From Tindallia sp. (GTDB taxonomy: Bacteria; Bacillota; Clostridia; Peptostreptococcales; Tindalliaceae), in contig SLLE01000130.1 in assembly GCA_007134225.1 (NCBI GenBank), positions 1 to 39,319 on the forward strand: a stretch of DNA of 39,319 nucleotides, given 5' to 3'. Each line of letters opens with the position of its first letter. Position 1 is the first letter of the stretch. The notes beneath the pieces are model-generated. The model did not search any database. It saw nothing but the letters and a program-made list of their open reading frames with translations, and was not told the origin of the DNA. This document shows positions 1-39,319 of the stretch, one piece after another. Made by a program: the position numbers and the translations under genes.

Positions 1-1
1 C

Positions 2-424
2 TATGGACAAATGTTTGTAGGGTTCCAGGGTGGAGCACTTTCGGAGTCGTCTCCATTGGCACTAATCATCGGTGCTGCATACCTAAGATATCGTAAGCAT
101 ATTAAACTGCGTGTACCGATGGTTATTTTTGCAACGGTAACAGTCGTTGCATTGATGACAGGCCAGGATCCTATTTATCACCTGCTCTCCGGCGGATTGA
201 TGATTGGTGCCCTGTTTATGGCAACGGACTGGACTACAGCACCGATCACGTATGGTGGAAAAGTTATTTTTGGCGTCTGTATTGGTGTTCTGGTAATGGT
301 ATTCCGTGTCTTTCTGCCGCCAACAGAAGGGGTTGCCTTCTCAATCCTGATCATGAATGCCTTCGTACCAGTTATTGACAATGCTACCAGACATCTTGCT
401 TTCCTGGAGCCTAAAGAAGCATAA
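2..424 (+). CDS. rnfD: Electron transport complex subunit D (RnfD/NqrB family), 3' part only
   Basis: The reading frame is open from the first bases, so the N-terminal half lies outside the window. The visible ~140 residues are hydrophobic and carry the family's C-terminal features: a GGALSESSPLAL block, a HLLSGGLMIGALFMATD block, and an EGVAFSILIMNAFVPVID block near the end. RnfD is a membrane subunit of the ferredoxin:NAD+ oxidoreductase (Rnf) that couples electron transfer to Na+ or H+ export and carries a covalent flavin on a Thr; the Ser/Thr region around MATDWTTAP is the relevant neighbourhood, but the flavin site itself is upstream of the window. It is followed immediately by a terminator rather than by rnfG, so it is either last in its operon or belongs to an atypical Rnf-like cluster. 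NqrB is the main alternative. Confidence 0.8.
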   Translation, partial: YGQMFVGFQGGALSESSPLALIIGAAYLRYRKHIKLRVPMVIFATVTVVALMTGQDPIYHLLSGGLMIGALFMATDWTTAPITYGGKVIFGVCIGVLVMVFRVFLPPTEGVAFSILIMNAFVPVIDNATRHLAFLEPKEA

Positions 425-445
425 AATGCTATACAAGCGATTCCC

Positions 446-480
446 AAAGATCCGGATCATCTGACCCGGGTCTTTTTTTT
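446..480 (+). terminator. Rho-independent terminator after rnfD
   Basis: AGATCCGG (449-456 region) pairs with CCGGGTCT (466-473), giving an 8-bp stem with one G-U, followed by eight T residues. It lies about 25 bases after the rnfD stop and isolates the rnf transcript from uvrC. Confidence 0.85.
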
Positions 481-538
481 ATAGGACAAAACAGGTACAA
501 TAAAGATAGCGGCACAACATTCATTAGCAAAGAGCGGT

Positions 539-613
539 GCCATGGGGACGGTTCGAGCGTCCTCAAAGCGAAGTGGAGAGCCGTAGGGAAGACGATGGAA
601 CCGTCCCCGTGGC
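539..613. repeat. REP-like long inverted repeat
   Basis: GCCATGGGGACGGTTC at 539-554 is the inverted complement (one G-U type mismatch) of GAACCGTCCCCGTGGC at 598-613, enclosing a ~43-base loop. The GGGGACGGTTC arm resembles dispersed palindromes that I recall from clostridial genomes, often linked to REP-associated (Y1) transposases; that link is recalled, not tested. The short word TTAGCAA occurs on both sides (524-530 and 614-620), but the spacing is asymmetric, so it is not a clean target duplication. It is not a terminator because no T-run follows. Confidence 0.6.
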
Positions 614-639
614 TTAGCAAGTAAGAAATGGGTGATGGG

Positions 640-2541
640 ATGAATCTGGAAGAAAAGCTGGACAATTTACCACAACAATCCGGTGTTTACCTGATGAAGG
701 ACAGCCGGAAGGAAATCATATATGTTGGAAAAGCGAGAAATCTGCGCAACCGGGTTCGACAATATTTTACTGCTGCAGGTCATTATACACCAAAGGTGAA
801 AGCAATGATGCAACACGTGAAGGACTTTGAAACCGTGGTTACAGATACCGAAGTGGAAGCGCTGATTTTGGAATGCAACCTGATTAAGGAAAACAGACCA
901 AAATACAATGTCCTGTTGAGAGACGACAAAAGCTACCCATACATGAAAATCACCTGGCAGGAGGACTATCCCCGGGTTTCTAAAACCCGGCGGGTACTGA
1001 GGGACGGGGCACAGTACTTTGGACCCTATACAGATGTAGGTGCTTTAAACGAAACACTGGAGCTTATTCGACAGCTGTTTCCGGTGAAAACCTGTAACAA
1101 GAAAATAAGTGCCAAGACAGGAAAAGTGGAAAGACCATGCCTGAATTACCACCTGCGACAGTGCATGGGCCCCTGTCAGGGTCAGGTTTTTAAAGAAGAT
1201 TATCATGAAATGATCAAAGAAGTGGTGCTGCTTTTGGACGGGAGAGAATTCAAGCTGCTAAGACAGCTGGAAGCGAAGATGAAAAAAGCAGCTAAAAGCA
1301 TGGACTTTGAGAAAGCAGCGTTATATCGGGACCAGTGGTCAGCCTTGCAAAAAGTGACTGAGAAACAGAAAATGGACATGGGAAACACGCTGGACCAGGA
1401 TGTTATTGCGCTGGAAAGCGGAACAACAGAAAGTTGCGTCCAGGTCTTTTCCGTGCGTGATGGAAAAATTGTTAAGCAACACCATCATTTTTTAAAAGGA
1501 GACAAAGAAGAAAAAGCATCCGCTGTACTGGCTTCTTTCATTAAGCTCTATTATGACAATGCGCCTTTCATTCCAGGCGAATTGTTAACGCCAAGTGAGC
1601 CTGAAGACCGGGAAGTCATCGAAGAATGGCTTGGGCAAAAGAGAGGAAAAAAAGTTTCCATTAAAGTGCCTCAGCGGGGAGAAAAAAAGAAGCTGGTGGA
1701 GTTAGTTCAAAAGAATGCCCTGCTGCTGATTGAACAACGAGAAAAGGCTCGGATTAAGAAAGATACTGAGCGCCAAAATGTCTTGATAGAACTGGCGGAA
1801 CTGACGGGGCTGGATCAGCCGCCGGTATGGATTGAAGCGGTGGACATTTCGACAACGGCCGGAACAGAGCCTGTTGGCGTGCTCATTGTATTTCAGGAAG
1901 GGGAGCCATTTAAAAGTGGCTATCGGCGTTTTAAAATTCAGAACGTGTCCGGTCCGGATGACACCGGAAGCATGCGTGAAGTCATAGAGAGACGATTTCG
2001 GCGTGGACTGGAAGAAGCCCGACAGATAAGCGAAGGCCTGAAGACCATGGAAAACTCAAAATTTGCCGTATTTCCGGATCTGATTCTGGTGGACGGAGGA
2101 GCGGGCCAGGTATCCACCACCGTAAAGGTGCTGAAGGAATTTAATTTATCCATTCCCGTAGCAGGGATGGTAAAGGATGATCGACACCGTACCCGGGGGA
2201 TATATTTCGATGGAGAAACCTTTGAGTTGAAAAACCGTAAATCTTTATGGAGGTTTGTAACAGCCATACAGGATGAAGTCCATCGATTTGCCATTGATTT
2301 CCACCGACAACGCAGGAGCAAAGCCTTAACCAAATCAGAACTGGATGGCATACCTGGAGTGGGTGAAAAAACCCGCCGCAAGTTACTGGATCATTTTAGG
2401 GGAATGCAGGGTTTGAAAACAGCAACGGTACATGAAATGATGGAAGTGGAGGGTATTGGTGAAAAACAGGCCGAAACAATCCGAAATTATTTTATTGAGA
2501 AAGTGAATGCCGAGAAGGGTGAGAAGGAGGGAGAAGTATGA
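640..2541 (+). CDS. uvrC: Excinuclease ABC subunit C
   Basis: UvrC makes the dual incisions flanking a UvrAB-recognised DNA lesion in nucleotide excision repair. The 633-residue product has the expected order: N-terminal GIY-YIG nuclease (SGVYLMKD...YVGKARNLRNRV), a four-Cys segment (CNKKI...RPCLNYHLRQCMGPC), a UVR motif around MDFEKAALYRDQW that contacts UvrB, the RNase H-like second nuclease (EAVDIS, LILVDGGAGQVS) and a C-terminal double helix-hairpin-helix (GIPGVGEKTRRKLL, EGIGEKQAETI). An ATG at 628 is in frame, but the ATG at 640 is preceded by GGGTGATGGG and matches the usual MNLEEKL-type start, so 640 is chosen. The stop overlaps the start of the next gene, which indicates translational coupling. 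Confidence 0.95.
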   Translation: MNLEEKLDNLPQQSGVYLMKDSRKEIIYVGKARNLRNRVRQYFTAAGHYTPKVKAMMQHVKDFETVVTDTEVEALILECNLIKENRPKYNVLLRDDKSYPYMKITWQEDYPRVSKTRRVLRDGAQYFGPYTDVGALNETLELIRQLFPVKTCNKKISAKTGKVERPCLNYHLRQCMGPCQGQVFKEDYHEMIKEVVLLLDGREFKLLRQLEAKMKKAAKSMDFEKAALYRDQWSALQKVTEKQKMDMGNTLDQDVIALESGTTESCVQVFSVRDGKIVKQHHHFLKGDKEEKASAVLASFIKLYYDNAPFIPGELLTPSEPEDREVIEEWLGQKRGKKVSIKVPQRGEKKKLVELVQKNALLLIEQREKARIKKDTERQNVLIELAELTGLDQPPVWIEAVDISTTAGTEPVGVLIVFQEGEPFKSGYRRFKIQNVSGPDDTGSMREVIERRFRRGLEEARQISEGLKTMENSKFAVFPDLILVDGGAGQVSTTVKVLKEFNLSIPVAGMVKDDRHRTRGIYFDGETFELKNRKSLWRFVTAIQDEVHRFAIDFHRQRRSKALTKSELDGIPGVGEKTRRKLLDHFRGMQGLKTATVHEMMEVEGIGEKQAETIRNYFIEKVNAEKGEKEGEV

Positions 2542-2735
2542 AAAGGCTGTATTTGTCCAAGTCCGACAAGAAAATATCAGGTGTATGCGGCGGTATTGCA
2601 GAGTATTTTAACATTGATCCGACACTGGTTCGGCTTCTATGGGTGATTTTTACGGTTTTCAGCATGGGCTTTGGAGGTATCATTGCCTATATTATTGCCC
2701 TGGCCATTATACCGGAACCACCGGCACCAAGTTGA
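2538..2735 (+). CDS. PspC-domain small membrane protein
   Basis: A 65-residue protein consisting of one PspC domain: a basic N-terminus (MKRLYLSKSDKKISG), the hallmark VCGGIAEYFNIDPTLVRLLW stretch, then a hydrophobic C-terminal segment of about 25 residues. PspC-family proteins are membrane-associated and often take part in envelope stress responses; in E. coli PspC works with PspA/PspB, but stand-alone PspC peptides in Firmicutes are mostly uncharacterised. Its ATG overlaps the uvrC stop by 4 bases (ATGA) and an AAGGAGGGAG ribosome binding site lies in the uvrC tail, so it is co-translated with uvrC. A functional relation to repair is not implied. Confidence 0.9.
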   Translation: MKRLYLSKSDKKISGVCGGIAEYFNIDPTLVRLLWVIFTVFSMGFGGIIAYIIALAIIPEPPAPS

Positions 2736-2816
2736 TTTGACTTAGGTATCCATTGTTCATGATCAATTATCAATTGCAATAGAAGCCCAGCGTCTTTTAG
2801 GATAAGGAAATAGAAC

Positions 2817-2856
2817 GGGTGCCAGGATGATTATGTGAAAACATCTGCCTGTACCC
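2817..2856. repeat. Imperfect hairpin in uvrC/pspC-hprK spacer
   Basis: The 238-base spacer 2736-2973 holds no gene. GGGTGCCAGG (2817-2826) pairs with CCTGTACCC (2848-2856) with one bulge and one G-U, and an inner ATGT-GAAA-ACAT hairpin caps it. It resembles the short REP-like palindromes common between clostridial genes. Downstream, 2901-2930 contains a near-duplicated CTAATCCCTAACC/CTAATTCCTAACC stretch. Confidence 0.4.
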
Positions 2857-2935
2857 TTTAGGGTGTTGATAAGCTTTTAAGGGTTTTGACTTCGCTTCTC
2901 CTAATCCCTAACCTACTAATTCCTAACCACCAAAT

Positions 2936-2955
2936 AGACGCGAAGCGTCTTTGTT
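2936..2955 (+). terminator. Weak terminator-like hairpin upstream of hprK
   Basis: AGACGC-GAA-GCGTCT (2936-2950) is a perfect 6-bp stem with a 3-base loop followed by TTGTT. The T-run is interrupted, and the hairpin sits only 24 bases before hprK, so it could equally be a 5'-UTR structure. Confidence 0.3.
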
Positions 2956-2973
2956 CTAAAATGAGGTGAAGGA

Positions 2974-3888
2974 ATGTCCATATCTGTCAATCAGCTAATT
3001 AAAGATCAGGAACTGAAAGATCTAACACCGGAAGTAAGCGGGAATTCTTGGATCACCACCAGCGAAATGGTGCGGCCAGGCATACAGCTAGCCGGATACT
3101 TTGATTATTTTGCCTATGAACGCATTCAAATATTGGGAAAAGTGGAACACTACTATCTGCATACTTTGCCTGAAGAAACCAGATTAGAAAGATTTGATAA
3201 AATTATGTCATATCCGATCCCTTGTTTATTGGTCAGTCGGGACTTGGGTCTTCCGCAAGGACTATTGGATATTGCCAATAAGCACCAGCGAAAGGTATTG
3301 GGCAGTGGGCTGAACACCACAAAGCTTATTTCCCGCATGATGAACTACCTGGAGTTTCATTTGGCAGAAACCACCCGGATCCATGGCGTCCTGATGGACA
3401 TTTATGGCGTTGGTGTGGTCATTACCGGCAAAAGTGGAATCGGAAAAAGTGAAACAGCCGTGGAGCTCATTAAACGAGGTCATTTGCTGGTGGCGGATGA
3501 TACTATTGAGGTTAAAAGAATTGGCCATGATTATATTGTGGGAGCAGCTCCGGAGCTGACACGCCATATGATCGAAGTCCGCGGGATAGGCATTTTAGAC
3601 GTAAAAAGCCTTTATGGAGTTGGAGCCATTAAAAACCAAACGGGCATTGATATTGTCGTGCATCTGGAAGAATGGGATCAGCAAAAAAGCTACGATCGAC
3701 TTGGACTGGATGAGTCCCACAGAAAAATTCTGGATGTGGAAGTGGAAGAAGTCGTCATCCCGGTAAAACCGGCAAGAAATATTTCGCTCATGATTGAAGT
3801 TGCGGCACGAAACCACCGCCAAAAAATGATGGGGTACCACGCAGCAAAAGCTTTCAGTGAACGTTTAACAGATTATTTAAAAAGGTAA
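2974..3888 (+). CDS. hprK: HPr(Ser) kinase/phosphorylase
   Basis: HprK phosphorylates Ser46 of HPr, and also dephosphorylates it, setting carbon catabolite repression in Firmicutes; it is cytoplasmic and hexameric. The 304-residue product matches the family length. The Walker A motif GKSGIGKS falls at about residues 152-159, preceded by the RIHGVLMDIYGVGVVI segment, followed by the ADDTIEV stretch and the HprK signature RGIGILDVKSLYGVGAI. The N-terminal ~130 residues fit the family's N-terminal domain. Start: ATG 2974 with GAGGTGAAGGA just upstream. No HPr gene is in the window. A probable small RNA gene follows, so hprK is likely monocistronic. Confidence 0.96.
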   Translation: MSISVNQLIKDQELKDLTPEVSGNSWITTSEMVRPGIQLAGYFDYFAYERIQILGKVEHYYLHTLPEETRLERFDKIMSYPIPCLLVSRDLGLPQGLLDIANKHQRKVLGSGLNTTKLISRMMNYLEFHLAETTRIHGVLMDIYGVGVVITGKSGIGKSETAVELIKRGHLLVADDTIEVKRIGHDYIVGAAPELTRHMIEVRGIGILDVKSLYGVGAIKNQTGIDIVVHLEEWDQQKSYDRLGLDESHRKILDVEVEEVVIPVKPARNISLMIEVAARNHRQKMMGYHAAKAFSERLTDYLKR

Positions 3889-3933
3889 TAGCATAACAGC
3901 TATCATTAGCAAATAAGCGGATAAAAATAAATG

Positions 3934-3962
3934 TTGTCTTTCAGTCACGGTTGTGATATTAT
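3934..3962 (+). promoter_or_regulatory. Strong extended -10 promoter for the 3969-4161 RNA
   Basis: TTGTCT (3934-3939), a 17-base spacer ending in TGA, and TATTAT (3957-3962) form a sigma-A promoter with an extended -10 (TGn). Initiation would be near 3968-3969. No protein-coding start follows within 240 bases, and a terminator closes the unit at 4161. Confidence 0.75.
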
Positions 3963-3968
3963 TAACAA

Positions 3969-4161
3969 GCACAAAACGATATAGTCCATTGTATCATCAA
4001 CAATTAAGCTCTCAGAAACAGGTGGCAATAGCCATCGTTTCAAGGAGCTTCGAACTTGATAGTTCCAGCCTGCATTCAAGGGTTTTGCCTGAGAATAAGG
4101 GAAGGTTCTTTTCTGTGACTTTTTACAGAAGCCCTTTTCCTTATTTTGGAGAAGGGCTTTT
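3969..4161 (+). ncRNA. ssrS: Probable 6S RNA
   Basis: The hprK-aspA spacer is 325 bases and contains a ~193-nt transcription unit between a strong promoter and a terminator. The transcript folds into a long hairpin: AAGCTC/GAGCTT outer stem, GAAAC/GTTTC, then GGTGGC-AATA-GCCATC; unpaired regions lie on both sides, and a CACAAAA/TTTTcTGTG closing pairing is possible between the ends. This closing stem, bubble and long terminal hairpin match the architecture of 6S RNA, which binds sigma-A RNA polymerase as an open-promoter mimic. The 3' side contains TTCAAGGGTTTTGCCTG, similar to TTCAAGGGTTACAGCCTG of E. coli 6S as I recall it. An open frame at 3953-4168 has no codon or RBS support. A different structured RNA is possible. 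Confidence 0.55.
4129..4161 (+). terminator. Terminator of the putative 6S RNA
   Basis: AAGCCCTTTTCC (4129-4140) pairs with GGAGAAGGGCTT (4148-4159) over 12 bp with one G-U around loop TTATTTT. The T-run is short (TTTT then ATG). Confidence 0.7.
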
Positions 4162-4213
4162 ATGTTGACTAAGAGTCGTGTTGGATCATTAACATAGAAG
4201 GGGGGTGTTTGAA

Positions 4214-5650
4214 TTGGATTTTCGAAGGGAAAGAGACCAGCTTGGAACAGTGGATATTCCGGCCAACGCCTACTACGGCATTCATACAGCCAGGGCTGCA
4301 GAAAATTTTCCTGTCAGCCTTCGTCCTGTTAATATGGAGCTGTTGCGATCCATCGTGCTTATAAAAAAGGCGGCTGCCACGGCCAATGGTCGGATCGGAA
4401 GCCTTGAACAGGATAAAGTTAACGCTATTGTCAAGGCTTGCGATGAAATTCTCAATGGACGACTCCAGGAGCAGTTTGTGACAGATGCCTATCAGGGTGG
4501 TGCCGGGACCTCTGTGCATATGAATGTAAATGAGGTATTGGCTAATCGTGCGCTTGAAATCATGGGGAAAAAGAAGGGAGAGTATGAATTTGTTCATCCG
4601 TTGGAAGATGTGAATCTACATCAGTCAACAAATGATGTTTTTCCCACGGCGCTTCGCATGGCTGCAATCAGGAAGTTAAGAAATCTTAGCGAAGCATTTG
4701 CCGAACTGCAGGAAAGCATACAGCATAAGGAAAGTGAGAATGATAAAGTGCTGAAACTGGCAAGAACGCAGTTAATGGATGCAGTTCCCATGATGGCGGG
4801 GCAGTCTTTTGGTGCGTATGCTCGTGCCATTTCCAGAGACAGATGGCGGCTTTACAAGGTGGAAGAAAGGCTCCGGGAAATCAATCTGGGAGGAACAGCT
4901 ATTGGAACCGGAATCAACGCAGATAAAAAATACATCTTTATGGTGACGGAGTTACTGCAAGATCTGACAGGGATCGGCTTTGCCAGAAGTGAGTATCCGA
5001 TTGATACGACACAAAATATGGATGTATTTGTTGAAGTATCAGGTTTACTGAAATCGGCAGCCGTGAACCTCCATAAAATGGCCAATGATTTAAGACTGCT
5101 TAACTCCGGACCTTTCGGAGGAATCGGAGAGATCAGGTTGCCTGTCTGCCAGTCAGGTTCTTCCATCATGCCAGGTAAAAACAATCCTGTGATTCCGGAA
5201 ATGGTGGCTCAGGTTTCTATGAGGGTTGCCGCCAATGATCAGGCCATTACCAGTGCAGCTCTGGCGGGACAATTAGAACTTAACGCCTTTGTTCCGCTGA
5301 TTGCTGAGTGTCTGCTGGAGTCAATGGAAATGATGAACCGAGCGGTGGTGTTGTTCAGAGACAAATGTGTAGAGGGCATCGAAGTCAGACAGAAGCAGTG
5401 TCAAAAGAACCTGGATAACTCTGCAGTGATGGTGACGCCTCTTGTTCCGTTGATTGGCTTTGAAAAAGCGTCAGAAATTGTCGGATTATGCAGAAAAGAA
5501 GGAAAAAGTGTTCGAGAAGTTCTTCTTCAGGAAACGAATTTGACCTCGGAGCAGGTGGATCGATTACTGAACCCATTGGCAGTGACAGGTCCTGGGATAG
5601 CAAGTTCTGAGATTCTCAGGGTCAACGGTCTTCAAGAGAAAGGGGAATAA
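4214..5650 (+). CDS. aspA: Aspartate ammonia-lyase-like protein of the hydrogenase maturation locus
   Basis: A ~478-residue member of the aspartase/fumarase superfamily, whose members reversibly eliminate ammonia or water across a C-C bond; aspartase gives fumarate and NH3. Visible signatures: IPANAYYGIHTARA near the N-terminus, a GGAGTSVHMNVNEV block, LHQSTNDVFPTA, and the flexible catalytic loop GSSIMPGKNNPVIPE. The loop has Asn where aspartases usually have Val (KVNP), so substrate is not certain. TTG at 4214 is preferred as start because AAGGGGGG lies 8-9 bases upstream; GTG 4205 would overlap that RBS. hydF begins 2 bases after the stop, so the two are co-expressed. Lyases of this type recur beside hydEFG in several anaerobes, and supplying ammonia for the H-cluster dithiolate bridge is a plausible but inferred role. 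Confidence 0.85.
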   Translation: MDFRRERDQLGTVDIPANAYYGIHTARAAENFPVSLRPVNMELLRSIVLIKKAAATANGRIGSLEQDKVNAIVKACDEILNGRLQEQFVTDAYQGGAGTSVHMNVNEVLANRALEIMGKKKGEYEFVHPLEDVNLHQSTNDVFPTALRMAAIRKLRNLSEAFAELQESIQHKESENDKVLKLARTQLMDAVPMMAGQSFGAYARAISRDRWRLYKVEERLREINLGGTAIGTGINADKKYIFMVTELLQDLTGIGFARSEYPIDTTQNMDVFVEVSGLLKSAAVNLHKMANDLRLLNSGPFGGIGEIRLPVCQSGSSIMPGKNNPVIPEMVAQVSMRVAANDQAITSAALAGQLELNAFVPLIAECLLESMEMMNRAVVLFRDKCVEGIEVRQKQCQKNLDNSAVMVTPLVPLIGFEKASEIVGLCRKEGKSVREVLLQETNLTSEQVDRLLNPLAVTGPGIASSEILRVNGLQEKGE

Positions 5651-5652
5651 AA

Positions 5653-6894
5653 ATGAATCAGACACCAAGATCCAGTCGGTTGCACATTGCGCTTTTTGGA
5701 AGTCGGAATGCGGGGAAATCCAGCGTGATCAATGCCATTACCGGTCAGGAAGCTGCCCTGGTTTCTCCTGTAAAGGGAACAACGACGGATCCAGTGTACA
5801 AGGCAATGGAATTGCTGCCTGTGGGGCCTGTTGTGTTTATCGACACCGCTGGCTTGGATGACGTAGGGGAGCTGGGAGAACTTCGAAAGCGTAAAACCAT
5901 GGAAGTACTTAACAAAACAGACGTGGGAATGATTTTAATTGATTCCTGCCAGGGCGTAACAGATTATGACAGGAGCATTTATCAGCTGATGAAGAAGAAA
6001 GCCATTCCTATCGTTGGCGTTCTGAATAAAACAGATATCCAACCGGTGGATCGGGAGTATGTGAAAAAGCTGGAAGACGAGTTTGAGGTTCCTTTTGTGG
6101 CTATCTCCGCCCTGACAGGAGAAAATATTCCAGCATTGAAGAAGAAGCTGATTCAAAGTATTCCAGAAGAGGATGACAAGTTTAAAATGATGGGAAACCT
6201 GATTGCTCCCGGAGAAATGGCGGTGTTGGTCACGCCGATTGATAAGGCGGCTCCCAAAGGAAGACTGATCCTTCCGCAGCAGCAGACAATTCGGGATATT
6301 TTAGAAATGGATGCTATTGCTATTGTGACGAAGGAACATGAACTTAAAGAAACCCTGGATAAGCTGAAGCAAAAGCCGGCTGTGGTCATCACGGATTCCC
6401 AGGCATTTCTCAAGGTAGCGGCTGATACACCCAGGGAGGTTCCCTTAACGTCCTTTTCAATCCTGCTGGCACGCAGCAAAGGGAAGCTGGAAGAGTTGGT
6501 GCGTGGTGCAGCTGCCATTGAAACCCTTAGACATGACGACACCATTCTGGTATCAGAAGCGTGTACCCATCATCGTCAGGCAGATGATATAGGGCGGGTT
6601 AAAATTCCGCGCTGGCTCAGACAGGCTACTGCAAAAAAACTGAATTTCGAATACACAACCGGTACACAGTTTCAGGAAGACCTTTCCTCTTATGCACTGA
6701 TCGTTCATTGTGGAGCATGCATGCTTAACCGTCGCGCCATGGTCTACAGAATCCAGCAAGCTATGGAAGCCGGTGTGCCCATCGTGAATTATGGAGTGCT
6801 GATTGCAGCTGTTCAGGGAATACTCCCAAGAGCCATTGAACCTTTCCCTCTGGCCGCAATGGCTTGGGAAGAAGCACTAAAAAAAGGCAGTTAA
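5653..6894 (+). CDS. hydF: [FeFe]-hydrogenase maturation GTPase HydF
   Basis: HydF is the scaffold on which the 2Fe subcluster of the H-cluster is assembled before transfer to the hydrogenase. The 413-residue product has an N-terminal GTPase domain with G1 GSRNAGKS (16-23), G3 DTAG and G4 NKTD, a dimerisation region, and a C-terminal cluster domain with Cys-x-His (ACTHH) and HCGAC about 50 residues later, matching the CxH...HCxxC pattern of HydF. It follows the aspartase-like gene by 2 bases. Its stop codon overlaps the stop of the convergent regulator at 6891 within one TTAA, so no terminator separates them. Length and motifs are fully typical. Confidence 0.95.
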   Translation: MNQTPRSSRLHIALFGSRNAGKSSVINAITGQEAALVSPVKGTTTDPVYKAMELLPVGPVVFIDTAGLDDVGELGELRKRKTMEVLNKTDVGMILIDSCQGVTDYDRSIYQLMKKKAIPIVGVLNKTDIQPVDREYVKKLEDEFEVPFVAISALTGENIPALKKKLIQSIPEEDDKFKMMGNLIAPGEMAVLVTPIDKAAPKGRLILPQQQTIRDILEMDAIAIVTKEHELKETLDKLKQKPAVVITDSQAFLKVAADTPREVPLTSFSILLARSKGKLEELVRGAAAIETLRHDDTILVSEACTHHRQADDIGRVKIPRWLRQATAKKLNFEYTTGTQFQEDLSSYALIVHCGACMLNRRAMVYRIQQAMEAGVPIVNYGVLIAAVQGILPRAIEPFPLAAMAWEEALKKGS

Positions 6895-7139
6895 CTTTTT
6901 CGCGAAAGTGCACTTTTGGCCTGAACGCCTTCCAGGTTGCCCAGCTTTCCCGTCAAACTGCCAATATCGTCTGTGGTGCCGTCCACAATAATGGAGATGA
7001 CGCTGAGACCCCGCTCGCGGTAAGGAAGCCCCATGCGCCCTACAATAATATTGGCATAATGGTGCAGTATTTCGTTAACGTAAGAGACCTGATCGGTATT
7101 TTCTATAATAATGCCGACGACACCGATGCGTTTTTCCAT
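6891..7139 (-). CDS. TM1266-type putative iron-only hydrogenase system regulator
   Basis: An 82-residue protein read on the minus strand, starting MEKRIGVVGIIIEN and containing VNEILHHYANIIVGRMGLPYRERGLSVISIIVDGT. This matches the small ACT/NikR-like domain family found with [FeFe]-hydrogenase genes (TM1266 type), proposed as regulators; no DNA-binding domain is visible. ATG 7139 is chosen because GAGGA lies 9 bases upstream; a TTG at 7148 would begin inside that RBS. It is convergent with hydF, with overlapping stop codons, and divergent from hydG. A promoter for it is visible at 7197-7226, with a palindrome over its -35. The mechanism of regulation is unproven. Confidence 0.8.
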   Translation of the reverse strand: MEKRIGVVGIIIENTDQVSYVNEILHHYANIIVGRMGLPYRERGLSVISIIVDGTTDDIGSLTGKLGNLEGVQAKSALSRKS

Positions 7140-7196
7140 TAAGATCAATCCTCATCTCATTAAGATTCATCAAGCAAAGGTAATGATTCAGGTACT

Positions 7197-7226
7197 ATTG
7201 TACAACAAAAAAAGGCAAGTTGCCAG
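7197..7226 (-). promoter_or_regulatory. Putative promoter of the minus-strand regulator
   Basis: On the minus strand CTGGCA (plus 7221-7226), an 18-base spacer and TACAAT (plus 7197-7202) form a plausible sigma-A promoter about 60 bases before the regulator ATG. Confidence 0.45.
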
Positions 7227-7234
7227 TGTCACTG
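7214..7234. promoter_or_regulatory. Two abutting palindromes, candidate operator in the hyd divergent region
   Basis: GGCAAGTTGCC (7214-7224) and CAGTGTCACTG (7224-7234) are both perfect 5-1-5 palindromes sharing one base. They lie between the divergent regulator and hydG starts and overlap the -35 of the regulator promoter, the expected place for an autoregulatory operator. Binding protein unknown. Confidence 0.4.
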
Positions 7235-7309
7235 TCCGCGTTTAACAGGTTGAAATTTCTGAAAAATGGAAGGGAACCAAAGGCATAGAATTTTTAGGAG
7301 GGTGTATAG

Positions 7310-8716
7310 ATGATTATTCAGGAAAAAGGTAAAAAAGCTGATTTTATTTCGGACAAACTAATTGCTAATTTATTGGAACAGGGCCAGGAAAAAAGTCGTG
7401 AAGAGTTACTGAAATTGGTGGAAAAAGGAAGGGAAGGCCAGGGGCTTACAGCACAGGAAGTGGCTGCACTGCTTTCCGTTAAAGATCCGGAAATCGAACA
7501 AAAGATGCATGAGGCTGCTGCTCATGTTAAGACAGCGATCTATGGCAATCGGATGGTCATATTTGCACCGTTGTACGTTTCCAATTACTGCATTAACAGC
7601 TGTCGGTACTGTGGTTACAAGGCCGGAAATGAGATCAGAAGAAAAAAACTGAACGACGATGAATTGCGACAGGAAGTGCAAATAATCCAACGGCTCGGGC
7701 ATAAACGAATTGTGCTTGAGGCTGGCGAAGACGAAAAGAACTGTCCTATTGAATACATTCTCCATGCCATGGACGTTATTTACAATACCAGCGTGGATAA
7801 TGGAAGCATTCGGCGTATCAATGTGAATATTGCTGCTACTACGGTAGAAAACTACAGAAAACTAAAGGAAGCTGGAATTGGAACATACATTCTGTTTCAG
7901 GAAACCTACCACCGGGACACCTATGCCGCCATGCATACTTCTGGGCCGAAAAGTGACTATGAGTACCACACTACTGCAATGGACCGTGCCATGGAGGCAG
8001 GACTGGATGATGTAGGCATTGGCGTACTGCTTGGTCTTTATGACTATCAGTATGAAATGGTGGCTACCATGCTGCATAAAGAACATATGGAAAAAGAATT
8101 CGGCGTTGGTCCTCATACTATTTCTGTTCCTCGAATCAAAGCCGCCAAAGATGTTTCACTTGAAGAGTACCCTTATATTGTAACGGACGCAGAATTTAAG
8201 CGAATCGTATCGATTTTAAGAATAGCGGTGCCGTATACGGGCATTATCGTGTCAACGCGGGAAGAATCATCTTTTCGGGATGAAGTGATTAAGCTTGGCG
8301 CATCCCAAATCAGTGCCGGATCCTGTACCGGCGTGGGTGGCTATAAAGATCATGAGCAAGGCGAGGATTCTCCCCAGTTTGAAGTGGCCGATCATCGTTC
8401 TCCAAATAATATTATCAAAAGCCTCTGTCGTCAGGGACATTTACCAAGCTATTGCACTGCGTGCTATCGAATGGAGCGAACGGGAGATCGTTTTATGCAG
8501 CTTGCCAAAAACGGAAGCATCCATGACTTGTGTTACCCTAACGCTATACTGACGTTCAAAGAATACTTGGAAGACTATGCGGATGAAGAATTGAAAGAAC
8601 TGGGAGAAAAGGTTATTGAAGAAAACCTTCAAAAAATCCCAAAAGAAAAAATGAAGCTTCAAACCATCCGCAGGCTTAAAGACATAGAAAGCGGCAAAAG
8701 AGATTTTTACTTTTAG
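7310..8716 (+). CDS. hydG: [FeFe]-hydrogenase maturase HydG (tyrosine lyase, radical SAM)
   Basis: HydG cleaves tyrosine by radical SAM chemistry and converts the product to the CO and CN- ligands carried on a Fe-Cys synthon for the H-cluster. The 468-residue product has the radical SAM motif C94-x3-C98-x2-C101 (YCINSCRYCGY), an SxxxGEDE-like strand (VLEAGEDE), and the HydG-specific C-terminal segment CTACYR...GDRFM...IHDLCYPNA, which carries the auxiliary cluster cysteines that separate HydG from ThiH. RBS AGGAGGG precedes ATG 7310. hydE follows after 19 bases, so hydG-hydE form an operon. Confidence 0.95.
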   Translation: MIIQEKGKKADFISDKLIANLLEQGQEKSREELLKLVEKGREGQGLTAQEVAALLSVKDPEIEQKMHEAAAHVKTAIYGNRMVIFAPLYVSNYCINSCRYCGYKAGNEIRRKKLNDDELRQEVQIIQRLGHKRIVLEAGEDEKNCPIEYILHAMDVIYNTSVDNGSIRRINVNIAATTVENYRKLKEAGIGTYILFQETYHRDTYAAMHTSGPKSDYEYHTTAMDRAMEAGLDDVGIGVLLGLYDYQYEMVATMLHKEHMEKEFGVGPHTISVPRIKAAKDVSLEEYPYIVTDAEFKRIVSILRIAVPYTGIIVSTREESSFRDEVIKLGASQISAGSCTGVGGYKDHEQGEDSPQFEVADHRSPNNIIKSLCRQGHLPSYCTACYRMERTGDRFMQLAKNGSIHDLCYPNAILTFKEYLEDYADEELKELGEKVIEENLQKIPKEKMKLQTIRRLKDIESGKRDFYF

Positions 8717-8735
8717 ATAAGGAGGTCCAATACGG

Positions 8736-9803
8736 ATGATAAAGATGCTGGATGATCTGTATGAGAAAGGCACCATTGAAAAGGAACCACTGGTTGACCT
8801 GCTGGATGCTCTGGATCATTACGATGAGCAAGGACTGTACAGTAGACTCCAAAGTTGTGCCGATGCTGTCAGAAGAAAACATTATGGTCAATCTGTTTTT
8901 GTAAGGGGTCTTATAGAGTTTTCAAATCGATGTGTTCAAAACTGCCTTTACTGCGGTCTGCGGAAAGGCAATCAACGGGTACAGCGGTATAGGCTTTCTC
9001 AGGAAGAGGTCATTGAGTGCTGTCGCACAGGCTACTCACTAGGATATAGAACGTTTGTGCTTCAAAGTGGTGAGGATCCATGGTATACACAAGATAAGAT
9101 GGTGGAAATCATCGGAGGAATCCGAAAGATTTGTCCGGATGCGGCCATCACGCTCTCAATTGGTGAAAGAAGTATGGCAGAATACCGAAAATTCTTTGAA
9201 GCCGGTGCCGATCGATATTTGCTCAGACATGAAACGGCCTCCAGGGATCTTTATGAAAAACTGCATCCTTTCATGAGTTATGAGGCAAGGTGTGAGCATT
9301 TGAACATGCTCAAAAGAATTGGATTCCAGACGGGAGCCGGATTTATGGTTGGGCTTCCGGATCAAACCAATCACCATCTGGCAGATGACTTGCTTTTTCT
9401 TAAAAAATTAAATCCGGAGATGATTGGCATTGGTCCTTTTCTTCCACATTCAGATACTCCTCTGGGAAACAGAAGAAGGGGGACGATTGAAAAAACAATT
9501 ATGATGGTGGCGTTGGCTCGTTTGCTAGTACCGGATGCGCTGATTCCGGCCACTACGGCGATGGAAACACTGGATCCCAAGGGAAAAGAGAAGGCACTCC
9601 GGTCGGGCGCCAATGTATTGATGACAAACCTTTCGCCTGAGGAGGTCCGTCCCAAGTACGCATTGTATGAAAACAAATTATATACTGACGAGGCTCCGGA
9701 ATGCTGCAAACAATATACTGAAGATCAGATCCGAAATGCCGGCTATAAAATCGACATGGGTCGGGGAGACAGCCTAAAAATGGTTAATGGTATGATGGAA
9801 TAA
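8736..9803 (+). CDS. hydE: [FeFe]-hydrogenase maturase HydE (radical SAM)
   Basis: HydE is the radical SAM enzyme acting on the HydG-derived Fe(CO)2CN-cysteine complex during assembly of the 2Fe subcluster. The 355-residue product has C66-x3-C70-x2-C73 (RCVQNCLYCGLRKGN), the GEDPW strand after the radical SAM core, and a BATS-like C-terminal region with TTAMETLDPKGKEKALRSGANVLM. It is closely related in layout to biotin synthase-like proteins, but the GLRKGN sequence after the cluster motif and position beside hydG support HydE. AAGGAGGTCC precedes the start. No terminator is evident before the hydrogenase promoter region. Confidence 0.94.
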   Translation: MIKMLDDLYEKGTIEKEPLVDLLDALDHYDEQGLYSRLQSCADAVRRKHYGQSVFVRGLIEFSNRCVQNCLYCGLRKGNQRVQRYRLSQEEVIECCRTGYSLGYRTFVLQSGEDPWYTQDKMVEIIGGIRKICPDAAITLSIGERSMAEYRKFFEAGADRYLLRHETASRDLYEKLHPFMSYEARCEHLNMLKRIGFQTGAGFMVGLPDQTNHHLADDLLFLKKLNPEMIGIGPFLPHSDTPLGNRRRGTIEKTIMMVALARLLVPDALIPATTAMETLDPKGKEKALRSGANVLMTNLSPEEVRPKYALYENKLYTDEAPECCKQYTEDQIRNAGYKIDMGRGDSLKMVNGMME

Positions 9804-9817
9804 ACTCAGAAAAAAAT

Positions 9818-9835
9818 TTGTTAATTGTTTGACAA
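9818..9835. promoter_or_regulatory. Rex-type operator upstream of hndABCD
   Basis: TTGTTAATTGTTTGACAA matches the Rex consensus TTGTTAA-N4-TTAACAA with a single deviation in the right half. Rex is the NADH/NAD+-sensing repressor of fermentative and hydrogenase genes in Gram-positives. The right half overlaps the -35 box of the promoter at 9829-9857, so bound Rex would block RNA polymerase. Relief at high NADH would switch on an NADH-oxidising hydrogenase, which fits physiology. Confidence 0.75.
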
Positions 9836-9857
9836 TTAGCGAGTTTTTTGGTATGAT
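9829..9857 (+). promoter_or_regulatory. Near-consensus promoter P1 of hndABCD
   Basis: TTGACA (9829-9834), exactly 17 bases, TATGAT (9852-9857). The -35 is embedded in the Rex site. Initiation is expected near 9864. Confidence 0.8.
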
Positions 9858-9862
9858 TTTTT

Positions 9863-9890
9863 TTGACAAATAGTCGATCTTAAATATAAA
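9863..9890 (+). promoter_or_regulatory. Possible second promoter P2 of hndABCD
   Basis: A second TTGACA (9863-9868) is followed after 16 bases by TATAAA (9885-9890), 25 bases before ATG 9915. It lies clear of the Rex site and could give Rex-independent expression. Confidence 0.45.
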
Positions 9891-9914
9891 ATTTTATGGA
9901 AGGAAGGTGTATTA

Positions 9915-10433
9915 ATGCAGAAACAGCATGAGCAACTAAAAACCAATGACTTCGTAGAATTGCCGAAAGAACACTACGAGGAGCTTGAGACTTACATCAG
10001 TGGTGTGAAAGACAAGGAAGGATCTCTGATTCATATTCTGCACAAGGCTCAGGAAATTTTTGGCTATCTTCCAAAGGAAGTTCAGCTTTTTGTTTCTCGT
10101 CAGGTCGGAATTCCTGCGGCAAAGGTTTATGGCGTAGTAAGCTTTTATTCTTTTTTCACACAAAAACCGGTTGGAAAACACAAGATCAGTGTCTGCATGG
10201 GAACTGCCTGTTTTGTAAAAAAAGCAGAAAAAATTCTTGATGCATTTGCTGCTGAACTGGGCATTAACAAGGGAGAAACCACGGAAGACATGCTGTTTAC
10301 CCTCAGAGACGTGCGATGTGTGGGAGCATGTGGTCTGGCACCGGTTGTATTTGTAGGCGATAATGTTCACGGTCATGTAGCGGTTGAAGATGTGAAGGAT
10401 ATTATTCAGCAATATAGAAAGGGCGATGAATAA
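9915..10433 (+). CDS. hndA: Bifurcating [FeFe]-hydrogenase subunit A (NuoE-like, [2Fe-2S])
   Basis: A 172-residue thioredoxin-fold [2Fe-2S] protein of the NuoE/HndA/HydC family, an electron-transfer subunit between the flavin subunit and the hydrogenase. An N-terminal helical region (LIHILHKAQEIFGYLPKEV) precedes the cluster ligands CMGTAC and, ~40 residues later, RCVGAC, giving the expected four cysteines. Start ATG 9915 has AGGAAGGTG upstream. It is the first gene of a four-gene operon whose sizes (172, 130, 493, 580 residues) match HndA-D of Desulfovibrio, an NADP-reducing/bifurcating hydrogenase. Its stop TAA overlaps the next ATG by one base. Confidence 0.92.
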   Translation: MQKQHEQLKTNDFVELPKEHYEELETYISGVKDKEGSLIHILHKAQEIFGYLPKEVQLFVSRQVGIPAAKVYGVVSFYSFFTQKPVGKHKISVCMGTACFVKKAEKILDAFAAELGINKGETTEDMLFTLRDVRCVGACGLAPVVFVGDNVHGHVAVEDVKDIIQQYRKGDE

Positions 10434-10825
10434 TGACTATTAGATCATTGGATGATCTCGCAAAAATCAGGGAAGAAAACAAGCATAAAGTCGGTTTAAG
10501 AGAAAGTGGTCAAGGTAAGGAAGGAGCCGCGGAAATTCTGGTGGGCATGACCACTTGTGGAATTGCTACAGGAGCCAAGGAAACCTTAGAGGCACTGACT
10601 GAGGAGATCAAAGCACAATCTCTTGAAAATGTCAGGGTGGTCCCGGTTGGCTGTATCGGGTATTGTTTTTCAGAACCAACTGTTCAGGTAAACGTTTCCG
10701 GTGAGAAACCAGTATTTTATTCCAAAGTTGATGAAGAAAAGGCAAAAGAAATAGTTCAAAAACACATCATGAACAAAGAGATATTGAAAGATTCTGTGTT
10801 GGAAACAGATTATGGCAAGGCTTAA
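10433..10825 (+). CDS. hndB: Bifurcating hydrogenase subunit B (small thioredoxin-like ferredoxin domain)
   Basis: A 130-residue HndB-like subunit. In many relatives the equivalent domain is fused to the N-terminus of the NuoF-type subunit; here it is separate and the following hndC lacks that domain. Only three cysteines are visible in the ligand regions: one in MTTCGIATGA and two in GCIGYC, so the second cysteine of the usual C-x4-C pair is replaced. Whether it holds a complete [2Fe-2S] cluster is therefore open, although the paralogue at 15497 has the same pattern. Translationally coupled to hndA through TAATG. Confidence 0.85.
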   Translation: MTIRSLDDLAKIREENKHKVGLRESGQGKEGAAEILVGMTTCGIATGAKETLEALTEEIKAQSLENVRVVPVGCIGYCFSEPTVQVNVSGEKPVFYSKVDEEKAKEIVQKHIMNKEILKDSVLETDYGKA

Positions 10826-10847
10826 ATTTTGATTAAGGAGGCTTATC

Positions 10848-12329
10848 ATGGAGAATGTTAAAAGTCAAGAGAACAAGCAATATCGAATTGCTCTAAGAAA
10901 TAGTGGTTTAATTGATCCCGGCGATATTAGCGACTATATTGCTTTTCGCGGTTATGAGGCATTGGGAAAAGTGCTGACAGAAATGGAACCCGCTGAAGTA
11001 GCTAAAATGGTTAAAGAATCCGGACTTCGAGGCCGTGGTGGCGGCGGTTTTCCCACAGGATTGAAGTGGGAATTCACACTAAAAGCTCCAGGTGATGAAA
11101 AATACCTGATCTGCAATGCAGATGAAGGCGATCCCGGAGCATTTATGGATCGATCTATTCTTGAAGGCGATCCGCATTCTTTGCTTGAAGCAATGGTCAT
11201 CGGTGGATACGCAACCGGTGCGAATAACGGCGTTATTTACATCAGAGCCGAGTATCCGCTGGCAATAAAGCGTTTACAGGTAGCCATTGATCAAGCAAGA
11301 GAAATGGGCTTTTTAGGAAAGGATATTTTCGGGTCCGGATTTGACTTTGATCTTTACCTGAAATTGGGCGCAGGCGCCTTTGTCTGTGGAGAAGAAACCT
11401 CCTTGATTCAGTCCGTGGAAGGTAAAAGGGGCGAACCTACGAAAAAACCGCCATTCCCGTCCGAGTCAGGATATATGGGTAAGCCCACAACGGTTAACAA
11501 CGTGGAAACTTTTGCAGCTGTTCCGCCGATCATTCTAAATGGACCTGAGTGGTTTCAGGGCATCGGTACAGAGACCTCCAAAGGAACAAAAGTGTTTGCA
11601 CTGGCAGGTGATATCAACAATGTTGGACTTGTGGAAGTTACGATGGGAACGACATTGCGTGAAATTATTTTTGATATTGGCGGCGGTATTCCCGGAGGAG
11701 CCAAGTTTAAGGCGGTGCAGACCGGCGGTCCATCCGGCGGTGTGATCACGGAACTCGATCTGGATACCCCTATTGACTACGAATCATTAAAAAACATTGG
11801 TTCCATGATGGGATCCGGTGGAATGATTGTTATGGATGATTCTACCTGCATGGTTAATATCGCAAAGTTTTTCCTGGAATTCACACAGGATGAGTCATGT
11901 GGAAAATGCACATCATGCCGGGTGGGAACCATGAGGATGTATGAAATTCTTGAAAAAATTACCAACGGCGAGGGAACAGAGCAAGATCTGATCAATCTGA
12001 ATGATTTGGCGAGAAGCGTTAAAGACACGGCTCTTTGCGGATTAGGTCAGACGGCACCAAACCCTGTTCTCTCTACGATGAATTACTATAAGCATGAATA
12101 CGAGGACCACGTCTACAATAAAAAATGCACGGCCGGAAGCTGTAAGGCATTATTGAGCTACTCCATCGATCCGGAGAAGTGTATCGGATGTACGGCCTGT
12201 CTGAAAGTATGCCCGACCAATTGTATTGATGGAAAAGCGAAAGAAGTGCATGTCATTCGTGAAGATGAGTGTATTGCATGTAATGCGTGTTTTGAAGCAT
12301 GTAAATTTGATGCAGTTATTAAACCATAG
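10848..12329 (+). CDS. hndC: Bifurcating hydrogenase flavin subunit C (NuoF-like, FMN/NAD(P)H)
   Basis: The 493-residue diaphorase subunit binds FMN and NAD(P)H and is the site where electrons enter or split between NAD(P)H and ferredoxin. Seen in order: [16 protein letters not shown] (about residues 59-74), [35 protein letters not shown], the [4Fe-4S] motif [12 protein letters not shown] with a later [10 protein letters not shown] cysteine, and a C-terminal 2x[4Fe-4S] ferredoxin domain ([23 protein letters not shown]). It lacks the N-terminal [2Fe-2S] domain seen in its paralogue at 15895, matching HndC rather than Thermotoga-type HydB. TAAGGAGG precedes ATG 10848. Confidence 0.94.
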
Positions 12330-12343
12330 AGAGGTGGGTTTTT

Positions 12344-14086
12344 ATGGATATGCTAAATGTTAATATAAATGGAATGGATCTTCAAGTTCCTAAAGGCACA
12401 ACAATTCTGGAAGCGGCAAAAAAATGCAACGTGCACATCCCGACTTTATGTCATTTAAATCTCGGTGAGCTGGGCGTTGTGAACCAGACGGCGTCCTGCC
12501 GTGTGTGTATGGTGGAAGTGGATAAAAGACCGGCTCTGGTGCCCTCCTGTTCTGACAAAGTGACAGAAGGCATGGTGGTGAAAACCGATTCAATGAGAGC
12601 CATAGCTGGACGCAGGACATCTGTAGAACTGTTGTTGTCCAATCATCCAACAGATTGTCTTGTGTGTCCTAAGAACTTGAGTTGTGATCTGCAAAGCCTG
12701 GCACAAGAGCTTGGAATCCGAGAGATTAAATGGGAAGGCAAGAGGATGGACTACGAAAAAGACTTATCCAGCTATTCACTTATCAAAGATCCAAATAAAT
12801 GCATTATGTGTCGACGTTGTGAGACCATGTGCAATGACGTACAGACCTGTGGAATTCTGTCAGCCATTGATCGCGGTTTTGACGCCTTTGTCGGTCCTGC
12901 ATTCAACTTGGATATGGTTGACACTTCTTGTACTTTCTGTGGCCAGTGTGTTGCAGTGTGTCCGACCGCTGCGCTGACAGAAGTGAATGAGGTTGGCGAT
13001 GTGCTGAGAGAACTGAATGACGAAAGCAAACATGTAGTGGTACAGGTAGCGCCGGCCATACGTGCTGCGATAGGAGAAATGTTTGGCATGGAGCCTGGAA
13101 CGCTGTCCACCGGTAAAATTGCGGCGTCTTTCAGAAGACTGGGTTTTGATGGTGTCTTTGACACGGATTTTGCAGCAGACCTAACCATCATGGAAGAAGC
13201 ATCCGAACTTGTTCACAGGATTCAGAACAATGGTCGTCTTCCTATGCTGACAAGTTGCTGCCCAGCATGGGTTAAGTTTATGGAGCATCAATTCCCTGAT
13301 ATGCTGGATGTTCCATCTAGTTGTCAGTCGCCACAAATCATGTTTGGAGCGATTGCAAAAACCTATTATGCAGAAAAGATGAACCTTAATCCTGAAGACA
13401 TCACGGTTGTTTCCGTCATGCCTTGCCTGGCTAAAAAAGCCGAGGCACATAGACCGGAGCTAAGTTGCGGAAGTGATTCCAACGTCGATATAGTCTTGTC
13501 GACCAGAGAGTATGCGCAGCTACTGAAGGAAGCCGGGATAGATTTTGCCACTCTGGCGGACGATGAGTTTGACTCCTTGATGGGTGAGAGTACGGGCGCA
13601 TCTGTTATATTCGGAGCGACCGGCGGGGTTATTGAAGCGGCTGTCAGAACCGCCTATGAATGGATTACCGGAGAAACCCTGGAAAACGTAGAATTTAAAC
13701 AATTGCGAGGGATGGAAGGAATCCGTGAAGCTACCGTGACCATTGGTGATATGGATGTCAAAATCGGAATCGCTCATGAGTTGGGGAATGCAAGGAAGTT
13801 GCTGGAAGATATTCGAGACGGAAAATCTGATTATCACGTCATAGAGATTATGGCTTGTCCGGGTGGCTGCGTTGGTGGCGGAGGTCAGCCCTACCATCAT
13901 GGAGACATTGAGATCCTTAAGAAACGTACAGCGGCGCTGTATCGGGAAGATGAAGGAAAAGCCAAACGTAAATCTCATGAGAATGAACAGATTATTAAGC
14001 TGTATGAGGAATTCCTTGGGAAGCCGTTCGGTGAAAAATCCCACAAGTTGCTTCATACCTGCTATCAGCCACGAGAAAGAATTTAG
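12344..14086 (+). CDS. hndD: [FeFe]-hydrogenase catalytic subunit D
   Basis: Catalyses H2 evolution/uptake at the H-cluster within the HndABCD complex. The 580-residue product begins with a [2Fe-2S] domain (SCRVCMVEVD, ~51-60), a His-Cys3 [4Fe-4S] motif (HPTDCLVCPKNLSC, 101-114), two [4Fe-4S] ferredoxin motifs (CIMCRRCETMC, CTFCGQCVAVCP), then the three H-cluster signatures: TSCCPAW (303-309), MPCLAKKAE (359-367) and EIMACPGGCVGGGGQP (501-516). All are canonical for a catalytically active, group A hydrogenase, and the C-terminal small domain ends with HTCYQPRERI. There is no extra C-terminal [2Fe-2S] domain. A strong terminator follows ~40 bases after the stop. Confidence 0.97.
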   Translation: MDMLNVNINGMDLQVPKGTTILEAAKKCNVHIPTLCHLNLGELGVVNQTASCRVCMVEVDKRPALVPSCSDKVTEGMVVKTDSMRAIAGRRTSVELLLSNHPTDCLVCPKNLSCDLQSLAQELGIREIKWEGKRMDYEKDLSSYSLIKDPNKCIMCRRCETMCNDVQTCGILSAIDRGFDAFVGPAFNLDMVDTSCTFCGQCVAVCPTAALTEVNEVGDVLRELNDESKHVVVQVAPAIRAAIGEMFGMEPGTLSTGKIAASFRRLGFDGVFDTDFAADLTIMEEASELVHRIQNNGRLPMLTSCCPAWVKFMEHQFPDMLDVPSSCQSPQIMFGAIAKTYYAEKMNLNPEDITVVSVMPCLAKKAEAHRPELSCGSDSNVDIVLSTREYAQLLKEAGIDFATLADDEFDSLMGESTGASVIFGATGGVIEAAVRTAYEWITGETLENVEFKQLRGMEGIREATVTIGDMDVKIGIAHELGNARKLLEDIRDGKSDYHVIEIMACPGGCVGGGGQPYHHGDIEILKKRTAALYREDEGKAKRKSHENEQIIKLYEEFLGKPFGEKSHKLLHTCYQPRERI

Positions 14087-14126
14087 GGACAGAAACAAAT
14101 ATCGTTCTTCACTGATTGGAAACAGG

Positions 14127-14165
14127 AGGAAATTCCCTGAAAACAAAAAAGGGAATTTCCTTTCT
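14127..14165 (+). terminator. Terminator of the hndABCD operon
   Basis: AGGAAATTCCCT (14127-14138) and AGGGAATTTCCT (14150-14161) form a perfect 12-bp stem with an A-rich loop and pyrimidine-rich tail. Just after it, TTTCTTTCTATG is repeated twice in tandem. Confidence 0.85.
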
Positions 14166-14314
14166 TTCTATGTTTCTTTCTATGTTGAAAGAACTTGACC
14201 TATAAGCATCGTTATTTATTTCATGAAAAAGCTTGTATGATTCGGGATGTGGCAATTGGCAGGCGTATCCTGGCTAAATAAGATGAAATAAGAAAAGGAG
14301 AGATCACTATTTTA

Positions 14315-14818
14315 ATGATGGCTAAAAAAAATGATTCTGTTTCGTTGTTAACCAAAACAGCAATATTACTGGCTTTGGCTCTGATCTTTCAGATTGGTCT
14401 GGCCTCTCTGGCTCAACCGGTAGTGGGGCCTTTGGTCAACATGGTGCTAATCCTTGCAGTGCTCACAACACATCCTGGCTCAGCGGTGCTGATTGGCTGC
14501 ATGACACCAATGGCAGCGTTTATGCTTGGAATTATGCCTCTTTTCCCGGTGATTCCTGTGATTATGATGGGCAACATTAGTTTAGTCCTGGTGTTTAGCA
14601 TGCTTAAGAAAAATGTGTGGCTGGCAGTTGTATTGGCGGCGATGACAAAATTTTTGGTGATGGCAGGCCTGATTCGCATCCTGGCCGCGTTCTTTATACC
14701 GGGTCTTCCCGCACCCATCCTTGCCGCCATGACATTCCCTCAGTTTTTTACTGCGCTGCTGGGTGGGTTCCTGGCTGTCGTTATAGACAGACGATTGCCA
14801 TGGAAGATACTCAGCTGA
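14315..14818 (+). CDS. Small polytopic membrane protein, ECF S-component-like
   Basis: A 167-residue, very hydrophobic protein with roughly five to six membrane segments (starting at residues ~10-30, 38-55, 58-80, 82-100, 105-130, 140-160). The conserved-looking core contains QPVVGPLVN, TPMAAFMLGI and PVIPVIMMGN. This overall look resembles substrate-binding (S) components of ECF-type transporters and small membrane proteins that occur beside hydrogenase genes in clostridia; function is not known. ATG 14315 has AGGAG 14 bases upstream, unusually far. It is flanked by terminators on both sides, so it is monocistronic between hndABCD and the formate dehydrogenase operon. Confidence 0.75.
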   Translation: MMAKKNDSVSLLTKTAILLALALIFQIGLASLAQPVVGPLVNMVLILAVLTTHPGSAVLIGCMTPMAAFMLGIMPLFPVIPVIMMGNISLVLVFSMLKKNVWLAVVLAAMTKFLVMAGLIRILAAFFIPGLPAPILAAMTFPQFFTALLGGFLAVVIDRRLPWKILS

Positions 14819-14860
14819 ACAAGAAGGCTGCTGAAAAAATAAGAATCATAACGAGATAAC

Positions 14861-14888
14861 GAAGCCGGCCTGATTTTGGCTGGTTTTT
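14861..14888 (+). terminator. Terminator after the membrane protein gene
   Basis: AAGCCGGCC pairs with GGCTGGTTT over 9 bp with two G-U pairs around loop TGATTTT, followed by a T-rich tail. Confidence 0.75.
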
Positions 14889-14898
14889 GTTGTTCATT

Positions 14899-14926
14899 TT
14901 GAATTTGAATCATAATCATTTATAAT
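14899..14926 (+). promoter_or_regulatory. Promoter of the formate dehydrogenase operon
   Basis: TTGAAT (14899-14904), 16 bases, perfect TATAAT (14921-14926), 77 bases before the first ATG. Unlike the hnd promoter, no Rex-like site overlaps it. Confidence 0.7.
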
Positions 14927-15003
14927 GATAAAAGGGTAGTAAAATATTTGATATGGAAAAAAACAAATGGAAGAAAATATCAGAATAAGTGGGAGGTAAA
15001 AGA

Positions 15004-15477
15004 ATGCCAAAAGAAACCATGACAGCAGAGAATTTTCAAAAATTGGATAAATTGATCCTTCAGGAAAAAGAAACGAAAGGAGCACTGATCCAGGTACTGC
15101 AGAAAGCTCAGGGTATTTTTGGATATCTGCCCATCGAGGTGCAGCAGAAAATTTCAAAAGGCCTGCGAATTCCCATGAGTGAAATCTATGGGGTGGTTAC
15201 GTTCTACTCACAGTTTAACCTGGAGCCCAAAGGTGACTATATGATTTCTGTCTGCATGGGAACAGCCTGTTACGTTCGAAATGCTCAGCCAATCCTGGAA
15301 AAAATATCTAAAATTATTGGGATTAAGTCAGGCGAAACTTCTCCTGATGGTAAATTCAGTCTGATTGCTTGTCGTTGCATCGGTGCTTGTGGACTAGCTC
15401 CTGTTATCACGGTTAATGAAGACGTATATGGTCGTCTGGCGGTGGAAGATATAAAAGGAATTATTGAGAAATACTAA
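15004..15477 (+). CDS. NuoE-like [2Fe-2S] subunit of the formate dehydrogenase complex
   Basis: A 157-residue paralogue of hndA. It has the same N-terminal helix pattern (LIQVLQKAQGIFGYLPIEV) and the four ligands in CMGTAC and RCIGAC. It should pass electrons between the flavin subunit and the formate dehydrogenase catalytic subunit in a HylABC-FdhF-like complex. ATG 15004 is chosen because GGGAGGT lies 6 bases upstream; an in-frame GTG at 14989 would place that RBS inside the coding sequence. First gene of an operon reaching at least 20405 and probably 21739. Confidence 0.9.
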   Translation: MPKETMTAENFQKLDKLILQEKETKGALIQVLQKAQGIFGYLPIEVQQKISKGLRIPMSEIYGVVTFYSQFNLEPKGDYMISVCMGTACYVRNAQPILEKISKIIGIKSGETSPDGKFSLIACRCIGACGLAPVITVNEDVYGRLAVEDIKGIIEKY

Positions 15478-15496
15478 AAAAATAGGGAGGATTTTC

Positions 15497-15862
15497 ATGA
15501 AAACATTTGCTGAACTGGAAGCTATTCGAAAAAAAGCGCAAAAAGATGTAAGACTTCGCAGCGGCAGCGGTGATGTCAGGGTAGTGGTTGGGATGGACAA
15601 CTGTGGGATTGAAGCCGGCGCCAGACAAATTACAATAGCATTGATGGATGAAATCAATAAGCATAATCTTCAGGATGTAACGGTAACACAAACTGAATGC
15701 CTTGGCGCGTGCAGACTTGAGCCAATGCTGGAACTTTATGAAGGTGAGAAGAAGACAACTTATGTGAAACTGACACCTGAACTGGCTCGCCAAATCGTAA
15801 CTGAGCATTTGGTCAATGGAAAGACTTTGAAAAGCCAAACCATTGGTGTTTTCGAAAGATAG
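15497..15862 (+). CDS. HndB-like small ferredoxin-domain subunit of the formate dehydrogenase complex
   Basis: A 121-residue paralogue of hndB at 10433: shared MxxCGIxxGA, a TEC/GC-x3-C pair (ECLGAC) and a similar C-terminal helix (ARQIVTEHLVNGK). Only three ligand cysteines are visible, as in hndB. Start ATG 15497 follows AGGGAGG; an upstream in-frame ATG at 15464 overlaps the previous gene and lacks an RBS. It is notable because the next gene already carries its own N-terminal [2Fe-2S] domain, so the complex would contain two copies of this fold. Confidence 0.85.
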   Translation: MKTFAELEAIRKKAQKDVRLRSGSGDVRVVVGMDNCGIEAGARQITIALMDEINKHNLQDVTVTQTECLGACRLEPMLELYEGEKKTTYVKLTPELARQIVTEHLVNGKTLKSQTIGVFER

Positions 15863-15894
15863 AAGCGAATAACATAAAGTAAGGAGGGAAAGCT

Positions 15895-17691
15895 ATGGAG
15901 TTGTACAGATCTCATGTACTGGTTTGTGGCAGTACAGGATGTGTTTCTTCAGACTCCCTTAAGATCATTGATTTGTTCAATAAGGAACTGGAGAAGCATG
16001 GACTTGAAAAAGAAATAAAGGTGGTTCAGACTGGGTGTTTTGGTCTTTGTGAGGCAGGACCAATTGTCATTGTGTATCCGGAAGGTTCCTTTTACAGCCA
16101 GGTAAAACTGGACGATGTTCCCAGAATTACGGAAGAACATTTATTAAAAGGCCTTATTGTTCATGACCTTACCTATAAAGAACCAGGTAAAAAAGAGGCA
16201 AGTGACAGCATTGACGATATGGGTTTTTACAAAAAGCAGCAACGTGTGGCCCTTCGAAATTGCGGTGTCATTGATCCGGAAATTCTTAAAGAATACATTG
16301 CCTATGATGGATATGCCGCACTGGCAAAAGTACTGACAAAAATGTCTCCGGAAGAAGTGGTGGAAACCATAAAAGCATCCGGTCTTCGTGGTCGTGGTGG
16401 AGGCGGATTTCCAACTGGCCTGAAATGGGAATTTACCAGCAAGGCTGAAGGAGATGTTAAATACGTTGCTTGTAACGCGGACGAAGGAGACCCAGGCGCG
16501 TTTATGGATCGATCCGTACTGGAGGGTGATCCGCATACGCTGGTAGAATCCATGACCATTGCTGCGTATGCCGTTGGTGCTAATTACGGTTTTGTATATG
16601 TGCGTGCTGAGTATCCCATTGCAGTTAAACGGTTACAGATTGCTATCGACCAGGCCAGGGAAAATGACCTGCTTGGAGAAGATATTCTCGGATCTGGCTT
16701 TAGCTTTGACATGGAGATCCGCGAGGGTGCCGGAGCTTTTGTCTGTGGCGAAGAAACGGCATTGATTCAATCCATTGAAGGCAGAAGAGGAATGCCAAAA
16801 GTAAGGCCGCCATTTCCTGCCAACAAAGGGATTTTTGATAAACCCACCTTGCTGAACAACGTGGAAACCTTTGCTAATATTAACCAGATCATTCTAAAGG
16901 GAGCCGACTGGTTTGCTGGAATCGGAACAGAAAAATCCAAAGGCACGAAAGTGTTTGCTTTGGGTGGAAAAATTAACAACACTGGTCTTTTGGAGATCCC
17001 CATGGGAACCACACTTCAAGAAACCATTTTTGAAGTGGGCGGCGGTATACCTAATGGAAAAGCTTTTAAAGCAGTTCAAACAGGAGGACCATCCGGTGGA
17101 TGTATTCCTGCTGAACACCTGGACACTCCCATTGATTATGAAAACCTCATCGCCCTTGGCTCCATGATGGGATCCGGCGGTATGATCGTTATGGACGAAG
17201 ACAACTGCATGGTGGACGTTGCTAGATTTTTCCTTGACTTTACAGAAGAAGAATCCTGTGGAAAGTGCACCCCATGCCGTGAAGGAATCAAAAGAATGCA
17301 TGAGCTTCTGGATAAAATCACAGAAGGTAAAGGAAAACTCCAAGACGTGGATAAGTTGGAAACATTGGCAAAAACCATCAAAAAAGCTTCATTATGTGGT
17401 TTGGGACAGACAGCTCCCAATCCGGTGTTGTCAACGATCAGGTATTTCCGGTACGAATATGAAGCTCATGTGAATGAGAAAATGTGTCCTGCTGGCGTTT
17501 GCCAGGCATTGCTTCAATTCCTGGTCATACCGGAAAAATGCAAAAAATGCGGGATTTGTGCAGCTAAATGCCCGGTTAATTGCATAAGTGGTGTGAAAGG
17601 AAAAGAAGTATATCTGATTGATCAGGCAAAATGCATTAAATGTGGAGCCTGTCTGGAAGCTTGTCCTTTTGATGCCATTAAAAAAGGATAA
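15895..17691 (+). CDS. NuoF-like flavin subunit of the formate dehydrogenase complex
   Basis: A 598-residue diaphorase subunit, HydB/HylB type. It has an N-terminal thioredoxin-like [2Fe-2S] domain with all four cysteines (CGSTGC at ~11-16 and GCFGLC), followed by the NuoF core ([44 protein letters not shown]), the ESCGKCTPCREG cluster motif, and a C-terminal 2x[4Fe-4S] ferredoxin domain (CKKCGICAAKCP, CIKCGACLEACP). It is expected to bind FMN and NAD(P)H and to connect these with ferredoxin and formate oxidation or CO2 reduction. Compared with hndC the core is very similar, but this one keeps the extra N-terminal domain. AAGGAGGG precedes the start. Confidence 0.93.
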   Translation: MELYRSHVLVCGSTGCVSSDSLKIIDLFNKELEKHGLEKEIKVVQTGCFGLCEAGPIVIVYPEGSFYSQVKLDDVPRITEEHLLKGLIVHDLTYKEPGKKEASDSIDDMGFYKKQQRVALRNCGVIDPEILKEYIAYDGYAALAKVLTKMSPEEVVETIKASGLRGRGGGGFPTGLKWEFTSKAEGDVKYVACNADEGDPGAFMDRSVLEGDPHTLVESMTIAAYAVGANYGFVYVRAEYPIAVKRLQIAIDQARENDLLGEDILGSGFSFDMEIREGAGAFVCGEETALIQSIEGRRGMPKVRPPFPANKGIFDKPTLLNNVETFANINQIILKGADWFAGIGTEKSKGTKVFALGGKINNTGLLEIPMGTTLQETIFEVGGGIPNGKAFKAVQTGGPSGGCIPAEHLDTPIDYENLIALGSMMGSGGMIVMDEDNCMVDVARFFLDFTEEESCGKCTPCREGIKRMHELLDKITEGKGKLQDVDKLETLAKTIKKASLCGLGQTAPNPVLSTIRYFRYEYEAHVNEKMCPAGVCQALLQFLVIPEKCKKCGICAAKCPVNCISGVKGKEVYLIDQAKCIKCGACLEACPFDAIKKG

Positions 17692-17732
17692 CCCCAAATG
17701 ATGCTGACAAGCAAAGGAGGATGAGAACAAGG

Positions 17733-20405
17733 ATGATTACCCTTAAAATTAACGGTTTCGAAGTGCAGGTGGAGCGAGGTGCCACAATCCTTCAAGCCGC
17801 CGAAAAAGTTGGAATAAAGATTCCGATGTTTTGTTATGATGAGCGCTTTAAGCCGCATGGTTCGTGCCGAATCTGTGTGGTGGAAGTAGAAGGTGCCCGA
17901 TCGCTGATGACAGCTTGCTGTATTCCTGCCGCGGACGGTATGGTGGTGCAAACAGAAAGCGAAGTGGTGGTGGAGGCGCGAAAAGAAATTTTGGATCTTA
18001 TCCTGGCGAATCACCCGTTGGATTGTCTGACCTGTGAGCAGGCTGGAAGATGTACGTTGCAGGATCTTTGCTATCAATATGATATAGAAGAGACTTCTTA
18101 CGAGGGTGCAAGAAAGAGCTACGAAAAAGACGTGTCCAATGAATTTTATACCGCTGACCAGACCAAATGCATCCTATGCGGAAAATGCGTTTATATGTGC
18201 TCTCAGGTACAGAATACGGATGCACTTTGCTTTGTGGACAGAGGGTTTGAAACCCATATTGGTACTCCCTTTGAGCAGGGAATTGCCGAATCAACCTGTG
18301 TGTCATGCGGAAACTGTGTATCTGTATGTCCTGTTGGCGCGCTGATGCCAAAAAGAAGAGAAAAGTATCGTTACTGGGAAGTGGAAAAAGTACAAACCAC
18401 ATGCGCTTATTGTGGTGTAGGTTGTCAAATGGAATTACTGGTCAAAGACAACCGAATTGTGGAAGTGCTTCCGGTAAAAGGCCATTGCAACGAAGGTCTT
18501 CTTTGTGTAAAGGGAAGATTTTCCTTCGATTTTGTTAACCATCGGGACCGTCTGAAAAAGCCGCTCATTCGGAAAAACGGTGAACTGGAAGAAGCAACTT
18601 GGGACGAAGCTTACGATCTCATTGTGAGTAAAATAAATGAAATTAAAGAAAGCGACGGCCCGGATGCTATCTCAGCCTTTTCATCCGCCCGTGGCCTGAC
18701 GGAAGACAACTACCTGATGACCAAGATGATGCGTGCTGTGGTTGGAACCAATAATGTGGATCACTGCGCACGCCTCTGACATTCCTCTACAGTTGCAGGT
18801 CTTGCAATTACATTAGGAAGCGGAGCCATGACCAACAGCATTGCAGACATCCAAACAGCCGACACCATGTTTATCACTGGATCTAATACGACAGAAAACC
18901 ATCCAGTTATTGGCGCTCAGTTGAAAGGAGCCGTTAAAGCAGGTAAAAAACTGATTGTGGCGGATCCGAGGGAAATTGAAATGGCTGAGTATGCGGATGT
19001 GTTCCTGAAGATTAAACCAGGAACCAGCGTGGCATTGCATAACGCTATGATGAATGTGATCATCCAAGAAGGACTGGAAGACAAAGCCTATATTCAAAAC
19101 ACAACAGAAGGCTATGAAGAGATGAAAAAATTAGTAGAAAAATACACACCGGAATATGTGTCGGAAATTTGCGAGGTGGATGCGGAAGACATTCGTCTAG
19201 CAGCTATACTTTACGGCGAAGCCAGAACAGCTACCATCATTTACTGCATGGGAATCACCCAGCATGTGACTGGAACGGAAAGCGTTATGACGTTGGCTGA
19301 CATGGCCATGCTGACAGGAAACCTTGGTAAAGCGGGCGGTGGCGTTAATCCCCTTCGAGGACAGAACAATGTTCAGGGAGCTTGTGATATGGGAGCCCTG
19401 CCAAATGTCTTCACTGGTTATCAAAAAGTAACGGATGCCACTATTGTTAAGAAATTTGAAGATGCATGGGGTGTGAAGCTGTCTGATCAACCGGGACTGA
19501 CCATAACCGATACCGTGGCAGCCATCGATGATGACAGAGTAAAAATGCTTTATGTCTTTGGTGAGAACCCCATGATTTCTGATCCGGATACGCATCATGT
19601 GGAAAAAGCACTGAAAAAAGCTTTTGTAGTCGTTCAGGATCTTTTCCTGACAGAGACGGCAGAACTGGCAGACGTTGTATTGCCGGCAGCAGCCTACGCA
19701 GAAAAGGATGGTACCTTTGTTAATACAGAAAGACGTGTGCAGCGTGTCCGAAAAGCAGTCAATGCACCAGGTGAAGCAAAACCGGACTGGATGATCTTCA
19801 TGGAAATCATGAACCGGCTTGGTTACGAAAAAAAGTACAGCAGCGCAGAAGAAGTATTTGAAGAAATCCGCCAGGTAACACCACAGTATGCAGGGATAAG
19901 CTATCAGCGCCTCGAGAATGCTGGTATTGCATGGCCATGCCCGACAGAAGAACATCCTGGCACACCAATTCTTCATATTGGCAAACCTGCCCGAGGAGTA
20001 GGATTGTTTAAAGCCATTGAGTTTGCTGAATCCGGCGAATTGGGAGATCCGGAATATCCATTGGTGCTCACCACCGGACGTATTCTGTATCAGTATCATA
20101 CGCGCAGCATGACTGGCAAAACAGAAGGAATTAACAATTTGGCTCCGGAATCTTACATTGAGATTAATCCGAAATTGGCTGCGAAAAAAGGCATCAAAGA
20201 TGGAGATATGATAAAAGTTAAATCCCGACGCGGCGAAGTGAAAATCAAAGCCAAGGTAACGGAACGAGTGGAAGAAAATGTTCTCTTCATTCCCTTCCAC
20301 TGGTCAGAAGGTGCCAATGTGTTGACCAATGGAGAAGAGTTTGATCAATTCAGTAAAATCCCTGGCCTAAAAGTGACAGGCATTAATATCGAAAAACTGG
20401 CATAA
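17733..20405 (+). CDS. fdhF: Selenocysteine-containing formate dehydrogenase catalytic subunit (UGA read through at 18777)
   Basis: Interconverts formate and CO2 at a Mo/W-bis-pterin site. Reading in one frame gives 890 residues if the TGA at 18777-18779 encodes selenocysteine (U349) in CARLUHSSTVAGL, the exact active-site context of formate dehydrogenases. N-terminal ~210 residues are NuoG/hydrogenase-like: [2Fe-2S] (C34, C45, C48, C63 region), His-Cys3 cluster (HPLDCLTCEQAGRC), two ferredoxin motifs; then the FDH [4Fe-4S] ligands C224, C227, C231 and C258, the molybdopterin core, and the C-terminal dinucleotide-binding domain (TTGRILYQYHTRSMT). A SECIS-like hairpin follows the UGA. ATG 17733 is preferred to ATG 17721, which abuts the AGGAGG. 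Gene finders that stop at TGA would split it into 17721-18779 and 18828-20405. Confidence 0.95.
18780..18809 (+). promoter_or_regulatory. Bacterial SECIS-like element in fdhF
   Basis: Eleven bases after the UGA, AGTTGCA (18791-18797) and TGCAATT (18803-18809) form a 7-bp stem with one G-U closing on loop GGTCT. The apical GTTGCAGGTCT segment is almost the same as in the E. coli fdhF SECIS that binds SelB. Position and loop support UGA recoding. Confidence 0.85.
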
Positions 20406-20448
20406 GGAAAAAAGATAAAAAACCAGTAAATCAAAGGAGTATCTATAA

Positions 20449-21246
20449 ATGAGTTCATCAACGGAAAAAATTGAAATTATTCGATTGCAGGGAGATACCT
20501 GTGAAACCCTGGAAGATGAAGTAACCGTCGAAAAACCATTTACCATTCATGTGAATGATGAAGAATTCATTACACTATTATGCTCCGGTGAAGGTGTAGA
20601 ATACTTGATGGTGGGATTTCTTGCTTCTGAAGGTTTGATCGGAAGTATGGAAGATATAGTAAGCGTGCGAATTGAGCATGAAGATGGCCGCGGCTATATA
20701 AACGTGCCGGAAGGTGCGCTAACGAAGAAAAAAGCTCATGGCAAAAGAACCTTGACCAGTGGCTGTGGTAAAGGGACGGTCTTTTATGATGTTCTGGATT
20801 CCCTAACGGCAAAGCCACTAACTTCATTCTTTAAGATTGATTCAGACAGAATTCTGGAGCTCTCAAAAAGGTTCAATGATGAATCCGTTGTGTTTAAAAC
20901 AACAGGTGGTGTTCATGCCTGTGCCTTGTGCGACGAAAGGGAGATGCTGCTCTTCCATGAAGACATCGGACGGCATAATGCCTTGGATAAAGTGATTGGT
21001 AACGCCCTTCAGAATAACCTGGAGATAGAAGGAAAATGGCTCTTAACCAGCGGCAGAATTTCTTCGGAAATTCTGATCAAGGCAGCAAAACAGGGAATTG
21101 CCATGATTGTCTCACGCTCTGCACCAACAAAGCTGGCGATTGAATTGGCAGAACAAATGAATGTGACGGTGGTTGGCTTTGCGCGAGGTAAGCGGATGAA
21201 TATTTACTCCGGAGCAGAACGCGTTTCCTGTCCGGGTGCAGAGTAA
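20449..21246 (+). CDS. fdhD: Formate dehydrogenase accessory sulfurtransferase FdhD
   Basis: FdhD transfers sulfur to the Mo/W site of formate dehydrogenases, making them active. The 265-residue product contains the family core: TTGGVHACALC (151-161), EDIGRHNALDKVIG (171-184), LTSGRISSEIL and IVSRSAPT. The loop where E. coli FdhD has its catalytic CxxC reads SGCGKG (105-110), so only one cysteine is present there; a separate CALC pair occurs at 158-161. Placed 43 bases after fdhF with AAAGGAG RBS, consistent with co-expression with its client enzyme. Confidence 0.93.
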   Translation: MSSSTEKIEIIRLQGDTCETLEDEVTVEKPFTIHVNDEEFITLLCSGEGVEYLMVGFLASEGLIGSMEDIVSVRIEHEDGRGYINVPEGALTKKKAHGKRTLTSGCGKGTVFYDVLDSLTAKPLTSFFKIDSDRILELSKRFNDESVVFKTTGGVHACALCDEREMLLFHEDIGRHNALDKVIGNALQNNLEIEGKWLLTSGRISSEILIKAAKQGIAMIVSRSAPTKLAIELAEQMNVTVVGFARGKRMNIYSGAERVSCPGAE

Positions 21247-21289
21247 AAGATAGTAAAGAACTGATGAAAACAGATGGAGGTGGTTTGTA

Positions 21290-21739
21290 GTGAAAGACTA
21301 TAAAGAAATCTTAAAAATGGCTGTTGAAAATGAAGTGGAAGCCCATGAGTTTTATAAGGATGCTGCTGAAAAGGTAGAGAATAATGTCTTGAAATCAACC
21401 TTTACAGAGCTGGCAGAAGAAGAAAAGAAGCATGAGCATATACTAAAATCCTATTTTGAAAAATCTGCGGATGCGATGAAATTTGATGAAACGAAGGATT
21501 ATCATATTGCAGAAACCGTAGAAAAGCAGCCCTTAACAACAAGCATGAGCTTTAAAGATGCTATTGCCCTGGCAATGAAAAAAGAGCAGGAAGCTATGGA
21601 AATGTACCAGCAGTTTGCGGAGGCCAGCGAAGAGGATACGCAGAAACAAACTTTTCTGGAGCTGGTTAAAATGGAGCAGGGGCATAAAACCCGACTGGAA
21701 GATATTTACAACAACGCGGCCTTTGTCGAAGTTTGGTAG
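21290..21739 (+). CDS. Rubrerythrin-like diiron (ferritin-like) protein
   Basis: A 149-residue, helical ferritin-like protein. Two ExxH-type repeats are visible: EVEAHEFY...EEEKKHEH in the first half and EQEAMEMY...MEQGHKTRLEDIY in the second, typical diiron ligand pairs of the rubrerythrin family. It lacks a C-terminal rubredoxin (CxxC) domain, so it is an erythrin-type protein; a peroxide- or oxygen-scavenging role is likely by family. The start is GTG with a GATGGAGGTGG RBS. Its position 43 bases after fdhD suggests it protects the oxygen-sensitive formate dehydrogenase complex, which is inference. Confidence 0.85.
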   Translation: MKDYKEILKMAVENEVEAHEFYKDAAEKVENNVLKSTFTELAEEEKKHEHILKSYFEKSADAMKFDETKDYHIAETVEKQPLTTSMSFKDAIALAMKKEQEAMEMYQQFAEASEEDTQKQTFLELVKMEQGHKTRLEDIYNNAAFVEVW

Positions 21740-21810
21740 AAAAGTTTTGATTCCACCACAGCAGACACGCAGTACCCATTGTTTTAAGTCTATGCAATAG
21801 AATGAGAATA

Positions 21811-21819
21811 TGTTATAAT
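21811..21819 (+). promoter_or_regulatory. Extended -10 promoter of the moaA leader
   Basis: TGTTATAAT is a TGn-extended consensus -10. The matching -35 region (TATGCA, 17 bases upstream) is poor, as is common with extended -10 promoters. Confidence 0.6.
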
Positions 21820-21847
21820 GTTTGTAATATTATCGATAAATAAATAA

Positions 21848-21997
21848 TTTTCCGAGCTGTCGTTTTCTAAGGATGCTTTTATCAGCATCTATGAAATGCA
21901 GCCGCGGGTATAAAGAGAAATTTTTATACCTCCCACTCTTGGAAAGGAAAAAACAACACCAGCAACAAGGTGCCTTTCCGGGACACCTTGTTTTTTT
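21848..21997 (+). promoter_or_regulatory. Moco/Tuco riboswitch-like leader of moaA
   Basis: The 278-base spacer before moaA is highly structured. TTTTCCGAG (21848-21856) pairs with CTTGGAAAG (21938-21946) to close the element. Inside are GCTG/CAGC, a GATGC-GCATC hairpin (21872-21889), and GGTATAAA/TTTATACC (21907-21930). The words CCGAGC, GCCGCGGGT and CCTCCCACTCTTGGAAAGG are reminiscent of the Moco RNA motif, which regulates molybdenum/tungsten cofactor genes. The closing-stem strand GGAAAGG can instead pair with CCTTTCC in the terminator loop, giving a ligand-off antiterminator. Presence of a third hairpin favours Moco over Tuco, with low certainty. Confidence 0.75.
21964..21997 (+). terminator. 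Attenuator terminator in the moaA leader
   Basis: AACAAGGTG (21964-21972) and CACCTTGTT (21984-21992) make a 9-bp stem around loop CCTTTCCGGGA, followed by TTTTTTT, ending 20 bases before the moaA ATG. Confidence 0.85.
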
Positions 21998-22017
21998 ATC
22001 GTTTAGGAGGGCTAAAA

Positions 22018-22980
22018 ATGGCAGATCGTTTTCAGCGTAAAATTAATTACATGAGGATCTCTATTACAGACCTTTGCAACATGAGGTGTTTGTACTGCAT
22101 GCCGGAGAAAGGCATTCAGAAAAAGCCGCATACGGCTTTTCTGAGTTATGAAGAGCTCGTTTCTATTGTCAAAGCCAGCGTACCGCTAGGAATTGATAAG
22201 CTTAGAATTACCGGCGGAGAACCGTTGGTTCGGAAAGGAATCCTTGGGTTTATTCAATCCCTTGGTGAAATTGACGGCATCCGTGAAATCACCATGACCA
22301 CCAACGGCAGTCTGCTGGGCGACATGGCAGAACCGCTGAAAAATGCGGGAATAACCCGTTTTAATATCAGTATTGACTCTTTGCAGGAAGATCGATATAG
22401 AGAAATTACCAGGGGCGGAGAGCTGAAAGATGTCCTTCGCGGTATTGACAAAGCGCTGGAGCTGGATATGAAGCCGGTGAAACTGAACGCGGTTGTAATT
22501 GGTGGCTACAATGAAGAAGAACTGGAAGATTTCGCAAACCTGACCTATGATCAGCCGATCGATGTTCGATTCATTGAACTGATGCCGGTGGGCGAGGCAA
22601 GTCAGTGGGCAAAATCCCGGTTTATATCCAATGACACCATTAAAAAAAGGTTAGGACTATTGAATCCTTTGAAAGGAGCCCAGGGAAGTCCGGCAAAATA
22701 TTATCAGCTTCCTGGTGCAAAAGGGAAAATAGGGTTCATTAATCCCATCAGCGACCATTTTTGCAGTGAATGCAATCGTATCCGACTTACCAGTGATGGA
22801 AAACTGAAGCCATGCCTTCATTCGAATGAAGAAATCGATTTATTGCCAATCCTGAGGGATCATCCGGAAAAAATTGGAGAAATCGTGGCCGCTGCCATTG
22901 ATGCCAAACCGGAAAGGCATCTGTTGAACCAGGAAAACGCCATTTGCACCAGTCGAAACATGTGTCAGATTGGAGGATGA
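22018..22980 (+). CDS. moaA: GTP 3',8-cyclase MoaA
   Basis: MoaA performs the first step of molybdopterin biosynthesis, the radical SAM conversion of GTP to 3',8-cH2GTP. The 320-residue product has the N-terminal C20-x3-C24-x2-C27 cluster motif (DLCNMRCLYCMPEKG), an RITGGEPLVRKG segment, the second cluster ligands CSECNRIR...KPCL near the C-terminus and the terminal GG (QIGG) that MoaA inserts into its active site. ATG 22018 follows TAGGAGGG; an in-frame start at 21970 would lie inside the terminator hairpin. Regulated by the upstream leader. It supplies the pterin cofactor for the formate dehydrogenase encoded just upstream; moaC is not in the window. Confidence 0.95.
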   Translation: MADRFQRKINYMRISITDLCNMRCLYCMPEKGIQKKPHTAFLSYEELVSIVKASVPLGIDKLRITGGEPLVRKGILGFIQSLGEIDGIREITMTTNGSLLGDMAEPLKNAGITRFNISIDSLQEDRYREITRGGELKDVLRGIDKALELDMKPVKLNAVVIGGYNEEELEDFANLTYDQPIDVRFIELMPVGEASQWAKSRFISNDTIKKRLGLLNPLKGAQGSPAKYYQLPGAKGKIGFINPISDHFCSECNRIRLTSDGKLKPCLHSNEEIDLLPILRDHPEKIGEIVAAAIDAKPERHLLNQENAICTSRNMCQIGG

Positions 22981-22983
22981 GGC

Positions 22984-23406
22984 ATGATTTTCGTCGAAAA
23001 GATCCTAACGAAGGACGAGACCGGTGCCTGGTGTGAACAGCAGAGCATGAACACCGAAACTGTCCAACTTCAATCGACTAAAAAAGATATCTCCTTTCTG
23101 GCCATGGAAGACTGGGAACAGCTGAATAACGATACAAATAAGGGGTTCTGTCACCAGCGTTTTCGTCCGAACATCATCATTAGTCAGTTTTATATGGTTA
23201 TTAGCAAGCCTGGCACTCATTTCGAAATAGGAAATGCCAGGCTTGTTGTTGTGGGAAGTAAAAACCGCTGTCATGAAGCATGTCCGCGATTTCAGAAAAG
23301 CAGGCAAATATGCGACTGGAAACGGCGCGCTTTCTATGCGGATATCATTCTCGACGGAAGGATCAGGAAGGGCGATCCGCTTTACTACTTCATTGACCAA
23401 CCATGA
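22984..23406 (+). CDS. Divergent small MOSC-domain protein
   Basis: A 140-residue protein whose second half fits a MOSC domain: FEIGNARLVVVGSKNRCHEACPRF, then a further Cys ~10 residues on, and DGRIRKGDPL at the end. The CH-x2-C arrangement is the conserved ligand region of MOSC proteins, which handle the sulfurated Mo cofactor. The N-terminal half lacks the GxEGDAHAG segment normally seen, so it is shortened or diverged. It begins 3 bases after the moaA stop with GGAGG in the moaA tail, so it is co-translated and shares the riboswitch-like control. Exact role in cofactor trafficking is unknown. Confidence 0.7.
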   Translation: MIFVEKILTKDETGAWCEQQSMNTETVQLQSTKKDISFLAMEDWEQLNNDTNKGFCHQRFRPNIIISQFYMVISKPGTHFEIGNARLVVVGSKNRCHEACPRFQKSRQICDWKRRAFYADIILDGRIRKGDPLYYFIDQP

Positions 23407-23421
23407 GGAAACGTCTATAAT
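23393..23421 (+). promoter_or_regulatory. Promoter of the murB-rapZ-yvcK operon
   Basis: TTGACC (23393-23398), 17 bases, perfect TATAAT (23416-23421). The -35 lies within the last codons of the MOSC gene. Confidence 0.75.
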
Positions 23422-23486
23422 GATACATGACAGTAAACCGTTGATTAGAGGCTTTGCTGAACAATGATAGTGCAGGAGTGAGATTG

Positions 23487-24401
23487 TTGATTAAAATGAA
23501 CCAATATGCGGATCTGGCAGCCATGTTTCCTGCGGAACGCTTTCTATTAAATGAACCAATGAAAACACACACATCCTTCCAAATTGGTGGACCAGCGGAT
23601 GCCATGGTATTGCCGGAAACCACGGAAGAGATCATGCAGATTCTTCAGTACTGCGAAGTTGATCGAATTCCGGTGACCGTCATGGGTAATGGAAGCAATT
23701 TGCTGGTGAAAGATGCCGGCATTGAAGGCCTGGTGATGAAAATCAGCAGTCCGATGAAAGACATAAGCATCGAAGGCGAATGCGTGCATGCGAAAGCAGG
23801 TATTTCTCTGACTTGTCTTTCCGACATACTGATAGAGCAGGGTCTTACAGGATTTGAATTTGCCTCCGGAATCCCTGGAACCCTGGGTGGTGCCCTCACC
23901 ATGAACGCCGGCGCCTATGGCGGTGAAATGAAAGATATTTTAAAGCAGTGTACCACTATTGACCGTCAGGGGAATCTGAATACGAGAGATGTGGCAGCCA
24001 TGAAAATGGGATACCGCAGCAGCATGATCCAGGAAACCGGCGAAATTATTGTGGACGCTGTGCTTAAGCTACAGACTGGTGATAAAGAGGAGATCAGGAA
24101 GATTACCGACGATTACTGGAATCGACGCCTGACAAAACAGCCATACAACCTGCCCAGTGGCGGCAGCGTCTTTAAACGTCCGGAAGGATATTTTGCCGGC
24201 AAGCTCATCGAAGATTGCGGGTTAAAAGGGTATTCCATCGGCGGCGCAATGGTTTCGGATCTTCATGCAGGATTTATAGTGAACACAGGCGGTGCGACAG
24301 CTCAAGACGTGATAAAATTAATGGATACCATTAAGCGGCAAGTGTTGGAAACTTATGAAGTTCAGCTGGAATCTGAACTGAGGATTGTTGGACGATCTTA
24401 A
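23487..24401 (+). CDS. murB: UDP-N-acetylmuramate dehydrogenase
   Basis: MurB reduces UDP-GlcNAc-enolpyruvate to UDP-MurNAc with NADPH and FAD in peptidoglycan synthesis. The 304-residue product has the FAD-binding segments [24 protein letters not shown] and [23 protein letters not shown], the YRSS motif, and the catalytic GGSVFKRP loop with Ser, plus a C-terminal Glu in ELRIVG. The Tyr loop of type I MurB is absent, so this is type II. TTG 23487 is chosen because AGGAG lies 8 bases upstream; ATG 23496 would be 17 bases away. First gene of the conserved murB-rapZ-yvcK-whiA order of Firmicutes. Confidence 0.94.
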
Positions 24402-24412
24402 AGAGGTGCGTT

Positions 24413-25264
24413 ATGAAATTTGTGATCATCACCGGCATCTCCGGTGCCGGAAAAAGCCTTACGGTGAAATTCATGGAAGACTTGGGATTTTATTGCGTGG
24501 ATAACTTGCCACCTGTTTTAATTCCCCGGTTTGCCGAACTTTGCGATAAAAAGAAAGGAATGATCACAAAAATCGCTATGGTCATGGATATCCGGGGTGG
24601 TCTCTTTTTTGATGACCTGTTCACAAGCCTGGAAGCCTTCCGAGGCCTGGGATATGAATACGATATTCTTTTTCTGGATGCCAGCGATGAAGTGCTAATC
24701 AAGCGATTCAAGGAAACCCGTCGGATGCATCCTCTGACTCAAAAGGGCTCCATCGACAAAGGCCTTCGCAAAGAAAGGGAAAAACTGAAACAGCTAAAAG
24801 AAATGGCAACAACGATTCTGGATACCTCCAGACTCACTCCGGGACAACTGAAGGAAGAACTTCGCTATCTCTATCAGGAAGGAAATCCGGAATCTCATTT
24901 CTTGCTCAGTATTACCTCTTTTGGTTTTAAATACGGTATTCCCCTGGATGCGGATCTGGTTTTTGACGTCCGGTTTCTGAAAAACCCCTACTATGAGGAT
25001 ACTCTCAGGCACCTGACGGGAAAAGACAAAGAAATTCAGAACTATGTCATGGAAAACGAAGATGCAGTGTCATTTCTGGATCATCTGGAATCCATGCTGC
25101 TGTTTTTATTGCCAAGGTACATGAAAGAAGGAAAGAATCAACTGGTGGTCGCCATCGGATGCACCGGCGGAAAGCACCGATCGGTTACAATAGCCCTTGA
25201 ACTGGCCAGTCGACTTCGTTATAGCCGTTTTCGGACCATTGTAGATCATCGGGATATTGAATAA
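24413..25264 (+). CDS. rapZ: RapZ/YvcJ-family nucleotide-binding protein
   Basis: A 283-residue P-loop protein with GISGAGKS at residues 8-15, DNLPP (the conserved segment after the first helix), RRMHPL, and the C-terminal [10 protein letters not shown] motif with HRD near the end. In E. coli RapZ is the RNase adapter that controls GlmS; in Bacillus YvcJ hydrolyses GTP and affects competence. The function in clostridia is less defined. It lies 11 bases after murB and 12 before yvcK, in the standard order. Confidence 0.94.
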
Positions 25265-25276
25265 AGAGGGTTCTCC

Positions 25277-26557
25277 ATGAAATGGATTCACTGGCTAAAA
25301 CCAGGATTACAGCTAAAAAGATGGCTAATGATGGGAATACTGGGTCTGCTGCTTCTTTCTCTTTCTGCAGGGTATTTTATGATGCTTTTTTTTGAAACAG
25401 AAGGCTGGATGGCATGGCTGGCCGGCGGATTGGGCCTGCTGATGCTTATCGTTGCCTTTCGATGCGGCCTCTTTTCGTTAATGAAAAACATGAAGACCAC
25501 GCCTTTTATAGCAGGTTCGCAGGCAGAACGGAAGCAGATTCAACGCATGGTGTACGATAAACAGGTGTTGGCAAAAGGGCGGAAAATAGTTGTGATCGGC
25601 GGAGGAACAGGATTGTCCGTCTTATTAAGGGGCATGAAACAAATCACTTCCAATATCACCGTGGTGGTAACTGTAGCCGATGACGGAGGTGGTTCCGGCG
25701 TGCTCCGGGAAGACCTTGGCATGCTGCCGCCGGGAGATATCAGAAGTTGTATTCTGGCACTGTCGGAAATGGAACCCACCATGGAGCGATTACTTCAGTA
25801 TCGCTTTCAGGAAGGTGTGCTGAAGGGACAGAGTTTTGGAAACCTCTTTATCGCCTCCATGAATGGCATCAGTGGCAGCTTTGAAGAAGCCATCAAAAAA
25901 ATGAGCGAAGTACTGGCGGTGAAAGGCAATGTCTACCCGGTGACTTTGGAAGACATCACTTTGTACGCACAGCTTCAAAATGGAAGAATCATTAAAGGGG
26001 AATCGAATATTCCTCTAAAAAGCCAGGAAGAGAATAGTCCCGTTGATTTCGTTTTTATTAAACCCAGGAGAGTCAGCACACTGCCGGAAATCATACAGGC
26101 CATCGGAGAAGCAGACGCCATAGTTCTGGGGCCGGGAAGCCTCTACACCAGCATTATTCCCAATTTATTGGTTAAAAACGTGGCTGAATCCATCAATCAA
26201 TCTAAAGCGAGTACTTTTTATCTCTCTAACATCATGACCCAGCCTGGTGAAACGGATCACTATTCCATCAGTGACCATGTGACGGCATTACTTAAAAATA
26301 CAGGTCTGAAAAGGCTGGATTATGTAATCGCCAATCATCAAAAAGTACCCACTGACATAGAAGAAAAATACTTGAAAGAAGGAGCAGAAATGGTACTGCC
26401 CCGACCTGAAGATGAAACCCTTCTGCAAAGGAAACGCATAAGGCTGATGACAGACGAACTGGTGGAAGTGAAAAACAATTACGTTCGTCACGACGCAGTG
26501 AAAACATCTCGAAAAATTGAATCCCTTCTCACCAGGCAGAAATATTCGCACAACTAA
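25277..26557 (+). CDS. yvcK: YvcK/MgfK gluconeogenesis factor, with N-terminal membrane region
   Basis: A 426-residue CofD-like protein. Two hydrophobic segments (~15-40 and ~45-68) precede the cytoplasmic domain, which starts IVVIGGGTGLSVLLRGMK and continues with VTVADDGGGSGVLRED, PPGDIRSC and GPGSLYTSIIPNLLV, the UDP-sugar/phosphate-binding features of YvcK. YvcK is needed for cell-wall homeostasis and growth on gluconeogenic carbon sources in Bacillus and Listeria. The membrane extension is absent from Bacillus YvcK but is seen in clostridial versions. Co-transcribed with rapZ. Confidence 0.93.
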   Translation: MKWIHWLKPGLQLKRWLMMGILGLLLLSLSAGYFMMLFFETEGWMAWLAGGLGLLMLIVAFRCGLFSLMKNMKTTPFIAGSQAERKQIQRMVYDKQVLAKGRKIVVIGGGTGLSVLLRGMKQITSNITVVVTVADDGGGSGVLREDLGMLPPGDIRSCILALSEMEPTMERLLQYRFQEGVLKGQSFGNLFIASMNGISGSFEEAIKKMSEVLAVKGNVYPVTLEDITLYAQLQNGRIIKGESNIPLKSQEENSPVDFVFIKPRRVSTLPEIIQAIGEADAIVLGPGSLYTSIIPNLLVKNVAESINQSKASTFYLSNIMTQPGETDHYSISDHVTALLKNTGLKRLDYVIANHQKVPTDIEEKYLKEGAEMVLPRPEDETLLQRKRIRLMTDELVEVKNNYVRHDAVKTSRKIESLLTRQKYSHN

Positions 26558-26641
26558 GCGCATGATTGCTACTTCAACTCTTTTATGATAAATTATGAAT
26601 AACAGGATTGCCATGAGGGCATTTTGCAACGGGGTGAGAAG

Positions 26642-27070
26642 ATGAAATATGAAACCAGCGCAGGAGGCATCGTCATTTGTGGAAATGCGGTGCTGATGCT
26701 TAAGAAATATAACGGTGATTGGGTTTTGCCAAAAGGGAAAGTGGAGAAAAAAGAAACCATCCGTGAAGCCGCTGCCAGAGAAGTCCGTGAAGAAACGATG
26801 GTGAAAGCTGAAACCATCAAATATCTTGGCGCTATTCACTACGTGTACCAGGCCGAGTGGGTGAAAAATGAAAAAGTGTACAAAACCGTTCATTGGTTCT
26901 TGATGAAATCAAAAGTTCTCCGGTGCACACCGTTAAAGAACGAAGGCTTTATTGATGCTTGTTTTATTCACCGGGACAGAGTTTTGGAAATGGTACGTTA
27001 TCCGGATGAAAGAAGAATGATCAGCAAAGCGTTGCAACTATATACAGAGAGTGAAGGCATCGAGGAATAA
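26642..27070 (+). CDS. Nudix hydrolase
   Basis: A 142-residue Nudix protein. The Nudix box runs GKVEKKETIREAAAREVREET, fitting G-x5-E-x7-REV-x-EE with the metal-binding glutamates intact; the final Gly of the usual consensus is replaced by Met. The opening SAGGIVI and DWVLPKGK resemble the Ap4A/NDP-sugar subgroup. ATG 26642 has GGGGTGAG upstream. It is inserted between yvcK and whiA, a position where Nudix genes often occur in Firmicutes. Substrate cannot be assigned. Confidence 0.88.
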   Translation: MKYETSAGGIVICGNAVLMLKKYNGDWVLPKGKVEKKETIREAAAREVREETMVKAETIKYLGAIHYVYQAEWVKNEKVYKTVHWFLMKSKVLRCTPLKNEGFIDACFIHRDRVLEMVRYPDERRMISKALQLYTESEGIEE

Positions 27071-27102
27071 TAAACCAAATGATATAGAAAGTAGGGGAGG
27101 GT

Positions 27103-28065
27103 ATGTCCTTTTCAACTGAGACAAAGGAAGAGCTGGCCAGAATTCTTCCGGAGCAGCAATGCTGCCAAATGGCAGAACTGTCCGGAATATTGAGCTCCGC
27201 CGGGTCCATTGATCTTAAAGGCCGTCACCATCTAGCGATTCACCTGACAACCGAAAACCCGTCGACAGCAAGAAAAATTTTCAAACTCATTAAACTCATA
27301 TTTGCTGTTAACACAGAAATACAGGTAAGACAGACGAATCGCTTTCGGAGAAGCAAACAATATATCCTTCTGGTGCAGGACACGGAAGACAGCAAGCGAA
27401 TTCTGGAAGAAACAGGGCTGATCAGCCTTAAAAAAGAATCTATATCCCTGGAAGCTGTCAGCCCGCTAAAACGATTCCAGGATCGGGGCTGCCGAAGGGC
27501 TTTTTTGCGGGGAGCATTTCTTGGAAGTGGTTCTATCAGCGCTCCGGAAAAAAACTACCACATGGAGTTTGTTTCGGATCGGTTGACGCATTTGCAGGAT
27601 ATCCAGAGCATACTGAAAGGATACGACATCGAAGGGCGTATCATTGAGCGCAAAGGATCCCAAGTGCTTTATTTAAAAGAAGGAGAACAAATTGTAGATC
27701 TGCTCAATATTATGGGAGCCCACAATGCGTTATTGTCGCTGGAAAATATTAGAATATTGAAGCAAATGAGAAATGATATCAATCGTATTGTAAATTGCGA
27801 AACGGCTAACCTCAGCAAAACCGTTCAGGCATCCATGAAACAAGTGGAAATGATCCGGTATATTGATCAGCGAATCGGCATCGAACAGCTGTCTCCCGTA
27901 TTGCGAACCATTGCAGCGGCAAGGTTGAAGTATCCAGAAGCCAGCTTAAAGGAGTTGGGGGAGTATATGGAACCACCCATTGGAAAGTCCGGTGTGAATC
28001 ATCGTTTTCGCAAGCTGGAGCAAATAGAAAAAAATCTTCGTAGCGGTAAAAAGGAAACAGGTTAA
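27103..28065 (+). CDS. whiA: WhiA-family DNA-binding protein
   Basis: A 320-residue WhiA. The N-terminal part is LAGLIDADG homing-endonuclease-like (CQMAELSGILSSAGSI, AFLRGAFLGSGSIS, YHMEFV) without the catalytic acid pattern, and the C-terminal helix-turn-helix region holds NRIVNCETANLSKTVQAS and YPEASLKELGEYMEPPIGKSGVNHRFRKLE. In Streptomyces WhiA controls sporulation; in Bacillus it is nucleoid-associated and influences cell division and lipid composition. AGGGGAGGGT precedes the start. Last gene of the murB-led block. Confidence 0.95.
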   Translation: MSFSTETKEELARILPEQQCCQMAELSGILSSAGSIDLKGRHHLAIHLTTENPSTARKIFKLIKLIFAVNTEIQVRQTNRFRRSKQYILLVQDTEDSKRILEETGLISLKKESISLEAVSPLKRFQDRGCRRAFLRGAFLGSGSISAPEKNYHMEFVSDRLTHLQDIQSILKGYDIEGRIIERKGSQVLYLKEGEQIVDLLNIMGAHNALLSLENIRILKQMRNDINRIVNCETANLSKTVQASMKQVEMIRYIDQRIGIEQLSPVLRTIAAARLKYPEASLKELGEYMEPPIGKSGVNHRFRKLEQIEKNLRSGKKETG

Positions 28066-28097
28066 TAAAAGAAATCCTTCATTTTTCTTATTTATGC

Positions 28098-28126
28098 TTC
28101 ACCTTAAATAAGAAATGGAGTATAAT
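28098..28126 (+). promoter_or_regulatory. Promoter of yqeB-dnaE
   Basis: TTCACC (28098-28103), 17 bases, perfect TATAAT (28121-28126). It overlaps an ATG at 28115 that could otherwise be taken as a start, supporting ATG 28190 for the next gene. Confidence 0.65.
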
Positions 28127-28189
28127 AAAATTGTATACCAAAAGCCGCATCTGAGCGTAAGGAACGAACAAAGAAGGGGAGTGGATGGT

Positions 28190-29002
28190 ATGTTGCGGGA
28201 TATCGTTGCCATACGTGGCGGCGGGGAAGTTGGAACAGCAATCGCACATAAGCTTCGAAGAAGTGGATTTAAGGTATTTATCATTGAGAATGAGTATCCG
28301 TTTTCCATTCGTCGGACTGTATCATACGCCCAGGCCGTTTTTGATAATGAAATGGTGGTTCAGGGAATCAAAGGAATAAAAGTGGAAGACGTTGCAGGCA
28401 TTCTACAGGCATGGAAAAACAAGCAAATTCCGATTATTGTTGATTCTGAATGTGATATTCTGAAAGAAATACCCGTAGATATTCTGGTGGACGCTATTAT
28501 GGCTAAAAGAAATCTTGGAACCCATCGGGACATGGCTGCCATCACCATTGCTCTGGGATCTGGGTTTGAAGCCGTCAAAGATGTGGATATTGTCATTGAA
28601 ACCAAGCTGGGGCATGATCATGGTCGGCTCATTTTTGAAGGCTCCGCTGAGCCCGAAACCAATATGCCAGGAGAAAGCGATGGATTTGAATACAATAAAG
28701 TGCAAAACTCTCCTGCGGAAGGAATTGCCAAGACCTTTGCGGAAATTGGTGACCAAGTTTCCAAAGGACAGAAGCTGGCAGAAGTCGCCGGTCATACTAT
28801 TCGTGCACAGCAACATGGGATGCTGCGTGGCATTATCAAAAATGGCAGTAAAATCTGGAAAGACCAAAAAATCCTTGAAATAGACCCGGATGTAACAGAA
28901 GAACAATGTTACCGCTTGTCACAACGATCAAGAGATGTGGCAGGTGGTGTGCTGGAAGCCATATTGTACCTGAAAAATGAGAAACAGCTGAACATTGATT
29001 AA
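28190..29002 (+). CDS. yqeB: YqeB-like selenium-dependent molybdenum hydroxylase system protein
   Basis: A 270-residue protein beginning with a Rossmann-like dinucleotide motif (IRGGGEVGTAIAHKL), followed by VVQGIKGIKVE, DAIMAKRN, ALGSGFEA and ETKLGHDHGRLIFEGSAEP, the pattern of the EF2563/YqeB family linked to selenium-dependent (labile Se) molybdenum hydroxylases. Role: probably maturation of those hydroxylases; biochemistry is not established. Start ATG 28190 follows AGGGGAG; ATG 28115 is within the promoter. It sits alone between whiA and dnaE with no hydroxylase genes nearby, so its partners must be elsewhere. Confidence 0.8.
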   Translation: MLRDIVAIRGGGEVGTAIAHKLRRSGFKVFIIENEYPFSIRRTVSYAQAVFDNEMVVQGIKGIKVEDVAGILQAWKNKQIPIIVDSECDILKEIPVDILVDAIMAKRNLGTHRDMAAITIALGSGFEAVKDVDIVIETKLGHDHGRLIFEGSAEPETNMPGESDGFEYNKVQNSPAEGIAKTFAEIGDQVSKGQKLAEVAGHTIRAQQHGMLRGIIKNGSKIWKDQKILEIDPDVTEEQCYRLSQRSRDVAGGVLEAILYLKNEKQLNID

Positions 29003-29027
29003 AGCTATTAAGGAACAAGGTGATTCT

Positions 29028-32000
29028 ATGTTTGCCCACCTTCATTTGCATACGGAATACAGCCTTCTGGATGGATTCGCCACCATTGGACCTTTAATGG
29101 ACCGGGTGCGGGAACTGGATATGAAGGCTGTTGCCATTACTGATCACGGCACCATGTTTGGTGTCGTTGATTTTTATAAGGAAGCAAAAAGACGGAACAT
29201 TCATCCTGTCATAGGCTGCGAAGTTTATACGGCACCTCGCGGCATGATGGACAAAGATCCCGCTCGTGACAAAGAGCAGGGTCATTTGGTGTTGTTAGCT
29301 CAGAATAACGAAGGCTACCAAAATCTGATGAAAATCGTATCCAAGGGATACTTAAAGGGGTTTTACTACAAACCCCGAATTGACTATGAACTGCTGGAAA
29401 AGCACTCAGAGGGTCTGATTTGTCTCAGTGCCTGCCTGGCCGGCGATGTGCAGCAAATACTGCTGTCTGAACGATACGAGGAAGCAAAAAAGCTGGCCCG
29501 GTACCTGCATCAGCTTTTTGGTCCGGATCGTTTCTACCTGGAGCTGCAGGATCACGGACTGGAAGAGCAGAAAATTGTTAACCGGGAACTGATTCGTCTC
29601 AGCCGTGAAACCGGCATTCCATTAGTGGCCACCAATGATGTACACTATGTCAAAAAAGAAGATGCAGAAGCTCATGACATCCTTTTGTGCATCCAAACCG
29701 GAAAAAACCAGGATGATGAAGAGCGTATGAGATTTCCCAACGACAGCTTTTACCTAAAAACACCGGAAGAAATGAAATCCCTCTTTCCGAAACTGCCTGA
29801 AGCCCTCCAAAATACCGTGAGAATTGCAGAAAGATGCCAGGTGGACTTCGACTTCGATACCGTTCACTTGCCGGAGTACCAGCCACCGGAAGGCATCGGC
29901 CTGGATGAATATTTGGAAAAACAGTGCTGGGAGGGGTTATACCATCGTTTCCCGGAAGCGGAGGAATCGGTAAAGGAAAGGCTGCGTCATGAACTGGAAA
30001 CCATTCAGAAAATGGGCTATACAGAATACTTCCTGATTGTCTGGGATTTTATCCGTTTTGCCCGGGAACACGGAATCCCGGTGGGACCAGGGCGGGGAAG
30101 TGCCGCTGGAAGCCTTGTTTCTTATGCCCTTGGAATCACCGACGTAGACCCTTTGAAATACGGCCTTATTTTCGAGCGATTCCTCAATCCGGAACGGGTC
30201 TCTATGCCGGACATTGATATTGATTTTTGCTATGAACGCCGGGAAGAAGTTATCCAATACGTCATCGAGAAGTACGGAGAAGACAAGGTTGCTCAAATCA
30301 TCACCTTTGGAACCATGGCGGCACGAGCTGCCATCCGGGATGTGGGACGAGTCATCAACATGCCCTATGCCGAAGTGGATCTGATTGCAAAAATGATTCC
30401 CATGGCCATTGGCATGACCATCGATAAAGCACTGGAGCTTAACCCTCAGCTGGTTCAGCTGGCAAAGGAAAACCAGCGGGCGAAATACCTAATCGATATG
30501 GCGAAAAAACTGGAAGGAATGCCGCGACATGCTTCCACCCACGCGGCCGGTGTGGTGATTTCCAGAGAATCCCTGGAAGAATACGTACCCCTCTATATGC
30601 ACGAAGACAGCATTACCACCCAGTTTCCCATGGGAACCCTGGAAGAGTTGGGCCTTCTGAAAATGGACTTTTTGGGGCTTCGAACCCTGACCGTCATCCA
30701 TCATGCCCTGGAAAACATTCGTCAGAACGGCATGAATCCTCCGGATTTCAGCCAGATGAATTTTGAAGATCCGGGTGTTTATGACCTGATCAGCCGGGGA
30801 GAGACTCTGGGAGTTTTTCAGCTGGAAAGCTCTGGCATGATTCAATTTATGAAAGAGCTAAAGCCCTCCGGTTTTGAGGACATCATTGCCGGCATATCCC
30901 TCTTTCGTCCAGGTCCCATGGATTCCATTCCCAAATATATTCGAAACAAAAACAACCCAAAAGCCGTCAGCTACCTTCATGATACGCTGGAGCCAATTCT
31001 TGATGTCACCTACGGCTGCTTGGTGTACCAGGAACAGGTCATGCAGGTTGTTCGTGACCTGGCGGGTTATAGCTATGGACGAAGTGACCTGGTGAGACGG
31101 GCCATGAGTAAAAAGAAAATGGACGTCATGGAAGAGGAACGCCAGAATTTTATTCACGGCAAGATAAACGAAGATGGGACAACAGAAATTGAGGGTTGCG
31201 TTGCCAAAGGTATTCCGGAAAAAGCAGCCAACCAGATTTATGATGAAATGATCGATTTTGCAAACTATGCTTTCAATAAATCCCATGCGGCGGCCTACGC
31301 TGTTCTGGCCTACCAGACCGCCTACATGAAATGCCATTACCCTATGGAGTTTATGGCGGCCCTGATGACCAGTATCATGGGCAATGCATCGAAAGTCGCT
31401 GAATACATGCAGGATTGCAAACGCATGAAGATTGAAGTATTGCCGCCAGACGCGAATCAGAGTTTGCCGCATTTTTCCGTCAGTGGAAAAAGCATCCGCT
31501 TTGGCATGTCCGCCATCAAAAATGTCGGCAATCAGATGATTGAACAAATGGTAAAAACTCGGAAAGCGGAAGGGCCATTCAAGAGCTTTTCGGATTTTTG
31601 CGAAAAACTGCATTCGAAAGATTTAAATAAGCGAGCGTTGGAAAGCATGATCAAAGCCGGCGCCTTTGACAGTTTTGGCTACCACCGGGCACAGCTGATG
31701 TCTGTCTTTGAACGCATCATGGAAAGCGCTTCCCGCAGAAAGAAAGAAAACCTGGAAGGGCAGTTGAACCTTTTTGACATGGACAGCAAGGATTCGGCAG
31801 CACCATCTTTCGAGAATTTTCCGGAAGTGGAAGAATTCTCACCACCTATTAAGCTGAGCATGGAAAAAGAAGTGCTGGGACTTTATATCAGCGGGCATCC
31901 ACTGTCAGAGCACGAAACCTTTTTACAGAAAAACGTGATGGCCAGTACCGCAGACTTTTTTAAAATGGTGGAAGACCCCATGGCAACGACCTTAAAGGAT

Positions 32001-32573
32001 CGGCAACGAATCACCATTGGCGGCATCATCCTCTCTAAGAGCATGAAAACCACGAGGCATAATCAAATGATGGCCATTATTCAGCTGGAAGACCTTTACG
32101 GTACCGTGGAGTGCATTGTCTTTCCCAAGGTACTGGATAAATGCCTACACCTGGTGCAAGAGGATGAAATAGTGGTTATTGACGGCATCCTGGACTGCAG
32201 GGATGAAGAAGCACCTAAAGTGTTGGTCAATGACCTGGCACCTCTTGAAAAGGCCGCTGAGTGGACCGCCAGAATCCGAAAGCAGGAACCCCGTTCAGAG
32301 AAACCAGCCCAAAAGAACGCTTCGGATAAGAAATCAGATCAAACACTCTTGTGGATCCGACTGAAAGACAGCAACCAACTGACCTTGCTGGAGCAGGTAA
32401 AACCACTGCTTCGTGAGTATAGCGGAAATATACCCGTGGTGGTTTACATTGAAAACACAAAAAAGAAGTTTCAGGCTGAATCAGCCCTTTGGGTGAAGCA
32501 GGACCCCCAGCTCGTCAAACAACTGCGCCGGGTTTTTGGAGAACAGTCCGTCAAAATCACTGGGGCATCCTAA
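29028..32573 (+). CDS. dnaE: DNA polymerase III alpha subunit (DnaE type)
   Basis: A 1181-residue DnaE. N-terminal PHP domain with HLHTEYSLLDG and AITDHGTMFG; palm with the catalytic GPGRGSAAGSLVSYALGITDVDPL and PDIDIDF; fingers around FAVF-like NKSHAAAYAVLAYQTAYMK; tandem HhH region (KDLNKRALESMIKAGAFDSFG); C-terminal OB fold (ITIGGIILSKSMKTTRHNQMMAIIQLEDL). In clostridia DnaE works beside PolC in chromosome replication. ATG 29028 is selected with AAGGTGAT upstream; an ATG-like start at 28995 overlaps yqeB. dnaE-pfkA-pyk is the standard order in Firmicutes. Confidence 0.96.
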   Translation: MFAHLHLHTEYSLLDGFATIGPLMDRVRELDMKAVAITDHGTMFGVVDFYKEAKRRNIHPVIGCEVYTAPRGMMDKDPARDKEQGHLVLLAQNNEGYQNLMKIVSKGYLKGFYYKPRIDYELLEKHSEGLICLSACLAGDVQQILLSERYEEAKKLARYLHQLFGPDRFYLELQDHGLEEQKIVNRELIRLSRETGIPLVATNDVHYVKKEDAEAHDILLCIQTGKNQDDEERMRFPNDSFYLKTPEEMKSLFPKLPEALQNTVRIAERCQVDFDFDTVHLPEYQPPEGIGLDEYLEKQCWEGLYHRFPEAEESVKERLRHELETIQKMGYTEYFLIVWDFIRFAREHGIPVGPGRGSAAGSLVSYALGITDVDPLKYGLIFERFLNPERVSMPDIDIDFCYERREEVIQYVIEKYGEDKVAQIITFGTMAARAAIRDVGRVINMPYAEVDLIAKMIPMAIGMTIDKALELNPQLVQLAKENQRAKYLIDMAKKLEGMPRHASTHAAGVVISRESLEEYVPLYMHEDSITTQFPMGTLEELGLLKMDFLGLRTLTVIHHALENIRQNGMNPPDFSQMNFEDPGVYDLISRGETLGVFQLESSGMIQFMKELKPSGFEDIIAGISLFRPGPMDSIPKYIRNKNNPKAVSYLHDTLEPILDVTYGCLVYQEQVMQVVRDLAGYSYGRSDLVRRAMSKKKMDVMEEERQNFIHGKINEDGTTEIEGCVAKGIPEKAANQIYDEMIDFANYAFNKSHAAAYAVLAYQTAYMKCHYPMEFMAALMTSIMGNASKVAEYMQDCKRMKIEVLPPDANQSLPHFSVSGKSIRFGMSAIKNVGNQMIEQMVKTRKAEGPFKSFSDFCEKLHSKDLNKRALESMIKAGAFDSFGYHRAQLMSVFERIMESASRRKKENLEGQLNLFDMDSKDSAAPSFENFPEVEEFSPPIKLSMEKEVLGLYISGHPLSEHETFLQKNVMASTADFFKMVEDPMATTLKDRQRITIGGIILSKSMKTTRHNQMMAIIQLEDLYGTVECIVFPKVLDKCLHLVQEDEIVVIDGILDCRDEEAPKVLVNDLAPLEKAAEWTARIRKQEPRSEKPAQKNASDKKSDQTLLWIRLKDSNQLTLLEQVKPLLREYSGNIPVVVYIENTKKKFQAESALWVKQDPQLVKQLRRVFGEQSVKITGAS

Positions 32574-32606
32574 TCATCAATATACATCGGAAATGGAGGA
32601 GTCATT

Positions 32607-33566
32607 ATGAAAACCATCGGAGTTTTAACCAGTGGCGGCGACGCTCCCGGCATGAACGCAGCCATTCGAGCCGTGGTCAGAAGCGGAATTTATAACGACT
32701 GCAAAGTATATGGCATTGAACGAGGCTATGACGGACTGGTTAATGCTAAACTAAAAGAAATGAGCCTTTCTTCCGTGGCGGATATCATTCATCGGGGTGG
32801 AACGGTTTTGCGAACGGCTCGGTCCGAAGAATTTAGAACCGAAGCCGGTCAGAAAAAGGCGAAAAACGTACTGGACGTGTTTGGTATCGACGGACTGGTG
32901 ATCATCGGAGGAGATGGTTCCATCGCTGGAGCGCAAAAGTTGAACGAGATGGGGATTACAGCCATCGGAGTACCAGGCACCATTGATAACGATCTGGAAT
33001 ATACCGACTACAGCATCGGCTTTGACACCGCCATCAACACGGTGGTGGACGCCATCAGCAAAATCAGGGACACCTCCAGTTCCCATGGAAGGGTAAATAT
33101 CGTGGAAGTCATGGGAAGGCATTGTGGCGACATTGCCCTTCATTGCGGTCTGGCCGGCGGAGCTGAAAGCATCATAGTGCCGGAGATTCCCCATAGCGTC
33201 GATGAAGTTTGTCAAAAAATCATTCGCGGTAAGAACCGGGGAAAACTGCACAGCCTTATCCTGATGGCGGAAGGTGCCGGAAGTGCTGTGGAAACTGCCA
33301 AGAAAATTGAAGAAAAAACCAGCATGGAGACCCGGGCTACCATTCTTGGACATATCCAGCGTGGCGGAAACCCCACCGCTTTTGACCGGATTCTGGCCAG
33401 TAAAATGGCATCTAAAGCCGTGGAACTGATATTGGAAGATAAGAAAGGGCTTACAGTGGGTATGAAGTGTAATGAAATTGTAGCCGTAGAAATCGATAAA
33501 GCCCTTGCCATGGAAAAAAGACTGGATATGGATACCTACGATCTGGCAGGCATTTTGTCTATTTAG
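32607..33566 (+). CDS. pfkA: ATP-dependent 6-phosphofructokinase
   Basis: Phosphorylates fructose 6-phosphate in glycolysis. The 319-residue product is of standard length with [16 protein letters not shown] (9-24), [12 protein letters not shown], the catalytic PGTIDND loop with [17 protein letters not shown], and GHIQRGG. Gly of GGDGS supports ATP rather than pyrophosphate as donor. AAATGGAGG precedes ATG 32607. Followed after 33 bases by pyk. Confidence 0.96.
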
Positions 33567-33599
33567 TTAATCGAAGCAACACCGAAGGAGGCAAGCTGA

Positions 33600-35357
33600 A
33601 TGAAAAAAACTAAAATTGTGTGTACTATTGGCCCAGCCAGTGAAAGCAAGGAAATTTTTACCGAACTGGTAGACAACGGATTAAACGTTGCCCGGCTCAA
33701 CTTTTCTCACGGGACTCATGAGGAACATCAGGCTCGCATCGACACCATCAAAGAAGTACGACGAAGGCTAAAGAAACCTATTGCCATCCTGTTAGACACC
33801 AAAGGTCCGGAAATTCGCACCGGAACTTTTCGAGATTCCGTTGTCAAGTTGGAAGAAGGCCAGGATTTCACCATCACTACCCGGGACGTGGAAGGAACCC
33901 AGGAAATTTGCAGCGTCAGTTATAAAGACCTGGCGCGGGACGTGAAGCCCGGTGACACCATCCTCATCGACGACGGACTGATAGCCCTCCGTGTCAAAGA
34001 AATCATAGACCAGACCGATATCCACTGCCGCGTGGAAAACGCCGGCGAAGTCAAAAATCATAAAGGCGTCAACGTCCCCGGCGTTAAGATCAATTTGCCG
34101 GCCATTACGCCAAAAGACAAAGATGACATTGAATTCGGTATTCGTAATGGCATCGACTTTATTGCCGCTTCCTTTGTCCGAAAAGCCGGTGACGTTCTGG
34201 CCATCCGGGAAATTCTGGAAGAAAACAATGCAGAAAAAATCAAGATCATTTCCAAAATAGAAAATCAGGAAGGCATGGATAACCTGGCAGACATCATTGA
34301 AGCCAGCGACGGTATCATGGTAGCCAGAGGCGACCTTGGCGTGGAAATACCCACAGAAGAAATCCCCATGGCACAAAAAGACATGATCCGAAAATGCAAT
34401 CGGGTGGGGAAACCCGTTATCACTGCCACCCAAATGCTGGACTCCATGATCCGAAACCCGAGACCTACCAGGGCTGAAGCCACGGATGTTGCCAACGCCA
34501 TCCTGGATGGAACTGATGCCATCATGCTCTCCGGCGAAACCGCAGCCGGCAAATACCCGGTGGAATCCGTCCGCATGATGACCCAAATCGCTCGGCGTAC
34601 AGAAGCATCCATCAACTACCGAGATCTAATGCGACAAAAAGCCAACGACAAAGAAACCAGCATCACCGATGCCATCAGCGAAGCCACCACGCACATCGCT
34701 ATGGACTTGGACGCTGCCGCCATTATCACCGCCACCTCTTCCGGGCACACCGCCCGAATGGTGTCGAAATTCCGACCTGCCCAATTGGTCATAGCTGCCA
34801 CCACAGATCGGCAAGTAACACGCCAACTTGCACTGAGCTGGGGCACCTATGCTGTCTTAACGGAATACCTGGAGTCAACGGATGACATCATTGACATTTC
34901 CATTGCCAAAGCATTGGAATACGATTTTATCCAGCTGGGCGATCTGGTGGTCATCACCGCCGGAGTCCCTGTCGGTGTTGCTGGTACCACCAACCTCATC
35001 AAAGCTCATATCGTAGGAGAAGTGCTCCTCAAAGGCACTGGTATTGGAAGCCAAAGTTATACCGGTACCGTTAAAGTGCTGATGGAAGACCCGGCCACCT
35101 GGGAGAAGCTGGAACCTGGAGACATACTTGTGAGCGAGTTCACAGATGCGGAAATGGTTCCAACCATGGAAAAAGCCGGTGCACTCATTGTGGAAGCCGG
35201 CGGTCTGACCAGCCATGCGGCTGTCATCGGATTAAATATTCATACCCCTACTGTGGTTGGAGCCCACAATGCCACCAAAATATTGAAAGACGGTGACCTT
35301 GTAACGGTGGATACGCCCCGGGGGCAGATCTACAGTGGAAAAACAAGAGTTCTGTAA
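33600..35357 (+). CDS. pyk: Pyruvate kinase with C-terminal PEP-utilising domain
   Basis: Makes pyruvate and ATP from PEP and ADP. The 585-residue product has the PK barrel (KIVCTIGPASES, ARLNFSHGTHEEH, LDTKGPEIRTG), the active-site signature IISKIENQEGMDN with its lysine, MVARGDLGVEIP, and TATQMLDSMI; the regulatory C domain follows. An extra ~110-residue tail carries the phosphohistidine-type swivelling domain with AGGLTSHAAVIG, as in Bacillus and clostridial pyruvate kinases. A bidirectional terminator follows the stop. Confidence 0.96.
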   Translation: MKKTKIVCTIGPASESKEIFTELVDNGLNVARLNFSHGTHEEHQARIDTIKEVRRRLKKPIAILLDTKGPEIRTGTFRDSVVKLEEGQDFTITTRDVEGTQEICSVSYKDLARDVKPGDTILIDDGLIALRVKEIIDQTDIHCRVENAGEVKNHKGVNVPGVKINLPAITPKDKDDIEFGIRNGIDFIAASFVRKAGDVLAIREILEENNAEKIKIISKIENQEGMDNLADIIEASDGIMVARGDLGVEIPTEEIPMAQKDMIRKCNRVGKPVITATQMLDSMIRNPRPTRAEATDVANAILDGTDAIMLSGETAAGKYPVESVRMMTQIARRTEASINYRDLMRQKANDKETSITDAISEATTHIAMDLDAAAIITATSSGHTARMVSKFRPAQLVIAATTDRQVTRQLALSWGTYAVLTEYLESTDDIIDISIAKALEYDFIQLGDLVVITAGVPVGVAGTTNLIKAHIVGEVLLKGTGIGSQSYTGTVKVLMEDPATWEKLEPGDILVSEFTDAEMVPTMEKAGALIVEAGGLTSHAAVIGLNIHTPTVVGAHNATKILKDGDLVTVDTPRGQIYSGKTRVL

Positions 35358-35394
35358 ATTATTTTTAACACTTTGTTAACATAACGGTAACACA

Positions 35395-35447
35395 AAAAAG
35401 GAGAAGAACGTGTTACAATGAATGTGTAATACATCCTCTCCCTTTTT
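35395..35447. terminator. Bidirectional terminator between pyk and the GerMN gene
   Basis: An A-run followed by GGAGA pairs with TCTCC followed by a T-run (one bulge), and an inner GTGTTACA/TGTAATAC stem extends the hairpin. T-runs occur in both directions, fitting two convergent genes. Confidence 0.7.
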
Positions 35448-35471
35448 TATGATACAGACATATTTGTCTGG

Positions 35472-35500
35472 AGAGCCTGCCCCGAGGTCGGCTCTTTTTT
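35472..35500 (+). terminator. Second terminator after pyk
   Basis: AGAGCC (35472-35477) pairs with GGCTCT (35490-35495), followed by TTTTTT. A separate perfect hairpin CAGACA-TATT-TGTCTG lies just before it at 35455-35470. Confidence 0.7.
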
Positions 35501-35527
35501 CTTGCCTTTTTGGTTAATTATCTTTGG

Positions 35528-36859
35528 TCAATTTTCCGGGTTTACATAAGCAGGTGCAGGAACTGGATTTATCGTATCCAAACCTTCGAATAATTCCACC
35601 TGATTACCATCCACCAAGAATTGAATTAAATCCACTTCCGGCAAAGATCCAGCCGTCAGCAGTATACTATCCAGCATTATCCTTCCACGAACCGGTGCTT
35701 CTTCGATGAATTCCATGAAGGCACTATTAAAATTCAACACCATCCTATTCTCCAACATTTCATGCTCCAGGAGCAGTACGTCTTCTGGCAATGTGGGTTG
35801 AAAGCGGTGGTTGTATTCATCCGTCTGACCTTCAAAGCGAAGTTTCTCCAGCAGGTTAGAAATATCTGTTGTGTCGGAATAAACAGGATATAGGAATGCC
35901 CTTCCTGCCCCGTTCACAAAAGATGAATAATAGGCAGGGCCTTCCGACGGATAGAATCGCTGGCTGGTGTCCAGCCCCAGGAAACCTTCTGCTAACACTT
36001 GATTGTCAAAATAAAACTGTACTTCCCGGACCTCCGGGATAAATCCAAGTGATTCTACCAAACTATAAGCTGCAGTTTTTGCAACGGCTTCATTCTCGTT
36101 GTACTCCCCCAGCTGACTGGACAGATACAAACTGGTGACGCCGCCGGACAGTTGAATACGTGGAACAGGTGGAATGGGTGAGCCGGGCACCAGTCCCAGG
36201 TCCTCAGCAGGTCCCTGTTCCAACTGCGTCACGGTTCCGCGAAGAGTGGTGTTCGTCTGAGGAACAAAGCGGGTAATGGGAATCAACTGTTCATAGGACT
36301 CCTCCGGAAAATGAAGTTGCAAAGGCGTCGTTTGGGGATTGGCTTCCCAGCGTGCCGCTTCGTAGGTCGTGATGGAAGAAAAAGCCAGCAGAATTTCCTG
36401 AGCTGGAATCAACGCATCCCCATTCGCCGCCAGAAAATGAACCTGCAGCGTGTATTCCCCGTCCGGAACCTGTAAGGTATCCAGGAGCACTTCAATGGTT
36501 CCATGCACATAAGAAGCTTCCTCCGTATCTTCAAAGTTGGCGGAAATCGTCAACTCTTCATCTGTAAACTGCTTCAGTGTCCTTTCACCATAAAGCAGCT
36601 CCACTTCCAAAAAATCACTGGAAGCAGGTCGTGAATTCTCTGCGACATAGGTCAGATCAATTTCATAATCCAGCCGATGATTCGTGGCACTGACTTCCTG
36701 GTGTTCCAGACTATACACCGGGGTTTCTTCCGTAAATTCGATGGGTTCTTCTGTTGTGAAATCCAAATCCAAGTCAATGCTATCCATATAAAGCGGGATG
36801 CCGGCCCCAACAAAGGCCAGGGCTAGGATCAGCAAAATCGTGGTCACTAATTTACGCAT
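35528..36859 (-). CDS. GerMN-domain membrane-anchored protein
   Basis: A 443-residue protein with an N-terminal membrane anchor (residues ~5-28) and no lipobox cysteine. The first ~200 exported residues are acidic and beta-rich, possibly an Ig/Gmad2-like region (DGEYTLQVHFLAANGDAL). Two GerMN-like domains follow: SLYLSSQLGEYNENEAVAKTAA...VQFYFDNQVLAEGFLGLD and VLNFNSAFMEFIEEAP...IQFLVDGNQVELFEGLD. GerMN domains occur in sporulation and germination proteins, but the precise role here is unknown. ATG 36859 is preferred; GTG 36868 is an in-frame alternative. It is convergent with pyk and divergent from the rlmD-type gene. Confidence 0.8.
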   Translation of the reverse strand: MRKLVTTILLILALAFVGAGIPLYMDSIDLDLDFTTEEPIEFTEETPVYSLEHQEVSATNHRLDYEIDLTYVAENSRPASSDFLEVELLYGERTLKQFTDEELTISANFEDTEEASYVHGTIEVLLDTLQVPDGEYTLQVHFLAANGDALIPAQEILLAFSSITTYEAARWEANPQTTPLQLHFPEESYEQLIPITRFVPQTNTTLRGTVTQLEQGPAEDLGLVPGSPIPPVPRIQLSGGVTSLYLSSQLGEYNENEAVAKTAAYSLVESLGFIPEVREVQFYFDNQVLAEGFLGLDTSQRFYPSEGPAYYSSFVNGAGRAFLYPVYSDTTDISNLLEKLRFEGQTDEYNHRFQPTLPEDVLLLEHEMLENRMVLNFNSAFMEFIEEAPVRGRIMLDSILLTAGSLPEVDLIQFLVDGNQVELFEGLDTINPVPAPAYVNPEN

Positions 36860-36908
36860 AGGAGTCACTCGCTTTCTGTCGTAGGTTTCTTGTTTAATAT
36901 CGTTAATT

Positions 36909-36922
36909 ATATGATATCATAT
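36909..36922. promoter_or_regulatory. 14-bp perfect palindrome in the divergent GerMN/rlmD spacer
   Basis: ATATGATATCATAT is symmetric and contains a TATGAT -10-like hexamer on each strand. It is about midway between the divergent genes and may serve both promoters; -35 matches are poor. Confidence 0.35.
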
Positions 36923-36993
36923 TGATGGGAACAAGCAACACTAGTCGATAATTTCATTCTAGCTAACAAGAAATGAGAAAGGATAGATACAAA

Positions 36994-38343
36994 ATGTTGA
37001 AGGAAAACGGGCACTATACCGTTATCATAGAAGATCTGACCCACCAGGGAGAAGGCGTGGGGAAAGTGGAAGGATTTCCCCTTTTTATCCCAGGAACCGT
37101 TCCGGGAGACATGGTAAAGGTTCAGGTTCGTAAACTGAGAAAGAACTTTGGGCTGGCGGATCTGATCCAAGTCCAGGAGCCATCTCCAGACCGGGTTAAT
37201 GCTGCATGCCAGCACCATAACCTTTGTGGCGGCTGCCAGACATTGACCCTTTGTTATGATGTGCAATTGGCGTTTAAGGAAAAGCAAGTAAAAGACGCAT
37301 TGAAGCGAATCGGAAAAATAGATACAGAAGTCAAACCGATCCTGGGAATGGAAGATCCCCTGCGATACCGCAACAAGGCCCAGTTTCCCATCGGTTATGC
37401 TCACGAAAAACTCTCCATTGGGTTTTATCAGCGTGGAAGCCACGACATCGTTGACATGGAAGACTGCAAAATTCAACATCCCTTCAATCAGGAAGTTATC
37501 CATGTCTTAAAAACCTATATAGAGGAAAGCGATGCTTCTATCTATGATGAAAAGACCGGAAAAGGCCTCCTGCGGCATTTAGTGACAAAAATTGGTTTCC
37601 AAAGCCGGGAGCAAATGATTATTCTGGTGGTCAATGGTCATCAGCTGCCGGAGGAAGAGTTACTGATCCACAGAATGACCCAGACATTTCCGAACCTGAA
37701 AAGCCTGTTGCTAAATACCAACCAGCGAAAAACCAACGTTATTATGGGACCGAAAAATCGGGTGTTGCACGGCCGTGATCATATCGTGGATACCCTTTGC
37801 GAACTGGAATTTCAAATCTCACCCCATGCTTTCTTCCAGGTAAACCCGGTGCAGACAGAAGTGCTTTACAACCAGGTTCTTAAGATGGCCGACCTGAAGG
37901 GGCACGAAACCGTTTTCGATGTATACTGCGGCATCGGTACCATTTCTTTGTTGTTGGCACAGGGTGCCGGCAAGGTGATTGGAATCGAAAATGTGGAAGC
38001 AGCAGTACAGGATGCCAGAATTAACGCGAAACGCAACAACATCATCAATGCAGAATTCCATGCCGCCAATGCTGAAGCCATGATGCCGGAGCTGGCCTCC
38101 CGGAAACACTTGCCGGAAGTCATCGTGGTGGACCCACCCCGGAAAGGCTGCGACGAAAAAGTTCTGGAGGCGATGGCAAGCCTTAACCCATCCAAAATCA
38201 TTTATGTCTCCTGCAATCCAGCAACCCTGGCCAGAGATCTGAATTATTTGGAGTTTAAGGGCTATCAAACAACAATGGTGCAGCCGGTAGACCTTTTTCC
38301 GAACACGATTCATACAGAATCAATTGCGCTGCTTACGAAGTAA
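36994..38343 (+). CDS. rlmD: 23S rRNA (uracil-C5)-methyltransferase, RlmD/RlmCD type
   Basis: A 449-residue TrmA/RumA-family enzyme. N-terminal TRAM domain (~1-60), [4Fe-4S] ligands C72, C78, C81 (CQHHNLCGGC) with a later Cys in MEDCKI, the SAM motif VFDVYCGIGTISLLLAQ, VDPPRKGCDEKV, and the catalytic nucleophile in YVSCNPATLARD. Members methylate U1939 and/or U747 of 23S rRNA; Bacillus RlmCD does both, so the exact sites are not fixed by sequence. ATG 36994 follows AAAGGAT by ~10 bases; ATG 36973 is a weaker alternative. Confidence 0.92.
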   Translation: MLKENGHYTVIIEDLTHQGEGVGKVEGFPLFIPGTVPGDMVKVQVRKLRKNFGLADLIQVQEPSPDRVNAACQHHNLCGGCQTLTLCYDVQLAFKEKQVKDALKRIGKIDTEVKPILGMEDPLRYRNKAQFPIGYAHEKLSIGFYQRGSHDIVDMEDCKIQHPFNQEVIHVLKTYIEESDASIYDEKTGKGLLRHLVTKIGFQSREQMIILVVNGHQLPEEELLIHRMTQTFPNLKSLLLNTNQRKTNVIMGPKNRVLHGRDHIVDTLCELEFQISPHAFFQVNPVQTEVLYNQVLKMADLKGHETVFDVYCGIGTISLLLAQGAGKVIGIENVEAAVQDARINAKRNNIINAEFHAANAEAMMPELASRKHLPEVIVVDPPRKGCDEKVLEAMASLNPSKIIYVSCNPATLARDLNYLEFKGYQTTMVQPVDLFPNTIHTESIALLTK

Positions 38344-38401
38344 GCGGAAGCAGGTCTCATAGTGAAGGACAAATTTGTTTGGTTGTGCATTCCGGGAGCA
38401 A

Positions 38402-38429
38402 TTGACAGGTGCGCCAATTGGGGTATAAT
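38402..38429 (+). promoter_or_regulatory. Strong promoter of the 52-aa gene
   Basis: Perfect TTGACA (38402-38407), 16 bases, perfect TATAAT (38424-38429); another TATAAT follows at 38435-38440. CAATTG occurs in and before the spacer. Confidence 0.8.
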
Positions 38430-38476
38430 GAAAGTATAATGCATGACATCAGCAATAAAGGAAAGAGGCGTAAACG

Positions 38477-38635
38477 ATGAACGATAAGACGATTGATCGA
38501 ATGAAAAAACTCATTGAAGAGAAAAAAAAGAAAAGTGCCCAGCAGGGTCAAACAAATAGTGCTTCCGACAAGATGGGAAGCGGATCCCACCGGGCCTTTA
38601 AGAGTAATAAGAGAGGCGGTTCCATTACCAAATAA
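38477..38635 (+). CDS. Small basic hypothetical protein (52 aa)
   Basis: A 52-residue peptide starting MNDKTIDRMKKLIEEKKKKSA, with a helical, Lys-rich N-terminal half and a C-terminal SHRAFKSNKRGGSITK tail. AAAGAGGCG lies 7 bases before ATG 38477, and a consensus promoter and a strong terminator bracket it as a monocistronic unit. I do not recognise the family; the charge pattern suggests nucleic-acid or ribosome association, which is inference only. Overlapping frame on the minus strand (38357-38590) has no such support. Confidence 0.65.
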   Translation: MNDKTIDRMKKLIEEKKKKSAQQGQTNSASDKMGSGSHRAFKSNKRGGSITK

Positions 38636-38696
38636 AGACGCACTCTCCAGCCTCGACGAACTCTGAGCGAGTACTCGTTTTGAAAATAGAATTCTG

Positions 38697-38738
38697 GAGA
38701 GAGCTGACTTTTAATATAAGTTGGTTCTCTCTTTTTTT
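38697..38738 (+). terminator. Terminator after the 52-aa gene
   Basis: GAGAGAGCTGACTT (38697-38710) and AAGTTGGTTCTCTC (38718-38731) form a continuous 14-bp stem with three G-U pairs around loop TTAATAT, followed by seven T. CTCTCCAG at 38643-38650 could pair with CTGGAGAG at 38694-38701 and compete with the 5' arm. Confidence 0.85.
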
Positions 38739-38762
38739 GTTACTGAGGTTTGGCATTTGGAG

Positions 38763-38790
38763 ATGATAATGTGGCAATAAGCCTTATCAT
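38763..38790. promoter_or_regulatory. Inverted repeat upstream of the LytTR regulator
   Basis: ATGATAA (38763-38769) and TTATCAT (38784-38790) form a perfect 7-bp arm with an inner GGC/GCC pairing, 18 bases before the response regulator ATG. It could be an operator or a 5'-UTR hairpin. Confidence 0.35.
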
Positions 38791-38808
38791 CGAAAAGAAG
38801 GTGAGTAT

Positions 38809-39319
38809 ATGATTCGCATTGCTATCTGTGACGACGATTTGCAAGAAATTGAACGCGCTCAAAGCCTTCTCACAAGGTATAAACAAGAGCATCCACACTA
38901 TGAAATAACAGTGGTTTCCTTTTCTGCGCCCTTCGAGTTGTTGTCTTACGTGGAGGAGAATGGAGGCGTTGAAATATTTCTGTTAGATGTTTACATGGAC
39001 GGTATGCTTGGCACAGAGGTAGCACGGGAACTGCGTCAGCTTGATGAGATGGGAGAAATTATATTTCTTACAACCTCCCGCGACCATGCCATGGATGCTT
39101 TTGAAGTGAATGCGGCTCAATACCTGACAAAACCCTATACAGAGAGCACTCTTTTTTCAGCTTTAGACAGAGTTTTAAAGCGATTAAAGGTGGAAAGGCG
39201 TCACATTATTACCCTAAAGACATCAGAGGGAATAGTACGTCTTTTTTCAAGAGATGTGGTCTTTACTGAATCTGGTAGAAACAATTACCAGATCCTTCAT
39301 ACCATTAAAGGGGAAAAAA
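38809..39319 (+). CDS. LytTR-family response regulator, 3' end cut by window
   Basis: 170 residues are visible. The receiver domain has the acidic pocket D8-D9-D10, phosphoacceptor D60 (IFLLDVYMDG), the Thr/Ser pair at 89-90 (LTTS) and K108 (YLTKPY). From about residue 133 a LytTR-type DNA-binding domain begins (IITLKTSEGIVRLFSRDVVFTESGRNNYQILH). Such AgrA/LytR-like regulators control quorum sensing, bacteriocin or surface functions with a cognate HPK10-type kinase, expected downstream outside the window. GAAGGTGAG precedes ATG 38809. Confidence 0.9.
   Translation, partial: MIRIAICDDDLQEIERAQSLLTRYKQEHPHYEITVVSFSAPFELLSYVEENGGVEIFLLDVYMDGMLGTEVARELRQLDEMGEIIFLTTSRDHAMDAFEVNAAQYLTKPYTESTLFSALDRVLKRLKVERRHIITLKTSEGIVRLFSRDVVFTESGRNNYQILHTIKGEK

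Follow-up and report, generated by a model that had tools for sequence, protein, structure and literature searches.

The stretch of DNA analyzed here (hereafter the window) is 39,319 nt long and carries on its + strand a riboswitch-like leader directly upstream of the cofactor-synthesis gene moaA, which is followed by a MOSC-domain gene. Upstream of the leader lie a rubrerythrin-type gene, fdhD and a formate dehydrogenase, whose alpha subunit (17721-20405) is interrupted at 18777-18779 by an in-frame TGA (..VDHCARL-TGA-HSS..) and so appears as two ORFs. The genome search reads the alpha subunit as a single 907-aa frame with one TGA, and this codon very likely encodes selenocysteine. NuoF-like subunits, a group A6 [FeFe]-hydrogenase and this Sec-formate dehydrogenase are clustered at 10848-20405, an arrangement that we take to resemble the electron-bifurcating hydrogenase-formate dehydrogenase complexes of acetogens. 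On the other side, a YqeB gene (selenium-dependent molybdenum hydroxylase maturation, 28115-29002) sits between whiA and dnaE. The features of the leader and of the two genes behind it are as follows.

21811-21819, + strand: extended -10 element TGTTATAAT, the likely leader promoter as read from the sequence
21838-21965, + strand: Moco/Tuco riboswitch aptamer of the P3-less type (RF01055, full length)
21848-21853, + strand: 5' strand of P1, UUUUCC (RF01055 alignment and fold)
21906-21931, + strand: P4, with its GAAA tetraloop at 21917-21920 (RF01055 alignment and fold)
21932-21942, + strand: P5, CC 21932-21933 with GG 21941-21942 (RF01055 alignment)
21937-21947, + strand: 5' strand of the antiterminator, containing GGAAAGG and overlapping P5 and the first two P1 pairs (prefix folds and duplex energy)
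21946-21951, + strand: 3' strand of P1, GGAAAA (RF01055 alignment and fold)
21957-21972, + strand: helper hairpin CACC/GGUG, occupying some of the terminator 5' arm when the leader is antiterminated (prefix folds)
21964-21997, + strand: intrinsic terminator, a 9-bp stem with three inner pairs and a U-tract at 21991-21997 (fold; d-score 24.3)
21973-21983, + strand: 3' strand of the antiterminator, containing CCUUUCC, within the terminator loop (prefix folds and duplex energy)
22005-22011, + strand: Shine-Dalgarno sequence AGGAGGG of moaA (sequence)
22018-22980, + strand: moaA, GTP 3',8-cyclase (TIGR02666, 368 bits over a cut-off of 284)
22984-23406, + strand: MOSC-domain protein gene, probably co-transcribed with moaA (PF03473)

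A simple -35/-10 consensus scan found no complete promoter for the leader.

The aptamer was identified by cmscan against Rfam 15, in which RF01055, the Molybdenum/Tungsten riboswitch aptamer, matched over its whole model (positions 1-135), scoring 72.6 bits where the gathering score is 36 (E = 8e-16), the sole Rfam match within the window. The earlier note had proposed a Moco/Tuco-like riboswitch here and suggested a covariance-model search against the Moco RNA family; the full-length match at twice the gathering score bears this out, and the window leader, judged by its sequence, is a new member of this known family. The alignment contains the conserved junction core together with P1, P2, P4 and P5, including UCCGAGC, the GAAA tetraloop of P4, CCUCCC and UUGGAAAGG, while the model positions of P3 are deleted. 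A receptor-like UCUAAG...UAUGA in P2 aligns to the consensus CCUAAG...UAUGG. Folding the leader with ViennaRNA recovered P1, P2, P4 and a hairpin at P5, and the entire leader fold is more stable than expected by chance (z = -3.8). The closing stem that had been drawn at 21848-21856/21938-21946 can indeed pair, with two G-U pairs, but it is not P1 of the family, which the alignment places at 21848-21853/21946-21951. In simulated elongation that register was the best fold only transiently, at chain ends 21945-21949, and the family P1 was favored once it was complete.

Downstream of the aptamer, the terminator has its arms at 21964-21972/21984-21992 and is followed by the T-run, as had been claimed; it was found by a d-score-based search and was missed by a consensus terminator scan of the + strand, whose loop limit excludes the 11-nt loop. 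The alternative pairing of GGAAAGG (21941-21947) with CCTTTCC (21973-21979) is likewise present, and it extends to 11 pairs, 21937-21947/21973-21983. This duplex between the aptamer and the terminator has an energy of -16.7 kcal/mol, which was reached in none of 2000 dinucleotide-preserving shuffles. The antiterminator stacks on a further helix that was absent from the earlier description, CACC 21957-21960/GGUG 21969-21972, and because this helper helix occupies four bases of the terminator 5' arm, the two structures exclude each other by a shared strand and not by topology alone. When elongation was simulated by folding the growing chain as successive prefixes with ViennaRNA, the best fold was the aptamer with P1 for chains ending at or before 21977, then the antiterminator for ends at 21981-21989 and finally, from 21993 onward, the terminator alongside an intact aptamer. 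Strand sharing and the prefix folds show that terminator and antiterminator cannot coexist and that P1 and the antiterminator compete. The two end states are nearly equal in energy (-49.4 and -48.2 kcal/mol, in calculations that take no account of ligand or tertiary contacts), which is what a kinetic switch needs.

The antiterminator is kept among relatives. Three further genomes of the host's genus have moaA leaders that retain CCUUUCC in the terminator loop despite a changed stem (AAGGUG/CACCUU to AAGAC/GUCUU), which supports the OFF logic. Of 116 relatives that combine a terminator with a GGAAAGG core, 56 have a CCUUUC-type motif complementary to that core, against 7.5 expected, and the duplexes were stronger than shuffled ones (Wilcoxon 3e-17). 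What is shown here is that the leader belongs to the family, that its helices exclude one another, that relatives conserve them, and which genes it precedes.

Since forming the antiterminator takes up P5, the junction and the first two P1 pairs, a ligand that holds the aptamer should favor termination. When the cofactor is scarce, GGAAAGG, which is common to P5, the junction and P1, would pair with CCUUUCC once the latter is transcribed, and the antiterminator with its CACC/GGUG helper would block the terminator so that moaA is transcribed. When the cofactor is bound, P1 and P5 would be held, CCUUUCC would stay free, the terminator would form about 10 nt later and synthesis would stop. The OFF-switch reading put forward earlier is thus supported by the order of folds during elongation and by the conservation of CCUUUCC in the genus, and the register of the closing stem is the one point of the earlier description to be amended. 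We conclude, with a probability of roughly 0.8, that the window leader is a P3-less (Tuco-type) OFF switch acting on moaA-MOSC through transcription termination, with the tungsten cofactor as its most likely ligand; ligand binding, ligand identity and the direction of regulation are predictions.

Whether molybdenum or tungsten is sensed had been left open, and we examined the host genome (2.35 Mb, 96.5% complete, 3.9% contamination) for genes that bear on it. Three RF01055 copies exceed the gathering score there, all without P3: the window copy, one on a TupABC-like operon (L005:9859) and one on a ferredoxin-AOR-MoaD locus (L006:2437-2573). The transporter comparison suggested before, modABC versus tupABC, gave one TupA match, under the second copy, and no ModA over the cut-off in the genome; the TupA-like score is 225 bits, below the curated NCBIfam cut-off of 400. 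The genome further holds ten AFOR_C domain matches, one MoCoBD-type hydroxylase and six molybdopterin oxidoreductases, three of them with an in-frame TGA. By AOR sequence, the closest named relatives are a Bacillota MAG (81%) and Dethiobacter spp. (69-70%). The founding paper (Regulski et al. 2008, PMC2408646) reports that P3-less RNAs occur in organisms with tungsten genes and ties the absence of P3 to the tungsten cofactor; the window copy has no P3 stem and its host carries tungsten genes, as in this Tuco subtype.

The same RNA with the same OFF logic could instead sense the molybdenum cofactor, or either cofactor, if the P3 rule fails here. The MoCoBD-type Mo hydroxylase in the genome and yqeB in the window would fit such a ligand, and in the founding paper the P3 rule is a correlation to which its authors give exceptions, removal of P3 from the E. 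coli RNA having abolished regulation with no change of specificity (PMC2408646). We nevertheless regard a molybdenum ligand as unlikely, since P3 is missing from all three copies, the genome has TupA yet no ModA over the cut-off, and AOR, a tungsten-enzyme family, lies under a sister copy. The P3-less RNAs, TupA with no ModA over the cut-off, the ten AFOR_C matches and the AOR under a sister copy together favor tungsten as the metal of the sensed cofactor, and the question thus now leans toward tungsten.

Control might also be mainly translational, the aptamer region sequestering the Shine-Dalgarno sequence and the terminator being secondary. In the full-length best fold 21936-21943 does pair with 22002-22009, which includes part of the Shine-Dalgarno sequence, but this helix is a weak one, rich in G-U pairs, that does not arise until transcription has passed the terminator. 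Moreover, the terminator with its U-tract is strong (as its d-score indicates), and relatives retain a terminator with the CCUUUCC loop, so that we consider this improbable. That the leader is a constitutive attenuator or a protein-bound RNA merely resembling the aptamer is less probable still: the founding paper presents direct ligand binding as not demonstrated for the family and a protein factor as not excluded (PMC2408646), but the match is full length, with the GAAA tetraloop, all stems but P3 and a conserved antiterminator.

The window copy is no different in kind from the P3-less Tuco subtype (Regulski et al. 2008, PMC2408646), with which it shares the core CCGAG, GGG...GAAA...CCUCCC and UUGGAAAGG, the stems P1/P2/P4/P5 without P3, a position upstream of moaA and an intrinsic terminator. 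The exact antiterminator, in which aptamer GGAAAGG pairs with terminator-loop CCUUUCC, is described here for the window locus. The E. coli moaA Moco riboswitch serves the same gene and is likewise predicted to lower expression as the cofactor rises, but it has P3 and carries the Shine-Dalgarno sequence inside P1, acting on translation, whereas the window copy lacks P3 and its terminator is a separate element. A reanalysis of RNA-seq data suggests that termination also occurs at the E. coli copy (PMC12121620).

The AOR-linked sister copy appears to be wired in the opposite sense. Like the window copy it exceeds the RF01055 gathering score (43.9 bits) and has P1 and P4 without P3, but it differs in a reduced P2, in CCGAU, in GCAAAGG/CCUGCC, which makes P5 a G-C pair, and in a terminator that starts inside the 3' strand of P1. 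This strand, GGAGUUC (L006:2528-2534), overlaps the start of the terminator 5' arm (terminator L006:2531-2573), and in the folds P1 forms first and is then displaced by the terminator (-44.7 to -51.3 kcal/mol). A ligand holding P1 would block this terminator, and the model thus predicts that the AOR-linked copy in the host genome is an ON switch.

We then compared 188 aptamers from Clostridia-type genomes, in all of which terminators were scored automatically. They comprise 121 RF01055 matches from a search of 98 genomes and 67 more, of which 64 were recovered in a 291-genome class search with R1, a model made from five aptamers of the AOR type, and the other three came from loci that bear AOR. 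R1 extends about ten bases into the terminator 5' arm and excludes the 3' arm, and this second set is enriched for the ON type. A terminator overlapping P1 was found in 18 of the 188, all 18 AOR-linked, and a separate terminator in 140, none of them AOR-linked; none was scored in the remaining 30. The association (Fisher 5e-24) is overstated because related genomes are not independent. Within the 98-genome set alone, which was chosen blind to this feature, the overlap was present in 5/5 AOR-linked copies and in none of the others. The 18 copies come from 14 searched genomes (11 genera, 9 families) and one named MAG, and their terminator stems differ in sequence while the overlap with P1 is kept. 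Predicted ON-type examples are L006:2437-2573 (contig C69), L127, L128, L274, L276, L277, L238 and L137. In the last, a MAG, a single contig bears both an ON-type copy, ahead of ferredoxin-AOR, and a standard one, ahead of tupA, which means that the pairing is no binning artefact.

The ON-type aptamers have GCAAAGG with CCUGCC where the standard ones have GGAAAGG with CCUCCC, and CCGAU/C versus CCGAG. The former is a compensated change in P5, a pair that varies among relatives (C-G, G-C, and U-A in other copies). Two GCAAAGG copies are not AOR-linked: L133, before a 4Fe-4S protein, and L275 (3135-5033, - strand), where a weak terminator overlaps P1 of the aptamer and the genes behind it are a PAS/sigma-54 activator and then an alcohol-dehydrogenase-like ORF. 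Conversely, most AOR genes are not under a Moco/Tuco RNA; in the 40 loci scanned among 71 AOR-relative loci, RF01055 found two copies and R1 one more. A terminator is missing from seven AOR-linked copies, and in one more it is weak and below the threshold. L030 (G054:C14:9656-9774) is AOR-linked with a standard core and no terminator, and its CUUUUCC could pair with GGAAAGG or with the Shine-Dalgarno region; it is possibly a translational OFF switch, and AOR copies may not all be ON.

Other genes of relatives are preceded by P3-less aptamers as well. Four Aldedh-family genes (L058, L063, L080 and L099) have aptamers with the core GGAAAGA, and in their leaders a conserved CCUUCUUUU pairs with two partners, the 3' strand of P1 (-8.2 kcal/mol) and the Shine-Dalgarno sequence (-8 to -10 kcal/mol). 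We predict a translational OFF switch here, controlling an isozyme that presumably does not depend on tungsten. P3-less aptamers also precede genes for [FeFe]-hydrogenase-type, surface (SLH, Kelch/subtilase, Big_5) and Oxidored_molyb-domain proteins (L239, L243, L249, L056, L071, L097 and L129).

Taken as a whole, the copies probably form a tungsten-cofactor regulon of opposite signs within one genome, a reading we hold somewhat less firmly than that of the window copy itself. The moaA and tupA copies would be OFF switches using an antiterminator between aptamer and terminator, and the AOR copies would be ON switches in which a variant aptamer shares its P1 3' strand with the terminator 5' arm; the altered P5 and reduced P2 could tune the aptamer to the cofactor form of AOR. 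In some relatives the copy on a conventional aldehyde dehydrogenase is predicted to act as a translational OFF switch, which would amount to a tungsten-dependent isozyme swap. The founding paper notes terminator-linked and Shine-Dalgarno-linked copies and discusses repression, with no mention, in the sections consulted, of activation via an overlap of P1 and terminator (PMC2408646); later reviews merely list the riboswitch class, and our search of the literature on AOR or Tuco riboswitches, mostly of papers outside subscription, found no earlier report of ON-type members.

The window copy alone is a well-formed Tuco-type riboswitch with a simple antiterminator, and the surprising part, the AOR sister copy of opposite sign, lies outside the window and raises the interest of the locus. 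The host genome offers a natural set of three switches, on synthesis, uptake and use, and thereby an internal control for what P3-less RNAs sense. If tungsten represses moaA and tupA and activates AOR, the ligand and both wirings would be established together.
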